Shown here: in pieces, positions 1 through 64,000 of the stretch
Layout: each line of letters opens with the position of its first letter
Numbering within the stretch: the first letter of the stretch is position 1
From: Paenibacillus lycopersici
GTDB taxonomy: Bacteria > Bacillota > Bacilli > Paenibacillales > Paenibacillaceae
Assembly: GCF_010119935.1 (NCBI RefSeq)
Contig: NZ_CP048209.1
Span: forward strand, 6,670,001-6,734,000
Direction: 5' to 3'
Length of the DNA: 64,000 bases
Position numbers and translations under genes: made by a program
Notes under the pieces: model-generated
Database searches by the model: none
Seen by the model: the letters and a program-made list of their open reading frames with translations, nothing else
What the model was told of the DNA's origin: nothing

Positions 1-660
1 CTGCCATGGGTGCTTGACGACTACGCCCTGCTGCCAAGCGGCGGCGCGCTAGGGCGCGGCTGCGGCCCGCTCGTGCTGACCAAGGACCGCATCGCCGGCC
101 CCGCCGAGCTTGCGGGCAAACGCGTTGCCGTGCCAAGCGAGCGGTCGACTGCCTACCTGCTCTTCCGCCTCTGGGCGGCGCAAAACATTCCGGGCGGCAA
201 TCTCGACATCGTCGTCATGCCGTTCCATGAAATCATGCCCGCTGTGCGGGACGGCGCGATCGACGCCGGACTCGTCATTCACGAAGCCCGCTTCACGTAC
301 CAGAACTACGGGCTGAGCCTGCAAACCGACCTCGGCAGCTGGTGGGAGTCCGATACCGGCCTGCCGATACCGCTCGGCGCCATTATCGCCCGCCGCTCCC
401 TGGACGCCGCTTCGCTGACGAACTGGATCCGCGCATCCGTCGAATACGCCTGGGCCCATCCGGAAAAGTCCCATGCCTACGTGATGGAGCACGCGCAGGA
501 AATGTCCCCCGACGTCGCGAAGCAGCACATCGCGCTCTATGTCAACGAATTCAGCGCCAATCTCGGCGCCAGCGGCTACGCGGCGATCGAATCGCTGCTC
601 GGCCGCGCGATGAAGGAAGGGCTCGTCCCGCAGTTCGATCTCGCCAAGCTGCGCGCGTAA
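1..660 (+). CDS. mqnD: 1,4-dihydroxy-6-naphthoate synthase MqnD (5'-truncated by window)
   Basis: This is the C-terminal part of a periplasmic-binding-protein-fold enzyme of the MqnA/MqnD family. MqnD converts cyclic dehypoxanthine futalosine to 1,4-dihydroxy-6-naphthoate in the cytoplasmic futalosine route to menaquinone. The frame is open from base 1 with no convincing start, so the gene begins upstream. About 219 residues are visible, against roughly 270-290 for the family. The GRGCGPLVLTK segment near the visible N-terminus is typical of MqnD and precedes the K/R-rich linker into the second lobe. A strong bidirectional hairpin terminator follows the stop codon. MqnA is the alternative within the family; MqnD is favoured by the GRGCGPLV segment. 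Confidence 0.85.
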   Translation: MPWVLDDYALLPSGGALGRGCGPLVLTKDRIAGPAELAGKRVAVPSERSTAYLLFRLWAAQNIPGGNLDIVVMPFHEIMPAVRDGAIDAGLVIHEARFTYQNYGLSLQTDLGSWWESDTGLPIPLGAIIARRSLDAASLTNWIRASVEYAWAHPEKSHAYVMEHAQEMSPDVAKQHIALYVNEFSANLGASGYAAIESLLGRAMKEGLVPQFDLAKLRA

Positions 661-686
661 GCCTCAGCCGGGCGCGTCTGAATACC

Positions 687-726
687 AGCCCAAAAAGCCG
701 TCGTACCATCGACGGCTTTTTGGGCT
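687..726. terminator. bidirectional rho-independent terminator
   Basis: A perfect 17-bp inverted repeat (AGCCCAAAAAGCCGTCG and its complement) surrounds a 6-nt loop. The stem contains an A5/T5 tract, so the 3' arm supplies a U-rich stretch on either strand. It lies between mqnD on the plus strand and the convergent small gene on the minus strand, and it can end both transcripts. Confidence 0.9.
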
Positions 727-746
727 GCTCGCTGCCGGGCAGGTCT

Positions 747-998
747 CTATTGCCCTACGCCCGTAGAATCGAAATCGCCGAGCAGCCCGGCGATGGCCGG
801 GAGCCAGCCTTTGTACGCCTCCAGGGAGAAGGCCGGGAAGCCAAGCAGATAATGGTTCGCCCCTTGGACGCCGGCGATCTCGTCGGTCCAGCGCATCAGC
901 AGCAGCCGCTTGTCCGCATGCGAGATCCGGATATGCCCCAGCGTGCGATTGCCGTTCGCTTCGACCCGGTACGCCCCTTCGACCGTTAACCTTCTCAA
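747..998 (-). CDS. hypothetical protein, 83 aa
   Basis: This is a small soluble protein that I do not recognise. The start is TTG at 998, chosen because a GGAGGG Shine-Dalgarno lies 6 nt upstream, which supports a real gene. The sequence has alternating beta-strand-like segments (AYRVEANGNRTLGHIRIS) followed by a hydrophobic, aromatic C-terminal half with LLMRW and YLLGFPAF. There are no cysteine pairs, signal peptide or obvious catalytic motif. It converges on mqnD with a shared terminator between them. Overlapping reading frames on both strands look unlike proteins. Function unknown. Confidence 0.6.
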   Translation of the reverse strand: MRRLTVEGAYRVEANGNRTLGHIRISHADKRLLLMRWTDEIAGVQGANHYLLGFPAFSLEAYKGWLPAIAGLLGDFDSTGVGQ

Positions 999-1319
999 TC
1001 CAATCCCTCCGTTCGGAAGCGTTGCGCGTCATGCAGCATGCAGCCGGCCGATCGCATCCCGCGCTCGTATTCCGTCATCGTCTCGGTTATAATGTATCCG
1101 CTTTCACAATAACTCGGTCAAACCGCCCAACGCGCTGAGCCGTGCGGGCATGAAGCGAGCGGAAGCTTCTTCCGCCTTCAAGGGACGGAAAGAGCTCCAG
1201 CAATCATTTCGGCACTCACGCGCAGCTCCCCGCGCGCGATGCGACGGCGCGCGATGGCTGTCAACCTCATTTTTCAACCTTGCCCCGCCGTTCTCCCCGA
1301 TCCCATCGCGCCCGCCTTT
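999..1319. other. intergenic region without a supported gene
   Basis: This stretch separates two minus-strand genes. It contains a short perfect hairpin at 1159-1175 (GCGGAAG, 3-nt loop, CTTCCGC) but no U-run on either strand. An isolated TATAAT hexamer at 1088-1093 on the plus strand has no credible -35 partner. Open frames here lack ribosome binding sites and protein-like composition. Confidence 0.5.
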
Positions 1320-2168
1320 CTAGCCTTCCTGCTGCCCAACGCCCAGCTCGCGCTCGAACAACGTCTGGTTCGCCCGATGGAATTTTCGCATATTGCGCGG
1401 GTATCGGCAGCCCTCGATCAGTTCGTCGACCGCCTGCTGGTCGGCTGCCCGGACGGCCGTCCGCATCGCCGCGATGTATGCCAAGCTTGCGATTTGGCGC
1501 CGCATGATTTCCGCGCGGTCGGTCGTAGACGCGCCATGACCGGGAATGAGCCGCATCACGTTATGTCGCGACAGCATCGTATCGAGCTTGACGAGCGAAG
1601 TCTCGTAGAGCGTGCTGCTGTGATAGATGTATGGGAATTCCACATCCGACCAGTAATCGCCTGCCAGCAGCAGACCGAGAGGCTCAACGACCGTGAAGAG
1701 GCCGTCGTCATTATGGCCAGGCGATAAGTAGAAGGTCAGCCGCAGCGATTCCGATGCCCCGAGCGCCAGCTGCTGTCCGTCATGGGCGACCGCATGCGTA
1801 ACGCTCGGATAACGCATCGTGTAGTTCCGCTCCAGATAATAATCATCGTCGAACGCGCGAATTTGCTCCACGACGGCCGCCCGCGCTTCTTCGCTTTTGC
1901 CCGCCAACGCGGCTGACGCGATGATTTCCGCATCCGGAAAAGCGCCGTATCCGAGAATATGGTCAAAGTCCGAGTGCGTGAAAAGCACATATTTGTGCTT
2001 GCCGCCAGCGGCCGCTTCATTCGCGTACCGCCGGATTTCCTCCACCTCGCCGGGCAGCCAGCACGGGTCGACGACCAGCACGGCGTCTTCCGTCTGGATG
2101 ACGGTAGAGGTTGTTTTGTAGAGGGCGCTTTCGAAAATCGTCAACGCGCCTTCTTGCAGTATGATCAT
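1320..2168 (-). CDS. MBL-fold metallohydrolase
   Basis: A metallo-beta-lactamase-fold hydrolase of 282 residues, within the usual size for single-domain members. The metal-binding signature is visible in order: THSDFDH (the HxHxDH motif with the first metal-binding pair as H-S-D), then the histidine in SPGHNDDG, the aspartate in LLAGDYWSD, and the final histidine in IPGHG. The D in place of the second His of HxHxDH means one zinc ligand is altered. There is no signal peptide, so the protein is cytoplasmic. The substrate cannot be told; the family includes glyoxalase-II-like, lactonase and nuclease members. The gene is monocistronic and diverges from the flavoprotein at 2350. Confidence 0.85.
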   Translation of the reverse strand: MIILQEGALTIFESALYKTTSTVIQTEDAVLVVDPCWLPGEVEEIRRYANEAAAGGKHKYVLFTHSDFDHILGYGAFPDAEIIASAALAGKSEEARAAVVEQIRAFDDDYYLERNYTMRYPSVTHAVAHDGQQLALGASESLRLTFYLSPGHNDDGLFTVVEPLGLLLAGDYWSDVEFPYIYHSSTLYETSLVKLDTMLSRHNVMRLIPGHGASTTDRAEIMRRQIASLAYIAAMRTAVRAADQQAVDELIEGCRYPRNMRKFHRANQTLFERELGVGQQEG

Positions 2169-2349
2169 CGTTGCTCATGCCTCCAAGTTTCGAATGCTCC
2201 TAATTCTTGTTCGCCGTGGAAGCGGCGCTGTCCTTCCCGTACAAACCCGGTTGCCCCGCCCGACTGCGCCGACATACCGCCGACATACATAGAACGGACC
2301 GTCTGCGCCAAACTACATGTATCTTCCATCAGATAAAGGAGCCTGCTTC

Positions 2350-3276
2350 ATGACTTATGACTGCATCATTGTCGGCGGCGGCCTTGCCGGCCTGCAAGCG
2401 GCGATTCAGCTCGGGCGGTATGCCGCGCACAGCGTGCTCGTCATCGATTCCGAGGACGGCCGTTCCGGCTTATGCCGCAGCTACCGCAACCTGCTCGGCT
2501 ATCCGGACGGCGTGTCCGGCGAGACGCTCCGGCAGGCGGGGCGCCAACAGCTCCAAACGTACGGCATCGCCATAAAGCGCGACACCGTCGCGGAGGCCGG
2601 GCCGCTCGCGCAGGGCGGCTTTCGCCTGCAAGGCGCCGGCGGCGAGAATTACGCGGCGCGCACGGTGCTGCTGTCCACGGGCGTCATGGACCGCCTTCCG
2701 GATTGGCCCGGGCTGCGCGCCTGCCTAGGTATCAGCGTCTACGTATGCCCGGACTGCGACGGCTATGAAATCAAAGGCCGCCGGACGCTCGTTCTCGGCG
2801 CGGGCGACGTCGGCGCGCGCATGGCGCTGACGCTGCGGGCCTGGACGGACCGGCTGTACTATGTGCGCCAGGAGACAGCGACGCATCCCCTCAGCCCGGA
2901 GCTTGCGGAGCAGCTGGATACCGCCGGCATTCCGCATCTGGCCGCGCCGGTGCAGTCCCTCGTCGTCGAGGACGGCTGCATGCTGACGGGCGTCGTCCTT
3001 ACCGACGGCACGACAATGTCGGCCGAGCGGGCATTCGTCGCCTTCGGCGGCAACGAGGTCCGCTCGCGGCTGGCCGAGCAGCTTGGCGCGCGCCTGCACG
3101 AGAATCGGCATGTGTGGACCGATCCGCGCACCCGAATGACGAGCGTGCAGGGTATGTGGGCTGCCGGCGATATCGCCTACCATTCCGAGCAGGCCGCCAT
3201 TGCCATGGGCGACGGCGCGCAGGCGGCGATCTGGATTCACAAGGCGCTGCGGGAGATGCAGGCGGCGCAGCGGTAA
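2350..3276 (+). CDS. thioredoxin-reductase-like NAD(P)/FAD-dependent oxidoreductase
   Basis: A 308-residue two-dinucleotide-binding flavoprotein of the low-Mr thioredoxin reductase fold. The FAD Rossmann motif GGGLAGLQAA is near the N-terminus, the NAD(P)H motif VLGAGDVGARMA lies mid-protein, and the C-terminal FAD motif is GMWAAGDIAY. The redox dithiol is CPDC at about residues 134-137, where classical TrxB has CATC. The family therefore reads as a TrxR-like disulfide oxidoreductase or oxidase (compare GliT/HlmI-type enzymes) and not as TrxB itself. The ATG at 2350 is chosen because AAGGAG lies 8-9 nt upstream; an in-frame ATG at 2317 lacks one. The physiological substrate is unknown. Confidence 0.85.
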   Translation: MTYDCIIVGGGLAGLQAAIQLGRYAAHSVLVIDSEDGRSGLCRSYRNLLGYPDGVSGETLRQAGRQQLQTYGIAIKRDTVAEAGPLAQGGFRLQGAGGENYAARTVLLSTGVMDRLPDWPGLRACLGISVYVCPDCDGYEIKGRRTLVLGAGDVGARMALTLRAWTDRLYYVRQETATHPLSPELAEQLDTAGIPHLAAPVQSLVVEDGCMLTGVVLTDGTTMSAERAFVAFGGNEVRSRLAEQLGARLHENRHVWTDPRTRMTSVQGMWAAGDIAYHSEQAAIAMGDGAQAAIWIHKALREMQAAQR

Positions 3277-3303
3277 TGCCGCTGCGGAGCGGGCGATCTC
3301 GCC

Positions 3304-3513
3304 TTAGCCGCGGCCATGCCGCGCATTCGACAGCGTCGTGCCCGCCGCAGTAACCTCGACATCGCAGTACAGGCCGCTTGCTGCTCGTATGTGTATGAGG
3401 AGATCGTTCGTCTTGGTGCTGCCGCGCCGTACAGGGATGACGCTCTTCGCCTCGCTGACGACGTACAACCCGATGCCCGTATTTCGGCCGCTTCTATATC
3501 CGGTTGCCTTCAT
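3304..3513 (-). CDS. possible small protein overlapping the end of dbpA
   Basis: The ATG at 3513 overlaps the stop codon of the helicase gene as TGATG, an arrangement typical of translational coupling. The 69-residue product is basic near its N-terminus and beta-rich later (GIGLYVVSEAKSVIPV, GLYCDVEVTAAG). Codon choice is GC-rich at third positions, like its neighbours. I do not recognise a family and there is no independent ribosome binding site, so this could be a chance frame. It converges on the flavoprotein gene with a 27-bp gap and no visible terminator. Confidence 0.35.
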   Translation of the reverse strand: MKATGYRSGRNTGIGLYVVSEAKSVIPVRRGSTKTNDLLIHIRAASGLYCDVEVTAAGTTLSNARHGRG

Positions 3514-4976
3514 CACTTCTTCGCTTCATGTACCTTCAACAGCTTGCCTTTGATCGTCGTCGTCTTCATGGCGCGCAGGACGAGCGGGCCTTTGCCGTTC
3601 AGAATATCCACGAACGTCGCGTTGTCCTGCATGGCGATGATTCCGATGTCCGCCGCCGTCATGCCCTCCAGCTTGGCGATCGTGCCGACGAAATCGACGG
3701 CGCGCAGTTTCTTTTTCTTGCCCCCGTTGAAATACAGCTTCATGATGTTCTCGCTGAGCAGCTCCCGCTTGTCCGGCCGCGGCGCCTCGTTCATCCCCAG
3801 CTTCCGCTCGAAGGCGCCGCGCGCGGCTTCGACGGCTGCGGCTGACGGCGCTTCGCATCGGGGCAGCCCGAAGCCGAGGTACCGTTCGATCTCCGCAAGC
3901 CGCCGTTCCTCCTGCGGCGCCGCGAACGTGATCGCTTCGCCGGTCAGACCCGCGCGAGCCGTGCGCCCGATGCGGTGCACGAACTTCTCGCTGTCCATCG
4001 GCAGGTCGAAATTGACGACATGCGTGACATGCTCGATATCGATGCCTCGCGCCGCCAGGTCCGTCGCCACGAGATACCGGAACTCCCTTCGCCGAAAAGC
4101 GTGCATCGCCTCGAACCGGTCGTCCTGCTCCATGCCGCCGTGGATTTTATCGCACGGATACCCGCTGCGGCGCAGCTCGCGGCAAACCTCGTCGACGGCC
4201 TCCTTCGTCGAGCAGAAGACGATGCAGCTGTCCGGATTCTCCGTCACCGTCACCGCCTTGAGCAGCGCCGGCTTATCCGCATCCGCCACGCTGTAGAGCT
4301 TGTGCGCGATCCGCTCGACCGCCACGCCTTGCGACGCGATCTCGATATGGAGCGGCCGGCGCAAATGCGTCCGGCACAGCCGGTCCACGTCCTCCGGCAG
4401 CGTCGCGGAGAACAGCAGCGTCACCCGCTCCTTCGGCAGCGCCTCGATGATCGCCTCCACCTGCTCGATGAACCCGCGGTTCAGCATCTCGTCGGCCTCG
4501 TCGATGACGAGAAAACGAATCCGCTCCGCGTTCAGCGTGCCGCGCCGGATATGATCCAGCACGCGGCCCGGCGTGCCCGCGACGACATGGACCTTCTGCT
4601 TCAGCTCGGTTTTCTGCGCGGCGAACGGCTGCTGTCCGTAGATGGCGACCGCCTTGATTCGCTTGAACCGGCCGATGTTGATGAAGTCCTCCTTCACCTG
4701 CCCGGCCAGCTCCCGCGTCGGCGTCAGGACGAGCGCCTGCGGGCGGTTCTCCGCCCAATCGATCAGTTCGCAGACCGGAATGCCGAACGCCGCCGTCTTC
4801 CCGCTCCCCGTCTGGGCGCGGACGGCGCAATCCCGATGCGCCAGCACCTGCGGAATCACTTCCCGCTGCACCGGGGTCGGCTGCTCGTAGCCAAGGCTGC
4901 CGACGGCGCGCACAATGTCCTCGCCAAGCCCGAAATCTCCAAAATCATTGCCTTGCCCTTGTTCCTCCAACGCCAT
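3513..4976 (-). CDS. dbpA: DEAD-box ATP-dependent RNA helicase, DbpA/YxiN type
   Basis: A 487-residue helicase with all core motifs in order: Q motif GYEQPTPVQ, Walker [19 protein letters not shown], Walker [12 protein letters not shown] in [10 protein letters not shown], then [11 protein letters not shown] and [10 protein letters not shown] in the second RecA domain. The last 75 or so residues ([12 protein letters not shown] through LLKVHEAKK) match the DbpA RNA-binding domain, an RRM-like fold that targets hairpin 92 of 23S rRNA in the DbpA/YxiN family. The role is therefore probably late 50S ribosome assembly. The start ATG at 4976 has AAGGAG 10 nt upstream; the frame continues upstream without a ribosome binding site. 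Length agrees with Bacillus YxiN. Confidence 0.93.
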
Positions 4977-5106
4977 ATGCCGCCAATCTCCTTCGCGCTC
5001 ATTCCATCTATGCACCCAGTATACCCCATCCGATCGCCGGACGCTCGGCCTGCGCACTCGAGCGGGGCTATGTATACCCCGCCCGCTATGCCCCAAGCTC
5101 CTGCTT

Positions 5107-5645
5107 AAAAAGCAACTTTATCGCTCTTTCTGTTTCCACGGCCCCGAATTCCTGCCCAAAAAGCAACTTTCCCGCCCTTTCTGCCCTCCACGGTTCCGAA
5201 TTCCTGCCCAAAAAGCAACTTTCCCGCCCTTTCTGCCCTCCACGGCTCCGAATTCCTGCCCAAAAAGCAACTTTCCTACCCTTTCTGCCCTCCACGGCTC
5301 CGAATTCCTGCCCAAAAAGCAACTTTCCTACCCTTTCTGCCCTCCACGGCTCCGAATTTCTGCCCAAAAAGCAACTTTCCCGCCCTTTCTGCCCTCCACG
5401 GCTCCGAATTCCTGCCCAAAAAGCAACTTTCCTACCCTTTCTGCCCTCCACGGCTCCGAATTTCTGTCCAAAAAGCAACTTTCCTACCCTTTCTGCCCTC
5501 CACGGCTCCGAATTTCTGCCCACAGGCAGCTTTTCCACCTTTCCCGCTCACCCCAGCCCAGAATTCCTGCCCACGACAGCTTTTTTGCCCATTCCACCCG
5601 CTACAGCCTCGAAATTCCTGCCCGTAGGCAGCTTTTCCTCACAGC
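5107..5645. repeat. 52-bp direct tandem repeat array (about 11 units)
   Basis: The motif AAAAAGCAACTTT begins at 5107, 5158, 5210, 5262, 5314, 5366, 5418 and 5470, giving one 51-bp and six 52-bp periods. Each unit also carries CCCTTTCTGCCCTCCACGG and GAATTCCTGCC (some GAATTTCTGCC). Units differ mainly at two spots (CCCGCC/CCTACC and GAATTC/GAATTT). Three degenerate units follow at about 5522, 5573 and 5624, where AAAAAGCAAC has become something like GGCAGC. Because 52 is not a multiple of three, the same repeat is read in all three frames, so the long open frames crossing it are artefacts. The array lies between the GH38 gene and dbpA. It is not CRISPR, because the whole unit is conserved and there are no unique spacers. 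Confidence 0.95.
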
Positions 5646-5677
5646 CCCCCTCCCTACCTCACACTCCCACCGCGCCC

Positions 5678-5712
5678 AAAACGCAAATAAGGCCCCCGCC
5701 CCCTTGGGGGCC
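5678..5712 (-). terminator. rho-independent terminator of the GH38 gene
   Basis: On the minus strand GGCCCCC and its complement form a 7-bp G/C stem (arms 5691-5697 and 5706-5712), followed by the T-rich stretch TTATTTGCGTTTT. It sits about 35 nt after the mannosidase stop codon and before the tandem repeat array. Confidence 0.75.
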
Positions 5713-5745
5713 GGAGCCAAACGAGCACCGCTCGCAACATTAATA

Positions 5746-8700
5746 TTACAGCATGATCTTCACCGTCTTGATCTCGAACGGCGCAAACTGCAGTCCGTAG
5801 CCGCTCTCTACCGCCTGCGCGGACAGCGTTTCCGTCTTCTGCTCCATCAGGTCGGCCAGCGAGACCGACGCATGCGGCAGGTTGACGCGCAGCCGAACCG
5901 ATGCATTGCCGCCCGACGTTTCATACAAGCGCACGATCAGCGCATCCTCGTCTTCCGCCTTCTTCACCGCTTCGATCATGACGCCGTCGCCTTCGAGCGC
6001 GATCGCCGTGAAGCGATCCGCCGGCAACGTGCCGGAACGCGAGCCGGCCGCTTCGACGACGGCAATCGGCGTGTTGAATGCGTAACCCGCCTTGTACACC
6101 TCGGCGGCGATGAAGTCTCCTTCATGCGGCAGCAGCGCATAATTGAACTGATGCTCCGCGCGGTCGCATACCGGATCCGGGAACGACGGGCTGCGCAGCA
6201 GGTGGACGCTGATCGTGTGCCCGTTCGCGCTGTATCCGTATTTGCAGTCGTTCAGGATCGCGGCGCCGAAGTCCGGCTGCGACAGATCGATCCATTGATG
6301 CGCCGCGATCTCGTCCTTCGCGTAGTCCCACATCGTGTTGCGATGCGTCGGACGCTTCAAGTGGCCGAACTGGATTTCGCAGGCCGCCGCGTCCGTGTAT
6401 ACGTTCAGCGGGAAGATCGCGCGCAGCATGCGGCCGTCTTCCTGCCAGTCCGCGTTCGTCGCGAATGTCAGCTGCTTGCCGCCCGCCGTCAGCGAGATGC
6501 GCTGAGTCAGCGTCGACTTGCCGTACGCGTACCGCTGCTCCACGACCGCTTGCGGTCCTTCGAGTAACGCATTCACGGCGGTCAGCTTCATCTGCTCGAA
6601 GCCCGCAGCCGCGTAATCTTCCGGGAAGTCCCACGCGTCGCCGTCGTCCTTGTACACCGCCAGCACGTTGGCGCGCTCGCCCGGAGCCAGCACTTCGCGG
6701 CCGAGCGCCTTGTCGAAGACGGAGCCGATGCTGCCGTCGGACAGGAACGTCACGCGGACCAGCTCGTTCTCCAGGCTGTCGCCCGACGCTTGCAGCTCGA
6801 AGGCCGGGAGCGCTTCCGGCGCCGCGTCCACCACGGCGTAGCCCATGGCCGGCACGTCGACCTCGCGCCAGGCGCCGCCCCCCGCGTCCAGCCATTCCTT
6901 GCGCGCCCACGGCAGCGAGTTGAACAGCACTGCCGTGCGCTCCGAACCGGATGCGCCAATCGCCGACGCCGCTTCTTCGTAGGCTTTCGCCGTCAGCTCG
7001 TTCACGCGTCCGAGCAGCGCCTCGTACCGCGCCAGCGATTCGTCGAACACGCGCGTAATCGACGAGCCCGGCAAAATATCGTGGAACTGGTAGAGCAGCA
7101 CTTCCTTCCAGATCCGGTCCAGCTCCTCCGCCGGATAGCCCCCCGTGCCGGCCGCAAAAGCGAGCGACGCCGCGAATTCCAGCTCGCGCAGCGCCTTCTC
7201 CAGCTTGCGGTTGAAGCGCTTGTTGCGCGCCTGGCTCGTCAGCGTGCCCTGATGCTTCTCCAGATACAGCTCGCCTTTCCACGTCTTGTACCGGCTCCGG
7301 TTCGCGTTCAGCTTCTCGAAGAAGTCGATGGCCGGCTCCTGTTTCACGGGAATGAGGCCTTGCAGGTTCTTCACCCGCGCCAGCCGTTCCAGATGCTCCT
7401 CGCCCGGGCCGCCGCCGCCGTCCCCGATGCCGAAGACGACGAGACAGTGGTCGGAGACGTTCTTATCGTAATAATCCCGTTCCGCTTTCAGAATCGACCG
7501 CGGCAGCGCCGGGCCGTTGTACGTATCCTCCGGCGGCAGGTGCGTCAGCACGCGGCTGCCGTCGATCCCTTCCCAGAAGAACGTATGATGCGGATGGTCG
7601 TTGTGGATGCTCCACGACAGCTTCTGCGTCATGACATAGTCGACGCCGGACAGCTTCAGCAATTGCGGCAGGCTGGCGGTGTAGCCGAAAATATCCGGCA
7701 CCCACAGCATGCGCATGTCCAGTCCGAACTCCTCCTTGAAGAAACGCTTGCCGAGCAGGATTTGACGGACGAGCGCTTCGCCGCCGGCGATGTTGGAATC
7801 CGGCTCGACCCACATCGCGCCCTGCACTTCCCAGCGGCCTTCCGCCACGCGCTGCTTAATCTGCGCGTACAGCTTCGGATGCTGCTCCTTCACCCATTGA
7901 TACAGCTGCGGCTGGCTCGCGCCGAACACGTAGTCCGGGTACTTCTCCATCATGCGGAGCGCGGTCGCGAACGTCCGGGCGCCCTTGCGGTACGTTTCCC
8001 GGATCGGCCACAGCCAAGCCAGGTCGATATGGGCGTGGCCGATCGCGCTCGCCGTCATCGTCGGGTCGCCGCCCCGTTTCGCCAGCTCCGCCCCCAGCAG
8101 ACGGCGCGCATCGGCGACCGTCTCGTCCGACGGATAGCGCAGCAGCAGGTGGACGTCGTACAGCGCTTGCGTAATGCGCGCCGTCCGCGCCGACTTGTCT
8201 TCGATATGCTCGACGTAATCGAGCAGCACTTCGTAGTCGTAATACAGCTGACGAATCTCCTCGTGGCAGATCGCGATGTCCGCTTCCTTCACCGTCCCGC
8301 TGCGGAAGTAGCCGAACAGGTCGTTATTGCCGGCATCGCCCCACAGATCAATGACTTCTCCGCCCGCGGCGCTGTCCGCGACTCCGAAGACGCGCTTGCC
8401 CGGCAGCCCGAGCGTCAAGTCGAACTCCGAATTGACATTCGTCAAGCCTTGCAGCGGCGTTCCTTCCTCATCGAAAATACATAGCTCGCCGTTCACGTCG
8501 AGCAGCAGCACGACTTTCTGCCCTGCCGCGGATTCCGGTACCCGGCCGCTGAAATGGAACCAGGCGCAGTCCCAGCGTTCGCCCCATTGGTCTCCAGGCT
8601 GCAGTTCCAAGCGTTCGCCGGACTTGCGTTCCGCGAAGACGACCGGTTCCTTCGTGGCGTAGGCCGTCATGGCGAGCGACGCAACCTTCGTATAGATACG

Positions 8701-8760
8701 CGACTCGATCCCATGCAGCGTTCTGCGGAGGAGATCCATTTTAATCGGTGTATGCGGCAT
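5746..8760 (-). CDS. glycoside hydrolase family 38 alpha-mannosidase
   Basis: A 1004-residue class II alpha-mannosidase, full length for bacterial GH38. The zinc-binding motif GHAHIDLAWLWP lies at residues 241-252 (His242, Asp/His pair at 244-246). WVEPDSN holds the predicted nucleophile Asp321. PDIFGYTASLPQLL and FHDILPGSSI are further family blocks, followed by the C-terminal beta domains. There is no signal peptide, so it acts in the cytoplasm on imported mannosides or mannose-containing oligosaccharides. The ATG at 8760 lacks a well-placed ribosome binding site (AAGGGATGG is about 15-20 nt upstream), so the start is less certain; Met8 is an alternative. It follows the regulator gene at 8887 but has its own promoter. 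Confidence 0.93.
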   Translation of the reverse strand: MPHTPIKMDLLRRTLHGIESRIYTKVASLAMTAYATKEPVVFAERKSGERLELQPGDQWGERWDCAWFHFSGRVPESAAGQKVVLLLDVNGELCIFDEEGTPLQGLTNVNSEFDLTLGLPGKRVFGVADSAAGGEVIDLWGDAGNNDLFGYFRSGTVKEADIAICHEEIRQLYYDYEVLLDYVEHIEDKSARTARITQALYDVHLLLRYPSDETVADARRLLGAELAKRGGDPTMTASAIGHAHIDLAWLWPIRETYRKGARTFATALRMMEKYPDYVFGASQPQLYQWVKEQHPKLYAQIKQRVAEGRWEVQGAMWVEPDSNIAGGEALVRQILLGKRFFKEEFGLDMRMLWVPDIFGYTASLPQLLKLSGVDYVMTQKLSWSIHNDHPHHTFFWEGIDGSRVLTHLPPEDTYNGPALPRSILKAERDYYDKNVSDHCLVVFGIGDGGGGPGEEHLERLARVKNLQGLIPVKQEPAIDFFEKLNANRSRYKTWKGELYLEKHQGTLTSQARNKRFNRKLEKALRELEFAASLAFAAGTGGYPAEELDRIWKEVLLYQFHDILPGSSITRVFDESLARYEALLGRVNELTAKAYEEAASAIGASGSERTAVLFNSLPWARKEWLDAGGGAWREVDVPAMGYAVVDAAPEALPAFELQASGDSLENELVRVTFLSDGSIGSVFDKALGREVLAPGERANVLAVYKDDGDAWDFPEDYAAAGFEQMKLTAVNALLEGPQAVVEQRYAYGKSTLTQRISLTAGGKQLTFATNADWQEDGRMLRAIFPLNVYTDAAACEIQFGHLKRPTHRNTMWDYAKDEIAAHQWIDLSQPDFGAAILNDCKYGYSANGHTISVHLLRSPSFPDPVCDRAEHQFNYALLPHEGDFIAAEVYKAGYAFNTPIAVVEAAGSRSGTLPADRFTAIALEGDGVMIEAVKKAEDEDALIVRLYETSGGNASVRLRVNLPHASVSLADLMEQKTETLSAQAVESGYGLQFAPFEIKTVKIML

Positions 8761-8792
8761 TAAGTAGTGTCACCATCCCTTAACCAAGTTGT

Positions 8793-8832
8793 ATATGTCA
8801 TAATATTATATTATATATGTCTAATAGATCAA
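8793..8832 (-). promoter_or_regulatory. promoter and candidate operator of the GH38 gene
   Basis: On the minus strand TTGATC (8832-8827) and TATAAT (8810-8805) are spaced 16 bp apart, a good vegetative promoter. The -10 region overlaps the palindrome ATAATATTAT. Two direct copies of GACATAT (complements at 8793-8799 and 8815-8821) start exactly 22 bp apart, about two helical turns, and bracket the -10. This looks like a repressor site, plausibly for the GntR/LacI-type regulator encoded just upstream. Confidence 0.6.
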
Positions 8833-8839
8833 TTGTTTT

Positions 8840-8871
8840 CTGAAAATAAAAACGCACTCCTGCCCGAGTGC
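8840..8871 (-). terminator. terminator of the GntR/LacI regulator gene
   Basis: On the minus strand GCACTC and GAGTGC pair around a 6-nt loop, followed by GTTTTTATTTT. It ends just upstream of the mannosidase promoter, so the regulator and enzyme are probably separate transcripts. Confidence 0.8.
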
Positions 8872-8886
8872 ATCTTCGAACGACTC

Positions 8887-10077
8887 TTATTCGACTATCG
8901 GGACCGCCGCCGTCGTCTCCCTCGCCACCAGCTCCGGCACGAGCACGATCCGGCGGTAGAGCGCCTCCCCTTTCGCCTTCGCGCGCAAGACCTCCAGCAT
9001 CAAATCGCCGGCTTTGCGGCCAAGGCCGCTTTCGTTCTGATCGACATACGTATACGTGCCGGGCTCCTCCAGCAGCCCCCGGCTCGGGTTGTCGAACGAC
9101 ACGATGGACATATCCCTCGGCACCTCGAGGCCTGCCGACTTGGCAAGAGCGGCGATATGCAGGGCAAGCGTGCTGTTCAGCGCGATGTAGGCCGTCGCCG
9201 CGCGCTCCCTGATCGTTCTGGCGAGCCGGTGCCCGGGATCGGCTTCCGCCTGCGCCATGCTGAAATCCGTCAGTATCAACGCCGGATTGATCAAGGCGCC
9301 CTTCGCCTTCAGCGCGTTCATATACCCGTTGATCCGCTCGTCGACCGACACCGTCGAGACCGGCGTATCCGTGCAGATCGCGATATTCCGGTGTCCCAGC
9401 TCCCACAGATGGTCGACGGCCAGTCTAGAGGCGAGCGCCCCGTCCGTATGCACCGCATTCGTCTCGACGCCGGGCATGTACCGGTCGATGAGCACGAACG
9501 GGTAGCCGTTCATTCGCAGCGCAATGATCTCCTCATTGTACACGGCCGCGTCCGCGGGGAAAATGACGAGTCCTTCCACCGTATCCCGCAGCTCGCGAAT
9601 CAACTCCCGTTCCCGTTCCTTGTCATTGAACGTGAACATCGCGAGCAGCGAGTAGCCCGCCTGGTGCACCGCGTCCTGCAGACCGGACAGCAGGCGAATG
9701 GCGAAGTAATCGCCGATGAACGGAACGACGAGCCCGATTCTCGGCCGAACGCCCCGGGCGGGCGCCGCTTGCGGCATCGGCTCCCGTTCTCGCTCCGGTT
9801 CCGCCGGCACAAGCTCTGCAAAGCCGGCTTCCGCAGCGTTCTCGCCGCTGTCCGGCACCCCTTTCACGTAGGTTCCCCGGCCCGGTATGCGGTTAATCCA
9901 CCCTTCCCGCGCCAGCTCTCCGAGCGCATTGGCAACCGTAATCCGGCTGACGTCGAACTGCTCCAGCAGCATCTTTTCCGATGGGATCTTCTCGCCCTCC
10001 CGCAGCCTACCCGCGCGGATCGCATCCTTAAAATGGTTCTGGATCCGTATATATAACGGCTCCCGTTCGATGTTCAT
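8887..10077 (-). CDS. GntR-type HTH / LacI-type sensor hybrid transcriptional regulator (AraR-like)
   Basis: A 396-residue regulator. The N-terminal winged helix of the GntR family covers about residues 1-70 (PLYIRIQNHFKDAIRAG, IPSEKMLLEQFDVSRITV, INRIPGRGTYV). After a 35-residue Glu/Pro-rich linker comes a LacI/periplasmic-binding-protein sensor domain (IGLVVPFIGDYFAIRLLSG, DHLWELGHRNIAI, SIVSFDNPSRG). This architecture is that of AraR, a sugar-responsive repressor. The ATG at 10077 is chosen because GGGAGA precedes it; the ATG at 10101 lacks a ribosome binding site. Its position directly upstream of the GH38 gene suggests that it controls mannoside use. The effector is unknown. Confidence 0.88.
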   Translation of the reverse strand: MNIEREPLYIRIQNHFKDAIRAGRLREGEKIPSEKMLLEQFDVSRITVANALGELAREGWINRIPGRGTYVKGVPDSGENAAEAGFAELVPAEPEREREPMPQAAPARGVRPRIGLVVPFIGDYFAIRLLSGLQDAVHQAGYSLLAMFTFNDKERERELIRELRDTVEGLVIFPADAAVYNEEIIALRMNGYPFVLIDRYMPGVETNAVHTDGALASRLAVDHLWELGHRNIAICTDTPVSTVSVDERINGYMNALKAKGALINPALILTDFSMAQAEADPGHRLARTIRERAATAYIALNSTLALHIAALAKSAGLEVPRDMSIVSFDNPSRGLLEEPGTYTYVDQNESGLGRKAGDLMLEVLRAKAKGEALYRRIVLVPELVARETTAAVPIVE

Positions 10078-10101
10078 CCGTCTATCTTCTCCCGTCCTCA
10101 T

Positions 10102-10715
10102 TAGTCATATTCAATATAACATATTACTGCAAGTCATGGATACATATTTTCACGAGGGGACGAAGCGGATTGTCGGAAGATGAAGAATGGGGGTAAACGA
10201 TGGCGAAAAAGAGGGAGGGCATGTCAGGTTTGAGCGAATGAACGTGAAAATGATCGCAAAATACAGATGGAAAGGATGAAACGAGAAGAGAAAACCGGAC
10301 GATTGGGAAAGAATGCGGCGGAGACAGAGTACGGACAAGTAATCGAAGGGGCGGAGACAGAGGACGAGGATACGGGAGGATGAACGGGTAACAGATCCGA
10401 AGAAGATCGTGATATCGGAGACAGTGGCGAAGACGAAGAGAATGATAAGAATGGCGAACGAGTAAGAGGAGTAAGCGTAAGAAAAGAGCCGGACACGGAC
10501 GGGCCTGCCGCGAGGGAACCGGAAGAGAAACGGAAGCGAGCCTCGGGAGAAGCCAGGGTCGAAAGTATTCAGGGGGGCTTCGGGCGCTTCCCTTATCCGT
10601 CAAGCTTTGATTAGCCAAGGAGCTCCGATTGGCAGACGAATCCGAATCGGGCAGACGAAACCCGAATGAGGCGGAGCCGCGACGGGAAAGAAATGAAATC
10701 CCCTCGACATAGAAC
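10102..10715. other. gene-free, strongly purine-skewed region
   Basis: From about 10190 to 10560 the plus strand is extremely rich in G and A, with repeated gaag/gaga/ggaga runs. The minus strand is therefore C/T-rich and yields spurious Ser/Pro/Leu/Arg-rich open frames. On the plus strand only very short frames exist (for example 34 residues, Glu/Gly-rich, from 10276), without good ribosome binding sites. From 10600 to 10670 there are short repeats of GGCAGACGAA. I see no supported gene. Confidence 0.5.
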
Positions 10716-10765
10716 GGGCGCGCGCCGCCCGCTCCTCCGCGATGAGGAACAGGCAGCGCGCGCCC
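10716..10765 (-). terminator. long hairpin downstream of greA
   Basis: Two 22-nt arms (10716-10737 and 10744-10765) enclose a 6-nt loop. In the minus-strand RNA all positions pair, three of them as G-U wobbles; in plus-strand RNA the same positions would be C-A mismatches. This argues that the structure is maintained in the greA transcript. A U-run after the stem is poor, so it may be a terminator or an mRNA 3'-end stabiliser. Confidence 0.65.
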
Positions 10766-10791
10766 GGTGAACCGTTGACGCAATCGGCATC

Positions 10792-11259
10792 CTATTTGAT
10801 TTCAAGCAGCTTGTACTCGATGACGCCCATCGGCGCATTGACGCTTACGAGGTCGCCGATGCTTTTGCCGATCAGCTCTTTGCCGAGCGGGCTCTCGTAC
10901 GAAATTTTATTTTCCGCCACGTTCGCTTCGGCCGGTGCTACGATTTGGTACTGAATCCGCTCGTCGAACTCCACGTCGTGCAGCACGACCGAAGCGCCGA
11001 TCTCCACGCTGTCCGCATTGCCGCCTTCCACGACGCGCGCGGTGGCGAGCATCTTCTCGAGCACCATGATGCGCGTCTCCATGAACGCCTGATCTTCCTT
11101 CGCCGAATGGTACTCGCTGTTCTCCTTCAAGTCCCCGTAGCTGATCGCCAGCTTGATCCGCGCCGCCAGCTCCTTGCGTTTGACGTACTTGAGATCGTCC
11201 AGCTCCTCCTGCAGCTTATCGAAGCCTTCTTTGGTCAAAATCACTTGTTCATTCGCCAT
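10792..11259 (-). CDS. greA: transcription elongation factor GreA
   Basis: A 155-residue GreA, the normal length. The N-terminal coiled coil includes LTKEGFDKLQEELDDLK and the conserved tip ISYGDLKENSEYHSAKEDQ, whose acidic residues (Asp/Glu) enter the RNA polymerase secondary channel and stimulate cleavage of backtracked RNA. The C-terminal FKBP-like domain ends with SPLGKELIGKSIGD and VNAPMG.IEYKLLEI. The ATG at 11259 has GGGAGCGGG upstream. It is monocistronic with its own promoter and a 3' hairpin. Confidence 0.96.
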   Translation of the reverse strand: MANEQVILTKEGFDKLQEELDDLKYVKRKELAARIKLAISYGDLKENSEYHSAKEDQAFMETRIMVLEKMLATARVVEGGNADSVEIGASVVLHDVEFDERIQYQIVAPAEANVAENKISYESPLGKELIGKSIGDLVSVNAPMGVIEYKLLEIK

Positions 11260-11291
11260 ACTACCCGCTCCCGTTTCAATAAGATAACTCT

Positions 11292-11320
11292 ATTTTACCT
11301 TATTTCAGGCCATTTGTCCG
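11292..11320 (-). promoter_or_regulatory. greA promoter
   Basis: On the minus strand CGGACA (11320-11315) and TAAAAT (11297-11292) are separated by 17 bp, close to the sigma-A consensus. The -10 lies about 33 nt upstream of the greA start codon. Confidence 0.55.
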
Positions 11321-11391
11321 TGATCCACGTCAATATTGCTCCATCCTGTATAGGATTGACCAAAACCATCGCCCCTATAAGAGCAGACGGC

Positions 11392-11417
11392 AAAAAAGCA
11401 CCTTGATTGCAAGGTGC
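11392..11417 (-). terminator. rho-independent terminator of rlmN
   Basis: On the minus strand GCACCTTG and CAAGGTGC pair around a 4-nt loop, followed directly by six T residues. It lies about 180 nt downstream of the rlmN stop codon and upstream of the greA promoter. Confidence 0.85.
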
Positions 11418-11599
11418 CCTTATAAGGTGCCTTCGCTTGCCTTACGATTGCCTTACGATTGCCGTCCGGCTGCCTTCGCCCGCCGACTACAGCCACCGGA
11501 GGCCGTACCGTTTACAAGTTCTTGGCCGCGCGCGGCTTGCCGCAATGACTAACTCCGCCGCCTCCGACCCGCCCCTTCTCCTGTTTGAACGGCGGCCCG
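11418..11599. other. rlmN 3' flank, no gene seen
   Basis: This stretch holds short tandem similarities (TTGCCTTACGA twice at about 11438-11460, AAGGTGCC twice at about 11411-11431) but no supported gene or site. The whole gap between greA and rlmN is about 340 bp. Confidence 0.4.
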
Positions 11600-12661
11600 T
11601 CAGCCGGACGCCTTCATCTGCTTGCTCCGCAGCTGGCCGCAGGCCGCGTCGATGTCCGTGCCGTGCTCCAGACGGACGCTGACGCTGACGTTCCGCTTCT
11701 TCAGCGCGTCGTAGAACCCGCGGATCGCCGACTGCTCGCTCCGCTGATACTGGCTGTGCTCGTCGACGGGATTGTACGGAATGAGATTCACGTTGACGTT
11801 CGGACGGCGGTCTCCGATCAGCTCCGCCAGCTCGATCGCGTGCTCCTCCCGGTCGTTCACGTCCCGCAGCAAAATATACTCCAGCGTAATGCGCCGCTTG
11901 TTCTTGCTGATGTAATAGTCGATGGCGTCCATCAGCTTCTCGATCGGAATCGCCCGGTTGATCTTCATGATCCGCGTGCGCAGCTCGTTGTTCGGCGCAT
12001 GCAGCGAGATCGCGAGATTCACGCCGAGGCCGCGGTCGGTGAAGGCGACGATTTTGTCCGCGAGGCCGCTGGTCGAGACGGTGATGTGCTTCGCCCCGAT
12101 CGCCAGGCCCTTATGATCCTTGATCACGTCGAGGAAGTCGACGAGGTTCTCGAAATTGTCGAACGGCTCGCCGATGCCCATGACGACGACGTGGCTGACA
12201 TGCTCGCCTTGGCCCGCAGCATCGAGGTACAGCTGCACCTTCATGATCTGCTCCGAGATCTCGCCCGCTGACAAGTCCCGGCTCTTGCTGAGCAGCCCGC
12301 TGGCGCAGAAGCTGCAGCCGATATTGCAGCCGACCTGCGTCGTCACGCAGACGGACAAGCCGAATTTATGCCGCATAAGCACCGTTTCGATCAAGTTGCC
12401 GTCCTGCAGCCTGAACAGGAATTTAACCGTGCCGTCCGACGATTCCTGCTTCGTATGCTCGGCCAGCGTTTCAATGGCGAAATGCTCCGCGAGCAAGGCG
12501 AGGCATTCGGCGTTGACGTCCGTCATCGCTTCGAACGACGTCACCCGCTTCCGGTACAGCCAGTCCCACGCCTGCAGCGCTCTCGATTTCTTATGTCCAT
12601 GCTCCTGCAGCCATACGATCAGCTGCGCGAGCGTCAATCCGTATATGGAAGGCTTGTTCAT
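11600..12661 (-). CDS. rlmN: dual-specificity 23S rRNA/tRNA (adenine-C2) methyltransferase RlmN
   Basis: A 353-residue radical SAM enzyme that methylates C2 of A2503 in 23S rRNA and of A37 in some tRNAs. The [4Fe-4S] cluster motif is CNIGCSFC, the SAM-binding GGEP-like motif is MGIGEPFDN, and the methyl-carrying cysteine is in [10 protein letters not shown] near the C-terminus. The MGxGEPxxN form separates it from Cfr, which has MGMGEALAN. The ATG at 12661 has AAGAGGATC 9 nt upstream. It is not next to the usual stp-prkC genes, so it could be an extra paralogue in the genome; the sequence itself cannot tell. Confidence 0.93.
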
Positions 12662-12755
12662 TTCCAGATCCTCTTTTCGCATGCCATGCTTCTAAAATTA
12701 CAGTCCTGTTCATTCTCCCAAAATTCAACCGGGAACACAAGGGCGCGGGAAGGTT

Positions 12756-12784
12756 TTGCCAAACGAAGCACGACATGGTATGGT
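12756..12784 (+). promoter_or_regulatory. promoter of the RHH-dnaN2 operon
   Basis: TTGCCA (12756-12761) and TATGGT (12779-12784) are spaced 17 bp apart. The region is AT-rich within a GC-rich neighbourhood and lies about 70 bp before the RHH start codon. Confidence 0.5.
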
Positions 12785-12799
12785 TATGGTATATTAATT

Positions 12800-12822
12800 T
12801 TGAATTTGGTTACCTAATTCAA
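12800..12822. promoter_or_regulatory. candidate RHH operator
   Basis: An inverted repeat TTGAATT-N9-AATTCAA lies between the promoter and the RHH gene, followed by a related TTGAACAATT. Ribbon-helix-helix proteins commonly autoregulate through short inverted repeats, so this is a plausible site for the protein encoded next to it. Confidence 0.4.
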
Positions 12823-12853
12823 TTGAACAATTCCAAACGAGGGAGGCCCCGAT

Positions 12854-13111
12854 ATGTCGTCCAAAAACCTGAAGCTCGGCGATCCCGGCCGGGAAGGACA
12901 GCTGTCGATGCTGTTTACGAAAGGCGGCCCGCGCGAAGGTGCGGGCCGCAAAGCGATCGGCGTAACGAGGAAGGTATCCCTGACGCTGCCGGAGGCGTCC
13001 TGGGCCGAGTTTGATGCGCTGTGCGAGCGGCAGGGCTGTTCCAAATCGGAGCTGCTGCGCGAGATCATCCGCGGCTATCTGCAGGCGGCGCCTCCGCCCG
13101 GGGAGGGCTGA
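12854..13111 (+). CDS. ribbon-helix-helix DNA-binding protein with candidate clamp-binding motif
   Basis: An 85-residue protein. The C-terminal half reads as a CopG/Arc-type RHH domain: beta strand RKVSLTLPEASW, helix A AEFDALCERQG, then CSKSELLREIIRGYLQ. It is preceded by GGPREGAGRK, a basic Gly-rich stretch often seen before DNA-binding domains. Near the N-terminus residues 16-21 are QLSMLF, close to the QL[SD]LF/hexapeptide motif by which proteins dock on the bacterial sliding clamp. ATG at 12854 has GAGGGAGG 8 nt upstream. Its stop is 3 nt from the start of a DnaN paralogue, so the two are translationally coupled. A role as a DNA-bound partner or recruiter of that clamp is inference. Confidence 0.8.
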   Translation: MSSKNLKLGDPGREGQLSMLFTKGGPREGAGRKAIGVTRKVSLTLPEASWAEFDALCERQGCSKSELLREIIRGYLQAAPPPGEG

Positions 13112-13114
13112 GGG

Positions 13115-14251
13115 ATGCGCGCCGAACTGCCGCAAGCCGCCCTTCACGCAGCGCTCCAGCGGCTGGCTCCCGCGTTGTCCGCCAAGCCGGCCGCAGCCGG
13201 CCCTGGCGACATTCTCCTGCGCGCAGAGGCGGACGGCTTCGCCCTTCAGAGCGGAAACGGCGGCGTTGCGGTCGAGGCCCGGCTGGACGAAGCTTCCGGC
13301 GAAGCCGTCATTCACCGGAACGGGCGAATCCTCATTCCTTCGCGCTGCCTTGTTCCCGTCATCCGCTGCTTGCCGCCGGGCAGCGTAATGCTCGAGACCG
13401 TCCCTGGCCCGACGCTGGCGATCCGCGCAGGGAATGCGCTGTACCGGATAAGCGGCTCTGGAGCCGAACACTATCCGGACAGTGCTGCCCCGCGGCAGGC
13501 GCAGACGTTCGAATTCGCCAACGCCCGGCTGAAGCCGCTGATTCGGCGGCTGGCCTTCGCGGCCGCAAGCTCCGATGCCCGCCCCGTGCTAACCGGCATT
13601 AGCTGCAGCGTCCGTTCCGACGGCATTGCCTTGACGGCCACGGACGGCGTACGCCTCTCCTCCCAGCGCATCGCATGGGTCCGCTCCGGGGAGGTCTCTC
13701 CCGCCGCCCGCGCGGCGGTCATTCCGGCCAAACCATGGCTGGATTTCGCCGCTCTGCTGACGGAGGAAGGCAGCACCGCCATGATGCTCGGGGCGAGCAG
13801 CGTACAGTTTCAGACGGCGGGCATGCGGCTGCAGCTCCCGCTGCTGGAAGGCGCCTACCCGCCGCTCGGCCGCTTCTCCGACCCGGAGTGCGGGACATCC
13901 GTCACCGTGGCGGCGGCGGATTTCCTTCGCATGCTGGAGCGGACCGCCGCGCTTGCCGGGGAAACCCGCGCGGTGACGCTCGCCACGGACGGCTCGTCGA
14001 TGACGCTCGCCGCGCGGACGGAAGGCGTCGGCGACGTCGTGGAGCAGGTGCCCGTGCAAGCCTTGCAAGGCAGTGCCCTGACGATCACCTTCAACGGCAG
14101 CTATATGCGGGATTTCATGCGCGCCGCGGAAGGAAGCGCGGTGACGCTTCGCTTCTCTGGCCCGCTCAGGCCGATCGTCATCCGGACGGCGGACGAGCCC
14201 GCCTCCCTGTTCGCGCTCACGCCGATCCGGACGGCCGGCAATGCGACGTGA
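13115..14251 (+). CDS. dnaN: DNA polymerase III beta subunit (sliding clamp) paralogue
   Basis: A 378-residue, three-domain DnaN-like protein, the normal clamp length. Family features are visible: IRRLAFAAASSDARPVLTGI at the start of domain 2, then LTATDGVRLSSQRI (the LxATDxxRL block) and VPVQALQGSALTITFNGSYMRDFM in domain 3. The C-terminus deviates from the usual MPxR ending (it ends ALTPIRTAGNAT). The sequence is Ala/Arg-rich and looks diverged, and the genome's main dnaN is normally beside dnaA and recF, which are absent here. It is therefore likely a second clamp. It is coupled to the RHH gene (3-nt gap). A dedicated role in repair or in a specialised DNA transaction is inference. Confidence 0.82.
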   Translation: MRAELPQAALHAALQRLAPALSAKPAAAGPGDILLRAEADGFALQSGNGGVAVEARLDEASGEAVIHRNGRILIPSRCLVPVIRCLPPGSVMLETVPGPTLAIRAGNALYRISGSGAEHYPDSAAPRQAQTFEFANARLKPLIRRLAFAAASSDARPVLTGISCSVRSDGIALTATDGVRLSSQRIAWVRSGEVSPAARAAVIPAKPWLDFAALLTEEGSTAMMLGASSVQFQTAGMRLQLPLLEGAYPPLGRFSDPECGTSVTVAAADFLRMLERTAALAGETRAVTLATDGSSMTLAARTEGVGDVVEQVPVQALQGSALTITFNGSYMRDFMRAAEGSAVTLRFSGPLRPIVIRTADEPASLFALTPIRTAGNAT

Positions 14252-14362
14252 ACGAATCGAGACGCCAGGCCATACGCCGTTCGAAACCCATTCGATTCAG
14301 ATCATGGCAGCTTTCGCCCTTACATAGATTAACTATGAAGCTTGTGATAGAGGGGTGATGAC

Positions 14363-17300
14363 ATGGTTAATGTGCGTCCGACCGACGATCCGGCGCAACC
14401 CGGCTATTGGATCGGCTCGGGCCTGTCCTTGTTGTTCGATGCCGGTTTGAACGATGGAGCGGGCGGTTTCGTGACCTATAACGACCTGATTCGCATTTCC
14501 AAAGGCGCGACGCTGGAAGAATCCGAAGAATGCGACTGCACGGCCACCGTCACGCTGGACATCGACGCGAAGACGGCGGTCTTCCAGTATTATCCGAACC
14601 ATCCGCTGGACGTCGTGTTCGTGCTGGACGTGACCTCGAGCATGATGACCAATTCCAGCACCAAATTCGTGCAGGCGAAGCGGGCCATCATCTCGACCAT
14701 TATCCGGATGTGGGCGGTCAATCGCGACACCACGGTGACGATCGTGCCGTACGGCCGCGCGCCGTTCCTTCCGAACCAGGCGCCGCAGACGGGCTTCGCG
14801 TACGACTACCTCGGCACCCTGTTCACCTGGAAGCGCGGCTCCTCCTTGCCGGGCTATTACATCGGCCAAATTCTCGGCTACCGCAATCAAACCTTCGTCA
14901 GCGCCACGGACCTGACGGCGTTCGAGGCCCAATCCGTCCCGCTCGCCGCCAGCGCCCAGCTGAGCCTGTACAACTTCTACAATTATTACAAAATCAGATA
15001 CGGCGACATTTACGACGATGCCGGAAATCCGCTGCCCGACACGGTGCTGTCCAACTATATCGCGTCCGTCTACGACCCGGCCGACGCCGTCTACAACAAC
15101 AACCAGATCAAATCCGTTGCAAGCGGGATTCCGTTGACCCCGACGGAATTGGCTTACAGCATGAACGACGCCGGGTACGCGAACAATTCCATTCTGCAGA
15201 ATATGGTCTGGGCCATTCCCTATTCGGAGGACACCAATACGGAGGCAGGCATCCAGGCCGCCTACCGGTTGTTCAAGACGCCGGGCTTCGCCCAGTCGGA
15301 CGACATCCTGAGACGGGACGTTATCCTGATCACCGACGGTCAGGCGAACCGTTCCGTTAACCCGGCGTTCCCGAATGCGCTCGCGGCGCCCGGCGATACC
15401 GACGCCCAGTTCTTCCCGGTCCCCCCCGGCATCGCATGGCGCTACTTCACCGAGCTCCGGCAGACGCTGCCCACCTTGGTCGGCGAAATTTCCAACCGCT
15501 CGTCCACCTTCGAGGAAATCGCGCTCGCCGCGGCCCGGGCCGGTGCCGTCTCCGCCAGGCTCAAGGATCCCGCCGACGGCAACGCGTCCTTCTACGCGCT
15601 CGGCATCAATATCGACGCGCAGACGCCCGGACCGTACACGAGGCAGAATGTCATTCAGCTGCTGGAAAGCTGGGTTTCCGCCCCATCCTTCTTCCGGGAA
15701 GCCGATACGAGCGATCCCGAGTCCCAAATCGCGGATTTGCTGAACGCGCTCGTGCAGGATATTTTCCGGTTGTCCGCGGGCAGCCGCGTCGTCCTTCACG
15801 ATCAGATCAACACGGCCTTGTTCGCCTACGCGCCCGGCTCCATCCGGATTCGGGGCATCCGCGACGGGCTGCTGCTCAAATCGCCGAATCAGCCGGATAT
15901 CGTCGACCCGGCCGATCCGGATTTCACGGTCTACGCCAAGGCGCCGCTCCTGCCGGACGTCGACGACGGCACCGTCAGCGCCGATGGCGCGATCGTCATC
16001 GATTTCGGCGTCATGCCGCCGGGGCTCCTGTCGAGCACGGGCACGACGACAATTTCGCTCGCCTACGAGCTGCAGTCCAACCGGTTCGCCAACGGCAGCG
16101 AGCTGCACACCAATGTCGACGGACAGACGTATGTCCGCTTCACGGAGCCTGCCCATTTGGCCGCTTCCTCCAGCACGGTGGACTATACCGCGCCGTCGCG
16201 GGACATTTTCTTCCAGACGCCGATCGTCGCCTGCGCCTGCACGCCGGTCGCCTCGCTCGGCCTGCTGAAATTCCCCGACCGGGCGACGGCCGCGCCGGGG
16301 GAGGGGGTGACTTATACCATCGAAGCGACCAATACCGGAACGCTTCCGCTGACCAACGTGCTCGTGGACGATCCGCTGCTCGGCATTCGCTTCACGATCC
16401 CGCTGCTGGACATCCTCGAGACGTTCGAGCAGTCCTTCCCGTTCACGATCCCGGCGGGCACGCCGGACGGCCCGTTCCGCAACGTCGTGACCGCGACGGC
16501 CGCCGACCTGCCGGGTCCGGTCAACGCGGACGCCGTCATTCTGGTTGCCGGGGTACCCGCGCTGATCTTCCGCAAGCTCGCCGACAAGACGCAAGCCCGC
16601 CCGGGCGAGCTGGTCACGTTCACGCTGATTATCGAGAATACCGGCACGACGAACCTGACGCACGCGCGCATAACGGATGAGCTGCTCGGCATCGACACGA
16701 CCGTCGATCTGATCGAGCAGGGCGCCTCCGTGACGGCCGACTTCCCGTTCATCGTCCCCGAAGACGCGCCGATCGGCTCCACGATCGTCAACATCGCGAC
16801 CGTCGCGACCGATCAGCTGCCGCCGTTGACGGTCGGCGTCGTCGTCGAGGTCATTGCCGTGCCTGCGCTGGCGCTGTTCAAGGAGGTCGATCAGGCGGAA
16901 GCGCGGCCGGGCACGACCGTCACGTTCACGATTACCGCCGTCAACACGGGATCGGTCCCATTAACCAACGTCCGCATCGCGGACCCCGTTCTCGCGCTGG
17001 ATCAGACGGTTGCCGGCATTGCGCCCGGAGCGAGCGTGCCGATCGCGTTCCCGTTCCTCATACCGCTCGAGACGCCGCCGAAAAGGTACTTCAACACCGC
17101 GACGGCCGTGTCCGACCAGACCGGCCCCGTGGAAGCAAGCGCGGAAGTCACTGTGCTTCCCGCGCCGCAGCTGGGCGTGTCCAAGGTTCTTGACCGGCAG
17201 AGCGCGGCGCCGGGCGAGACGATCGCGTACCGGATCACGCTGGGCAACCTGGGCAACGTTGCGCTCGGACCGTTCCGGATCACGGACTCGCTGATCGGCA

Positions 17301-18709
17301 TCGACGAGGTTATACCGGGTCTTGCGGTCGGAGAAATCCTGACGCGAACCGTCACTTACGAGGTGCCGCCCGGCACGCTGTCCGGCTCCGTCATTCTCAA
17401 CCGGCTGATTGCCGCGTCGCCGGAGGCCGGGACGATCGAGGTCGAAGCCAGCGTAACGGTTGCCGGCACGACGCTTGCCATTGCGAAGACGCCGGACCGC
17501 GGCGTCGCCATGACGGGAGAGATCGTCGTCTACCGGTTGTCCGTGACGAACGTGTCGGCCGCGACCCAGACGAACGTGCTGCTCTCGGACGCGACGCTCG
17601 GCTACGCGGAGACGATTCCGGTATTGCTCGGCGGGGAGACCGTCGAGCGCGATCTGCCGTTCACGGTGCCTGCCGTGCCGGACGGCACCGTGATCCGCAA
17701 CGAGTTTACCTGCAGATCGGACCAATCGGGTCCGTTGAGCGCCGAAGCGGAAGTCGTCGTCTATGTCGAGCTCGCGGGCACCGTGCTGACGGCCGAGAAG
17801 CTGCCGGACGGCAATATCGCCGAGCCGGGCAGCACCGTCATCTATACCGTGCGCGTCACCAATATCGGCGGAGCAACGGCATCCGATATCATCGTCGCCG
17901 ATTCGCTGACGGGCGCGAGACTGCGCATTCCCGCGCTGGCGGCGGGCGAATCGGGCGTCGTCTCGTTCCCCTACGCCGTGCCGCCGGGAACCCCGCAGGG
18001 CACTGTGGTCCATAACCGCGTCGTCGCGACGTCGCCACAGGCCGATCCCGTGACAAGCGAAGCGGACGTCACCATCGGACTGCCGCATTTCTTCCTGCGG
18101 CTCGCCGAGGTCGTCGACCGGCCCGTGGCGGAGCCCGGGAGCGTCGTCTACTTCACCGTCACCGTCACGAACGTGTCGCCGTTCACGCTGACCAACGTGC
18201 GCGTATTCGAGGACCGGACGGCATTGAGCGCGGCGTTTCCGTCGCTTGCGCCGGGCGAAACCCGCTCGTTCGTCAGACCGTTCCGGATTCCGCCCGATGC
18301 GGTCGGCGGCACGACCTTCGTCAGCACCTCGACGGCCTTCTCGAACGAGACGCCGTTCGAGCAGGCGTCGGCGTCCGTCGTCACGTTCACGAATCCGGCG
18401 TTCACGATCGACGAAACGGTCGACCGCCCGGTCGTGCACGCCGGCGAAACGGTGTTCTTCACCATCACGGTCCGGAACGTCGGCAATGTCGACCTGATTC
18501 ATTTCCGGTTCCATGCGCCGCTGCTCCGCTTCGTGTACGTCACGGACGTCTTCCCGATCGGAGCCGAGATCGTCGTGCGCGTTCCGTTCCGGACGCCGGA
18601 CACGGACGAGGAAATCGTCATTCCGAGCCCGGTAACCGGCGAAGCGGACAATGCCGGGCCGAAACAAGCCGAAGCTTCCGTCAGGGTCATTCCCGACGAG
18701 GAAGAGTAA
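14363..18709 (+). CDS. VWA-domain protein with eight DUF11-type repeats
   Basis: A 1448-residue protein. A von Willebrand factor A domain spans about residues 80-470, with the MIDAS motif DVTSS at 89-93 (DxTxS form) and VILITDGQAN further on. From about residue 631 to the end there are eight repeats of about 101 residues, starting near 631, 732, 834, 935, 1036, 1141, 1244 and 1344. Each contains a D-R-x-x-A-x-P-G-E-x-V-x-Y/F-T-I pattern and a V-T-N-x-G-x-x-x-L-T-N-V segment, as in DUF11/conserved-repeat domains. Such proteins are usually surface adhesins or scaffold proteins, but no N-terminal signal peptide, LPxTG or S-layer domain is seen. A spore-coat or non-classically exported protein is one possibility. 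AGAGGGG precedes the ATG. Confidence 0.85.
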   Translation: MVNVRPTDDPAQPGYWIGSGLSLLFDAGLNDGAGGFVTYNDLIRISKGATLEESEECDCTATVTLDIDAKTAVFQYYPNHPLDVVFVLDVTSSMMTNSSTKFVQAKRAIISTIIRMWAVNRDTTVTIVPYGRAPFLPNQAPQTGFAYDYLGTLFTWKRGSSLPGYYIGQILGYRNQTFVSATDLTAFEAQSVPLAASAQLSLYNFYNYYKIRYGDIYDDAGNPLPDTVLSNYIASVYDPADAVYNNNQIKSVASGIPLTPTELAYSMNDAGYANNSILQNMVWAIPYSEDTNTEAGIQAAYRLFKTPGFAQSDDILRRDVILITDGQANRSVNPAFPNALAAPGDTDAQFFPVPPGIAWRYFTELRQTLPTLVGEISNRSSTFEEIALAAARAGAVSARLKDPADGNASFYALGINIDAQTPGPYTRQNVIQLLESWVSAPSFFREADTSDPESQIADLLNALVQDIFRLSAGSRVVLHDQINTALFAYAPGSIRIRGIRDGLLLKSPNQPDIVDPADPDFTVYAKAPLLPDVDDGTVSADGAIVIDFGVMPPGLLSSTGTTTISLAYELQSNRFANGSELHTNVDGQTYVRFTEPAHLAASSSTVDYTAPSRDIFFQTPIVACACTPVASLGLLKFPDRATAAPGEGVTYTIEATNTGTLPLTNVLVDDPLLGIRFTIPLLDILETFEQSFPFTIPAGTPDGPFRNVVTATAADLPGPVNADAVILVAGVPALIFRKLADKTQARPGELVTFTLIIENTGTTNLTHARITDELLGIDTTVDLIEQGASVTADFPFIVPEDAPIGSTIVNIATVATDQLPPLTVGVVVEVIAVPALALFKEVDQAEARPGTTVTFTITAVNTGSVPLTNVRIADPVLALDQTVAGIAPGASVPIAFPFLIPLETPPKRYFNTATAVSDQTGPVEASAEVTVLPAPQLGVSKVLDRQSAAPGETIAYRITLGNLGNVALGPFRITDSLIGIDEVIPGLAVGEILTRTVTYEVPPGTLSGSVILNRLIAASPEAGTIEVEASVTVAGTTLAIAKTPDRGVAMTGEIVVYRLSVTNVSAATQTNVLLSDATLGYAETIPVLLGGETVERDLPFTVPAVPDGTVIRNEFTCRSDQSGPLSAEAEVVVYVELAGTVLTAEKLPDGNIAEPGSTVIYTVRVTNIGGATASDIIVADSLTGARLRIPALAAGESGVVSFPYAVPPGTPQGTVVHNRVVATSPQADPVTSEADVTIGLPHFFLRLAEVVDRPVAEPGSVVYFTVTVTNVSPFTLTNVRVFEDRTALSAAFPSLAPGETRSFVRPFRIPPDAVGGTTFVSTSTAFSNETPFEQASASVVTFTNPAFTIDETVDRPVVHAGETVFFTITVRNVGNVDLIHFRFHAPLLRFVYVTDVFPIGAEIVVRVPFRTPDTDEEIVIPSPVTGEADNAGPKQAEASVRVIPDEEE

Positions 18710-18775
18710 CGCGGCGGCCTGACGCGCGACCGCAGGCGGTCGTGGCCGGAACGCTGAACGAATGGCTCGCTGCCA

Positions 18776-18806
18776 GGCCGCGCAGGCATTAGCCTGCGCG
18801 GCCTTT
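18776..18806 (+). terminator. rho-independent terminator of the VWA gene
   Basis: A perfect 12-bp stem (GGCCGCGCAGGC, loop ATTA, complement) is followed by TTTC. It lies 67 nt after the stop codon. Confidence 0.8.
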
Positions 18807-18987
18807 CGGCGTTCTGTCGCCTCGAGCGCAGCCATTCCTGCCGCAGGACGCCAAAAGCCCCCGAACCGGCATCCCGCGTGCCCGGCCCAAAGGCTTCCCT
18901 TCATCATATGGGCCGACCCGCGAAATAGTACGGCATGCGTTATATTTGACAAACCGCAATGAGCGGGACGCCTTTTTTCTCTCCGTC
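18807..18987. other. intergenic, no gene seen
   Basis: Between the VWA terminator and the ECF41 promoter there is a weak inverted pair GGCCCA/TGGGCC (about 18890-18914) and a TTGACA hexamer at about 18947 without a -10 partner. No supported coding sequence. Confidence 0.4.
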
Positions 18988-19014
18988 TGTCACAGCCGCG
19001 GGACCTTCCCCGTC
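18988..19014 (+). promoter_or_regulatory. ECF41-type sigma factor promoter
   Basis: TGTCACA (18988-18994) and CGTC (19011-19014) are spaced exactly 16 bp apart, which is the promoter signature described for ECF41 sigma factors. It lies 37 bp upstream of the FAD oxidoreductase start codon, and the ECF41 sigma gene is the second gene of that operon, so autoregulation is expected. Confidence 0.8.
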
Positions 19015-19051
19015 TTATAGGTAACTTCAGCATACGAGGAGGCGGTTTCCC

Positions 19052-20374
19052 ATGCATCAAGCGGGAACGGTAGTGATTGGCGGAGGACTGGCGGGGCTTC
19101 TGGCGGCCATCGGAGCGGCGCAGGCCGGCAGGCAAGTCGTGCTTTTGGAAAGATCGGCGCATACGGGAGGGCGGGGGATCTCGGTTCATAAGAACGGCGC
19201 GCGCCTGAATCTCGGGGGCCATGCGCTATATCGCGGGGGAGCTGCTTATGCAAACTTGCAGCGGCTGGGGGTTAAGCTGGACGGAGGCACGCCTTCGACG
19301 GCAGGCGAGGCGCTCTGGAAGAACGGGCTCGCCCCGCTGCCGGCCGACCCGTTCCGGCTGTTGACTTCCAAGCTGTTCCGATTCTCGGGTAAAATAGAGC
19401 TTGGGCGCCTGCTGATGCGTCTCGGATCCGCCGAGCCCTCGGCGCTCGGCAACGTCTCGCTTCGGCAATGGGCCGAAGCGGAAGTGCGCGACCCCATGGC
19501 GCGCCATATGTTCTACTCCCTGTGCCGGACGGCGACATACGGCCGGGACATCGATTATCAGCTGGCCCGGGCCGTGCTGCGGCAGGTGCGCCTGGCGCTG
19601 AAGGACGGCGTGCGCTACTTGGACGGCGGCTGGCAGTCGTTGATCGATCAGCTGCAGGCGCTGGCGGTTCGAAGCGGCGTTGCGATCAGAACCCGTGCAA
19701 GCGCAGAGGCTATCGTGCATGAGAACGGCGCCGTTCGAGGCGTGTCGACGGGCAGCGGCGAGCTGATCCCGGCGGACAGCGTCATCAGTACGCTGCCGCC
19801 GGGCGACAGCTTCCGTCTCGTCGCGGGCGCGGCGAATACCGCCCTGAGCCGCTGGACGGAGGATGCCCGCCCGATAACGGCGGCCTGCCTCGATCTTGCG
19901 CTTCGCCGCCTGCCGACGCCGGGGCGCGATCTGGTCATGGGGCTCGATCAGCCGCTCTTCTTCTCGAACCATTCGCGGGCGGCGAAGCTGAGCGACAACG
20001 GAACGATCGTGACGCATCTGATCAAGTACAACGCTCCCGGCGAGCAGAGCCCGCAGGCCGACGAGGAGCTGCTCACGCGGACGATGGATATGCTGCATCC
20101 CGGCTGGGAGCAGCTGACCGCCGCCAAGCAATTCCTGCCGAGCATCACGGTCGTGCACGATTACCCGCATATCGCCCGCCGGGATCCGAGCCCCGGGCCT
20201 GCCGTGCCGGAAATCCGCGGCCTGTACGTCGCCGGCGACTGGGCGAGCCATGACGAGATGCTCGCCGACGCGGCGGCAGCGAGCGCGGAGCGGGCCGTCG
20301 CCCAATTGCTCAAGGACGCGAAGGCCGGCTTGATCCGCAAACCGACGGCTGCCGATGCGGCGATTCCGGTCTAA
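19052..20374 (+). CDS. FAD-dependent oxidoreductase, amine oxidase/phytoene desaturase-like
   Basis: A 440-residue flavoprotein. The N-terminal FAD-binding motif VVIGGGLAGLLAAIGAAQAG is followed by LLERSAHTGGRG, the GG motif typical of the amine oxidase and phytoene desaturase superfamily. VISTLPPGD marks the return to the FAD domain, and GLYVAGDWASHDEMLADAAAASAERA is the C-terminal FAD contact. No signal peptide or membrane segment. AGGAGG lies 8 nt before the ATG. It is co-transcribed with an ECF41 sigma factor from an ECF41 promoter; ECF41 loci usually carry an oxidoreductase, epimerase or carboxymuconolactone decarboxylase in this place. The substrate is unknown. Confidence 0.88.
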   Translation: MHQAGTVVIGGGLAGLLAAIGAAQAGRQVVLLERSAHTGGRGISVHKNGARLNLGGHALYRGGAAYANLQRLGVKLDGGTPSTAGEALWKNGLAPLPADPFRLLTSKLFRFSGKIELGRLLMRLGSAEPSALGNVSLRQWAEAEVRDPMARHMFYSLCRTATYGRDIDYQLARAVLRQVRLALKDGVRYLDGGWQSLIDQLQALAVRSGVAIRTRASAEAIVHENGAVRGVSTGSGELIPADSVISTLPPGDSFRLVAGAANTALSRWTEDARPITAACLDLALRRLPTPGRDLVMGLDQPLFFSNHSRAAKLSDNGTIVTHLIKYNAPGEQSPQADEELLTRTMDMLHPGWEQLTAAKQFLPSITVVHDYPHIARRDPSPGPAVPEIRGLYVAGDWASHDEMLADAAAASAERAVAQLLKDAKAGLIRKPTAADAAIPV

Positions 20375-20426
20375 CATCGCGGACGTGCCGCGACGTAAGC
20401 ATCGACAAGGAGGCGCATCAGAACGG

Positions 20427-21323
20427 ATGACGAACACACTGTTTACGGAAGAGTCGTACGCGTCTTACAAGCCGCTTCTCTTCACGCTCGCTTACCGGAT
20501 GCTCGGGAGCGTTATGGACGCCGAAGATATCGTCCAGGAAGCGTTCCTCGCCCTGCAGGGCGTCGACGCCGGCCATATCGCGAACCCGAAAGCCTATCTG
20601 TGCAAAATCGCCACGAATCGCTGCCTGGACCGGCTCCGCTCCGCGCAGAAACAGCGCGAGGTCTACGTTGGCCCCTGGCTGCCCGAGCCGATCGTCGCGG
20701 ACCTGCCGGGCGGCGACGGCGACCCCTACCAGGCGTACGTCCGGCAGGAATCGGTCTCGACGGCTTACCTGCTGCTGCTCCAGCAGCTGTCCTGGACGGA
20801 GCGTACCGTGTTCCTGCTGCGGGAGGCGCTGCAATTCGACTATGAGGCGATTGCCGAGATCACGGGCAAGAGCAGTCAGAACTGCCGCCAGATCTTCCAC
20901 CGCGCGAAGCGCAGCATCCACCCGGGAGACGAAGCCGAGCAGGCCTTGCGCCCGGCGGCGGAGCTGCCCGCCCAGCGGAAGCTGGTGGAGCAGTTCACCG
21001 CGGCGCTGGCAAGCGGCGATGTCGGCAAGCTGCTGAACGTGATCTCGCTCGACGCGACCCTCGTCTCCGACGGCGGCGGCAAAGTGTCCGCGGCCGTCAG
21101 GCCGATCGCCGGCGCAGCGCGCATTGTCAGCTTCTTCGCGGGCGTGTTGAAGAAGCTGGATCCCGGCTTCTCCTACAGGCTCGCGCTCGTGGGCGGGCAG
21201 CCCGGCCTCGTTACGTTCGAGCGCGGGAGCGCAAGCAGCGTCTTCACGTTCGGGATCGAGCAGGACCGAATTGCGACCATCTATATCGTCGTCAATCCGG
21301 ATAAGCTTGCCGGCGTGCACTGA
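20427..21323 (+). CDS. ECF41-family RNA polymerase sigma factor (SigJ-like) with SnoaL-like C-terminal domain
   Basis: A 298-residue sigma factor. Region 2 (YKPLLFTLAYRMLGSVMDAEDIVQEAF) and region 4 (SWTERTVFLLREALQFDYEAIAEITGKSSQNCRQIFHRAK) are followed by a SnoaL-like domain of about 110 residues. The three ECF41 hallmarks are present: WLPEP at 84-88, DGGGK at 215-219 and NPDKL at 290-294. In ECF41 the fused C-terminal domain takes the place of a separate anti-sigma factor, and no anti-sigma gene is seen here. The start ATG has AGGAGG 13 nt upstream, somewhat far, and it lies 53 bp after the oxidoreductase gene. Its own promoter signature is upstream of that gene. Confidence 0.92.
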   Translation: MTNTLFTEESYASYKPLLFTLAYRMLGSVMDAEDIVQEAFLALQGVDAGHIANPKAYLCKIATNRCLDRLRSAQKQREVYVGPWLPEPIVADLPGGDGDPYQAYVRQESVSTAYLLLLQQLSWTERTVFLLREALQFDYEAIAEITGKSSQNCRQIFHRAKRSIHPGDEAEQALRPAAELPAQRKLVEQFTAALASGDVGKLLNVISLDATLVSDGGGKVSAAVRPIAGAARIVSFFAGVLKKLDPGFSYRLALVGGQPGLVTFERGSASSVFTFGIEQDRIATIYIVVNPDKLAGVH

Positions 21324-21421
21324 CAGCGGCAAGGCGGGCCGGCATCTAGGCGGCCCGCCTGCAAGAAGGCGAGAAAGTTTCGACGCCGCAGGTGTTGAAA
21401 GAATCGGCCTCCTCCAGGTCT

Positions 21422-21605
21422 GGCGGACAGAAGATCCGTTAATCGGACGCAATCAGACTATCGGGGCGAGCGATCGGACGCAGGATCCGTTAATGTCCCG
21501 AATGGGCATTTGAAAACATGCTCAGCGGCGGATATAACGAATCCCCTGTCCGCCATCACACGAAAAGACGCGATCATGAAGGGAATAACGAATCTCCTGT
21601 CCGCC
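21422..21605. repeat. 51-bp-phased dyad repeat element, copy 1
   Basis: Two direct motif copies start at 21424 (CGGACAGAAGATCCGTTAA) and 21475 (CGGACGCAGGATCCGTTAA). Two inverted copies end at 21552 and 21603; their complements read CGGACAGGGGATTCGTTAT and CGGACAGGAGATTCGTTAT. Both direct and inverted pairs are exactly 51 bp apart. The whole is about 180 bp with dyad symmetry, so the outer and inner pairs could form nested stems. The spacers between motifs are not conserved. A second element with the same architecture is at 57358-57540. No coding sequence. Confidence 0.85.
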
Positions 21606-21619
21606 CCCTCCCTTTCACC

Positions 21620-21683
21620 GGACGTACTGCGACCGAGCCGTCATGAAGGCGGCTCGGTCAAAACGGTACGTGCAGTGCAGTCC
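21620..21683. other. structured inverted repeat next to the dyad element
   Basis: A perfect 10-bp stem GACCGAGCCG/CGGCTCGGTC (21631-21640 and 21650-21659) is enclosed by partly complementary arms (GGACGTACTGC and GCAGTGCAGTCC). It has no U-run on either strand, so it is not an ordinary terminator. Function unknown. Confidence 0.5.
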
Positions 21684-21805
21684 ACGCCGGCGAAGCGGCT
21701 GCCGGATCTGTCCGCGCTCCAGGGCTCAAGTTGTCGCGAGCCTGCTCGAATCATCCCGGTGCGCTTATGCACCCGATAGCCGAATTGGGGGGTTCTCTAC
21801 AATCC
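21684..21805. other. intergenic, no gene seen
   Basis: This is the remainder of the roughly 580-bp gap between the ECF41 gene and the chemoreceptor gene. Apart from the repeat element, the hairpin and the terminator listed separately, I see no supported gene. Confidence 0.4.
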
Positions 21806-21843
21806 GAAGAAGGCGCCGGATCCAACGATCCGGCGCCTTCTTC
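21806..21843. terminator. bidirectional terminator between convergent genes
   Basis: A perfect 17-bp stem (GAAGAAGGCGCCGGATC) surrounds the 4-nt loop CAAC. It lies 60 nt after the stop codon of the minus-strand chemoreceptor gene and ends in CTTCTTC on either strand. Confidence 0.75.
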
Positions 21844-21902
21844 ATGCTCGCATTGGCCACGCGCTCGCCACGACGGCAGAACACGCAGAACTCAACAACC
21901 GC

Positions 21903-23681
21903 TTACACCTTGAACCTGGCAACCGCCTGCCGCAGCTCGCCCGAAATCCCGCCGAGCTCGTCCGCCGTCCGGGATACTTGCGACATGGTCTCCTGCTGAT
22001 CCCCGGCCGCCGCCGAGATCGTCTCGGCCAGCTCCGTCGTCTGCCGCGACAGCTCCGCCAGCTCGGTGATGGACGCCGAGACCTGCTGCGCGCTCGCCGA
22101 CATCTGCTCGGACACCGAGTAGACGTCCAGCATCTGGTCGGCGACCTGCTGCACGGAGCCGGACAGGTCGCGGAACGCGCCGTCCGTCTGCACGGCCGCG
22201 CGCTCCATCGCCGTTACCTCGCCCAGGCCGTGGTCGATCGCCGACACCGCCGACTGCGTCTCCAGCTGGACGCGCTCGATCAAGTCGGAGATCCGTTCGG
22301 CCGACAGCTTGGACTGTTCCGCCAGCTTGCGGATTTCGCCGGATACGACGGCGAAGCCTCTGCCGTGCTCGCCTGCCCGCACCGCTTCGATCGATGCGTT
22401 CAGCGCCAGCAGGTTCGTCTGCTGCGTAACCGACGAAATCATCAGCGTCACGGAGCCGATCTCCTCCGACATGGCGCGCAGGCGCTCCATCGCCCCGACC
22501 GCCTGCTTGACCGTCGTGACCACGCCCGCGATTTGCGCCATGCTGCTCTGCATCTGCGCATTGCCTTCGTCGGCCCGCTGCCGGGCAATGCCGGACGCAT
22601 CCGACGCGGAGCCGGCCGATTCCGCCACCCGGCCGATGCCGGCGGCCATTTCCTCCATGGCCCGGCTGCTCTCTTGCGTGCCGTGATGCTGCCGGGCCGC
22701 GCGGCCGGACAGCTGTTCCATCGCGCCGGTGATCGAGCGCGCGGACTGCGCCGACGTATGCGCGCCCGCCTGCAGCGTCTCCGACGCGCTCGTCACCCGC
22801 TGCGACGACTCCGCGATATGCGCGATCAGCGCCCGCAAATTGCCGATCATATGATCGAAATGCTGCCCGAGCAGGCCGATCTCGCTGCGCGTGCCGAGCG
22901 CGAGCGAGCCGGAGAGATCGCCGTCCGCAGCCGCCTCCACCCTCGCGTTAATGCGGTGGAGCGGCCGCAGGTACAGCCGCACGGTGAGCGCGATGACGGC
23001 CAGCCCCGCAAGCGCCGCCAGCAAGCCGTACAGCGAGCTGCGGTACAGATCCTTCTCGAGCATCTTCGAGATGAAGGCGTGATTAAAGTCGATCCCCGCG
23101 TAAGCGACCAGTTCGCCGTGCTTGTCCTTGATCGAGCTGACGACGCTGATCCACTTGCCCATATCGTCTTCGTAGGTGCCCGTGCTGCCGACGCCGGCCG
23201 TCTCCGATTCCAGCAGCGCCTTGCGCAGCTCAGCCTGCGGAACGTACGGGGCAGCGGGCTTCTCGTCCTCGTACAGGTTGGCGTTGGACAGCAGGTTCAG
23301 CAGCGCCGGCTTGCCGTCCTCCTCGATCCAATCGGGATAGAACAGATACGCGTTCTCTACCAGGTCGGAGGCGATCGCGCGGTCCATCTCCGCCTGCAGC
23401 TGCATCACGGCCGGAACCGATTTGTACGCTTCCCAATTCTTCTTCAGCTCCACCTTCGACGTCTCGATCGCATCGATCTCGAGCATCAACGGCGAGTGGA
23501 ACATGCCTTCGAGCGCGACGAGCTCGTCCGCGACCCGCGCCTTCTGCTGCCGGTACGACAGCGTCGTAAGCAAGATGCATATGATCAAGAAGCAAGTGCC
23601 GGCAATCGACGAGATTCGGAACGCAATGGAATGAAAATAACTAACGGATGATCGGGTTTGTTCGGGCTTTGCGGCTGACAT
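21903..23681 (-). CDS. methyl-accepting chemotaxis protein
   Basis: A 592-residue transmembrane chemoreceptor. The first membrane helix ([26 protein letters not shown]) is followed by an extracellular sensor of about 170 residues that resembles a single Cache-type domain ([42 protein letters not shown]). A second helix ([22 protein letters not shown]) leads into a HAMP domain and a signalling domain with the hairpin tip [40 protein letters not shown]. The tip recruits CheA/CheW. The ligand is unknown. The ATG at 23681 is preceded by GGAGGTG at 12 nt; an upstream ATG at 23708 lacks a ribosome binding site. Confidence 0.93.
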
Positions 23682-23773
23682 GGTTGCGTGAAGCACCTCC
23701 GGTATCATTCAATTCTCATTAAACATACCTGAATTTGGTTAATGGGAACAAGAAAAATTTGTCGAAAATAGCA

Positions 23774-23835
23774 GAGAAAATAAAAGCGCACCGCCGCCGC
23801 TGCCGGAAATATCTTCCGACAGCGGCGCGATGCGC
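23774..23835 (-). terminator. terminator of the aldose-epimerase-like gene
   Basis: On the minus strand a long imperfect stem (GCGC...CCGCTGTCGGAA paired with TTCCGGCAGCGG...GCGC) is followed by TTTTATTTTCTC. It lies 65 nt after the stop of the gene at 23900. Confidence 0.8.
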
Positions 23836-23899
23836 CCGCCGTTCAAGCCCTGTTTATGCGCTGCTCCGAGCATTGCACGGAATCGATTCCCTCGCCGGT

Positions 23900-24778
23900 T
23901 CAGCCTTCGAACCGGTACAGGCGCGACCAAGCCGCCGTCTCGCCCGGCGCGATGCGGACGGGAGCGAATACCTCCGGCGAAACATTATGCGCCATGCCCC
24001 ATACGGCGATGAGCTCGGGCGCGAAGCCGCAGGTCTCGCTCATGCGCAAGCCGGAAGGACGGTGACGCAGCGTCCAGCCGTCCGGCATGACGCCGCCTTC
24101 GCTCCCGGGGTACAGCCGGCCGTAAAAATCCTTTGCCGGCACGCTGTTCCACTCCACCCGCTCCGCCTCCGACCGGATGTCGCCGACAAGCACGTTGAAG
24201 GAGGAAGACCGTTCGCCGTCAAACGTCAGCTCGTAATCCGGCCCGACCGTCGCATTGTCGAAGCAGACGAAATTATGTGCGTATTCGTTGGTCGCGATCG
24301 GACGGCTGCCGGCGTTGAACAATTCATAGTCGACGCGCAGCGTGTTGCCTTCTGCCTTCATCCGCTTGACGTACCGCACCGCGTAGCCGAGACACTCTTC
24401 CGGCAGCGACGTAAACCGCAGCACGCTGTCGTCCTCCTGGACGATCTCGACTCGGTACGGCTTGACCTCGTACGGCTTCATGAACTCGTATCCCTTGTCC
24501 GATTCGCGGCGCACCAGACCGACGCCAATCTTCGGAAACCACTCTCCGGGCTTCGCTTCGTCATAGCCGAGCGCCTGATGATTGCTGAACTCGCCGCACA
24601 GTCCGGCTCCCTTCGACGGATCCCAGATGCCCGGAATCTCGTATGCGCAGAACGTATGGCGCCCGTCCAGCGTCACTTCCGTGACGAAGCCCGTCCGGTC
24701 GAACCTCGCCCCGCCCACTTCGTCCGGATGCTTGACCGTAACGGCCAGCCGGCTGCTCCGCACCAGCAATTCTTCCAT
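23900..24778 (-). CDS. aldose 1-epimerase-like / galactose-mutarotase-fold protein
   Basis: A 292-residue beta-sandwich protein with features of the galactose mutarotase-like superfamily: GARFDRTGFVTEVTLDGRHTFCAYE near the N-terminus, LRVDYELFNAGSRPIATNEYAHNFVCFD with the conserved histidine in the middle, and PEVFAPVRIAPGETAAWSRLYRF at the C-terminus. These proteins interconvert sugar anomers or bind carbohydrate. The start ATG at 24778 follows AAGGGG at 9 nt. It stands alone with its own terminator, diverging from the Crp/Fnr-type gene. The sugar substrate cannot be told. Confidence 0.8.
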   Translation of the reverse strand: MEELLVRSSRLAVTVKHPDEVGGARFDRTGFVTEVTLDGRHTFCAYEIPGIWDPSKGAGLCGEFSNHQALGYDEAKPGEWFPKIGVGLVRRESDKGYEFMKPYEVKPYRVEIVQEDDSVLRFTSLPEECLGYAVRYVKRMKAEGNTLRVDYELFNAGSRPIATNEYAHNFVCFDNATVGPDYELTFDGERSSSFNVLVGDIRSEAERVEWNSVPAKDFYGRLYPGSEGGVMPDGWTLRHRPSGLRMSETCGFAPELIAVWGMAHNVSPEVFAPVRIAPGETAAWSRLYRFEG

Positions 24779-24894
24779 TCGACTCATCCCCTTGTCCTGT
24801 ATCCTGCACCTCATACCGATTCGCCGGACGCCTGCCATCTCCTGCCGGTTCTGATATACTGAGGCCAACGAATTGCTGACAAAGGAGCTTTCCC

Positions 24895-25401
24895 ATGCAG
24901 ATCAACAAAGGCGAGACTTTGTTCCGCCAAGGAGAATCCGGCCCGCTCTTCCACGTGCGCAGCGGCCTGCTCAAAATCATGCGCTTCCACGAGGACGGCA
25001 CGCCGCTGATCGTCAATATCATTACGCCGGGCGAAACCATCCCCCATCATTCGCTGATCAGCCCGAATCCGTATTTCGGCACGGCCGTCGCCTTGACCGC
25101 ATCGGACGTCGAAGCCGTCCCCGCGCCGGAGTGGTACCGGCAGCTGGAGGAAGATCCCGCGCGCTGCCGGGACATCGCGCTGCTGCTGCAGGACAAGCTG
25201 CGCATGATGCAGCAGCGCATCGACCAGCTCTCGCAAGTGACGCCCGCCGACAAGCTGCGCAAGCTGCAGGCGTGGTTCCGCCTCTACATCGGCGAAGCGC
25301 CGCTGACGGACGTGCTGACCCAGGACGAGATCGGCCAGCTGGTCGGCCTGCGGCGCGAGACCGTCAACCGGCTGCTGCGCGCGCAGCGGAGCGAGTGCTG
25401 A
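24895..25401 (+). CDS. Crp/Fnr-family transcriptional regulator (short)
   Basis: A 168-residue regulator with a cyclic-nucleotide-binding-like beta roll (INKGETLFRQGESGPLFHVRSGLLKIMRFHEDG) followed by the long dimerisation helix (LLLQDKLRMMQQRIDQLSQVTPADKLRKLQAWF) and a Crp-type HTH (LTQDEIGQLVGLRRETVNRLLR). It is about 50 residues shorter than typical Crp/Fnr because the beta roll begins almost at the first residue and the C-terminal wing is trimmed. It has only two cysteines and lacks the N-terminal Fnr iron-sulfur cluster. AAAGGAG lies 7 nt before the ATG. It sits next to hmp, whose promoter carries a Crp-type box, so control of nitric oxide defence is likely but inferred. Confidence 0.85.
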   Translation: MQINKGETLFRQGESGPLFHVRSGLLKIMRFHEDGTPLIVNIITPGETIPHHSLISPNPYFGTAVALTASDVEAVPAPEWYRQLEEDPARCRDIALLLQDKLRMMQQRIDQLSQVTPADKLRKLQAWFRLYIGEAPLTDVLTQDEIGQLVGLRRETVNRLLRAQRSEC

Positions 25402-25536
25402 CCGCCTCCTCGTCCGCCGAAGCCGGTGCGGCCTATGCGCCATGAGGCCGGCAGAGCCGGGCCGCCAGGGCGCGGACCGCTTGCGGGGCCGCCGGGCCGC
25501 CAGCGCTCAATCGCCAAGCGTTAATTTAAGTTGCCT

Positions 25537-26754
25537 CTAGTCCAGCGCTCCCGCCGGGCCGAAGAATTCGAACCGGATATCCGCCGCCGAGACGCCCCAA
25601 TCCTTGAGCGCCCGATTCACCGTCCGCATGAAAGGCTGCGGACCGCAGAAGTAGAAGCTCGCATCCGGCGTTCCGGCGACCTGCTTCAGCCAAGGCAGAT
25701 CGAGACGGCCCTCCTTGTGGCAGGCCCCCGCCGACCGGTCTTCGTCCGTCGGATCGGCATAGATCCAGTGGGCCGAGAAATTCGGCCGCTCGTTCACGAT
25801 GCGCTCGACCTCGCCGCGGAGCGCATGGACGCCGCCGTTCCTGGCGGCATGGATGAACGCGACTTTGCGGTTCGGCTGCTTCTCCGCCAGCACATGCAGC
25901 ATGCTGACGAGCGGCGTCAGACCGACGCCTCCGCTGATCAGCACGACTGGACGCTCATCCCGCGCATCCAGCGTGAAATCGCCTGCCGGCGCGGAAAGCT
26001 GCAGTACGCTGCCTTCCTCCGCTTGCTCGTGCAAGTACACCGATACCCGGCCCGCAGGCCGTCCCTCCGCCGCATCTTCCCGCTTCACCGAAATCCGGTA
26101 GTACGGTTCGCCCGGCGCTCCCGACAAGCTGTATTGCCGGATATGGGTATTCGCCTCGCCCGGAATTTCCAGCTTGACGCTGATGTACTGCCCAGGCTCG
26201 AACGCGGCGATCGGCTTGCCGTCCGCGGGCTCCAGGTAGAACGACGTAATGACTTCGCTCTCCCGCACTTTCCTCGCCACCCGGAACGGACGGTCGCCCG
26301 CCCAGCCGCCGCGCTGCGACTCGGCCGCCTGATACAGTTCCGCCTCCACCCCGATGAACGCATCCGCGATGATGCCGTACGCTTCCGCCCATGCGCCGAG
26401 GATTTCGTCCGTCGCGGCATCGCCCAGCACGTCCTTGATCGCGCCCAGCAAATGCTCGCCGACGATCGGATAATGCTCCGGCTTGACGCCAAGGCTGCGG
26501 TGCTTGTGCGCGATGCCGCGCACGACCGGCAGGATCGCGTCCAGCTTCTCGATGTGAATCGCCGCCGCGTAGACCGCGTTGGCCAGCGCCGTCTGTTGTC
26601 TGCCCTGCTTCTGATTGGCGTGGTTGAATATATTCAGCAATTCCGGATGGCTTTGGAACAGCCGCTCGTAGAACCGCTTCGTTATCGTCGTGCCGTGAAC
26701 CTCCAGCACCGGTACCGTGGATTTGATGATCGCGATCGCTTGTTGGCTTAACAT
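25537..26754 (-). CDS. hmp: flavohaemoglobin / nitric oxide dioxygenase
   Basis: A 405-residue three-domain protein of normal length. The globin domain has the distal pocket (TITKRFYERLFQSHPELLNIFNHANQKQGRQQ) and the proximal histidine in RGIAHKHRSLGVKPEHYPIVGEHLL. The FAD domain has RQYSLSGAP and the NAD domain has ISGGVGLTPLVSML and FYFCGPQPFM. Hmp oxidises NO to nitrate with O2 and NADH in the cytoplasm. The gene converges on the Crp/Fnr-type regulator and diverges from the globin-coupled sensor. A Crp-type site lies upstream of its -10 element. Confidence 0.96.
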   Translation of the reverse strand: MLSQQAIAIIKSTVPVLEVHGTTITKRFYERLFQSHPELLNIFNHANQKQGRQQTALANAVYAAAIHIEKLDAILPVVRGIAHKHRSLGVKPEHYPIVGEHLLGAIKDVLGDAATDEILGAWAEAYGIIADAFIGVEAELYQAAESQRGGWAGDRPFRVARKVRESEVITSFYLEPADGKPIAAFEPGQYISVKLEIPGEANTHIRQYSLSGAPGEPYYRISVKREDAAEGRPAGRVSVYLHEQAEEGSVLQLSAPAGDFTLDARDERPVVLISGGVGLTPLVSMLHVLAEKQPNRKVAFIHAARNGGVHALRGEVERIVNERPNFSAHWIYADPTDEDRSAGACHKEGRLDLPWLKQVAGTPDASFYFCGPQPFMRTVNRALKDWGVSAADIRFEFFGPAGALD

Positions 26755-26792
26755 AGGAACGCCCCGCTTTCTTCTTGCTTGGATTTGTCTTC

Positions 26793-26835
26793 ATTGTAAG
26801 CCGCCCCGCCGCTCCGTCATGTGATCGAGATCACT
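26793..26835 (-). promoter_or_regulatory. hmp promoter with Crp/Fnr-type box
   Basis: On the minus strand TACAAT (26798-26793) is a good -10, but the -35 (CATGAC) is poor. The palindrome TGTGATCGAGATCACT (26820-26835; TGTGA-N6-TCACT) is centred about 41.5 bp upstream of the start site predicted from that -10. This is the standard position for a class II Crp/Fnr activator that replaces a -35 contact. Confidence 0.7.
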
Positions 26836-27010
26836 TCGTTTGCGAATAAACGGTGACATTTGCCGGATTCGGCGCGCCGCCGGAGCGCAATGATGGCCAA
26901 TGTTATGAAAATCGACAGCAGACGACAGACAGGAAAAGGAAAATGAAGGTGTCTGTCGAAATGAATTAGCAAGCTTACTAACCTTACAGACCAGGGGAGA
27001 TTTCGCAGCC

Positions 27011-28009
27011 ATGATCCAAGTGAATGAGCAACGCAAGAAACAACTGCAGTATATCGGCATTACGGAGGAGGACCTGGCGTTCCTGAAGAGCATCCGGCCG
27101 ATGTTCGAACAGATTACGGACCAAGTCGTCGATCAGCTGTACGACCGGGTCATCGCCATTCCGGAGCTCAAGGCCATTATCGACAAGAACAGCACGCTCG
27201 AACGGCTCAAGGAAACGCAGCGCTGGTACTTCCTGTCCCTGGCAGACGGCAAGATCGACGAGGCCTTCATCGAACGCCGCATCGTGATCGGCAGCATCCA
27301 TTCCCGGATCGGCCTGACGACCGATTGGTATCTGGGCACGTACATGCTCTATCTGGAATCGGCCGTGCAGCAGTTCCAGCACATTGCTCCCGATTCGTGG
27401 ATGACGATCATTCTGGCGCTGTCCAAAATGTTCAACCTCGATTCGCAGCTCGTGCTCGAAGCGTACGAGAAGGACGAGAAAGACAAAATCCAGGCGCTCT
27501 CGGACGAGAAGCAGCATGCGCTGACGACGATCAGCCGCATCGTTCAGGAGCTCTCGGCCATGATGGTCGAGCTGAGCAGCAGCAGCCAGTCCGTCGCCGA
27601 TTCGGCCACCCATACGGCGGATATCCAGGACCAGGCGAACGTCAAGGTACGCGAGCTGCAAGCCAAGATCGGCGAGATCGACAGCATCGGCTCGCTCCTG
27701 CAGGAGATTTCCGACCAGAGCCAGCTGCTCGGCATCAACGCGGCGATCGAAGCGGCGCACGCGGCCGATCATGGTCGCGGCTTCGGCGTCGTCGCGAACG
27801 AAATCCGCAAGCTCGCCACCCATTCCAAGGAGTCCCTTGTCACCGTGCGGCAGAAGCTGCAGGAGATCACGAGCGTCATCGGCGAGGTCATGCGCGACGC
27901 CGAGCGCACGTCCACGCTGGCGCGCGACCAGGCGGCCAGCTCGCAGGAGCTGACGTCGTTCGTGAACATGATCGAGACGATTACGCTGGAATTGGAACGC
28001 ATTCAGTAA
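27011..28009 (+). CDS. globin-coupled sensor / HemAT-like haem aerotaxis transducer (short form)
   Basis: A 332-residue soluble sensor. The N-terminal protoglobin-like sensor domain (about 1-165) has the proximal histidine in IVIGSIHSRIGL (His97) and a tyrosine in QRWYF that matches the distal Tyr of HemAT. The C-terminal half is a shortened methyl-accepting signalling domain with LLGINAAIEAAHAADHGRGFGVVANEIRKLATHS at the hairpin tip. At 332 residues it lacks about 100 residues of the HemAT-type signalling bundle. It senses O2 or another gas (NO, CO) through haem. It diverges from hmp. GGGGAGA precedes the ATG. Confidence 0.9.
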   Translation: MIQVNEQRKKQLQYIGITEEDLAFLKSIRPMFEQITDQVVDQLYDRVIAIPELKAIIDKNSTLERLKETQRWYFLSLADGKIDEAFIERRIVIGSIHSRIGLTTDWYLGTYMLYLESAVQQFQHIAPDSWMTIILALSKMFNLDSQLVLEAYEKDEKDKIQALSDEKQHALTTISRIVQELSAMMVELSSSSQSVADSATHTADIQDQANVKVRELQAKIGEIDSIGSLLQEISDQSQLLGINAAIEAAHAADHGRGFGVVANEIRKLATHSKESLVTVRQKLQEITSVIGEVMRDAERTSTLARDQAASSQELTSFVNMIETITLELERIQ

Positions 28010-28190
28010 ACCTGCATGCGTGATCGCTGAACGCCAGCGGGAACGTGTCGCAGCCGGAAGGCTCCGTCTACTTCGATAAGCGCCCGGTCTGACCGGAACC
28101 GCCGTTCAACCGCCTCGGGTGGCGGCCGGGACGGCGATATCCTGCCGATAACGCGGCAACGGACGGTTTCCCTGCTCCCGCCGTTGTGAT

Positions 28191-28196
28191 ATAGTT
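28191..28196 (+). promoter_or_regulatory. -10 element of the thi operon
   Basis: TATAGT lies 24 bp before the TPP riboswitch, a suitable place for a promoter whose transcript begins with the aptamer. The -35 (TTTCCC, 17 bp upstream) is weak. Confidence 0.4.
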
Positions 28197-28219
28197 GAAA
28201 GTAATCGAATACCCGTATA

Positions 28220-28308
28220 TTCACTAGGGGAGTCTGATGACTGAGACGCGAAACCGATTCGCGGACCCTTGGAACCTGATCTGGGTGATGCCAGCGTAGG
28301 GAAGTGGA
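28220..28308 (+). ncRNA. TPP riboswitch (THI element)
   Basis: The conserved THI-box blocks are present in order: AGGGGAGTCTG, CTGAGACGCG, GACCCTTGGAACCTGATC, and GGGTGATGCCAGCGTAGGGA. The P1 stem closes with TTCACT and AGTGGA. It precedes the thiZXYMDE operon and a terminator, so TPP binding is expected to shut off transcription. Confidence 0.96.
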
Positions 28309-28350
28309 TGGATACCGTATGAAACGCCGCGATGCGTTCGATATACCGGA

Positions 28351-28388
28351 GCCCGTCCATCTTCCGCCGGAAGCTGGGGCGGGTTTTT
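28351..28388 (+). terminator. riboswitch-controlled intrinsic terminator
   Basis: GCCCGTCC pairs with GGGGCGGG and an inner CTTCC/GGAAG extends the stem, followed by TTTTT. The upstream GGATGGA (28305-28311) could pair with TCCATC in the terminator's left arm as an antiterminator when TPP is absent. It lies 35 bp before the thiZ start codon. Confidence 0.85.
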
Positions 28389-28422
28389 CGTTTGTTGTTT
28401 GTTGTCCGAAGGAGGTGCGCGC

Positions 28423-29205
28423 ATGGCGCCCGTATTATCGCTTCAAGACGCCGCGTTCGCTTTCGGCAACGGCCGCGACGGCGGCGCCCGCCTGTTCTCC
28501 GGCCTGTCGCTGAACGTACGCGAAGGCGAGTTCGTCTCCGTCATCGGCGCCAGCGGTTCCGGCAAGAGCACCCTGTTCAAGCTCATCGCCGGTCTGCTCG
28601 AGCCTATCCGCGGCGAAATCACGCTCTATGGCGAGCCCGCGCCCGAGCGACTGGGCAAGGTCGGCTATATGCCGCAGCGGGATCTGCTGCTGCCGTGGCG
28701 CACGGTGATGGACAACTGCCTGCTGCCGCTGGAGTTGACCAAGCAGGGACGGGCGGCGGACGGCGCCGCCGAAGTCCGGAAGCTGCTTCGGCTGTTCGGG
28801 CTCGAAGGCCGCGAGAACGCCTACCCGGCCGAGCTGTCCGGGGGCATGCGGCAGCGCGTCGCTTTTCTGCGCACGCTGATGACCGGGCGGCCGCTTCTCC
28901 TGCTCGACGAGCCGTTCGGCGCGCTCGACGCCATGACCAAGCGAGACCTGCACCGCTGGCTGCTCGGGCTGTGGGACGGCCTGGACAAGAGCGTCCTGTT
29001 CATCACGCACGATCTCGAGGAGGCCATCCTGCTGAGCGACCGCATCTACGTGATGCCGGCCGCCGGCAGCGGCGAACCGATGCGCGAGCTGCAGGTGCCG
29101 CTGCCGCGCCCGCGCGAGAGCGGCATGAAATACACGCCCGAGTGCGTCGCGCTCAGGCAGGAATTGGAGCAGCTCTTCGATGCGCAATCGCCAATCGCTC
29201 ATTAA
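28423..29205 (+). CDS. thiZ: thiamine-precursor ABC transporter ATP-binding protein
   Basis: A 260-residue ABC ATPase of the NitT/TauT-type class. Walker A is GASGSGKST, the signature is LSGGMRQRV, Walker B is LLLLDEPFGALD, and the switch histidine is in LFITHDLEEA. It is the first gene after the TPP riboswitch and overlaps the permease gene by 26 bp. With thiX and thiY it forms an importer for a pyrimidine thiamine precursor (formylaminopyrimidine in the characterised ThiXYZ system). AAGGAGGTG precedes the ATG. Confidence 0.88.
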   Translation: MAPVLSLQDAAFAFGNGRDGGARLFSGLSLNVREGEFVSVIGASGSGKSTLFKLIAGLLEPIRGEITLYGEPAPERLGKVGYMPQRDLLLPWRTVMDNCLLPLELTKQGRAADGAAEVRKLLRLFGLEGRENAYPAELSGGMRQRVAFLRTLMTGRPLLLLDEPFGALDAMTKRDLHRWLLGLWDGLDKSVLFITHDLEEAILLSDRIYVMPAAGSGEPMRELQVPLPRPRESGMKYTPECVALRQELEQLFDAQSPIAH

Positions 29206-29965
29206 TACGCTGATCGGACAATACGGGCTGTTCGTCCTGCTGCTCCTCGCCGTGCTCGGCGGCTGGGAATGCAGCGTCCGGCTCGGCTGGGTGCCGTTCT
29301 TCATTCTGCCCGCCCCCACGTCCGTCGCCCATGCGCTCGGCGAAGACGCAAGCCTGCTGTTCGGCCGGCATCTGGCCGCCACGGTGTCGGAATCCGCGCT
29401 CGGCTTCCTGCTGTCCGTCTGCGTCGGCACGCTGCTCGCGGTGCTGATGCATATGTACCGCACGCTGAACAAGGCGCTGTACCCGTTCGTCATCGTCAGC
29501 CAGACCGTTCCGCTCATCGCGCTGTCGCCGGTCTTCATCATGTGGTTCGGGTACACGATTTGGAGCAAGGTCGCCGTCGTCTTCCTGACCGCGTTCTTCC
29601 CGATCGTCGTCAGCACGTACGACGGGCTCGGCAAAGGCGACGCCGGCTACCGGGAGCTGCTGCAGACGATGGGCGCGAGCCGCTGGGCGATTTTCCGCAA
29701 GGTGCAGGTCCCGCTCGCGCTGCCGTCGTTCTTCTCCGGCCTCAAGCTGTCGGTCGTCTACAGCGTCGTCGGCGCGACGATCGGCGAGTGGCTCGGCGGC
29801 AGCGAAGGGCTCGGTTATTTCAGCCGCCGCATGTCGAGCAGCCTGAAGACGGACGCGATGTTCGCGTCGGTATTCCTGCTGTCCGCGCTCGGCGTCGTTT
29901 TCTTCCTGATTATCGCATTCATCGAACACCTAACGCTTCGAAAGAGAAGGACGGATTACTCATGA
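29180..29965 (+). CDS. thiX: thiamine-precursor ABC transporter permease
   Basis: A 261-residue membrane protein with about six helices (LIGQYGLFVLLLLAVLGGWE, VSESALGFLLSVCVGTLLAV and others). The EAA loop is visible as ELLQTMGASRWAIFRKVQVPLALPSFFSGLK. It belongs to the NitT/TauT permease class used by ThiX. The stop codon overlaps the ATG of thiY (ATGA), showing tight translational coupling. Its role is the membrane channel of the ThiXYZ importer. Confidence 0.87.
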   Translation: MRNRQSLINTLIGQYGLFVLLLLAVLGGWECSVRLGWVPFFILPAPTSVAHALGEDASLLFGRHLAATVSESALGFLLSVCVGTLLAVLMHMYRTLNKALYPFVIVSQTVPLIALSPVFIMWFGYTIWSKVAVVFLTAFFPIVVSTYDGLGKGDAGYRELLQTMGASRWAIFRKVQVPLALPSFFSGLKLSVVYSVVGATIGEWLGGSEGLGYFSRRMSSSLKTDAMFASVFLLSALGVVFFLIIAFIEHLTLRKRRTDYS

Positions 29966-31011
29966 CCAAGAAATCATTGTTTGCAGCCGTGCTTGCCGCT
30001 TCATTGTTCGCGCTCGGCGGCTGCGGTTCATCGAACCCGAACTCATCGGATGCCCCGAATTCGGCGGCGAACGCCGGCAGCGGCGGCAATGCCGCCGGCG
30101 AAGCGCCGCCGCAGAAAGTATCGCTCATGCTGGACTGGTATCCCAACGCGGTGCACTCGTTCCTGTACGCCGCGCAGGATCAGGGCTATTTCGCCAAGGA
30201 AGGGCTCGACGTCGACATCCAGATGCCTGCCGACACGAACGATGCGCTCAAGCTCGTCGCCGCCGGCAAAATCGATCTCGCGCTTACGTACCAGCCGCAG
30301 GTGCTGATGGCACGCGGCGAGAACATTCCCGTGAAGTCGATCGCCGCGATCGTACGCCATCCGCTCAACCACCTGATGGTGCCGGCGGACGGCGGCATCA
30401 GGTCGCCGAAGGATCTGGCCGGCAAAACGGTCGGCTTCTCCTCCATCCCGCTGTACGAGGCCATGGCCCGCACGATGATCAAGCAGGACGGCGGCGATCC
30501 GGACAAAGCGAGCATGGTCGATGTCGGCTACGACCTGATCCCGTCCATCGCGACGGGCAAAGTGGACGCCATCATCGGCGGATTCATCAACCATGAGCAG
30601 CTGCTCCTTGATAAAGAAGGCCATCCCGTCACGTCGCTCGATCCTGCCGCGTACGGCGTGCCGGACTACTACGAGCTCGTGCTGGCCGCAAGCGACGACG
30701 GACTGAAGGCGAAGCAGGACGTGTTCGCCAAATTCGTGGCCGCGGCCGCCGAAGGACAGCGGTACGTCGCGGATCATCCGGACGAAGCGCTGGCGGCGCT
30801 GCTCGCGCACGAAGACAAGAGCTCCCCGCTCGATGCCGACATCGAGAAGCAGAGCTTGCAAATTCTGCTGCCGCTGATGACGGACAAGGATCAGCCCTTC
30901 GGCTCGCAGGATCCCGCTTCCTGGGACCGCGTGAAGACGTGGCTGAGCGACAACAAGCTGCTGTCGTCCGACGTGAACGCCGGCGACGCGTATATGAACG
31001 TAACCGACTAA
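29962..31011 (+). CDS. thiY: thiamine-precursor ABC transporter substrate-binding lipoprotein
   Basis: A 349-residue lipoprotein of the NMT1/THI5-like fold. The signal peptide ends in lipobox LGGC with Cys21 as the lipidated residue, followed by an Asn/Ser/Gly/Ala-rich tether. The binding domain has [18 protein letters not shown], typical of THI5/ThiY proteins, and [20 protein letters not shown]. It captures the pyrimidine precursor outside the membrane and delivers it to ThiX. The ATG overlaps the thiX stop codon. thiM follows after 13 bp. Confidence 0.9.
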
Positions 31012-31024
31012 GGAGGAATCATCC

Positions 31025-31825
31025 ATGTCTTATCTCGATCTTGTCCGCGCGCGCAATCCGCTCGTGCACAACATCACCAACTGGGTCGTGACGGGCTTCA
31101 CCGCCAACGGCCTGCTCGCCATGGGCGCTTCTCCGATCATGGCCTACGCCCATGAAGAAGTCGCGGATGTCGCGAAAATCTCCGGCGCCGTCCTGCTGAA
31201 CATGGGAACGCTGGACGCATCCGTCGTCCAATCCATCCTGCTGGCCGGCAAATCGGCGAACGCGCACGGCGTTCCGGTCGTCTTCGACCCCGTCGGCGCC
31301 GGCGCGACGCCGTACCGGACGGAAGCGGCGCAGCGAATCGTGCGCGAAGTGAAGCTGACCGCGCTGCGCGGCAACGTCGCCGAAGTGGCGAACGTCGTCG
31401 GCGAGAGCTGGTCGATCAAAGGCGTCGACGCCGGCGCGGGCGAAGGCGATGTCGCCGCGCTGGCCGTTCGTGCGGCGAAGAAGCTCGGCTGCCTCGTCGT
31501 GATCACCGGCAAAGACGACGTCGTCACGGACGGCGAGACGACGTTCGTCGTCAGCAACGGCCATCCGATCTTGACGCAGGTGACCGGCACCGGCTGCCTG
31601 CTCGGCTCGGTCGTCGGCGCTTTCCTGGCCGTGGCCGGAGATGCGGGGGCTCGTCTCGAAGCGGCCGCCGAAGCGCTTGCGTTCTACGGCGTCGCGGCGG
31701 AGCTCGCCTATGCGGCGACGGAAGGCCGGGGGCCCGGCAGCTTCCAGATCGAATTCCTGAACCAGCTCGCGCTGGTCACGCCGGACACGCTGAAGGCGAA
31801 AGCCGCGATCGCTAGACTGGCCTAA
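31025..31825 (+). CDS. thiM: hydroxyethylthiazole kinase
   Basis: A 266-residue kinase that phosphorylates 4-methyl-5-(2-hydroxyethyl)thiazole for thiamine salvage. Recognisable blocks are [48 protein letters not shown] and the anion-hole motif VTGTGCLLG with the catalytic cysteine. Length is normal. AAGGAGG lies before the ATG. Confidence 0.95.
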
Positions 31826-31865
31826 TGTCTGCGCAGCGGCTGCGGAGAAGGAGGATTACCACAAC

Positions 31866-32690
31866 ATGACTATCATTCATAAAGCATTGACGATCGCGGG
31901 CTCCGACAGCGGCGGCGGCGCAGGCATCCAAGCCGACCTGAAGACGTTTCAGGAGCTCGGCGTGTACGGCATGTCCGCCCTGACCGCCGTCACCGCGCAG
32001 AACACGCTCGGCGTCCACGGCGTCTACCCGATGGAGCCCGCAGCCGTCGCCGCGCAGCTGGACGCGCTCGGCGCGGACCTGCAGCCCGACGCGGTGAAGA
32101 CCGGCATGCTGTTCAGCTCGGACATCATCCGCACGGTGGCGGAGAAGGTCGAGCGCTACGGATGGCGCAAGCTCGTCATCGATCCCGTCATGGTCGCCAA
32201 GGGCGGCTCGCAGCTGCTGCTGCGGGAAGCGGTCGATGCGCTTATCGCGCGGCTGCTGCCGCTCGCGCTCGTCACGACGCCGAACATTCCCGAAGCCGAA
32301 ATGCTGACGGGCATGCGGATCGCATCCATGCAGGAGCGGGAGCTTGCCGCCAAGCGGATCGTGGAGATGGGCTCGCGGTACGCGCTGATCAAAGGCGGCC
32401 ACGGCGCGCCCGAAGAGCCGATGGTCGATTTGCTCTACGACGGCAGATCGTTCGCCTACCTCGAAAGCAAGCGGGTCGATACCCGGCATACGCACGGGAC
32501 GGGCTGCACGTACTCCGCGGCGATCACCGCGGAGCTTGCCCGGGGCAAGACCGTCGCCGAAGCGATGCAGACGGCCAAGCAGTTCATTCAAGCGGCGATC
32601 GAGGACGGGCTCGGCATCGGCGGCGGACACGGGCCGACGAACCATTTTGCGTACCAGCGCAGACGGCGGGGTGAGCCGCATGTCCGATAA
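31866..32690 (+). CDS. thiD: hydroxymethylpyrimidine/phosphomethylpyrimidine kinase
   Basis: A 274-residue ribokinase-fold enzyme carrying out the two phosphorylations of HMP. Motifs are ALTIAGSDSGGGAGIQADLKTF at the N-terminus, VIDPVMVAKGG, and the anion-hole segment HTHGTGCTYSAAI. The C-terminus is basic (YQRRRRGEPHVR) and overlaps thiE by 11 bp. GGAGG lies 10 nt before the ATG. Confidence 0.95.
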   Translation: MTIIHKALTIAGSDSGGGAGIQADLKTFQELGVYGMSALTAVTAQNTLGVHGVYPMEPAAVAAQLDALGADLQPDAVKTGMLFSSDIIRTVAEKVERYGWRKLVIDPVMVAKGGSQLLLREAVDALIARLLPLALVTTPNIPEAEMLTGMRIASMQERELAAKRIVEMGSRYALIKGGHGAPEEPMVDLLYDGRSFAYLESKRVDTRHTHGTGCTYSAAITAELARGKTVAEAMQTAKQFIQAAIEDGLGIGGGHGPTNHFAYQRRRRGEPHVR

Positions 32691-33408
32691 CGATGACAGC
32701 CGCCGCAAGCAGGCGTATGGCGACCCTCGCGAGAGCCGCGAAGCCGCCATACGCCGCGCGATGCGCGTCTACCTGATCATGGGCAGTACGAACGTACCCG
32801 CCGGCATGGACCCGGCCGAGCTGCTGCGCGAGGCGATCGCCGGCGGCGTCACCTGCTTCCAGTTCCGCGAGAAAGGCGGCGGCGCGCTGGCCGGCGAAGC
32901 GAAGCTGGCGCTGGCGAAGCGGCTGCAAGCGGTCTGCCGGGAACACGGCATCCCGTTCATCGTCAACGACGACATCAGCCTGGCCGTCACGGTGAAAGCC
33001 GACGGTATCCATGTCGGCCAGGACGACGATCCCGCCGCCGCGATCCGGGCGCGGATCGGCCCGGGCGCCATCGTCGGCGTATCTGCGCATACGCCAGGCG
33101 AAGCGCGGCAGGCGCTGGCGGACGGCGCCGATTACTTGGGCATCGGGCCGATCTATCCGACCGGCTCGAAGCCCGACGCCAAAGCGCCGCAGGGCACGCG
33201 GCTGCTCGAGGAGCTGCGCGCGGCAGGCATCGGCGCGCCGCTTGTCGCCATCGGCGGCATCGCGCCGGACAATGCCGCGCCAATCATGGCGGCCGGAGCG
33301 GACGGCGTCTCCGTCATCTCGGCGATCACGCTCGCGCCGTCGGCGCGGGAGGCGGCACTGCAGCTCGCCGGCGCCACCGCCGAACCGCAGCAGCAGAGGC
33401 AGCAATAA
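32680..33408 (+). CDS. thiE: thiamine-phosphate synthase
   Basis: A 242-residue TIM-barrel enzyme that joins HMP-PP and thiazole phosphate into thiamine phosphate. Motifs are FQFREKGGG, VNDDISLAVTVKADGIHVGQDD, IVGVSAHTPGEA and DYLGIGPIYPTGSKPDA. The N-terminus has about 28 extra charged residues before YLIMGSTN, longer than most ThiE, and the start (ATG 32680 within thiD) has GGCGGGGTG before it. A start further inside (Met at 32761) is possible. A terminator follows. Confidence 0.93.
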   Translation: MSDNDDSRRKQAYGDPRESREAAIRRAMRVYLIMGSTNVPAGMDPAELLREAIAGGVTCFQFREKGGGALAGEAKLALAKRLQAVCREHGIPFIVNDDISLAVTVKADGIHVGQDDDPAAAIRARIGPGAIVGVSAHTPGEARQALADGADYLGIGPIYPTGSKPDAKAPQGTRLLEELRAAGIGAPLVAIGGIAPDNAAPIMAAGADGVSVISAITLAPSAREAALQLAGATAEPQQQRQQ

Positions 33409-33442
33409 CGCAGCCGGGCAAGCGCCCGCAGGCGCAGCGAAT

Positions 33443-33487
33443 AACGGCAGCCCATGGACCGCATACGTGTCCTGGGCTGCCGTTTTG
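33443..33487 (+). terminator. rho-independent terminator of the thi operon
   Basis: AACGGCAGCCCA and TGGGCTGCCGTT form a 12-bp stem closed by a longer loop, with T4 at the end of the right arm. It lies 34 nt after the thiE stop codon. Confidence 0.85.
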
Positions 33488-33620
33488 TGTTGTATGGCGG
33501 CGGCTTGCGCCTCCCGCATGCCTCCTGCCTTGCCTGCCAGGTATGCCTTACCCGCCTTGTCTGTCTTACCGCTTTGCTTGCATTACCTGCCCTGCCTGCC
33601 TTCTCCGCTCCAATATCCGC

Positions 33621-34421
33621 TCACCCGATATGCCTGCCAACCGCCTCCACCGCCCTGCGATAGACATCATCCCAATCCCGATCCGCGCTCTCGATTGTAT
33701 AAGCCGGGAACGGTAGCGTATCCAGCAGGCTCAGCTCGATCCGCTTGCGGTTCTCCATGCGCCGGATATTGGCTTCCGCGGCGACATGGGGCTTGGAGCG
33801 GATTCCGGAAATCCATGTCTGCTGCTCCCGTACGCTTGGCTGGGACAAATAAATCAGCAGCGGATGCAGGGCGGCAATCCGCCCGGCAATACCGCGGATA
33901 TGCGCTTCGATCTGGCCGTCGTCGGCTTCGTAATGGCCGCGCAAATCATGAATCTGATGCTGCAGGAACACCGCCTCGAGCACATATACGCGCTCCGAGG
34001 CGGCCGCAAGCGCCGCGAAGCGCGCCCATTGCCCCTGGATCGCATGCGTGAACTCCGCCGGCGTGGCGGCAGGCGAATCCGTCCAGCACAGCTCGCGGGC
34101 CTTCAGCTCGGCATATAACGCCGGCGACGCCTCGAATGCTTCGACCTCGCGATAAGGAACCAGATAACGGTTCCCGTCCTGTATGGCCCGCGAACGGATA
34201 GCGTCGGCCATGTCCGGATATCGCTCCAGCAATGTCCTGTACTCCTCCTCCCGGAAGAAAGCGTGCCAATTCAGACTCGCCGGATGCCCCGCCGCGCCTT
34301 CGTCATAGAACTCGGATAAGATCCCTTGTCCCGCGAGATGGCGCTGCAATCGTTCCGCTAACGTCGATTTGCCGGTGCCGCACAGTCCCTCCACCAGTAT
34401 CAATCTGCCATCCTTTCGCAT
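33621..34421 (-). CDS. P-loop NTPase / kinase-like protein
   Basis: A 267-residue cytoplasmic protein with Walker [10 protein letters not shown] near the N-terminus, preceded by a beta strand (RLILVEG). This matches the thymidylate-kinase/AAA-type P-loop kinase folds. No clear substrate motif is seen; later segments ([26 protein letters not shown]) look like the nucleotide-kinase core strands. ATG at 34421 has GAGGGGG 8-9 nt upstream. It is convergent with the thi operon and divergent from catalase. Confidence 0.7.
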
Positions 34422-34624
34422 GCTATAAGCCCCCTCGTAATAATCCGCCCTTGATCGAATACCGTCTTGCGGAACGCATCGCCCGCCGCATCCTTTCAAC
34501 ATTCGGGAGGCAGGCTCGGCGATCCTGCCGCAAGCATGTCCCGGCTGCCGGATTCCGGAATAATTTCCACCGCGATGCGCACCCTAATGGCTGGCAAAAT
34601 CAATCGAAAGGCGGCAGCATTCCG

Positions 34625-36193
34625 ATGGCAACGAACAATAACGACGATATGACGCTGACGAACCGGCAAGGCCACCCCATCACGGATAACCAAAACATCC
34701 GCACGATCGGCAGCCGCGGTCCGTCAACGCTGGAGAATTACCATTTTATCGAGAAAATCTCCCACTTCGACCGGGAGCGCGTGCCGGAGCGCGTCGTCCA
34801 TGCCCGCGGCGCCGGCGCTTACGGGTATTTCGAAAGCTATGGCAGAGCGGGCGACGAGCCCGTCTCGAAATACACGCGGGCGAAGCTGTTCCAGGAAGCG
34901 GGCAAACGAACGCCGGTGTTCGTCCGGTTCTCGACCGTCACGAACGGCGCCCATTCGCCGGAGACGCTCCGCGACCCGCGCGGCTTCGCCGTCAAGTTCT
35001 ACACCGAGGACGGCAACTGGGACCTCGTCGGCAACAACCTGAAAATTTTCTTCATTCGCGATCCGCTGAAATTCCCCGACATGGTGCATGCGTTCAAGGT
35101 CGATCCCGTCACGAACCTGTCCAATCCGGAGCGGATGTTCGACTTCTTGTCCTGCTCGCCGGAAGCGACGCATATGGTGACGTTTCTGTTCTCGCCTTGG
35201 GGCATTCCGGCCAATTACCGGCAAATGCAAGGCTCGGGCGTCAATACATACAAGTGGGTCAATAAGGACGGCGAGGCGATGCTGGTCAAATACCACTGGG
35301 AGCCGCTGAAGCACGGCATCAAGAACCTGCTGCAGAACGAAGCGGACGCCATCCAGGGGATGAACACCAGCCATGCCACGCAGGATTTGTACGAGGCGAT
35401 CGAACGCGGGGACTATCCGGAGTGGGAGCTGCGGGTGCAGCTGATGTCCGATGACGAGCATGCGGAGCTGGACTACGATCCGCTCGACCCGACGAAGCTG
35501 TGGGACGAAGACAAATTCCCGTTCCTCCCCGTCGGCAAAATGGTGCTGGACCGCAATCCCGAGAACTACTTCGCCGAAGTGGAGCAGGCGGCGTTCGGAA
35601 CCGGCGTGCTCGTGGACGGCCTCGATTTCTCCGACGACAAGCTGCTGCAGGGCCGGACGTTCTCCTATTCCGATACGCAGCGGTACCGGGTCGGCACGAA
35701 CTACTTGCAATTGCCGGTCAACGCGCCCCATGCGCCGGTGGCCACGAACCAGCGCGACGGGCAGATGGCCATCGTCGTCGACCGCGCGAGCGGACAGAGC
35801 CCGCACGTGAACTACGAGCCGTCCTCGCTCGGCGGCTTGAAGGAAGCGGCGCCGTCCGGCAAGGAGCATCAACCGGCCTATAACGCGAAGCTCGTCCGCC
35901 AGAAGCTGGAGCGTCCGAACGACTTCAAGCAAGCCGGCGAAACGTACCGGAAACTCGAGGATTGGGAGCGCGACGAGCTGATCTCCAACCTGGTCGACGC
36001 CTTGAAAATATGCCAGCCGCAAATCGGCGAGCGCATGATCGGCTATTTCGCGCAGGCCGATCCGGACTACGGCAAGCGGGTCGCCGAAGGCTTGGCGAAC
36101 GCGAAGGTCGATACGTCGCATCTCGGATCGGCATCGCTGCGCGAAGGCGCGGAAATCGCGGAGCATTCGGGACACAAAACCGACGGCTATTAA
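34625..36193 (+). CDS. katA: haem catalase
   Basis: A 522-residue monofunctional catalase, near the length of small-subunit bacterial catalases. The catalytic histidine is in [16 protein letters not shown], the asparagine is in [14 protein letters not shown], and the haem-ligating tyrosine is in [17 protein letters not shown]. It breaks down H2O2 in the cytoplasm. AAAGGCGG lies 10 nt before the ATG at 34625; the frame extends further upstream without a start signal. The short dyad GGAATAATTTCC about 55 bp upstream is too weak to call a PerR box. A large terminator follows. Confidence 0.96.
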
Positions 36194-36222
36194 GCGACTG
36201 GCGCCGCGCCGTTAACGCCAAC

Positions 36223-36295
36223 AAGCCTGCAAGCCGCCTGTGGAGAAGGATCGTTCGTCCATCCGTTCCCAGGCGCGCTTGCAGGCTTTATTTAT
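36223..36295 (+). terminator. catalase terminator
   Basis: AAGCCTGCAAGC (36223-36234) and GCTTGCAGGCTT (36277-36288) form a perfect 12-bp stem with a long loop, followed by TATTTAT. Because it is symmetric it can also serve the minus-strand Nudix gene. Confidence 0.8.
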
Positions 36296-36323
36296 CGGCA
36301 CGGTGCGGCAGAGACTGCATCTG

Positions 36324-36734
36324 CTAGTCGTCCAATACGCCGCTCATGTTCGCTTGTTCGATCATATGTCCGATATTGCCTTCTCCCGCGAACAGGGCCA
36401 TATCGAAGAAATCATGCTCCAACCCGGACCAATACAGCTCGTTCTCGTCCCCCGCGATTTCGGCTTCGCCTCTCAGCTTGCCGGCGTACACCTCGACATA
36501 GCAGTCTTGATAATAGTATTTGAAGTCCATCAGGTGGCGCAGCGCAATCTGTTCCCTGCGGATGCCTGTCTCCTCGAACAGCTCCCGGTAAGCCGCGTCG
36601 ATCCCCGATTCGCCCGGCTCGATCTTGCCGCCGACCAGATTGTTCAATCCTTTGTACGGGTCCTTCAGCCGTTTGCACATCAGCAGCCGGTCCTTGTTCC
36701 TGTTATAGATCATCAGCACGTTATAGCCCTGCAT
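36324..36734 (-). CDS. Nudix hydrolase
   Basis: A Nudix-fold protein of 136 residues. The Nudix box GX5EX7REUXEEXGU is present as GGKIEPGESGIDAAYRELFEETGI, so the metal-binding REXXEE core is intact. Substrates are nucleoside diphosphates linked to X, probably an oxidised nucleotide or sugar nucleotide. The ATG at 36734 is chosen with GAGAGGAAG upstream at 12 nt; the frame continues upstream to an ATG at 36779 without ribosome binding site, so the start is not settled. Convergent with catalase and divergent from the membrane protein gene. Confidence 0.85.
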   Translation of the reverse strand: MQGYNVLMIYNRNKDRLLMCKRLKDPYKGLNNLVGGKIEPGESGIDAAYRELFEETGIRREQIALRHLMDFKYYYQDCYVEVYAGKLRGEAEIAGDENELYWSGLEHDFFDMALFAGEGNIGHMIEQANMSGVLDD

Positions 36735-36799
36735 AATCGCATGCAACTTCCTCTCTAATTCTGTCGTAAAAGGGATCATAGAAGAAAGGATGAACGCGC

Positions 36800-37522
36800 A
36801 TGCCTGCCCGGACAGCCATTATGAAAGCCATACGAACGCCAAGCTTCGTATTCTTCGCCTCGGTGCTGCTCGTGTCCGTCTTGACGGGCATCCTGTCGAA
36901 GCCATATTTCACGGAACGCGTCTTCTACCTCTACGAGAACGCGTACGCGTTCGACGGCGAGAACGATCATCTCGTCACCTATCATAGCAGCACGGGCGGC
37001 CCCGTCCAAGTCCGAATCGACGACGAGCTGCATCGCACGGTCCTCGTCGGCGGACAGTCCTATTCCATCGCGGACAAGAGCGTCCCCTATACGGCCCGAT
37101 TCCGCGTCGCGTATCCGAACGGCCATGCCTATAAGGTCGAGGGCAGCGGCAGCGGCGGCTTGCTCTTAAGCTATGATGACGAAGGCAATCTCGTCAGCGA
37201 TGTTCAGATGTACGCCAACGGCGAACGGATCAAGCAGGAAGGAGAAGAAGACTTCCCGCCTTCGGCGCTCGTCATCGCGGCTTATCCGGACTATCACTTC
37301 AAACGAGGCATGCCCGCGTTTCTGTATCTCGCGCTCGCCCTGCTGGTCTACGGCTGGTGCGCCTTCCGGTACGAAGCCTTCCAAACCTGGACGTTCCGTC
37401 TCTCTCCGCAGCGGCTCATGTACGAGAACCCCGAGCCGAGCGATTTCTATTATTTCATGTGCAAGGCGGGCGGCATCGTCGTCATGGCCGGTTCCCTCTT
37501 CGTCGCGTTCAAAGCGTTCTAG
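36800..37522 (+). CDS. membrane protein of unknown function (DUF6199-like C-terminus)
   Basis: A 240-residue protein with an N-terminal membrane helix (SFVFFASVLLVSVLTGILS), a 120-residue polar, beta-rich extracytoplasmic domain, and two C-terminal helices (FLYLALALLVYGWCAF and GGIVVMAGSLFVAFKAF). The segment FRLSPQRLMYENPEPSDFYYFM between them resembles the DUF6199 family. AAAGG precedes the ATG. No enzymatic motif is seen and the function is unknown. It stands alone between divergent and convergent neighbours. Confidence 0.65.
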   Translation: MPARTAIMKAIRTPSFVFFASVLLVSVLTGILSKPYFTERVFYLYENAYAFDGENDHLVTYHSSTGGPVQVRIDDELHRTVLVGGQSYSIADKSVPYTARFRVAYPNGHAYKVEGSGSGGLLLSYDDEGNLVSDVQMYANGERIKQEGEEDFPPSALVIAAYPDYHFKRGMPAFLYLALALLVYGWCAFRYEAFQTWTFRLSPQRLMYENPEPSDFYYFMCKAGGIVVMAGSLFVAFKAF

Positions 37523-37603
37523 GCGCGGTTCGGCCAGGCGTCGGGCGGCACATCGGGAGGTGCCGGCTTCAAGCCTGCCCGGCCTCGTTCCGCCGCCGGC
37601 GCC

Positions 37604-38653
37604 TTATTTCATCAGCTGTTTGACCAGCTCGCGATTGCGCTCCTTGAACCGGTCGTTATGCGAGGACACCATGGCGTACTTCTCGGCTTCCGGCTGGATG
37701 AACTGCTTCGCCCGGTTGACGGCGTTCGCGGCATCCTGGAAGGCGCCGGCGATCAGATGCAGCTTGCCGTCATGCATCAGAATGTCGCCCGCCGCGTACA
37801 GTCCCGGCACGGAGGACTCGCTGCCGACGCTGCCGGACACGTAGAAGTCTTCCAGCATCTCGATATTCAGCTCGCTCGACTGCAGCAGCGTCGAATCGCG
37901 GTCGTAGCCGTGGTTAATGACGATTTCGTCCGCCTCGTAAGACGTCACCTCGCCCGTCTGATGGTTCGTCAATTCGACGCGCTCGATCGTCTCGTGGTCG
38001 CTGCTCGCGATCAGCTTCGTAATCGAGGAATGGAAAATGACCTGCGCGGAGCTGTTCATGAGCTGCTGCACCTGCGCCTCATGTCCGTTCAGCCCGCCTT
38101 TGCGGTACACGACGATGACCTGCTTGGCGATCGGCTCCAGCTCGTTCGCCCAGTCGACGGCGGAGTTGCCGCCGCCCGACACGAGGACGGTTTTATCCTT
38201 GAAGGTGCGCAGCGACTTGACCGTATAGTGCAAATTGCCGACCTCGAACCGCTCCGCGCCTTCGATATCCAGCTTCGTCGGATTGAGGATGCCGCTGCCG
38301 ACCGCGACGATGACGGTCTTGGAGAAATGCACCGCGCCGGAAGCCGTGTGCAGCTCGAAGATCCCTTCCTCGTTGCGGGCAATCGACTCGACCTTCTCGT
38401 TCAACGCCACCTCGGGATTGAACGTCAGTCCCTGCTCCACCAGCTGCTCGATCAGCTTCGCGCCGGGAATGGGCGTAAGCCCGCCGATGTCCCATATCAT
38501 TTTCTCCGGATAGACATGCACCTTGCCGCCGAGCTGCGGCTGGAACTCGATAATCTTCGTCTTCATGTCCCGCAGTCCGCTATAGAAGGCCGAGTACAGT
38601 CCCGCCGGGCCGCCACCGATAATCGTAATATCGAATAAATCCGTTTCTTTCAT
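37604..38653 (-). CDS. ferredoxin/flavodoxin-NADP reductase, YumC/YcgT type
   Basis: A 349-residue thioredoxin-reductase-like FNR lacking the redox dithiol. The FAD motif is IIGGGPAGLYSAFY, PQLGGKVHVYPEKMIWDIGG follows, the NADP motif is VLVSGGGNSAVDWANE, and GLYAAGDILMHDGKLHLIAGAFQDAANAVNRAK forms the last FAD contact. It supplies electrons to flavodoxin or ferredoxin, and members of this group also reduce ferric iron. A Fur box 26 bp upstream of its start codon and its divergent siderophore importer support a role in iron acquisition. No cysteine pair like TrxB is present. Confidence 0.9.
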   Translation of the reverse strand: MKETDLFDITIIGGGPAGLYSAFYSGLRDMKTKIIEFQPQLGGKVHVYPEKMIWDIGGLTPIPGAKLIEQLVEQGLTFNPEVALNEKVESIARNEEGIFELHTASGAVHFSKTVIVAVGSGILNPTKLDIEGAERFEVGNLHYTVKSLRTFKDKTVLVSGGGNSAVDWANELEPIAKQVIVVYRKGGLNGHEAQVQQLMNSSAQVIFHSSITKLIASSDHETIERVELTNHQTGEVTSYEADEIVINHGYDRDSTLLQSSELNIEMLEDFYVSGSVGSESSVPGLYAAGDILMHDGKLHLIAGAFQDAANAVNRAKQFIQPEAEKYAMVSSHNDRFKERNRELVKQLMK

Positions 38654-38678
38654 TGCAGCCGATCCCTCCCCATCTCAC

Positions 38679-38693
38679 TGATAACGATTCTCA
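38679..38693. promoter_or_regulatory. Fur box 1
   Basis: TGATAACGATTCTCA fits the 7-1-7 Fur consensus TGATAATnATTATCA with 13 of 14 specified bases. It lies 26 bp before the ferredoxin-NADP-reductase gene. Confidence 0.85.
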
Positions 38694-38739
38694 ATAAGTT
38701 TAAATATACAGTGCCGCGCGCTCTTTTACAAGTTGATAT

Positions 38740-38754
38740 TGACAATCATTCTCA
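38740..38754. promoter_or_regulatory. Fur box 2
   Basis: TGACAATCATTCTCA fits the 7-1-7 Fur consensus well. It lies between the divergent reductase and siderophore importer genes and overlaps TTGACA of a likely plus-strand promoter. Confidence 0.8.
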
Positions 38755-38782
38755 TCGGCTCTATCGTTGTATACGGAAATAG

Positions 38783-38797
38783 TGATAATTGTTATCA
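38783..38797. promoter_or_regulatory. Fur box 3
   Basis: TGATAATTGTTATCA is a near-perfect 7-1-7 Fur palindrome. It lies 58 bp before the start of the siderophore-binding lipoprotein gene, in the promoter region. Confidence 0.9.
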
Positions 38798-38854
38798 CTT
38801 GCACTCGGCGTTCTGCCGGCATCACACTACTATGATCAAAGGAGCTTTATAATC

Positions 38855-39862
38855 ATGAGAAAGGCTTTATTCCCGGCTCTCGTAGCCCTTATCCTCATCC
38901 TTGGCGCGTGCGGCAACTCCAACTCCGCCAGCACGTCCAACAATGCCGCGGCCGGTAACCAATCCGCCGATAACGCTGCCGGCAATGCAGCCTCGAACAA
39001 CAGCGCGGCTGCGTCCGATAACGCCGCGGCCGATACGGCAGCGGCAAGCGGCACGATTACGTACCAATCCGAGAGCGGTCCTATCGAAGTGCCCGCCAAT
39101 CCGCAGCGCGTCGTCGTCCTCTCTTCGTATGCGGGCGATATGATCCAGTTGGGCGTGAACGTCGTCGGCGCGGACGCCTGGTCGATGAAGAACCCCCGTT
39201 TTGCCGATAAGCTGAAGGATGCGAAGGAAGTGTCCGACGAGGATCTGGAGAAAATCATCGAGCTGAACCCCGACCTGATCATCGGTCTGGACGGCATTAA
39301 AAACCTCGACAAGCTGAAGGAAATCGCGCCGACGGTCATGTACACCTACAACAAAGTCGATTACTTGACGCAATTCCTCGAGCTCGGGAAGCTGGTGAAC
39401 AAAGAGAAAGAAGCGCAAGCCTGGATCGACGACTTCAAGGCGCGCGCGGCCGAGGCCGGCAAGGAAATCAAAGCCAAGATCGGCGAGAAAGCCACGGTGT
39501 CCGTCATCGAGAGCTTCGACAAGCAGCTGTACGTCTACGGCGACAGCTGGGGCCGCGGCACCGAAATTCTGTACCAGGCGATGGGCTTGAACATGCCGCA
39601 GAAGGTGAAGGACAATGCGCTGAAGGACGGATACTTCGCGCTGTCGACGGAAGTGCTGCCGCAATTCGCGGGCGATTACGTCATCCTGAGCAATATCAGC
39701 GGCAGCGACACCTCGTTCCAGAAGACGGACACGTACAAGAACATCCCGGCGGTGAAAAACGGCCACGTGTTCGAGGTCAGCGGCGACGAGTTCTATTTCA
39801 ACGACGCCAACACGCTGGACTTCCAGCTCGAGTTCCTCAAGAAGAGCTTCCTGGGGCAATAA
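38855..39862 (+). CDS. iron-siderophore ABC transporter substrate-binding lipoprotein
   Basis: A 335-residue lipoprotein. The signal peptide ends in lipobox LGAC with Cys19 lipidated. An Ala/Asn/Ser-rich tether of about 45 residues precedes the FecB/FhuD-like domain (PQRVVVLSSYAGDMIQLGV, LEKIIELNPDLIIG, and VSVIESFDKQLYVYGDSWGRG). It binds a ferric siderophore outside the membrane; the chelator is unknown, though FeuA/FhuD-type homology is general. ATG at 38855 has AAAGGAG upstream. The frame goes further upstream without a ribosome binding site. Fur boxes precede it. Confidence 0.92.
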   Translation: MRKALFPALVALILILGACGNSNSASTSNNAAAGNQSADNAAGNAASNNSAAASDNAAADTAAASGTITYQSESGPIEVPANPQRVVVLSSYAGDMIQLGVNVVGADAWSMKNPRFADKLKDAKEVSDEDLEKIIELNPDLIIGLDGIKNLDKLKEIAPTVMYTYNKVDYLTQFLELGKLVNKEKEAQAWIDDFKARAAEAGKEIKAKIGEKATVSVIESFDKQLYVYGDSWGRGTEILYQAMGLNMPQKVKDNALKDGYFALSTEVLPQFAGDYVILSNISGSDTSFQKTDTYKNIPAVKNGHVFEVSGDEFYFNDANTLDFQLEFLKKSFLGQ

Positions 39863-39866
39863 GACG

Positions 39867-40883
39867 ATGGCTGAAGGTACAAGGACCGCGCGCCCTATCC
39901 CTTTTGCTTACAAGCTGACGGCAGGCATCCTGTTCTTCGCCGCGATGTTCTTCGTCTCCATGGTGCTCGGCGCCGCCCACACGTCCGTCCGGGACGTGTG
40001 GCTGGCGATCACGACGAACCGGCCGGGCGAGAGCCTCGACATTCTCCGCGATATCCGATTGCCGCGCGAAATCGCGGCCATCTTCGTCGGGGCGGCGCTT
40101 GCCGTGTCCGGTGCGGCCATGCAGGGCATGACGCGCAACCCGCTTGCCGATCCCGGCCTGCTGGGCCTGACAGCCGGCGCTAACGCGGCACTGGCTTTAA
40201 CGATCGCGCTCGTGCCCGCGGCGAATTATTTCTGGATTACGGTTGCTTGCTTCATCGGCGCCGCTGCCGGCTCGCTGCTCGTGCTCGGCGTCGGAGCCGC
40301 GAAGAAAGGCGGCTTCTCTCCGCTGCGGATCGTGCTTGCCGGCTCGGCGATTTCGGCGTTTCTGTACGCCGCCGCCGAAGGGATCGGCCTGGCGTTCAAA
40401 ATTTCCAAGAACGTCTCCATGTGGACGGCCGGCGGCCTGATCGGCGCGTCATGGGAACAACTGCAGGTCATCGTGCCGTTCATTGCGGTCGGCATTCTGG
40501 CGGCGCTCGCCCTGTCGAAGCAATTGACCATTCTCAGCTTGAACGAAGACGTCGCCGTCGGCCTCGGCCAGCGGACCGCGTTCATCAAGGCGGCGCTGTT
40601 CCTCGTCACCGTCCTGCTTGCCGGCGCTTCCGTATCGCTTGTCGGGAACCTGACGTTCCTAGGGCTGATGATCCCGCATATCGTGCGGGCGATCGTCGGC
40701 ACGGACTACCGCTTCGTCGTGCCGATGTCGGCCATTGCGGGCGCTTCGTTCATGCTGATGGCCGATACGCTCGCCCGTACGCTCAACGCGCCGTATGAAA
40801 CGCCGGTCGCCGCGATCGTCGCCGTGGTCGGACTGCCCTTCTTCTTGTTCATCATGCGCAGAGGAGGCAAGCTGATCCGATGA
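39867..40883 (+). CDS. FecCD-family iron-siderophore permease
   Basis: A 338-residue permease with nine to ten helices. Typical FecCD blocks are DIRLPREIAAIFVGAALAVSGAAMQGMTRNPLADPGLLGLTAGAN and LVGNLTFLGLMIPHIVRAIVGTDYR. It starts 4 bp after the lipoprotein gene and overlaps the next permease gene by 4 bp. It forms half of a heterodimeric channel. No FhuC-type ATPase gene is in this window, so a shared ATPase from elsewhere is expected, as in other Firmicutes systems. Confidence 0.93.
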   Translation: MAEGTRTARPIPFAYKLTAGILFFAAMFFVSMVLGAAHTSVRDVWLAITTNRPGESLDILRDIRLPREIAAIFVGAALAVSGAAMQGMTRNPLADPGLLGLTAGANAALALTIALVPAANYFWITVACFIGAAAGSLLVLGVGAAKKGGFSPLRIVLAGSAISAFLYAAAEGIGLAFKISKNVSMWTAGGLIGASWEQLQVIVPFIAVGILAALALSKQLTILSLNEDVAVGLGQRTAFIKAALFLVTVLLAGASVSLVGNLTFLGLMIPHIVRAIVGTDYRFVVPMSAIAGASFMLMADTLARTLNAPYETPVAAIVAVVGLPFFLFIMRRGGKLIR

Positions 40884-41890
40884 TTCGTCCCGAACTGATC
40901 CGCAAGCAGCGGTTGATCCTGCTGGCCTTGACCGCGCTGATTCTGTTAACCGTATTCGGCGGCATGGGCCTAGGCTATGCCAAGCTCTCCTATGGCCGCC
41001 TGTTCCCGACGCTGTTCGGGCACGGCAATTTCAAAGAGCATTTCGTCCTGTTCGACATCCGGCTGCCGCGCATCTGCATCACGCTCCTGGCTGGCATGGC
41101 GCTGGCGCTGTCCGGTTCCATCCTGCAAAGCGTGACGCGCAACGACCTGGCCGATCCCGGCATTATCGGCATCAACGCCGGCGCGGGCGTCGGCGTCTCG
41201 CTGTTCTTCCTGTTCATGCCGATCGATTCGACGACGTTCGCCTACGTGCTGCCGATGGTCGCCTTCGGCGGCGCGCTGCTGACGTCCGCGCTCATCTACC
41301 TGTTCGCCTACAAGCGGCATGCCGGCCTGCAGCCCGTCCGGCTCGTCCTGACCGGCGTCGGCTTCTCGATGGCGCTCTCGGGCGTGCAGATCGTCCTGAT
41401 CTCATCGACCGACCGGGAGAAAGTGGACTTCATCTCGAAATGGAACGCCGGCAGCGTCTGGGGAACCGACTGGCCCTTCATCTGGGCGGTCGTTCCTTGG
41501 CTGATCGTCCTCATCCCGTTCGTGCTGTACAAGGCCAACAAGCTCAACCTGCTGGCGCTGGACGATGCCGTCGCCGTCGGCGTAGGCGTCTCCCTGTCCA
41601 GAGAGCGCCTCGTGCTGCTGCTCGCCGCCGTCGCGCTGGCGGCGTCCGCCGTCTCCGTGACGGGGGGCATCGCCTTCGTCGGCCTGATGGCGCCGCATAT
41701 CGCGAAGGCGCTGGTCGGGCCGCGCAATCAACTGTTCATCCCCGTCGCCGTCCTGATCGGCGGATGGCTGCTCGTGCTGGCCGATACGATCGGGCGCAAT
41801 GTCGGCACCGCCGACGGCATCCCGGCAGGCATCGTAGTCGCGTTGATCGGCGCGCCGTATTTCGTCTATCTGCTGCTGAAGCGGATATAA
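40880..41890 (+). CDS. FecCD-family iron-siderophore permease (second subunit)
   Basis: A 336-residue permease, paralogous to the preceding one. DIRLPRICITLLAGMALALSGSILQSVTRNDLADPGIIGINAGAGVGVSL and VTGGIAFVGLMAPHIAKALVGPRNQ are the FecCD blocks. The ATG overlaps the stop of the upstream gene (ATGA). Together they form the membrane part of the importer. A terminator follows. Confidence 0.93.
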   Translation: MIRPELIRKQRLILLALTALILLTVFGGMGLGYAKLSYGRLFPTLFGHGNFKEHFVLFDIRLPRICITLLAGMALALSGSILQSVTRNDLADPGIIGINAGAGVGVSLFFLFMPIDSTTFAYVLPMVAFGGALLTSALIYLFAYKRHAGLQPVRLVLTGVGFSMALSGVQIVLISSTDREKVDFISKWNAGSVWGTDWPFIWAVVPWLIVLIPFVLYKANKLNLLALDDAVAVGVGVSLSRERLVLLLAAVALAASAVSVTGGIAFVGLMAPHIAKALVGPRNQLFIPVAVLIGGWLLVLADTIGRNVGTADGIPAGIVVALIGAPYFVYLLLKRI

Positions 41891-41933
41891 GCGGAGCATC
41901 GCAAGCGGCCGCGCCGCCTCGTCGGCGAAACGA

Positions 41934-41971
41934 AAGAAGCGCTTCCTCCCACTAGGGCGGAGCGCTTCTTC
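41934..41971. terminator. terminator between siderophore operon and LysR gene
   Basis: AAGAAGCGCT (41934-41943) and AGCGCTTCTT (41961-41970) form a 10-bp stem with additional CC/GG pairs inside. A/T tracts in the stem make it usable from both sides. Confidence 0.75.
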
Positions 41972-41999
41972 GTGCTGTTCGTGCTAGTTAAAGGCCGTG

Positions 42000-42917
42000 T
42001 TATTGATCAAACGCGCCCAAGACGGCGGACTCGGGCGTCCACGCCGTCTGCATCGCCTTATACAGCTTGGCACAAGCCATCCCCGGAGGAAAGGAGGCCG
42101 CCCGGAACAGCAGGCCGATCGTCATCGCGATCAGGCCTTCGCTAGCCAGCGGCCGCATGACCGTGCGGGCATCCGGCGCTTCCGCGATAATCCGCGGCAC
42201 AAGCGCGATGCCAAGCCCCTGCGCGACATAAGAGCGGATCGCCGTCATGCTGCCGATCTCCATCGTATCCGCCTGCGGCTGGCCGGTCTCCTGCAGAACG
42301 GCTTCCAGCTTCTTGCGGTAAGGACATGTCGGCGACGTGATCAGCAGCCGGTGCTTCCGCAGATCTCCCGGCGCGATGACGGCCTGCTCCGCCAGCGGAT
42401 GACCCGCCGGCAGCGCGACGACGAACGGCTCCTGGTACAGCGGTTCGAAATACAGCTCCGGCGCCAAGCCCGGGGCCGAGCATACGGCCATATCCAGCTC
42501 GCCGCCGAGCAGCTTCTCGCTCAGGACCGGCGTACTGCCGACGTCGATCGAGAGGCGCACATGCGGGTGCTCCGCCATGAACCGCTCCACGAGGGCCGGA
42601 AGCCGGCTGCTCGCCGCCGGTTCCGTCGCTCCGAGCCGAATATGCCCCGCTGCGCCGAGCTGCAGGCTGGACAAGCCGCGCTGCATGCTCTCCGCCCGCT
42701 GGACGATATCCAGGCTCTGCTCGTGGAACAGCCGTCCGGCCTCCGTCAGCCGGACGGTTTTGCCGCCCCGTTCGATCAGTTGGACGCCGCAGTCCGCTTC
42801 GAGCTTCTGTACTTGCATGGTAACGGTCGACTGGGCGTAATTAAGCGCTTCCGCCGCCCGAACGAAGCTCCCGTGCCGCACGACGGCATGGAACGTTTTG
42901 AATGCTTTCAAATCCAT
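42000..42917 (-). CDS. LysR-family transcriptional regulator
   Basis: A 305-residue LysR protein. The HTH is FHAVVRHGSFVRAAEALNYAQSTVTMQVQKLEADCGVQLIER, and the sensor domain follows (IRLGATEPAASSRLPALV, AVCSAPGLAPELYFEPLYQEPFVVALPAGHPLA). The ATG at 42917 has GGAGGTG 9 nt upstream. It diverges from an SDR gene, and the intergenic region holds TTCAAT repeats typical of LysR binding sites. The inducer is unknown. Confidence 0.9.
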   Translation of the reverse strand: MDLKAFKTFHAVVRHGSFVRAAEALNYAQSTVTMQVQKLEADCGVQLIERGGKTVRLTEAGRLFHEQSLDIVQRAESMQRGLSSLQLGAAGHIRLGATEPAASSRLPALVERFMAEHPHVRLSIDVGSTPVLSEKLLGGELDMAVCSAPGLAPELYFEPLYQEPFVVALPAGHPLAEQAVIAPGDLRKHRLLITSPTCPYRKKLEAVLQETGQPQADTMEIGSMTAIRSYVAQGLGIALVPRIIAEAPDARTVMRPLASEGLIAMTIGLLFRAASFPPGMACAKLYKAMQTAWTPESAVLGAFDQ

Positions 42918-42951
42918 GAACGCAGACACCTCCGATGGCAGCGATAGCCGA

Positions 42952-42988
42952 TTCAATATTTTTGAACGACCCCTTCAATATATTCAAT
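42952..42988. promoter_or_regulatory. candidate LysR operator
   Basis: TTCAATATTTTTGAA (42952-42966) is an inverted repeat TTCAA-N5-TTGAA. Further TTCAAT copies start at 42974 and 42983. The cluster lies between the divergent LysR and SDR genes. Confidence 0.55.
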
Positions 42989-43071
42989 TATACAAATACG
43001 CCCTCCAAGGGTACAATGGCACCAGGTGGCCGCAAACGCCGGAAACCGGCAACCATAAAGGAGCTGAGCCT

Positions 43072-43812
43072 ATGGAATTGAAGAATAGAACGGCGATCGT
43101 CACGGGCGGGGGAACCGGAATCGGGAGAGCGGTCAGCCTGTTGCTCGCCGGCAAGGGCGCCCGCGTCTGCGTCAATTATTCCCGCTCGCGGGAAGACGCG
43201 GAAGACACCGTACGGCAGATCCGCGGGCAAGGCGGCGAAGCCATTGCCGTCCGGGCCGACGTCGCCCGGGACGAAGACGTGCGCGCCATGGTCCGGCAGA
43301 CCGTCGATGCCTTCGGCGGCGTGCAGCTGCTCGTGAACAACGCGAGCATCACGCATCATATCGCCATGGACGACCTCGAAGCGGTGACGGAGGACGTGTG
43401 GGATTCGCTGCTCGACGTGAACGTGAAGGGCATGTTCCGCTGCGCCCGGGCGGCCGCGCCCTGGATGAAGCAGGCCGGGCAGGGCGCCATCGTCAACGTC
43501 GGCAGCATTTCGGGCCAAACCGGGCTCGGCTCCTCGCTGCCGTACGCCGTCTCGAAGGCGGCCGTCCACGGGCTGACAAAGTCGCTCGCCCGCGCCCTAT
43601 CCCCGGATATCCGCGTGAACGGCGTCGTGCCCGGAGCGGTCGCGACCCGATGGTGGGCCGGCCGGGAGGCGCAGATGAACCGGCTCGCCCCGAACCTGCT
43701 GCTGCAGCGCATCGCATCGCCGGAGGACGTCGCGCAGCTGATCTGCGCCGCGCTGGAGCAGGAGGCGATGACGGGGCAGCTGCTTACGGTCGACAGCGGC
43801 CAGACGCTGTGA
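43072..43812 (+). CDS. SDR-family oxidoreductase (FabG-like)
   Basis: A 246-residue classical short-chain dehydrogenase. The cofactor motif is TGGGTGIGRAV, NNAS follows, and the catalytic set is Ser in NVGSISGQTG with Tyr and Lys in LPYAVSKAA. The C-terminus has the usual GQLLTVDSG block. The basic residues after the cofactor motif (NYSRSRED) suggest NADP. AAAGGAG lies before the ATG. It is divergent from and probably controlled by the LysR gene. The substrate is unknown. Confidence 0.9.
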   Translation: MELKNRTAIVTGGGTGIGRAVSLLLAGKGARVCVNYSRSREDAEDTVRQIRGQGGEAIAVRADVARDEDVRAMVRQTVDAFGGVQLLVNNASITHHIAMDDLEAVTEDVWDSLLDVNVKGMFRCARAAAPWMKQAGQGAIVNVGSISGQTGLGSSLPYAVSKAAVHGLTKSLARALSPDIRVNGVVPGAVATRWWAGREAQMNRLAPNLLLQRIASPEDVAQLICAALEQEAMTGQLLTVDSGQTL

Positions 43813-43882
43813 CCGCGCGGGATTCGTGCCTCTGGCAGCTTCGGGCCGCGGACCGTTAGACTCGCCGCGCAGCCGGCCCGAC

Positions 43883-43932
43883 AAGAAGAGAGCGCGCCTC
43901 GAAGTCGATCTCCGGGCACGCTCTCTTCTTCT
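43883..43932. terminator. bidirectional terminator between SDR and MFS genes
   Basis: AAGAAGAGAGCG and CGCTCTCTTCTT form a 12-bp stem with some extension (GCGC/GGCA) into the loop. A/T-rich stem ends serve both convergent genes. Confidence 0.8.
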
Positions 43933-43991
43933 ACGCTTATACGGTTGTTTTCGATTACGCTCGAAGCTTGCATGAATCGGCTGTCAGGCCT

Positions 43992-45221
43992 CTACGCGCG
44001 CACCTGTTCGTCCTTCGGCAGCGCGACGGCCAGGATGCCGAGCAGCGGCAAGTAGGCGCACAGCTTCATCATGAAATCGATGCTCGTCGCATCGGCGATC
44101 CAGCCGAGCACGGCCGAACCGAGGCCGCCGATGCCGAACGCCAGGCCGAAGAACAGGCCCGAGACGAGGCCGACCTTGCCCGGCATCAGCTCCTGCGCGA
44201 ACACGACGATGATCGAGAACGCCGACGACAGGACGAAGCCCGCGCAGATGCACATCAAGCTCGTCCAGAGCAGGTTGCCGTACGGCAGCAGCATCGAGAA
44301 CGGCGCCGTTCCCAGGATCGAGAACCAGATGATGTTGCGGCGACCGTACCGGTCCGCAAGCGGTCCGCCGAAGAACGTGCCCGCCGCGGACGCCGCCAGG
44401 AACGAGAACAGGAACAGCTGCGAATGCTGTACCGACACGCCGTAATGATCGATCAAATAAAAGCTGTAATAGCTGGACAAGCTCGACATATAAATATGCT
44501 TCGTAAAGACGAGAAAGACGAGGACGGTGATCGCCCAGATCACTTGGTTGCGGGACAAGCCGCCTGGGGCGCGGTCCTTCTTCTCGCCGGAGGCCGCTTT
44601 CGGCTTGGACCCGGCCGGGCGCGGCTGCAGCGCGTTCTGGCCGTACCAGCGGGCGACGTAGCTCTGGATGACGATCGCGGCGCAGGCGGCGATGACGAAC
44701 CAGAGGACGCTGATCTGCCCGAGCGGAACGAAGATCGCGGCGCTCATGATCGGTCCGAGCGCGCCGCCGATGTTGCCGCCCACCTGGAAGATCGACTGCG
44801 CCAGCCCGCGCTTCCCGCCCGCCGCCATGTACGCGACGCGCGACGACTCGGGATGGAAGATCGCCGACCCGATCCCCATCAGCATGACGGCGATGACGAC
44901 GTAGGCGTAATGGGGCGCAAGCGCGAGCGCGACGACGCCGACCAGCGTGAAGCATACCCCGACGGGCAAAATATACGGCCTTGCGCGGCGGTCGGCATAC
45001 ATGCCGACGAGCGGCTGAATGACCGCCGCCGTAACGTTCATCGCGAACGCGATAAACCCGATCTGTTTGTAGCTTAAATGCATCGAATCGCGCAGTACCG
45101 GAAACAGCGCCGACACGGTCGATTGCATCGTGTCGTTCAATAAATGCACGATGCTGATGGCGAATAAAATCGGAAACACGGTCGCGCTGACCGGCACCGA
45201 CTTGGATAACACCTTGGCCAC
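43992..45221 (-). CDS. MFS transporter, fosmidomycin-resistance (Fsr)-like
   Basis: A 409-residue major facilitator with twelve predicted helices. The N-terminal region (FPILFAISIVHLLNDTMQSTVSALFPVLRDSM) and GLIFHPESSRVAYMAAG-like segment AIFHPESSRVAYMAAGGKRG are typical of the Fsr group, which exports fosmidomycin and other small drugs. A central cytoplasmic loop is Lys/Pro/Arg-rich (PAGSKPKAASGEKKDRAPGG). The GTG at 45221 is chosen with AAAGGAG 8-9 nt upstream; a GTG two codons earlier is too close to the ribosome binding site. Its promoter is at 45291-45319. Confidence 0.87.
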   Translation of the reverse strand: MAKVLSKSVPVSATVFPILFAISIVHLLNDTMQSTVSALFPVLRDSMHLSYKQIGFIAFAMNVTAAVIQPLVGMYADRRARPYILPVGVCFTLVGVVALALAPHYAYVVIAVMLMGIGSAIFHPESSRVAYMAAGGKRGLAQSIFQVGGNIGGALGPIMSAAIFVPLGQISVLWFVIAACAAIVIQSYVARWYGQNALQPRPAGSKPKAASGEKKDRAPGGLSRNQVIWAITVLVFLVFTKHIYMSSLSSYYSFYLIDHYGVSVQHSQLFLFSFLAASAAGTFFGGPLADRYGRRNIIWFSILGTAPFSMLLPYGNLLWTSLMCICAGFVLSSAFSIIVVFAQELMPGKVGLVSGLFFGLAFGIGGLGSAVLGWIADATSIDFMMKLCAYLPLLGILAVALPKDEQVRA

Positions 45222-45592
45222 GTTCACCTCTCCTTTGAAGCGCTCAAGCTCTCTGAATACGAGGCTGCGGATTGCCTCTTCATGCCCATCATTCTATTAC
45301 ACGCGCCCTTCCTGCACAATGATTACTTTTTTCGTGACCGCATCCGGTCCCATCGACACGCCAAAAACCCCCTCCAAGCCGACACCGGCGCCGGGCCGGC
45401 GCATGTCTGCCTGAAGGGGATCGGATCGTTCGCCCGACCGCGGGCGGGCTTGGAGATCCTCTAATGCAAGGCGGCAAGATCCGCCTCCCGCGCGGGCGCG
45501 CCGCTTCCTGCGGCCGCTTCATCCGTGCAATGGCGCGGGCCGCTCCGCCTTATGCCACTCGTCGGCCCGGAGCGGCGTCCTCCTGAAGAGCC
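45222..45592. other. intergenic region with promoter, no gene seen
   Basis: Apart from the MFS promoter there is a GC-rich dyad around 45540-45585 (GCCGCTCCG/CGGAGCGGC) downstream of the HAD gene, which lacks a U-run but may help end that transcript. No supported gene. Confidence 0.45.
45291..45319 (-). promoter_or_regulatory. promoter of the Fsr-like MFS gene
   Basis: On the minus strand TTGTGC (45319-45314) and TAGAAT (45296-45291) are spaced 17 bp apart, 70 bp before the start codon. Confidence 0.55.
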
Positions 45593-46252
45593 TTATGCTT
45601 CCAAGCGCCGAAGCAGCGCCTCCAGGCTCATATCCGCAAGCGACCGGAGCTGCAGATCGTACTCGTCGAAGACCAGATGGCGCGTGACGTCGTTGGGCAC
45701 CGTGACGCAGCGCATGCCGGCCGCCTTGGCCGCCCGCGCGCCGTTCGGCGAATCCTCGAATGCCACCGCCTCGTGCGGCTCGATGCCGAACTCGCGGATC
45801 ACCTGCGCGTACAGCTCGGGATCGGGCTTCACCAGCCGCACATTCTCGCGTACCCGGATGCATTCGAAATACGGCAGCACGTTCAGCTTCGCGATATGCC
45901 CCATCACCCAATCCCGGCCAGAGCTCGAGGCAAGCCCGATCCGCAGTCCGAGCGCCTGCGCCGCTTGCAAGTAATCCTCCACGCCCGGCCGGATCGCCTC
46001 CTGCGCCAGCAGCCTGTCGAACTTCGTTCGGAACCGCCCGCGCAAGTCGTCCCGGTCGACCGGCTTGCCCAGGCAGGCCTCCAGATGGTCGTACGGATTA
46101 AAGCCGCTGTCGTTCGTGCCGACGCACTGCCCCCAGACGCTCAGCTCCAGCTCCTGCCCATGCTCCGCGAAAAGCTCGCGGTGCGCCTTGTATTCCGGCA
46201 CCTCGGTATCGTAGATCAACCCGTCGAAATCGAATACGATCGCTTTTATCAA
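45593..46252 (-). CDS. HAD-superfamily hydrolase (beta-phosphoglucomutase-like)
   Basis: A 219-residue HAD enzyme of subfamily IA. Motif I is DFDGLIYDTE, motif II Ser is in GLASSSGRDWV, Lys is in VKPDPELY, and motif IV is AFEDSPNGARAAKAAGM. The cap of about 70 residues after motif I is of the helical C1 type. These enzymes are phosphatases or phosphomutases. The start is TTG at 46252 with GGAGG 8 nt upstream. The Asp of DFDG (nucleophile) and the next Asp are intact. Substrate unknown. Confidence 0.9.
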   Translation of the reverse strand: MIKAIVFDFDGLIYDTEVPEYKAHRELFAEHGQELELSVWGQCVGTNDSGFNPYDHLEACLGKPVDRDDLRGRFRTKFDRLLAQEAIRPGVEDYLQAAQALGLRIGLASSSGRDWVMGHIAKLNVLPYFECIRVRENVRLVKPDPELYAQVIREFGIEPHEAVAFEDSPNGARAAKAAGMRCVTVPNDVTRHLVFDEYDLQLRSLADMSLEALLRRLEA

Positions 46253-46324
46253 TTAAACCGCCTCCCCGGGAATCGATGACCTTCTTACGTAGTCATTCTC
46301 GTTCCTCCAGCGGAATTCCTTGTT

Positions 46325-47188
46325 TCATTGACCGCCTTCGGTCTGCGTCGTCACGATGATCCCGTCGCCATTGTTGCCGGATACGGTATACGCTCCCTTA
46401 TCGGGGACCCGGATTAACGTCTTCCCGGTCGGCGACGCCGGATAATACGCTACCGTATAGGCAATTCCTTGATAGGCCGCCGTCATCGTCCCATGCGCCT
46501 TCAAGGCCTCGAGATACTCTTCCAGCGTCCATTGATGATCATGCATCAATTTGCTGTGCGGCAGCCCGACGTAGCGAAAATGCCACGGCTCGAACTGAAT
46601 GCCGGTGATGTCCGTCTTGTCCTTCGGATAACGAAGAATGAAGCCGTACTTCCAGGCGTTCTTGCTCAGCCATTTGCCCTCCGGCGCCTTGCTCATCTCC
46701 GTCTCGGTCGAGCCGATGTCCATGGAGAGGCCCAGATTATGCTCGCTGTACCCCGGCGGAAGCGCATAGTCCGCGCCCTTCTGCTCGTACAGCTTCTCCT
46801 GCTCCCGTTCGTTCCGGTACCCGCTGTTGATCACGAAATGCCGGATGCCGTCCCCGCTCGCCGCCTCCACGAGCACCTCCCACTTCTCCGCCACGCGCCG
46901 CGAAAGGTTCACCGTCGTATCCATCAAGCCGTAGCCCTTCGTCAGCTCCGGATGATCGTACAGATTGACGATATCGGTCAGCCGCCCCGCCTCCTTGACG
47001 GGATGCTCCTGATCGACGAGCACCAAGTTCCCTTGATACGGCTGGTTTGGCCCTGCCTGCACCGTATGCGTCTCCGTCTCCGGGAGCGGTGCCGCCTCCT
47101 CGCGATCGTTCCGCGCATCGGCGTACCGCGCGACTTGCACGGCGATCAATCCCAGCACGATGAGACCTGCCAACTGCGTCTTCTTCAT
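46325..47188 (-). CDS. D-alanyl-D-alanine carboxypeptidase, VanY type (peptidase M15B)
   Basis: A 287-residue protein with an N-terminal membrane anchor (TQLAGLIVLGLIAVQVARYA) and an extracellular M15B domain. The zinc motifs are SEHNLGLSMDIGS (SxHxxGxxxD) and QFEPWHFRY (the ExxH motif as E-P-W-H). It trims the terminal D-Ala from peptidoglycan stem peptides. A C-terminal segment (LIRVPDKGAYTVSGNNGDGIIVT) follows the catalytic domain. The ATG at 47188 follows AAGGGA at 9 nt. A VanRS-like two-component system lies 2 kb away but not in the same transcript. Confidence 0.9.
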   Translation of the reverse strand: MKKTQLAGLIVLGLIAVQVARYADARNDREEAAPLPETETHTVQAGPNQPYQGNLVLVDQEHPVKEAGRLTDIVNLYDHPELTKGYGLMDTTVNLSRRVAEKWEVLVEAASGDGIRHFVINSGYRNEREQEKLYEQKGADYALPPGYSEHNLGLSMDIGSTETEMSKAPEGKWLSKNAWKYGFILRYPKDKTDITGIQFEPWHFRYVGLPHSKLMHDHQWTLEEYLEALKAHGTMTAAYQGIAYTVAYYPASPTGKTLIRVPDKGAYTVSGNNGDGIIVTTQTEGGQ

Positions 47189-47301
47189 GCGCCCCAATCC
47201 CTTCTCGCCATTAACTCAGGCCAGTGTAAGGGAAACAACTAAAGAAGAAGCGGCGGAAGGATAAACTTTTTCTTAAATTCGAGCCTGAGCGCGCGCGAGG
47301 A

Positions 47302-48123
47302 TCAGTCGTAGTTCTTCGCGATCGTGGCCAGGTACTGCTCGATGGGCACCGAATTCCGCATCGCCAGCAGGCTCTTGCCCGCTTCGCCGACCACGGTCCG
47401 GAATTGAACGCTTGCCCCGGTCGCTTGCGCCGCGATGGCGTCCACGATGATTTGCGGATCGTCCAGATGGCTCTCGTCGCGGCTCGTCATCATGGCGGTG
47501 ATCTTATCCATGTGCTTGTCATAAACCGTAATGTTCTCGTCTTTGTTCCATCGAATGCTGTTCACGAAATTAGTGCCGGACGAACCGCCTTGTTCAATTA
47601 GGCGAAGCTCGATGTTCAGCGGCTTGAGCTCGTAATAGAGACCTTCCGTCAAGCCTTCCAGCGCGAACTTGGACATATTGTACAGCGAGCCGAGCGGGAG
47701 TGCCGTCGTAAGCCCCATGAACGAGCTGATGTTAATGAACATGCCGCCGCCTGCGGCTCTGAAGTGCGGCAGAAACTTGCGGATGACGTTGATCGGACCG
47801 CGGGTATTGACCGCGAACTGCCAATCGATCGTGTCTTCCGCCGCCAGCTCAAGCGCCCCGTACGAGCCCATGCCCGCATTGTTGACGACGACGTCGATCC
47901 TGCCGAAAGCCGCGATCGCCTCCTTCGCGGCAGCGTCGACCTCCGCCAAGTTCGTGACGTCCAGCTTGAACAGTTTAATGTTCTCGTACGCGGTAAGCTC
48001 CTGCTCCTTCTCCGGCGTGCGCATCGTCGCGGCGACGTTCCACCCGAGCTTCGCAAAATGAATCGCGGTCCGTTTGCCAAGCCCCGAGCTCGTTCCCGTA
48101 ATGAAAATCGTCTTCTTCTCCAT
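47302..48123 (-). CDS. SDR-family oxidoreductase
   Basis: A 273-residue short-chain dehydrogenase. TGTSSGLGKRTA is the cofactor motif, VNNAGMGSYGAL the NNAG motif, with catalytic Ser in FINISSFMGL and Tyr/Lys in LYNMSKFALEG. The presence of Arg after the second strand (ATMRTPEKE) suggests NADP preference. GGAGGG lies before the ATG. It is regulated by the TetR gene upstream, judged from shared operator-like sites at 48139-48190. The substrate is unknown. Confidence 0.9.
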   Translation of the reverse strand: MEKKTIFITGTSSGLGKRTAIHFAKLGWNVAATMRTPEKEQELTAYENIKLFKLDVTNLAEVDAAAKEAIAAFGRIDVVVNNAGMGSYGALELAAEDTIDWQFAVNTRGPINVIRKFLPHFRAAGGGMFINISSFMGLTTALPLGSLYNMSKFALEGLTEGLYYELKPLNIELRLIEQGGSSGTNFVNSIRWNKDENITVYDKHMDKITAMMTSRDESHLDDPQIIVDAIAAQATGASVQFRTVVGEAGKSLLAMRNSVPIEQYLATIAKNYD

Positions 48124-48138
48124 GTGTATCCCTCCAGG

Positions 48139-48190
48139 TTCTAATCGTTCATTCGCTTGCCCGCAGCGCGGACTGAACGTTCGTTCTATT
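48139..48190. promoter_or_regulatory. candidate TetR operators upstream of the SDR gene
   Basis: TCTAATCGTTCATTCG (48140-48155) and TGAACGTTCGTTCTATT (48174-48190) resemble the sites in front of the tetR gene. They overlap the likely SDR promoter region. Confidence 0.5.
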
Positions 48191-48321
48191 CCGATTACAC
48201 TTCTTCGCTGCTTCCTGCTTCCTTCTCACTGCTTACTGCATGCCGCTTCGACAATACGTACCGCGGCGATGCGGCGAATGCCAGGTACAACGGCAGCGTT
48301 ACCGCCGCGCTATCAAATATA

Positions 48322-48333
48322 TCGAACGTTCGA
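48322..48333. promoter_or_regulatory. candidate TetR operator, central site
   Basis: TCGAACGTTCGA is a perfect 12-bp palindrome, followed by TCTAATC, as at the other candidate sites. It lies between the tetR stop codon and the SDR gene. Confidence 0.5.
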
Positions 48334-48363
48334 TCTAATCGACGCAAAAGAAGCAGGCCGAAC

Positions 48364-48960
48364 TCAAGCGTTCCAACCTTTCTCCTTGCTGACTGCGTTC
48401 CAACAGGCGAGAATCGTTTGTTCCGCCGCGTCGTCCGTCAATTCCATGTATTGCTGCAAATGGCCTTTCAACAAATAGACGATCGCCCCGTAATGCATTT
48501 GAACCATCATGCGAGGCTCCAACTCGATGAACAAGCCTTGCCCGATTGCCTCTTCGTACAGCTTCGCGAGCGGTCCGCACCAGCCGCCCTTGTACGCCTC
48601 CAGCTTGGAATCGTCATAGATATACGGCGAGAACGAATACTGCTCAATGAACCGGAATCCGTTCGGGTACCGTTTGCCAAGCTCGATGACGTTCCTCCAT
48701 GCCTTCCGGAACCGCGCCTGCACGCTGTCTGCAGGGTTCATGTCCCGGGTGACGAACTCGCCGTTGAACAGCACGATCGCTTTGTACAATTCGTTGATAA
48801 TGTCTTCCTTGCTGCTGAAGTAATGATAGATATTGCCCGTCGACACGCCGGAATTCTTGGCGATGAGCGACATGGACGTTGCCTGCAGCTCCTTGTCGAT
48901 GATCAGATGCAGGGTCGTCTCGAGCACCGCCTGCTGCACTTTGTTGTAACGCTCGAACAT
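48364..48960 (-). CDS. TetR/AcrR-family transcriptional regulator
   Basis: A 198-residue TetR repressor. The N-terminal HTH is VLETTLHLIIDKELQATSMSLIAKNSGVSTGNIYHYFSSKEDIINELY, followed by a helical ligand domain. GGAGGTG lies 10 nt before the ATG. Candidate operators are upstream of its own gene (48993-49011) and of the SDR gene downstream, giving an autoregulated tetR-SDR module. The ligand is unknown. Confidence 0.92.
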   Translation of the reverse strand: MFERYNKVQQAVLETTLHLIIDKELQATSMSLIAKNSGVSTGNIYHYFSSKEDIINELYKAIVLFNGEFVTRDMNPADSVQARFRKAWRNVIELGKRYPNGFRFIEQYSFSPYIYDDSKLEAYKGGWCGPLAKLYEEAIGQGLFIELEPRMMVQMHYGAIVYLLKGHLQQYMELTDDAAEQTILACWNAVSKEKGWNA

Positions 48961-48992
48961 TTCGAATCTTCACCTCCTTCGCGAACAATAGA

Positions 48993-49011
48993 TCGAATGA
49001 TCGTTCTAATC
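48993..49011. promoter_or_regulatory. candidate TetR operator upstream of tetR
   Basis: TCGAATGATCGTTCTAATC contains the palindrome GAATGATCGTTC and shares GTTC-TAATC with the sites upstream of the SDR gene. It lies 33 bp before the tetR start codon. Confidence 0.55.
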
Positions 49012-49080
49012 ATACATCAGACCGCCTCTCCCGTCAATCCGCCATGCAGCGATGGTTTCGATAACGGATGCGGCCCGTGT

Positions 49081-50223
49081 TTATTTGGCAATGCCGGCGC
49101 TTGGCCCCTCGGCCGGAACGGGCTTCGCGCTCCGCAGCGGCAGCCTCACCTCGAAGCTGGTGCGGACGATGTCGCTCTGCGCCGTAATCGTGCCGTTGTG
49201 GCGCTCCACGATATTGCGGACGATGAACAGCCCGATGCCGGTGCCGCCGTGCGAATGGCTTCGCGCCTTGTCGCCGGTATAGAACATCTCGAACAGATGC
49301 GGCAGCTGCTCCGCCGGAATGGAGTCGCCGTAGTTGACGACCTGCACGACCGCCTCCTCGCCCTCCAAGGCGCAGTAGACATCGATATACTGCCCGTCGG
49401 CGCCGTAGCGGACGGCATTGGTCAGCAGATTCTCGAACACGCGGGCCAGCAGCTCGCCGTCGCCCTGCAGCCGGACATGCGGCTCGACGTGCATGCGAAC
49501 CGTCAATCCTCCGCTCTCGAAGAGCGGGAACAGCTCCTCGTTCATCTGCACGAGCAGCTCGCTCAAGTCCAGGTTAGACATATGGAGCGGCGTCATGCCG
49601 TAATTCACGCGCGTGACCTCGAACAGCTCCTCGATCAGCCGCTCCAGCCGCCGGGACTTGGTGTAGGCGATTCCCGCATAGTGGCGGGCTTGCTCTTGGG
49701 GCATGCTCTCATCCCGCAAAATATAATCCAAATAGCCCAGCACCGACGTGAGCGGCGTCCGCAAATCATGCGCCAGGTTGAGCACGAGCTGATGCTTGCT
49801 GGTCTCCGCGAAGTCGCCCCGCTCCACCGCTTCCTGCAGCTTATCGCTCGCCAGATTGATGTCGTCGGCGATGCGGCCGAATTCATCCTGGGAGGGAATG
49901 TCGACATGACCGCTGAAGTCGCCTTTGGCCAGCCGGTTAATGCCCCGCGATATTTCCTTGAAATAAGCCGCGTACGGCTTCGTGAATAGATAGAAAAGCA
50001 GGATGGTGAGCGGAATCATCATCAGCAGGGCGAATTTGAAATCGCCGACGTTCGCGATGAACTGCCGCAATTGGAACAGCGGATCATTCGCGAACCGGAT
50101 ATGGGACAAGTAATAGGATTCCAGCGCCCGATAAATTAAGAACAGAATGATGCCGGACAGCAGCAGGCTGAGCCCGAGCAGCAGCAGCATTTTGGAGCGG
50201 AAGCTGATGCCCAGTCTATCCAT
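49081..50223 (-). CDS. sensor histidine kinase (VanS-like)
   Basis: A 380-residue membrane kinase. Two helices (MLLLLGLSLLLSGIILFLIY and FALLMMIPLTILLFYLF) flank a short extracellular segment of about 35 residues. A HAMP domain leads to the H box LNLAHDLRTPLTSVLGYLDY, the N box VFENLLTNAVRYG and G boxes (GGTGIGLFIV). It autophosphorylates on the H-box histidine and passes phosphate to the response regulator whose gene overlaps it by 8 bp. The tiny sensor loop suggests membrane or intramembrane sensing. The signal is unknown; the VanS label rests on general similarity. Confidence 0.9.
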   Translation of the reverse strand: MDRLGISFRSKMLLLLGLSLLLSGIILFLIYRALESYYLSHIRFANDPLFQLRQFIANVGDFKFALLMMIPLTILLFYLFTKPYAAYFKEISRGINRLAKGDFSGHVDIPSQDEFGRIADDINLASDKLQEAVERGDFAETSKHQLVLNLAHDLRTPLTSVLGYLDYILRDESMPQEQARHYAGIAYTKSRRLERLIEELFEVTRVNYGMTPLHMSNLDLSELLVQMNEELFPLFESGGLTVRMHVEPHVRLQGDGELLARVFENLLTNAVRYGADGQYIDVYCALEGEEAVVQVVNYGDSIPAEQLPHLFEMFYTGDKARSHSHGGTGIGLFIVRNIVERHNGTITAQSDIVRTSFEVRLPLRSAKPVPAEGPSAGIAK

Positions 50224-50905
50224 TGAACGTATACCCGACGCCCCAAACGGTCTTGATCCATTTGTTCTTGTCGTCTCCCAGCTTCTTGCGCAGCGTCCGG
50301 ATATGCACCATGACGGTATTGCCGCTCTCGAAATACGCCTCGCCCCAGACGCGTTCGAACAGCAGCTCGCCGCTGAATACTTTCTTCGGGCTGCTCGCCA
50401 GCAGATAGAGGATGTCGAATTCCTTCGGCGTCAGCTCGACGGGGCTGCCGTACTTGGTCACCGTATGCCGGTCGGGGTCGATGACGAGGCCGGCGATCTC
50501 CAGCACCGGCGCGCTCCCGGCCGCCTGCTGGCTGAACTGCAGCGCGCGCCGCAGCTGGGCGTTGACGCGGGCGACCAGCTCCATCGGGTTGAACGGCTTC
50601 GTCATGTAATCGTCGGCGCCGATGACGAGGCCCGTGATTTTGTCGAGATCGCTCGTCTTGGCGCTGAGGAAAATGATCGGCATCGCGGAATGCTCCCGGA
50701 TCTGCCGGGTCACCTCATGGCCGTCGAAGCCCGGCATCATGATATCGAGAATCGCGAGGTCGACCGGCTGCGATTGAATCGCCTGAACGGCCTCGGGGCC
50801 GGATGCCGCCTTGATGCAGCGATAGCCTTCCTTCGAGAGATGCAGCGCGACCAGATCGGCGATTTCCGTCTCGTCGTCCGCGATCAGAATCGTAATTGGT
50901 TTCAT
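50216..50905 (-). CDS. OmpR/PhoB-type response regulator (VanR-like)
   Basis: A 229-residue regulator. The receiver has ADDETEI (acid pocket), phospho-acceptor Asp in LDIMMPGFDGHEVT, Thr/Ser and Lys in LSAKTSD and YMTKPFNP. The winged-helix output domain has LTPKEFDILYLLASSPKKVFS and VMVHIRTLRKKLG, ending GVGYTFNG. The first gene of a two-gene operon, followed by the kinase with an 8-bp overlap. AGGAG lies before the ATG. Target genes are unknown. Confidence 0.94.
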   Translation of the reverse strand: MKPITILIADDETEIADLVALHLSKEGYRCIKAASGPEAVQAIQSQPVDLAILDIMMPGFDGHEVTRQIREHSAMPIIFLSAKTSDLDKITGLVIGADDYMTKPFNPMELVARVNAQLRRALQFSQQAAGSAPVLEIAGLVIDPDRHTVTKYGSPVELTPKEFDILYLLASSPKKVFSGELLFERVWGEAYFESGNTVMVHIRTLRKKLGDDKNKWIKTVWGVGYTFNG

Positions 50906-51076
50906 GCAGGTGCGCTCCTAACCCGGCATAAATTCGCCATTTTTATCTTTATTTTACTCTATTTGCAGGCCCGAACCGAGCCGCCGATTCGCGGCGCCGC
51001 GGTTGCCGAGGAACACCGCTCTCCACAAGTAGGCCCGGCTTGCTCTGCGCGAGCGGCCGGGCCTGCGATTGCCTTG

Positions 51077-51766
51077 CTAGCCGTCCATGCGGGCGAGCTC
51101 GCGGATTTCCTTGCTCCCGAGTATCGACGGCCCGTACGCCGCGCGCGCGGCATGAATCATCGCCAGCCCGAGCTCGCGCAGCGTGATGACGCCGCCAGGG
51201 AGAAGCGTCCGCAGAACCGGATACAGCCACATGAACGCCCGGTAATACCGATGCGTGTTGCGAAGTCCTTTCGTCGGATGAATATAGCCGGGACGGAACA
51301 TGTACGCCCGCTTGAACGGCAGCCGCAGCAGCACGTTCTCGGTCTTCCCTTTCACCCGCGCCCACATGCTGCGGCCCCGTTCCGTGCTGTCCGTGCCCGA
51401 GCCCGAGACGTAGCAGAATACCATGTCCGGGTTCAGGCGGGCCAGCAGCTCCGCGGCGTGCAGCGTCAGATCATGCGTCACGCGCGCATAATCCGCCTCG
51501 CTCATGCCGACCGACGAGACGCCGAGGCAGAAATAGCAGGCGCTATAGCCCGTCAGCTCCGCGGTGACCGGCGTCAGATCGTAGAAATCCGCATGCACGA
51601 TTTCGCGCAGCTTCGGATGCGCGATTCCGCTCGGTTTCCGGCCGAGGACAAGCACCCGCTCCACGTCCGGATGCCGCAGGCATTCATGCAGCACGCCTTC
51701 CCCGACCATGCCCGTGACGCCCGTTATGACGGCGCGAATCGGCTGCCTGGCTTCCTGTATTGCCAT
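51077..51766 (-). CDS. NAD(P)-binding Rossmann-fold protein
   Basis: A 229-residue atypical SDR/NAD(P)-binding protein. The cofactor motif VITGVTGMVGEG (TGxTGxxG) is followed by VLGRKPS, and CYFCLGVSS and FCYVSGSGTDSTERG hold strand-4/5 features. Tyr-x-x-x-Lys is not evident. Such proteins act as epimerases, nucleoside-sugar enzymes or quinone-oxidoreductase-like sensors. AGAGGGGG lies 6 nt before the ATG. It begins 25 bp after the end of the next upstream gene, so the two may be co-transcribed. Confidence 0.85.
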   Translation of the reverse strand: MAIQEARQPIRAVITGVTGMVGEGVLHECLRHPDVERVLVLGRKPSGIAHPKLREIVHADFYDLTPVTAELTGYSACYFCLGVSSVGMSEADYARVTHDLTLHAAELLARLNPDMVFCYVSGSGTDSTERGRSMWARVKGKTENVLLRLPFKRAYMFRPGYIHPTKGLRNTHRYYRAFMWLYPVLRTLLPGGVITLRELGLAMIHAARAAYGPSILGSKEIRELARMDG

Positions 51767-51791
51767 GTTCGTCCCCCTCTCCCGCAGCCCG

Positions 51792-52256
51792 TTAACGGGT
51801 CAAGTAGGTGCGCAAGCCGTCGACGGCAACCTGATGGTCCTCCTCGCCGGTCAGCCCCGATACCGTCACCGTGCCGGCTTTGCCCCGGCCGCGCACGATG
51901 ATCGGGAACGAGCCGCCCTCGCCCTGATATTCGTCGAGCGACAGGCCGGAGCCCTCTTTGAACGTCGTGCCCTGCGCCTTGTACATCTCGCCGACGTAGA
52001 GCGAGCTGTGGCCGTAACGGTTGACGACGTTCTTCTTCGTATTGACCCAATACATATTATCCTTCGAGGTACCCGTCATATAGTGCGTGAACAGCGGATA
52101 CTCGTCGTTCTCGATATGGACCGCGATCCCCTTGCCGAGCACGTCTCTCGCATGCTTGACGATGATGCAGCCCAGCTCGTAGGCGTCTTCGTTCGTAAAG
52201 GATTCAAATTGCAGCTCTTCTTCTTGCGCCAGCAGCGCTTGCAGGAAATCGCTCAT
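51792..52256 (-). CDS. UPF0303 / HbpS-GlcG-type heme-binding domain protein
   Basis: A 154-residue cytoplasmic protein matching the UPF0303 group (DUF336 superfamily): FESFTNEDAYELGCIIVKHARD, IENDEYPLFTHYMTGTSKDN, NRYGHSSLYVGEMYKAQGTTF, and FPIIVRGRGKAGTVTVSGL. Members bind haem or cobalamin-like cofactors or act in redox responses; the function here is unknown. AAGGAAGG lies before the ATG. Confidence 0.85.
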   Translation of the reverse strand: MSDFLQALLAQEEELQFESFTNEDAYELGCIIVKHARDVLGKGIAVHIENDEYPLFTHYMTGTSKDNMYWVNTKKNVVNRYGHSSLYVGEMYKAQGTTFKEGSGLSLDEYQGEGGSFPIIVRGRGKAGTVTVSGLTGEEDHQVAVDGLRTYLTR

Positions 52257-52330
52257 CGACGGTCATCCTTCCTTCTATGCGTACTCACCTCTATAGTACG
52301 ACAAAACGGCAGCCAATCAAAATCGCCGCG

Positions 52331-52936
52331 CTAGTCCACTTTCGCGCCATGGGCACGCAGGAACAGGACGGCTTGGGCGGCGTCCATCCGCACGCCTTTC
52401 ACATCGACGGACGGCCAGTTGACGCCCTCCATCAAGGCGCCGCGCAGGTCGGCGCCTTTCAGCTTCGCCTGCGACAGGTTGACGCGCGTCAAGTCGCTGC
52501 CCCGCAGATCCGCCTTCTCCAGGTTCGCGCCCGACAGGTCGGCCTCGCGCAGGCAAATGCCCCGCAGGTCCTGCTTCGGCAGCCTCGCATGCCGCAAGTT
52601 CGTGTACGACCAGTCGCCGCCCGCGGCGGTAAGACCGTCGAGCTGCGCTTTGGAGAAGTCCGAGCCCATCATCTTGCAGCCGTTGAAGACCGCGACGAAG
52701 AGATTCGCATCCGTGAAATTGCAGTTCAGGAAAGCCGACTCCGCATGCGTCGAAGCGTTCAGCAGCGCGCCCGAGAAATTGCAGTCGACGAAACGGCAGC
52801 CGCTCGTCGCGATTTCCTCCATCGAGGCGCCGGCAAACGTGCAGCGCTCGAACGCGCAGCGGACGAGCTCGCCGTCGCGCAGCTCGCGGCCGCTGAAATT
52901 AACGCCCTCGTAGCGTTGATCGATATATGAGTACAT
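52331..52936 (-). CDS. pentapeptide-repeat protein
   Basis: A 201-residue protein with repeated A(D/N)LXX units, for example VNFSGRELRDGELVR, CTFAGASM, DLRGICLREADLSGANLEKADLRGSDLTRVNLSQAKLKGADLRGALM. It would fold as a right-handed quadrilateral beta helix. Members mimic DNA, inhibit gyrase (Qnr, MfpA) or have other binding roles. The first part includes Cys-rich units. ATG at 52936 has GGAGG 8 nt upstream; a longer frame upstream has no ribosome binding site. Confidence 0.9.
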   Translation of the reverse strand: MYSYIDQRYEGVNFSGRELRDGELVRCAFERCTFAGASMEEIATSGCRFVDCNFSGALLNASTHAESAFLNCNFTDANLFVAVFNGCKMMGSDFSKAQLDGLTAAGGDWSYTNLRHARLPKQDLRGICLREADLSGANLEKADLRGSDLTRVNLSQAKLKGADLRGALMEGVNWPSVDVKGVRMDAAQAVLFLRAHGAKVD

Positions 52937-53094
52937 GATTTCATCCTCCCTGACCGCGTGCGCCTCGCACTCTCCACGCAGCGGCATCTCCGCTCATCTT
53001 AGCACGGATCGGCAGGATCCGCCTGCAGGCGGCTGCGACGATCGGGGCGCCGACGGCCGGGAGCCATTGAAACTCCCTTCGGCGGCGCTTCCCG

Positions 53095-54303
53095 CTAGCT
53101 GGCTGCCGCAGGCGGCCGGGCTTGGTCCGTGAATCCGGTCCAGATCTCGACCGAATGCTCCCGCTCCCGGTAATTCACCTCGTAGCCGAACGCCTCGGCG
53201 ATGAATCGCAGCGGAACGACGGTGGTGTACACCTCCAGCTTCGGCGGGCTTTCCAGCGCGACGGCTTTCCCGTTCACGTAGGCGGTGCCGGCACCGATCG
53301 TCATCCGTATGTCCAGTCCGGCTTGGCGGATCGTAATCGTCTGCGCCGCCTTGTCCCAGCCCACGTCCGCTCCGAACCGTTCCGACAGGAACCGGATCGG
53401 CACGAAGACGCGGCCGGACGGATCAAGGCGGACCGAATTGCCGCCGCTTAAGAGCGGCATGTCGTCAATCACCATATCGACCTGGAACGACCAGGTCTTG
53501 AACGTCCAGGTCCGTTCCACGGTTTCGCCGCCGGTCCGGAAGGAAACATGCGCCGTGTATACCGCGTCCTGACGCAGCAGACGCTGCGCCTTCAGTTCGT
53601 AGGCACCGTCCCCGTCCGTGGACGTCACCTGCAGCGGAATATCGATCGTCCGGCTGCCTGCCCGGCGCTGCAGCGTAGCGGTCATTCCCGAAACGTCGGA
53701 CCGGTTGGCATGGACGGTAATCGTCATTCCTTCGCCCGCCAGCGGCTGCTTAGGGTCCATGAAGCCATCCGTTTCGATCATCGCGCCTTCCATCCCGTCG
53801 TACGGGTAGAGCGCCACTTGCAGCGGTCCGCCCGCCGCCGTGTCGGGATTCGTAATGATGACGCGCCGCTCATGTACCAGCGACAGGTCCCGCATATGCT
53901 GGCCCAGATCGAACATGTCGTAAGGCCGCTCATCCATATATACCGTTTCTTGTATGTCCATGCCCGCTTCCTTGTAGCCCGCGGCGGCTGCGCGGCCGGA
54001 CGGCGTCGTCCCCGTGTAATCCTTCATCCCCGAGGCTTCGGCCGAACGGTTCGCCGATTTCAACGTGTAGTGCTCGTCCGCGTAACGCGCATGATCGATT
54101 GCCGCCTTGGTCAGGGCGGGATCGAGCGTCAGCTCCGCCAAGCCCATATGGCTGCGCATATCGTTAAGGAACGCCATGCCGCGCTTCTGCTCCGCGCCGC
54201 TTATTCCGTCGTACGTCCGCGCCGCCTCCGCTTGCCCGGCCGGCACGATCGGCAGAACCAGCAGCAGCGTGACCATCATCGCGAGTAAAGACCGTTTAGC
54301 CAC
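53095..54303 (-). CDS. secreted CAP-like protein with copper-amine-oxidase-N-type repeats
   Basis: A 402-residue secreted protein. The signal peptide (MAKRSLLAMMVTLLLVLPIVPAGQAEA) ends near residue 27. A CAP/SCP-like domain follows (AFLNDMRSHMGLAELTLDPALTKAAIDHARYADEHY). The C-terminus has two copies of a copper-amine-oxidase-like N-terminal domain (VRLDPSGRVFVPIRFLSERFGADVGW and VPLRFIAEAFGYEVNYREREHSVEI), common in Paenibacillus wall proteins. The start is GTG at 54303 with AAGGAG 9 nt upstream, chosen over a longer frame continuing into the DUF2306 gene. Function unknown. Confidence 0.85.
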   Translation of the reverse strand: MAKRSLLAMMVTLLLVLPIVPAGQAEAARTYDGISGAEQKRGMAFLNDMRSHMGLAELTLDPALTKAAIDHARYADEHYTLKSANRSAEASGMKDYTGTTPSGRAAAAGYKEAGMDIQETVYMDERPYDMFDLGQHMRDLSLVHERRVIITNPDTAAGGPLQVALYPYDGMEGAMIETDGFMDPKQPLAGEGMTITVHANRSDVSGMTATLQRRAGSRTIDIPLQVTSTDGDGAYELKAQRLLRQDAVYTAHVSFRTGGETVERTWTFKTWSFQVDMVIDDMPLLSGGNSVRLDPSGRVFVPIRFLSERFGADVGWDKAAQTITIRQAGLDIRMTIGAGTAYVNGKAVALESPPKLEVYTTVVPLRFIAEAFGYEVNYREREHSVEIWTGFTDQARPPAAAS

Positions 54304-54455
54304 TTCTATTCGCTCCTTCAGCGGCGGGGAGAGGCCTATGTCAGGCAAGCCGACCCAGCGCCTATAATATGGATTGACGGCTACGCCCGACAAAAGGTTG
54401 CGGACGTATGTCCGGAGCCGGAAGCATTCGACGCGTCCGTGGCTGCCGCAACCCT

Positions 54456-55091
54456 TCACGTTCGCTTCGGCTTGAGTACCGCCCACTCGACGATCATCAT
54501 GTTTACGATCAGCCCCGCCCAGATGTTCACGTTCAGCACGTCCTCCACCATGCCCTCCCTGCCGGCCGGGAGCGAGAATCCATGCTGCGCTGCGTACGTC
54601 AGCAGCAGTACCGGGACGAGCAGGCGCCCGCTGACGGCGACCAGCGTAATGCCGAAGCTGCGGATCATCCATGCGCGATGGGCGGCATAGTCCCGTCGTA
54701 TGGCCGCGCGGTAGCCTTTCCAGGTCGTGAACAGCCAGATGAGCGCCAGCGCAGCGAAGCCCGTCGCCTTCGCGAAGTTGTCCATATAGCCGACGAGCGG
54801 CAGCGCCAGCAGGGCGCTCACGATAACGCTGACGACGTAAATCCTGCCGCATAAGCGGTGCATCCGCGGCCGTTCTTCCCGTATCCGCGGGATAAACTGA
54901 ACGAATCCCGCTAGCAGCGCCGCCAGCGCGAATAGTATATGCGCCAGCAGCAGCGGAAACTGCATGCTGCCTTGCGCGACGTTCACGCGGCTGTTGGCCG
55001 CATCGAACGTCAAATACGGCGCCGCGAAGGGCGCGATAACGCCAAGCGAGACGATGACGAGCAGCCACCAGCTTTTCTTCATTCCAGCCAT
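54456..55091 (-). CDS. DUF2306-like integral membrane protein
   Basis: A 211-residue membrane protein with about six helices (WWLLVIVSLGVIAPFAAPYL, LLLAHILFALAALLAGFVQF, and others). MHRLCGRIYVVSVIVSALLALPL and YRAAIRRDYAAHRAWMIRSFGITLVAVSGRLL fit the DUF2306 family, with conserved His/Arg in HRLCGR and HRAWMIRS. GGAGG lies 10 nt before the ATG. It lies 152 bp upstream of the CAP-like gene. Function unknown. Confidence 0.82.
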   Translation of the reverse strand: MAGMKKSWWLLVIVSLGVIAPFAAPYLTFDAANSRVNVAQGSMQFPLLLAHILFALAALLAGFVQFIPRIREERPRMHRLCGRIYVVSVIVSALLALPLVGYMDNFAKATGFAALALIWLFTTWKGYRAAIRRDYAAHRAWMIRSFGITLVAVSGRLLVPVLLLTYAAQHGFSLPAGREGMVEDVLNVNIWAGLIVNMMIVEWAVLKPKRT

Positions 55092-55153
55092 TCAGGCATC
55101 TCCTCCCATGGAGTATCGTAGCATAGGACCAGACCGGTCTGCAGATAAACAAA

Positions 55154-55228
55154 AGGCTCCTTCCCGCTTATCGCGGGAAGAAGCCTACGAAAACTCACGC
55201 CGTTCGGATGGCCCGGACGGCGTGAGTT
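55154..55228 (-). terminator. tandem hairpin terminator of the MerR-MFS operon
   Basis: Two hairpins lie in series. The first seen by the minus-strand transcript is AACTCACGCCGT/ACGGCGTGAGTT (55192-55203, 55217-55228), a perfect 12-bp stem. The second is AGGCTTCTTCCCGC with GCGGGAAGGAGCCT, one G-U pair in the minus-strand RNA, followed by TTTTGTTTATC. The second is the terminator for the MFS gene. Confidence 0.8.
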
Positions 55229-55292
55229 CATGTCATAGCAAGTATTAAGCCCTGTCGTTTACGCCGTGCTTTTCGTTTCGCGCACGGGATGA

Positions 55293-56558
55293 TTAATGCG
55301 CGCTTTCGGCATCGTCGACATGCTTCAGATGCTTCGTATTGACCAGCAGGTACAAAGCCGCGATGACGACGAACGCGCCGCCGACGATGAACGGCATATG
55401 CGGGTTGAACCATTCGGCCAGCTTGCCGGCCAGGTACGGCGCGATCGCGCCGCCGATGAAGCGCAGGAAGCTGTAGGCCGCCGAAGCGGTCGGGCGCTCC
55501 ACCGGCGCGGCGTTCATGACCGCCGTCGTGATGAGCGTGTTATTGTTGCCGAGGAAGGCGCCGGCCAAGACAACCATGACGATGATGACCGCTTTGTCCG
55601 TCGTCCAGACGGCCATGACGAACAGCGTCGCCGCGAACAGCAGCAATTGCACGACCATGGACGGCAGCGTGCCGAACCGCTTCTGCAGCTTCGGCGCCAT
55701 GAAGACGGAGGTGAAGGCGAGCATCAGGCCCCAGCCCAGGAAGACGTAACCGAGCTGGTGCTCGTCGAGACCGAGATGGCCCAGGACAAGCGCCGCGTAT
55801 ACGAGCAAGGTGAAGAAGCCAAAATTATAAAGCGCCGCCGCGATGCCGAACGTGCGCAGCGCGCGGAACTTCAGCGCGCGAAACGGATCGGCGAGCGACC
55901 CTTTCTTCTTGACCGCCGAGGGTTGGCCGGCCGGCGCCAGCTTGGCGCGTTTCGGCATCAGGATCGTAAGCAGCAGGAATGCAAGGACCATAAGGCCCGC
56001 TACGCCGAAGAACGGTCCCCGCCAGGAGATGGAGCCCAGCTCGCCGCCGAGCAGCGGACCGACGGATATGCCGAGGCCGACGGCCACTTCGAACAGAATG
56101 ATCGACTTGGCGACGCCCGTCTTGGACATCGACACGATCGCGGCGAGCGCCGTGGCGACGAACATGGCGTTGCCGAGCCCCCAGCCGCCGCGGAGCCAGA
56201 CAAGCCCCCAGATGCTGTTGGACATGCCGCCCAGCGCGGCGAAGACGGCGATGAAGACAATCCCCGTAAGGAGCGTCCATTTCATGCCGATGCGGGACGA
56301 AACGACGCCCGTGATGAGCATGGCGATGGCCATGACCGCATTATAGCTCGTGAACAGCAGCGTCACGTCGCTGCTTGACGCGTGAAGCTTCGTGGCAATC
56401 GCCGGCAGGATCGGATCGACGAGGCCGAGCCCCATGAACGCGATGATGCTGGCGAATACGACCGCCCATACGCCGATGGGCTGGCTGAACATGCTTACCT
56501 TGTTCGCTTGCTGCGACCCGGCGGCCGCGCTTTGAGGTTTGCTAGCTGATGATTGCAT
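55293..56558 (-). CDS. MFS drug-efflux transporter (DHA1 type)
   Basis: A 421-residue major facilitator with twelve helices. MGLGLVDPILPAIATKL and GGWGLGNAMFVATALAAIVSM are typical of the DHA1 drug:H+ antiporters (Bmr/YitG-like), with conserved Arg in helix 4 region (WLRGGWGLGN). AAAAGGAG lies before the ATG. It is cotranscribed with the MerR gene 5 bp upstream, so expression is likely induced by an aromatic or cationic drug sensed by that MerR protein. Confidence 0.92.
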   Translation of the reverse strand: MQSSASKPQSAAAGSQQANKVSMFSQPIGVWAVVFASIIAFMGLGLVDPILPAIATKLHASSSDVTLLFTSYNAVMAIAMLITGVVSSRIGMKWTLLTGIVFIAVFAALGGMSNSIWGLVWLRGGWGLGNAMFVATALAAIVSMSKTGVAKSIILFEVAVGLGISVGPLLGGELGSISWRGPFFGVAGLMVLAFLLLTILMPKRAKLAPAGQPSAVKKKGSLADPFRALKFRALRTFGIAAALYNFGFFTLLVYAALVLGHLGLDEHQLGYVFLGWGLMLAFTSVFMAPKLQKRFGTLPSMVVQLLLFAATLFVMAVWTTDKAVIIVMVVLAGAFLGNNNTLITTAVMNAAPVERPTASAAYSFLRFIGGAIAPYLAGKLAEWFNPHMPFIVGGAFVVIAALYLLVNTKHLKHVDDAESAH

Positions 56559-56563
56559 GAAAA

Positions 56564-57001
56564 TTAGGACTCCTTTTCTTGCGTTAGACGGGCGATGCCC
56601 TCCGTAACGCGTTTCTGAATGCGTTCCATTTCCGCGCGGAATTCGAGCATCTTGGCCAGCTTCTGCTCCACCATCTCGAGCTGCTTCCCGACCGTGGCCT
56701 CGATATCGCGAAGCTGCGCCAGCTTCGCTTCCGCCTCTTCGGTCTTCCAGTACTTCTCCTTCTGTTCGTCCAGGCTCTCGCGAACCGAGACGAATTCCAA
56801 AATCTCCTGCAGCGAGAAACCAAGCACGTCGCGCGCGTTGATGATCTGCCGCAACCGCTCGATATGGCCGCGGGTATAAATCCGAATGCCGCCTTCACTG
56901 CGTTCCGGCGGCGGAATGAGTCCGATCTCCTCGTAATAACGGATGGATCGTTTCGTCAGACCGCACGCTTTGGCTACGTCGTCAATCTTCAAATTATCCA
57001 C
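56564..57001 (-). CDS. MerR-family transcriptional regulator
   Basis: A 145-residue MerR protein: HTH LKIDDVAKACGLTKRSIRYYEEIGLIPPPERSEGGIRIY, then a long dimerisation coiled coil (SLQEILEFVSVRESLDEQKEKYWKTEEAEAKLAQLRD) with no cysteine metal motif, so it is of the drug-sensing rather than metal-sensing class. GTG at 57001 follows AGGGGG. The promoter carries a palindrome. It is the first gene of the merR-MFS operon. Confidence 0.92.
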   Translation of the reverse strand: MDNLKIDDVAKACGLTKRSIRYYEEIGLIPPPERSEGGIRIYTRGHIERLRQIINARDVLGFSLQEILEFVSVRESLDEQKEKYWKTEEAEAKLAQLRDIEATVGKQLEMVEQKLAKMLEFRAEMERIQKRVTEGIARLTQEKES

Positions 57002-57043
57002 GGTAGGCCCCCTGTTCTCGTGTACCGGCGTTTCGGTAATTCA

Positions 57044-57072
57044 AGCATAAATTTTTTTGACGTTAACGTCAA
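57044..57072 (-). promoter_or_regulatory. MerR-MFS promoter with palindromic operator
   Basis: On the minus strand TTGACG (57072-57067) and TATGCT (57049-57044) are spaced 17 bp apart. The perfect 14-bp palindrome TGACGTTAACGTCA (57058-57071) overlaps the -35 and spacer, and a related ACGTTAAC follows. This is the likely MerR site. The 17-bp spacer is shorter than the usual 19-20 bp of MerR promoters. Confidence 0.65.
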
Positions 57073-57357
57073 CGTTAACTTTTGGCCGGGATTATGATGC
57101 GTTGCGATTGCCGTTATTTTACCCTGCCGCTGCGGAATCATTCCTTCATTCCTTCTTGTCCCCGTCTCCCCTGGGGCTGTCCCATATGTCATCGTTAGAT
57201 GACTGTGGGAAGCCCCTTCTTAAGAATCGGTTTCTTCACCCGATCCGCAGGCTGTTGAAAAGATGGTTGGGTAGAGGCGGCCCACGGCTGACAACGTTAC
57301 CGCTAAGGCAACCTGCATCGTCAGACGCGTACCTCCTCCACGTACAGACATAGGCAG
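57073..57357. other. intergenic, no gene seen
   Basis: Between the MerR promoter and the dyad repeat element there is no protein-like frame with a ribosome binding site. The region includes an imperfect hairpin around 57165-57215 (CTGGGGCTGTCCCA). Confidence 0.4.
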
Positions 57358-57540
57358 GCGGACAGACGATCCGCTATTTGATCAAAATCGGCGTGTTCGA
57401 GGAAGCGATCGGACATCAGATGCGTTATGGGCCCCGGCATGCAGCAACAAACCGGTTTTCGGCAGAAATAGCGCATCTCCTGTCCGGCAGCGTGCAATAA
57501 ATCGATACATGCGAACAAATAAAGGATCTCTTGTCCGATT
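57358..57540. repeat. 51-bp-phased dyad repeat element, copy 2
   Basis: Direct motifs start at 57359 (CGGACAGACGATCCGCTATT) and 57410 (CGGACATCAGATGCGTTAT). Inverted motifs end at 57486 and 57537; their complements read CGGACAGGAGATGCGCTAT and CGGACAAGAGATCCTTTAT. The two direct copies and the two inverted copies are each exactly 51 bp apart. Outer copies share GATCC...TATTTG and inner copies share GATGCG-Y-TAT, so partners across the dyad covary. Total about 180 bp, the same architecture as the element at 21422-21605. Confidence 0.85.
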
Positions 57541-57692
57541 TCCGGAGGATGCATGAGCCGGAGCGTGATTTGGGGCAACTGAAGGGCAACCGAGGATGCC
57601 GAAGGTTCCTGCTTCGAAGCTGACCGCAAGTAAGCTTGTAGGTCGGGCGGCTTTCGACTGCTCACGATCCGCTCCAGATGGCAGCGGTCGAT

Positions 57693-57744
57693 GCAAAAAG
57701 ACCCATGATGATGCAGCGCCAGGTCTGCCCTCTTGGGTCTTTGC
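57693..57744 (-). terminator. rho-independent terminator of the ABC transporter gene
   Basis: On the minus strand AAAGACCCA and TGGGTCTTT pair around a 28-nt loop and the right arm is followed by TT. It lies about 75 nt after the stop codon at 57817. Confidence 0.7.
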
Positions 57745-57816
57745 GATTCAACTGTTTCATGTTGTCCTTTAACGTACTTTGGGGTCAGCCCTATCTTCTC
57801 GTGGATAACGCGTCAA

Positions 57817-59847
57817 TCAAACGTCCGTATGACCGCTTTCCCGTTCCGAAATCCCCGGATGCGGCTCGTTCTCGATATGGAACTGGGTTTCGTACAACTC
57901 CTTGTACAGCGGATCGCTTTCGACCAGCTCCGCATGGGTACCGACGGCGGCGATGCGGCCCTTCTGCATGACGACGATCTTGTCGGCCTTCAGAATCGTG
58001 GACAGCCGGTGCGCGATGACGAGCGCCGTCCGGCCTTCAAGCAGGACGGCAAGCGCATCCTGGATCTTGCGTTCGATCACGGTATCGAGCGCGCTCGTCG
58101 CTTCGTCGAGCAGGACGATCTTCGGTCCCTGCAGCAGAACGCGCGCGATGGCGAGGCGCTGCCGTTCGCCGCCGGACAGCCGGTACCCGCGCTCGCCGAC
58201 GACCGTATCGTACCCGTCCGGCAGCGCGGCGATCGTATCGTGAATCTGCGCCGCCCGGCAGGCCGCTTCCATCTCGGCATCCGTCGCCGTCTCCTTGGCC
58301 AGGCGCAAATTGTTCGCGACCGTGTCATGGAAGAAGAACGGATCCTGCGGAACGAGCCCCATCTGGGCCCGCAGCGCATGCAGCGTCAGGCTCTGCGTAT
58401 CCATGCCGTCCAGATAGACCCGGCCGGCCGCCGGGTCGGAGAAGCGCGGGATCAGATTAAGCAGCGTCGTCTTGCCCGCGCCGCTCGGTCCGACGAGCGC
58501 CACCGTCTGTCCGGGCTCGATGGCAAGGTCGATATCCTGCAGCGCCCAGCGGGTCTCGGCCCGGACGGACGGTTCATGAGGTCCGGCAGCTGCATGGGCG
58601 GCAGCAGTCGCAATCATGCCGCCGGTTGCCTTGGCGGCTGCGCTGCCAGGCGAACCTCCGGCCGCGCCGGCGCTTCGCTGCGCTTCCCGGCTGTCGGGCA
58701 GATAAGCGAACGACACATGCTCGAGCCGGAGCCGTCCCTCTACGCTGTTGTCCGGAATCGTCTGCGTGCCGTCCTGCACCTCCGGCACCTCGTCCATAAT
58801 GGCGTAGATGCGCCGGAACAGCGCTACGGAAGACAGGATGCTGACGTGGAGCTGCGCCAGCTGGCTGAGCGGCCCGTACAGGCGGGAGAGCAGCGCGGTG
58901 AACGCCACGATGACGCCAAGGCCGATCTCGCCCCGCAGCACCAGCCAGCCGCCGTACATCCAGAGCAGCGCCGGACCGATCGACGAGAACATATTGAGCC
59001 ACATGAACAGCCAGCGGCCGATTAGCGCCTGGCGCACCTGCAGATCGCGCAGCGTGCGGTTCGATTCGGCGAACTCCTTCTCTTCGGCGCCCTGCCGGTT
59101 GAAGATGCGAATGAGCAGCGCCCCGCTGACGCCCAGCGACTCGCTGAGCTGCACGGTCATTTTGGACAGATAATTCTGGATTTGGCCCTGCAGCTTCTGC
59201 CGCGACTTGCCGACGCGCTGCGTCGGAATGACGAAGCCCGGCACGACGATCACGGCCAGGATGGCGAGCCGCCAGTTCATGCTGAACATGAGGAACAGCG
59301 TGGCCACGATATTCAGCAGGTTGCTGACGAAGCCCACGAGCGTCGTCGTCACGACGCTCTGGATGGCGGTGACGTCGTTCGTTACCCGCGAGACGAGATC
59401 GCCCGCCTGCCGGGAAGCGAAGAAGCCGACCGTCTGGCGCTGCAGATGGCGAAACAGCGCGATCCGGTAGTCCGCCATGACGTTCTGGGCGATCAAGTTG
59501 CTGAGCCATGTCTGCAATACCCCGAGCAGGCCCGTCCCGATGGAAATAAGAATAAGAGCCAGCGTATATTTCACGATAATGGACATGCGATGCTGCTGGA
59601 TGCCGTCGTCGATAATCCGCTGCGTCAGCCACGCCGGCAGTACGCCGCCGAGCGATGACGCCAGAATGACGACGGTCACGATAATGGTATACGGCCAATA
59701 GGGAATGAATGCGCGAAGAGCGCGCCGGAAGACCGCCCAGTCGAAATGCTCGTTCTGGGCAAGCTCCCGCATGCGCCATCGGTTGCCGCCGCCTCCGGGC
59801 CCGCCGCCGCTTCCCGCGCCCAAGCCTAATCCGCGAAATTCCTGCAT
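57817..59847 (-). CDS. ABC transporter, exporter type (fused membrane and ATPase domains)
   Basis: A 676-residue half-transporter. The N-terminus is Gly-rich (about 9-21). The membrane domain (about 38-340) has six helices. The nucleotide-binding domain has Walker A GPSGAGKTT (453-461), signature LSGGERQRL, Walker B IVLLDEATSALD, and the H-loop in VIAHRLSTI. An unusual Ala/Gly/Pro/Ser-rich insertion of about 45 residues lies at 387-431, between the first strands of the ATPase domain. GGAG lies before the ATG. It starts 15 bp after the DeoR gene and is likely induced with it. Substrate unknown (drug or lipid type). Confidence 0.92.
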   Translation of the reverse strand: MQEFRGLGLGAGSGGGPGGGGNRWRMRELAQNEHFDWAVFRRALRAFIPYWPYTIIVTVVILASSLGGVLPAWLTQRIIDDGIQQHRMSIIVKYTLALILISIGTGLLGVLQTWLSNLIAQNVMADYRIALFRHLQRQTVGFFASRQAGDLVSRVTNDVTAIQSVVTTTLVGFVSNLLNIVATLFLMFSMNWRLAILAVIVVPGFVIPTQRVGKSRQKLQGQIQNYLSKMTVQLSESLGVSGALLIRIFNRQGAEEKEFAESNRTLRDLQVRQALIGRWLFMWLNMFSSIGPALLWMYGGWLVLRGEIGLGVIVAFTALLSRLYGPLSQLAQLHVSILSSVALFRRIYAIMDEVPEVQDGTQTIPDNSVEGRLRLEHVSFAYLPDSREAQRSAGAAGGSPGSAAAKATGGMIATAAAHAAAGPHEPSVRAETRWALQDIDLAIEPGQTVALVGPSGAGKTTLLNLIPRFSDPAAGRVYLDGMDTQSLTLHALRAQMGLVPQDPFFFHDTVANNLRLAKETATDAEMEAACRAAQIHDTIAALPDGYDTVVGERGYRLSGGERQRLAIARVLLQGPKIVLLDEATSALDTVIERKIQDALAVLLEGRTALVIAHRLSTILKADKIVVMQKGRIAAVGTHAELVESDPLYKELYETQFHIENEPHPGISERESGHTDV

Positions 59848-59862
59848 GTCGATCGCTCCGTT

Positions 59863-60669
59863 CTATAGGCTCTCATGATCTTCGTCCTTCTGCGCCGCGA
59901 TGACCTTGACGCCCAGCGCCTGAATGCGCTCGACCGCTTCGGGATCGGCTTCCCAGTCCGTGATGAGCACATCCAGATCCTCGACTTGCCCGGCTCTCGC
60001 GAACGCGTCATTGCCGAGCGTGCGGTGCGTGCTGATGCCGATTCGCCGGCGAGACGCCGCGGACACCGCGCGCAAGAACGCCGCCACCTCCGGCGTGGAT
60101 ACGAATACGCCCTGTTCCGAGATGCCGCCGCCGGTCATGAAACTGATATCGAACTTGAACTGGCGGATGAACTCGTTCGCGATGACGTCGGTAATATTGC
60201 CTGACGGCTTGACGCGTCCGCCGATCAAGTACGTTTCGATCTCTTCCCGCCCGCGCAGCGCGTCGGCCACCCGAATGCTGTTCGTCACGATCGTGAGCGG
60301 CAGGCGCTCTGGCAAATGCTTGAGCAGCACGTACGCAAGGGCGCCGCTGCCGATGAAGACGGTGTCGCTTGCCCGCAAGTAAGAGACGGCCAGCTTCGCG
60401 ACCGCATTCCCTTGCGGCGAAGCTTCTCCGTAGCGCAGTTCCGGCGGCGGCGGAACCTGCCGGACCTTCCTGGAAGCAATCGCTCCGCCATGCGTCTTCT
60501 TAAGCAGCCCCTGCTTCTCCATCAGCGACAGGTCGCGGCGGATGGAATCGATCGAGATTTGAAACTTCTCCGCCAAATCCTTCGCCAGCACGCGTTTCTC
60601 CTGCTCGAGCAGCGCGAGAATCTGCTCCCTGCGCTCCTCGGCGAAGATGTTGGATGTATCTTGCATCAT
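59863..60669 (-). CDS. DeoR/GlpR-family transcriptional regulator
   Basis: A 268-residue DeoR repressor. The HTH is ERREQILALLEQEKRVLAKDLAEKFQISIDSIRRDLSLMEKQGLLKKTHGGA, followed by the sugar-phosphate-binding domain (DTVFIGSGALAYVLLKHLP, LTIVTNSIRVADAL, YLIGGRVKPSGNITD). Members sense sugar phosphates. GGAGGAAAC precedes the ATG at 60669. Its own promoter has repeats of TTCATG. It is followed at 15 bp by an ABC exporter, an uncommon partner for this family. Confidence 0.9.
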   Translation of the reverse strand: MMQDTSNIFAEERREQILALLEQEKRVLAKDLAEKFQISIDSIRRDLSLMEKQGLLKKTHGGAIASRKVRQVPPPPELRYGEASPQGNAVAKLAVSYLRASDTVFIGSGALAYVLLKHLPERLPLTIVTNSIRVADALRGREEIETYLIGGRVKPSGNITDVIANEFIRQFKFDISFMTGGGISEQGVFVSTPEVAAFLRAVSAASRRRIGISTHRTLGNDAFARAGQVEDLDVLITDWEADPEAVERIQALGVKVIAAQKDEDHESL

Positions 60670-60720
60670 GCATGTTTCCTCCTGAATAGGTCGTTTTTAT
60701 TTCAATTATATGCCGTTTTG

Positions 60721-60769
60721 TTCATGTTATCAATCCCTGAATGTTCATGTATGTTCTCTTTTATTCATG
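60721..60769. promoter_or_regulatory. DeoR-type operator repeats
   Basis: TTCATG occurs at 60721-60726, 60744-60749 and 60764-60769 (starts 23 and 20 bp apart), with a TGTT or ATTA leading base. DeoR/GlpR proteins bind such direct repeats. The cluster lies 52-100 bp before the start codon of the DeoR gene. Confidence 0.5.
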
Positions 60770-60869
60770 ATTATACGATAATCCGCTGATAATCATGCGC
60801 TGTAAACGGGGAATTAACAGCAACGTGCGCGCTTTGAGTCTGCCGCGGCCATGACTTATTCTTAACCGC

Positions 60870-60912
60870 GAATAAATAAACAGCCATCTGCCGCAATCGG
60901 CAAATGGCTGTT
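60870..60912 (-). terminator. rho-independent terminator of the rhodanese operon
   Basis: On the minus strand AACAGCCATTTGCCG and CGGCAGATGGCTGTT pair around a 4-nt loop, followed by TATTTATT. It lies about 20 nt after the stop codon at 60934. Confidence 0.85.
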
Positions 60913-60933
60913 GAATGGCTGTGCTGTCGATGA

Positions 60934-61323
60934 TCAGAAACCGGGCTTGTCCAGCGGCTCGCTCCAAGCGCCGATCCCGCCCTGCAGCTGGCTAAGCCGG
61001 GTAAAGCCGCGCTTCCGCAGCATCCGGGCCGCCTGCTTGCTCCGCATTCCGCTTCTGCAATAGAGCAGAATGTCCCGGTCCTGCGGCAGTTCGTTCATCC
61101 GCCGCCCGAGCTGGGAGAGCGGAACGTTCAGCGCCCCCGCAATGCGGCCGCTCCGGTATTCCGCCGGTTCGCGGACGTCGATGAGCAGGCTGGCCGCCGT
61201 ATCCTCGGCGGCTCGACGGAAATCCGCCGCCTTCAGCGTCCGCAGGCCCCTTGCCGGACCAAACCGGGAATATCCGAACCAGATTATAATCAGGACAAAC
61301 AAGACGTCAATCGCCGTATTCAT
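60934..61323 (-). CDS. membrane-anchored rhodanese (sulfurtransferase)
   Basis: A 129-residue rhodanese with an N-terminal membrane helix (NTAIDVLFVLIIIWFGYSRFG). The catalytic loop is CRSGMRS with the persulfide-carrying cysteine, preceded by LLIDVREPAEYRSGRIAGALNVPL. It would transfer sulfane sulfur at the membrane. GGAGG lies 10 nt before ATG 61323. It is the second gene of a two-gene operon behind a CsoR-type operator. Confidence 0.92.
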   Translation of the reverse strand: MNTAIDVLFVLIIIWFGYSRFGPARGLRTLKAADFRRAAEDTAASLLIDVREPAEYRSGRIAGALNVPLSQLGRRMNELPQDRDILLYCRSGMRSKQAARMLRKRGFTRLSQLQGGIGAWSEPLDKPGF

Positions 61324-61395
61324 CGCTATCGTTCCTCCTTCGTTTCGCCTTATTGCCAAGCCGGATCCACCGCCCGGCCAGAGGCGGCCCGCTTC

Positions 61396-61707
61396 CTACA
61401 CCAGCTCGCCCGTCCAAGCGATGAGCCCGCCCTTCATGTTCACGACCCGAAAGCCGTGCTCGCTCAGCAATTCGCATGCCAGACCGCTGCGGCCGCCGCC
61501 GCGGCACATGACGATGAGCTCGCGCCCGGGCTCCAGCTCATGCCTGCGGCCGGCCAGCTGGCTGAGCGGCAAGTGCACGGCGCCCGCGACATGGCCGGCC
61601 GCCCATTCATCCGGCTCCCGGACATCGACCATGTACAGCCGCTCCCCCTGACTCAGGCGGGCTTCCACTTCCTGCGGCGTAATTTCCCGCGGTATTTTAA
61701 AAGCCAT
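61396..61707 (-). CDS. cytosolic rhodanese
   Basis: A 103-residue single-domain rhodanese. LYMVDVREPDEWAAGHVAGAVHLPL leads to the active loop CRGGGRS with the catalytic cysteine, then ACELLSEHGFRVVNMKGGLIAW. It carries sulfane sulfur and helps in sulfide/persulfide handling. It is the first gene of the operon. The operator at 61737-61752 lies 30 bp before its start. Confidence 0.93.
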   Translation of the reverse strand: MAFKIPREITPQEVEARLSQGERLYMVDVREPDEWAAGHVAGAVHLPLSQLAGRRHELEPGRELIVMCRGGGRSGLACELLSEHGFRVVNMKGGLIAWTGELV

Positions 61708-61736
61708 ATCGATATCGCTCCATTCATTAAATACTT

Positions 61737-61752
61737 ATACCCCTATGGGTAT
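61737..61752. promoter_or_regulatory. CsoR/CstR-type operator
   Basis: ATACCCCTATGGGTAT is a perfect inverted repeat ATACCC-N4-GGGTAT, matching the form of CsoR-family operators, and of CstR, the persulfide-sensing member that controls sulfurtransferase genes. It lies 30 bp before the first rhodanese gene. No csoR/cstR gene is in this window. Confidence 0.65.
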
Positions 61753-61925
61753 TATATTGACCTCTGCCATGCTTGTCAAACGCGAATCGGCTGCCGCTGT
61801 CCGGACAAGCCAAGAAGGAGCGAACGCCCTCCGTCCGCCCCTGTATTCGCAATGCTTGCGGCTGCCGCGCCGAACCGGCCCTGCGCTCGCTCCCCCGCTT
61901 ATGGAAGGAGCGTCATGCAAGGCCG

Positions 61926-62303
61926 TTACTGATTGAGAATGTTATCCTCCAGCACCGCCGACTTATCGCCATACTCCTTAATAATATGCTTCTCGCCCCA
62001 GTCGCACAGCAGATCGAGCACCGATTTCAAGCTCCAGCCGTATGGGCTTAGCTCGTATTCGACCTTCGGCGGCACCTGATTATACACGTTGCGGTTGACG
62101 ATGCCGTCGTCCTCCAGCTCCCGCAGCTGCTGGATGAGCATCTTCTGCGTAATCCCGGGCATCAGCCGCTTCAGGTCGCTCGTCCGCCGCTTGCCATGCG
62201 TCAGGTGGCACAGAATGACGCATTTCCACTTGCCGCCGATGACCTCGAGAGTCGCCTCGACCGAGATATTGTACTTCTTCCTGGCCGTTCCTTCTTTCGG
62301 CAC
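61926..62303 (-). CDS. HxlR-family transcriptional regulator
   Basis: A 125-residue winged-helix protein: LEVIGGKWKCVILCHLTHGKRRTSDLKRLMPGITQKMLIQQLRELEDDGIVNRNVYNQVPPKVEYELSPYGWSLKSVLDLLCDWG is the complete HxlR domain. The GTG at 62303 is chosen because GGAGGG lies 8 nt upstream; an ATG at 62333 has no ribosome binding site. It diverges from an MFS gene. A conserved cysteine (CVILCH) may sense electrophiles, as in YodB/HypR-type members. Confidence 0.9.
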   Translation of the reverse strand: MPKEGTARKKYNISVEATLEVIGGKWKCVILCHLTHGKRRTSDLKRLMPGITQKMLIQQLRELEDDGIVNRNVYNQVPPKVEYELSPYGWSLKSVLDLLCDWGEKHIIKEYGDKSAVLEDNILNQ

Positions 62304-62357
62304 GACTGTTCCCTCCAGTAGTTTCGCAATCATTACTTTTTGGTGACTATATCACTA

Positions 62358-62398
62358 ATAAGTACGTACTATTCACTTCGAACCGTAGCTCGTATAAT
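62358..62398 (+). promoter_or_regulatory. HxlR-site and promoter of the MFS gene
   Basis: The palindrome AGTACGTACT (62361-62370) lies in an AT-rich stretch (AATAAGTACGTACTATT), typical of HxlR-type sites. A -10 TATAAT is at 62393-62398 with a weak -35. Both divergent genes could be controlled. Confidence 0.5.
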
Positions 62399-62442
62399 AG
62401 CATTCACCGGCCGGGTAACGCAATAACGGGGGAGTGAATGGC

Positions 62443-63675
62443 ATGACAGTTGGCAATCGAAGCAGTACAACCGCATTATTGGCTTTGGCGATCAGCGCCT
62501 TCGCGATCGGAACGACGGAATTCATCAGCGTCGGGCTGCTGCCGCTGATCGCGGCGGATTTCCATAAATCACTGACAACGGCCGGCTTGACGGTCACGCT
62601 CTATGCGCTCGGCGTCACCGTCGGCGCGCCTGTTCTCACGTCGCTGACTTCGCGGGTGCCGCGCAAAACGCTGCTGCTCGCCATCATGCTCGTATTCATC
62701 GCGGGCAATCTGCTCGCGGCGACGGCCGGCAGCATCACCGTCCTGCTGGCCGCGCGCATCGTCTCGGCGCTCTCGCACGGCATCTTCATGTCCATCGGCT
62801 CCACGCTGGCGGCCGATCTCGTGCCGGAGAACCGGAGGGCAAGCGCCATCTCCATCATGTTCTCGGGCCTGACCGTGGCGACCGTGACCGGCGTGCCGAT
62901 CGGCACTTTCATCGGCCAGCAGCTCGGCTGGCGGGCGGCCTTCTTCGCCATCGCCGCGATCGGCGCCGCCGCGTTCCTGGCCAACTGGCTGCTCGTGCCG
63001 GCCGCGCTGCGCCGGGGCAGCCCCGTCCGGCTCGGCGATCAAGCGAAGCTGATCGCGAACGGACGTCTGCTGCTTGTTCTGGCCATGACGGCATTGGGAT
63101 ACGGCGGAACGTTCGTCGTCTTCACCTACCTGTCGCCGCTGCTGCACGACGTGACGGGCTTTCGGGAAAGCACGGTCGCCGTCATCCTGCTGATGTATGG
63201 AATCGCCATCGCATTAGGCAACCTAATCGGAGGCAAAGCCGCGAACCGTAATCCGGCAAGGGCGCTGCTCGTCATGTTCGCCCTGCAAGCCGCCGTTCTT
63301 ATCGTGCTGTCGTTCGCCGCGCCTTATCCGGTCGCCGGGTTGATCACGATCTTCTTCATGGGCCTATTCGCCTTCATGAACGTGCCCGGCCTGCAGGTGT
63401 ACGTCGTCATCCTGGCCGAACGCTTCGCGCCGGGGGCGAAGGACGTCGCGTCCGCCCTCAATATCGCCGCGTTCAACGCAGGCATCGCCATCGGCGCCTA
63501 TCTGGGCGGGATCGTCGCGGAACGCCTGGGACTCGCAGACACAGCATGGGTCGGCGCCGTCATGGTTGCCGCGGCGGTCGCGCTGACGGCCTGGGCCAAC
63601 CGGCTGGAGCGCCGGGACCGGAAGCAGCAGGCTTCCGCGGACGCGCAGCGGCAAACGCACGCGCAAGCTTGCTAA
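62443..63675 (+). CDS. MFS transporter, AraJ/YdhP-like
   Basis: A 410-residue major facilitator of the DHA1 group: TALLALAISAFAIGTTEFISVGLLPLIAADFHKSL at helix 1 (the GTTEF motif of AraJ/PbuE/YdhP) and LARIVSALSHGIFMSIGSTLAADLVP in the middle. Twelve helices. GGGGGA lies 9 nt before the ATG at 62443. It diverges from the HxlR gene, which probably represses it, and is followed 45 bp later by an aldo/keto reductase. Efflux of sugars, purines or toxic carbonyls is possible. Confidence 0.9.
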   Translation: MTVGNRSSTTALLALAISAFAIGTTEFISVGLLPLIAADFHKSLTTAGLTVTLYALGVTVGAPVLTSLTSRVPRKTLLLAIMLVFIAGNLLAATAGSITVLLAARIVSALSHGIFMSIGSTLAADLVPENRRASAISIMFSGLTVATVTGVPIGTFIGQQLGWRAAFFAIAAIGAAAFLANWLLVPAALRRGSPVRLGDQAKLIANGRLLLVLAMTALGYGGTFVVFTYLSPLLHDVTGFRESTVAVILLMYGIAIALGNLIGGKAANRNPARALLVMFALQAAVLIVLSFAAPYPVAGLITIFFMGLFAFMNVPGLQVYVVILAERFAPGAKDVASALNIAAFNAGIAIGAYLGGIVAERLGLADTAWVGAVMVAAAVALTAWANRLERRDRKQQASADAQRQTHAQAC

Positions 63676-63720
63676 ATCCATCCGCATTCAAATCACGTAT
63701 ATGGAGAGAGGAAGATTCAC

Positions 63721-64000
63721 ATGATGAACAACTTACAAGATACGGTATTGCTTCATAACGGCGTGCGCATGCCGGGACTCGGCTTGGGCGTATGGAAGGT
63801 TCAAGACGGAGACGAAGTGGCGCAGGCGGTGAAATCCGCCATCGCCCAAGGTTACCGCAGCATCGATACGGCCGCGGTTTACGGCAACGAGCAAGGGGTC
63901 GGGCAAGCGATCCACGAAGCGCTGGAAGAGAACGGCCTGCGCCGCGACGAGCTGTTCGTCACGTCGAAGGTGTGGAATGCGGACCAAGGCTACGAGTCGA
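63721..64000 (+). CDS. aldo/keto reductase (3'-truncated by window)
   Basis: The first 93 residues of an AKR: LLHNGVRMPGLGLGVWKVQDGDEVAQAVKSAIAQGYRSIDTAAVYGNE. GYRSIDTAAVYGNE holds the catalytic Asp and Tyr, and Lys is in VTSKVW. It reduces aldehydes with NADPH. GAGAGG lies before the ATG. It sits 45 bp after the MFS gene, so the two may form a transcript controlled by HxlR for carbonyl stress, an inference. Confidence 0.9.
   Translation, partial: MMNNLQDTVLLHNGVRMPGLGLGVWKVQDGDEVAQAVKSAIAQGYRSIDTAAVYGNEQGVGQAIHEALEENGLRRDELFVTSKVWNADQGYES

Follow-up and report, generated by a model that had tools for sequence, protein, structure and literature searches.

What kind of element is made of four short motif copies, two direct and two inverted, held at a 51-bp phase in the DNA of Paenibacillus lycopersici? 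A sequence-only reading of this locus described the arrangement without a name for it and offered two options: a nested stem in RNA, or a set of sites bound by protein on one face of the DNA. Here, we describe a widespread four-site DNA element whose geometry is constant, whose letters vary and which is tied to an undescribed gene family. We put at roughly two in three the probability that the element is a dispersed, gene-less copy of a two-part system, a protein and its cognate quartet of sites, acting by the steps proposed below.

The element in the window

The window is the whole stretch of DNA that was analysed, 64 kb (64,000 nucleotides) of the P. lycopersici genome. We take as the motif CGGAC-N8-CGTTA and as a quartet two direct and two inverted sites with starts 51/59/51 bp apart. 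Two quartets occur in the window, with starts 51/60/51 bp apart in element 1 and 51/59/51 bp in element 2:

21424..21441, + strand: element 1, site m1, a match to the motif in the motif search
21475..21492, + strand: element 1, site m2, 51 bp from m1 (motif search)
21493..21534, no strand: element 1, centre of 42 bp, vs 41 bp in 35/38 elements of this genome
21535..21552, - strand: element 1, site m3, inverted (motif search)
21586..21603, - strand: element 1, site m4, inverted (motif search)
21631..21659, + strand: predicted hairpin GACCGAGCCG...CGGCTCGGTC in the 3' tail of a larger module of this genome, a tail homologous among copies
21793..21806, + strand: right terminal repeat TTCTCTACAATCCG of that module (repeat search)
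21807..21843, + strand: terminator-like stem, judged by sequence, immediately outside the right terminal repeat
57248..57261, + strand: element 2, left terminal repeat CAGGCTGTTGAAAA (repeat search)
57359..57376, + strand: element 2, site m1 (motif search)
57410..57427, + strand: element 2, site m2 (motif search)
57469..57486, - strand: element 2, site m3 (motif search)
57520..57537, - strand: element 2, site m4 (motif search)

The two direct and two inverted copies at a 51-bp phase are thus where the sequence-only reading had placed them. At up to 3 mismatches the window holds 8 motif matches, vs a mean of 0.65 and a maximum of 2 in shuffled sequence. No left terminal repeat was found for the element 1 copy at up to 3 mismatches. 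The spacers had also been called unlike one another, which needs correcting for this genome: other copies can be aligned to the window element along ~330-420 bp at ~67-75%, so that its spacers are not wholly unlike. Elsewhere in the window, an Rfam search places a TPP riboswitch at 28216-28319 (+, 78.6 bits).

Copies across the genome

The P. lycopersici genome (G000, one 6.74-Mb contig) contains 353+359 single-motif matches at up to 3 mismatches, vs 22+17 for the reversed pattern, and 137 m2-N41-m3 dyads, vs 0 for the reversed control. Complete quartets were sampled in 41 sources, namely the window and forty 20-kb stretches, 20 of them picked for matches and 20 not. This sample gave 38 complete ++-- quartets (2 in the window, 31 in picked and 5 in unpicked stretches). 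With a finder that tolerated a few bp either way around the expected spacings, the centre measured 41 bp in 35/38 and 42 bp in 3/38, and the outer spacers 32-34 bp in 38/38. Two possibilities that the sequence-only reading had set against itself, a motif scattered at random spacings and orientations or just two loci from one recent duplication, both fail here: spacings are non-random and the loci go far beyond two.

By a simple codon-usage caller, 37/38 of these elements lie outside any predicted gene. Convergent gaps are over-represented among them (16/38 vs 51/283) and divergent gaps under-represented (2/38 vs 62/283). Since spacings of 50 and 52 bp also occur often, the 51-bp unit was not taken to be coding. 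In one sampled stretch (L030, G000:C1:250001-270000), 5,000 bases are masked as N in the record of the genome.

Distribution and conservation in relatives

Among 392 genomes of the order, 77 carry the dyad, at 1 to 137 copies and with 0 for the reversed control in every genome; within genera its presence is patchy. Relatives were also searched with a model of the direct pair alone. This exact search retrieved 44 stretches of GTDB contigs, belonging to P. humicus, several other Paenibacillus, Cohnella, Saccharibacillus, Bacillus suaedae, B. litorisediminis, Evansella, Halalkalibacter and Calidifontibacillus. The inverted half was not part of the query, and 38/44 stretches hold the complete ++-- quartet with a 58-60-bp middle, that is, the same layout. 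In some arrays one side, and only one, continues with further units at 50-51 bp. In other places (L065 4652-5231, L196, G180 C19) entire elements stand in head-to-tail repeats, two or three times. Two Saccharibacillus loci (L083 ~1881-2075, L086 ~1830-2020) carry a variant quartet with perfect palindromes. One side has forms such as CTAACGGACATACGATCCGTTAG and the opposite side CTAACGGATCGAnATGACGCTTAG, and their order seems to be reversed.

Orthologous loci were compared between P. humicus (G054) and a relative (G074), where 14/20 G074 stretches aligned to one of 20 G054 stretches and a fifteenth pair was added. Complete quartets stand in both species in 14/15 pairs. Mean identity is 96% in sites, 83% in spacers and 69% in 150-bp flanks, with random sequence reaching 58% in the same alignment. 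Sites and spacing are conserved at these loci. The pairs L135/L148 (spacers 0.98, flanks 0.79) and L141/L155 (0.94 and 0.99) have hardly changed and are of little information; in L141/L155 one of the two species shows a 45-bp spacing. Places matching two G074 loci were retrieved from G042 (both) and G399 (one), and these loci had no motif. Intergenic regions of P. humicus and G074 contain fast-changing minisatellites (e.g. L128, L129, L142), which frequently makes it difficult to align orthologous gaps between genes of ~95% identity.

DNA shape and RNA structure

Is the quartet read as DNA or as RNA? In 92 elements from other genomes, A/T maxima in the spacers recur at a period of 10.1 bp, with a power of 2.42 vs 0.24 when shuffled (ten times). 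The same phasing appears in 7 CGA-type and 12 distant gene-linked arrays (1.29 and 1.38 vs 0.24). Binding of protein on one DNA face, the second option of the sequence-only reading, fits this phasing, the fixed 51-bp phase, the near-palindromic sites and the change of site letters with an adjacent winged-helix protein (below).

A structured RNA, in which m1 would pair with m4 and m2 with m3 as a nested stem, is suggested by the inverted layout and the near-palindromic sites. Among related elements, the variable positions 7-9 match within a side and fall below permutation across the dyad: 0.186 vs 0.420 permuted in G000, an effect to which an asymmetric subfamily present in both orientations may add, and 0.535 vs 0.625 in the P. 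humicus group. A pooled many-genome group goes in the opposite direction (0.431 vs 0.311 permuted), which is what common genome-specific motifs would produce. The one-sided extra units also speak against a stem, and no Rfam family matches the element at its gathering score; the m2-m3 stretch gave a sub-threshold mir-5595 match in L049 and L061, with one more in L217 (30.8 bits vs a cut-off of 100). We therefore let the RNA option go as highly improbable, the least probable of the readings weighed here.

A gene beside the element

An all-against-all comparison of open reading frames near elements (88 loci) yielded one recurrent protein. It ends 24-70 bp before the element in Halalkalibacter (L090), G103 (L176) and G079 (L196), at 71-74% mutual identity; in P. 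humicus the element lies ~770 bp 3' of the gene, with minisatellites between. To score this association without regard to the motif, two direct and two inverted 23-mers at ~51/59/51 were sought in 480-bp flanks, with a threshold of >42. The score exceeds 42 on the 3' side of the gene at 44/51 distinct homolog loci and on the 5' side at 1/51, in a set that includes the three discovery loci and many genomes chosen as element carriers. Composition shuffles stayed at or below 40, and 30/600 real windows of the P. lycopersici genome passed 42, the twelve best of these being an N-run, true elements or tandem repeats.

Most misses (scores of 42 or less) can be placed: a contig end (L210), an element 5' (L214) or further 3' (L217, L219), a score of 42 with visible sites (L233), and a broken gene with half an element (L235). 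At L237 a widened search also brought up no quartet. Later loci passed on the 3' side in 6/6 cases (viral contig L255, score 55; L256, L260, L261, L282, L284), with L256 also scoring 48 on the 5' side and L283 left out of the count as a repeat of L236. One partial-domain match (L263) scored 37, and six others came without 3' sequence to score. In a last set of 20 loci, the score passed in 16/20 on the 3' side and 6/20 on the 5' side. The four 3' misses are an element starting at ~+435 (L299), elements 5' of the gene (L311, L312) and, by eye, diverged sites (L315). Several scores of 43-48 (e.g. L238, L240, L242, L252) are weak or doubtful, in minisatellite-rich DNA. On inspection, five loci of distant homologs in the first set (L236, L241, L245, L246, L254) carry tandem palindrome arrays at 51-52 bp in place of dyads, and so does L317 of the last set, whose motif is that of L254.

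Gene and dyad also go together by genome. Among 66 picked genomes, a close homolog (E≤1e-75) was found in 22/22 with at least 2 dyads, 2/3 with one and 18/40 with none; G010, also among the 66, was outside the dyad survey. Several of the 18 dyad-less genomes with a close homolog carry variant elements of their own.

Upstream of 32/51 genes (L205-L254), at ~80-190 bp, stands a leader, CGTGAAGMACACGCCGCTT (up to 2 mismatches), usually followed by an intrinsic-terminator-like stem. It could be an attenuator or a small RNA. It has no Rfam match and is absent from the TTGCAC and GTGGAAAA clades even at 5 mismatches.

The protein family

The protein has ~214 residues; its N-terminal domain is PD-(D/E)xK-like, and its C-terminal part is a winged helix. 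The family protein P0001 finds nothing above cut-off in Pfam (best E 0.017, under every cut-off) and no match in NCBIfam. An alignment of 35 relatives, at 28-76% identity to P0001, has D71 and H91 invariant and E84 nearly so, with position 86 mostly Q/K/D and once H; the close clade has ExQ instead of ExK at the expected catalytic place. An AF2 model built from three sequences has a mean pLDDT of 55.6, is poor in the nuclease part and is trustworthy at best in the winged helix. In this low-confidence model the strand/helix order of the N-terminal part fits a PD-(D/E)xK fold. The C-terminal part is HHH-EE (H154-166 H172-179 H183-195 E199-203 E210-213; pLDDT block means 62-92). This order with its recognition helix, of which residue 184 is the second residue in the model, and weak matches to HTH families among the 35 members place the protein among winged-helix proteins. 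A PDB search gave 74 matches at E≤1; the 60 listed fall on the C-terminal wHTH, a few from ~residue 127, and none of these 60 covers the nuclease core.

An anti-phage defence system was rejected on a search of the PADLOC models, which gave weak matches only among the 35 members: SoFic in 20/35 (best 1.9e-4), lying at residues 170-212, the wHTH, in member 1, and PDC-M28B in one member (2e-4). Carriage by phages or plasmids was likewise rejected. A tblastn search with P0001 found 0/50,697 phage records and 1/72,556 plasmid records, the latter a 2.7-Mb Paenibacillus replicon at 32% identity, and four scans of viral contigs gave one with a homolog (L255). In a survey of 398 genomes of the phylum, 26 match, approximately at full length only in G000, G033, G048, G044, G056 and the outlying G549; the other matches are partial, several within 750-860-aa frames. 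The family therefore looks narrow, with Halalkalibacter the only member of the Bacillaceae searched by name.

The motif changes with the protein

The layout stays constant while the motif varies with the protein, as CGGAC, CGAAC, TTGCACTTTGTACAA or GTGGAAAA. The sites of P0001 relatives are CGGAC or CGAAC (close-clade motif TAACGRAC-N8-CNYTATT), those of one distant clade of the TTGCACTTTGTACAA type and those of another of the GTGGAAAA type. Quartets of the TTGCACTTTGTACAA or GTGGAAAA type, still at 51/59/51, accompany homologs of as little as 29-33% identity. The viral-contig copy reads AAGAGTCT...AGACTCTT and that of G549 TAAGCCCA...TGGGCTTA. When motif labels, assigned by hand, are placed on the protein tree, they need 8 changes vs 21.8 when shuffled.

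Within the close clade, residue 184 is R/K with CGG in 34/37 loci and Q/T/A/S with a non-G base in 16/16. The three R exceptions are L299, L306 (automatic reading in the wrong register) and L311 (3' quartet not real), site readings are unsure for L315, L252 and L304, and at L301 (Q) the element on the 3' side is CGA, that on the 5' side CGG. The apparent covariation of residue 184 with base 3 of the site is suggestive only, because the tree holds just 2-3 independent changes (sign test p 0.5).

Dispersed sites also follow the gene type. CGAAC-type sites number 7-21, gene-linked ones included, in 6/6 same-genus genomes with that gene type, whereas the two genomes of the same genus that lack it have 2 and 0 (reversed control 0); P. 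lycopersici has 2 and P. humicus 0. A strict pattern for dispersed TTGCAC-type dyads matched 2 in 21 genomes, one of them adjoining a gene.

The larger module in this genome

In P. lycopersici, the quartet often sits inside a larger module without coding capacity. TIR-like ends CAGGCTGTCGAGAA...TTCTCAACAATCTG flank 20/38 copies on both sides under a loose pattern, for a total of 311-561 bp. By eye, ~10 module copies have matching terminator stems outside both ends. In L009, L012, L013, L014, L021, L022, L026 and L028, near-identical stems flank the TIR-bounded module to its left and right. These stems look like apparent target duplications of whole terminators (~20-30 bp), as if the module had inserted into terminators and doubled each. 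IS110 relatives are known to enter palindromic repeats. One copy (L026, G000:C1:3040001-3060000, 15702-17904) is interrupted between m1 and m2 by a 448-aa open reading frame, which we take to resemble an IS110-family transposase.

These features would suit a MITE moved by a TIR transposase, with the four sites as subterminal transposase sites. A 14-mer resembling the TIR lies within 350 bp of 27/36 own quartets, but near only 9/84 quartets of other genomes (P. humicus loci partly double-counted), on which ground a TIR transposon was rejected as a general explanation. Moreover, the quartets stand 3' of a gene that is not a transposase. A MITE is thus very improbable as an account of the element, if somewhat less so than a structured RNA.

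In P. lycopersici, both close gene copies (n=2) are broken, one matching to ~residue 117 only and then running into the right half of an element, the other having an in-frame TGA; two intact copies are distant (32-33% identity). Since the close copies are broken, the many elements of this genome are probably relics that were also multiplied inside the TIR-bounded module, which may have contributed more than the gene to their number.

A proposed two-part system and a static alternative

How could one protein serve a quartet and its scattered copies? In the two-part system that we favour, the cognate quartet is a set of 23-bp near-palindromic sites at 51/59/51 bp, normally just 3' of the gene. 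A protein dimer would bind each site through its winged helix, and residue 184 of the recognition helix would tell CGG from CGA at base 3. Four dimers on one face would curve ~180 bp of DNA into a compact complex, which would bring the nuclease-like domains together. The complex could then act in trans on dispersed elements, keeping or spreading them, the role proposed for RAYTs towards REPINs. That is, we infer direct binding, wrapping, nuclease action and transposition or spreading by the protein from layout, phasing and association.

The same protein could instead bend DNA at a static architectural or regulatory site, its nuclease dead or silent, with quartets retained to fold the chromosome, to manage supercoiling or to insulate 3' ends. 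Sites and spacing kept at the orthologous G054/G074 loci, the intergenic position of 37/38 own elements with convergent gaps enriched and divergent ones avoided, the ExQ of the close clade and the 10.1-bp A/T phasing would all suit such a site. It accounts poorly for sporadic occurrence within genera at copy numbers from 1 to 137, for an element that usually adjoins its own gene version, and for neighbouring units on one side that have variants in common. We consider a static site unlikely, albeit the most serious of the alternatives to the two-part system.

Comparison with known systems

None of the libraries searched (Pfam, NCBIfam, Rfam, PADLOC) describes the element or the protein, and the listings of freely available literature gave no description of either. 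Several known systems share parts of the picture. Among REase-fold proteins, the Pfam families DUF559 and MTES_1575 weakly match 10/35 (best 1.4e-4) and 8/35 (best 4e-6) family members, whereas P0001 has neither at E≤1; to our knowledge, a C-terminal wHTH and a linked quartet are part of neither family. The BIME mosaics of E. coli are fixed-length modules of direct and inverted palindromic units; our element is alike in this and differs in sites, geometry and protein partner. REPs are short repeats with a GTAG-type tag that form hairpins in single-stranded DNA. That tag, named in the title of PMC3733652, was not seen by eye in the close-clade motif. The same paper names bcr1, an example of a MITE. 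The own-genome module is similar to such MITEs in its TIR-like ends and lack of coding capacity, whereas the quartet in other genomes mostly lacks TIR-like ends.

REPIN/RAYT is among the nearest likenesses. According to PMC3116915, each REP type adjoins its own trans-acting gene. Here, too, dispersed extragenic palindromic repeats are paired in inverted orientation, motif type tracks gene type, and each four-site repeat type adjoins its own putative trans-acting gene, but for a different protein: PD-(D/E)xK-like with a wHTH, and with four sites at 51/59/51 where a REPIN is a two-REP hairpin. RAYT/IS200 was rejected as the partner, the Y1 transposase (PF01797) having 0 matches in G000, G010, G006, G054 and G074, as well as in G053; across 20 genomes it occurs in 6, including G039, G117 and G042, which have CGGAC sites or dyads. 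In outline, then, the system would resemble REPIN/RAYT in its logic, with an unrelated protein that fails the defining Y1 test.

A wider claim, which we advance tentatively and with less confidence than the two-part system itself, is that of a new class of selfish repeats in bacteria: PD-(D/E)xK-wHTH families, each with its own evolving palindromic site, would recognise a four-site wrap at 51/59/51 phased at 10.1 bp and thereby maintain gene-less copies and spread these through the chromosome, as a Paenibacillaceae counterpart of REPIN/RAYT with an unrelated enzyme. A protein family without a library name stands tens to hundreds of bp from an element whose spacing is constant while its letters change. 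This makes co-evolution of recognition helix and site directly testable in a natural set of matched protein/site pairs. If the protein acts in trans as proposed, the system would be a second, independent example, beside REPIN/RAYT, of dispersed bacterial repeats tied to a single trans-acting gene.
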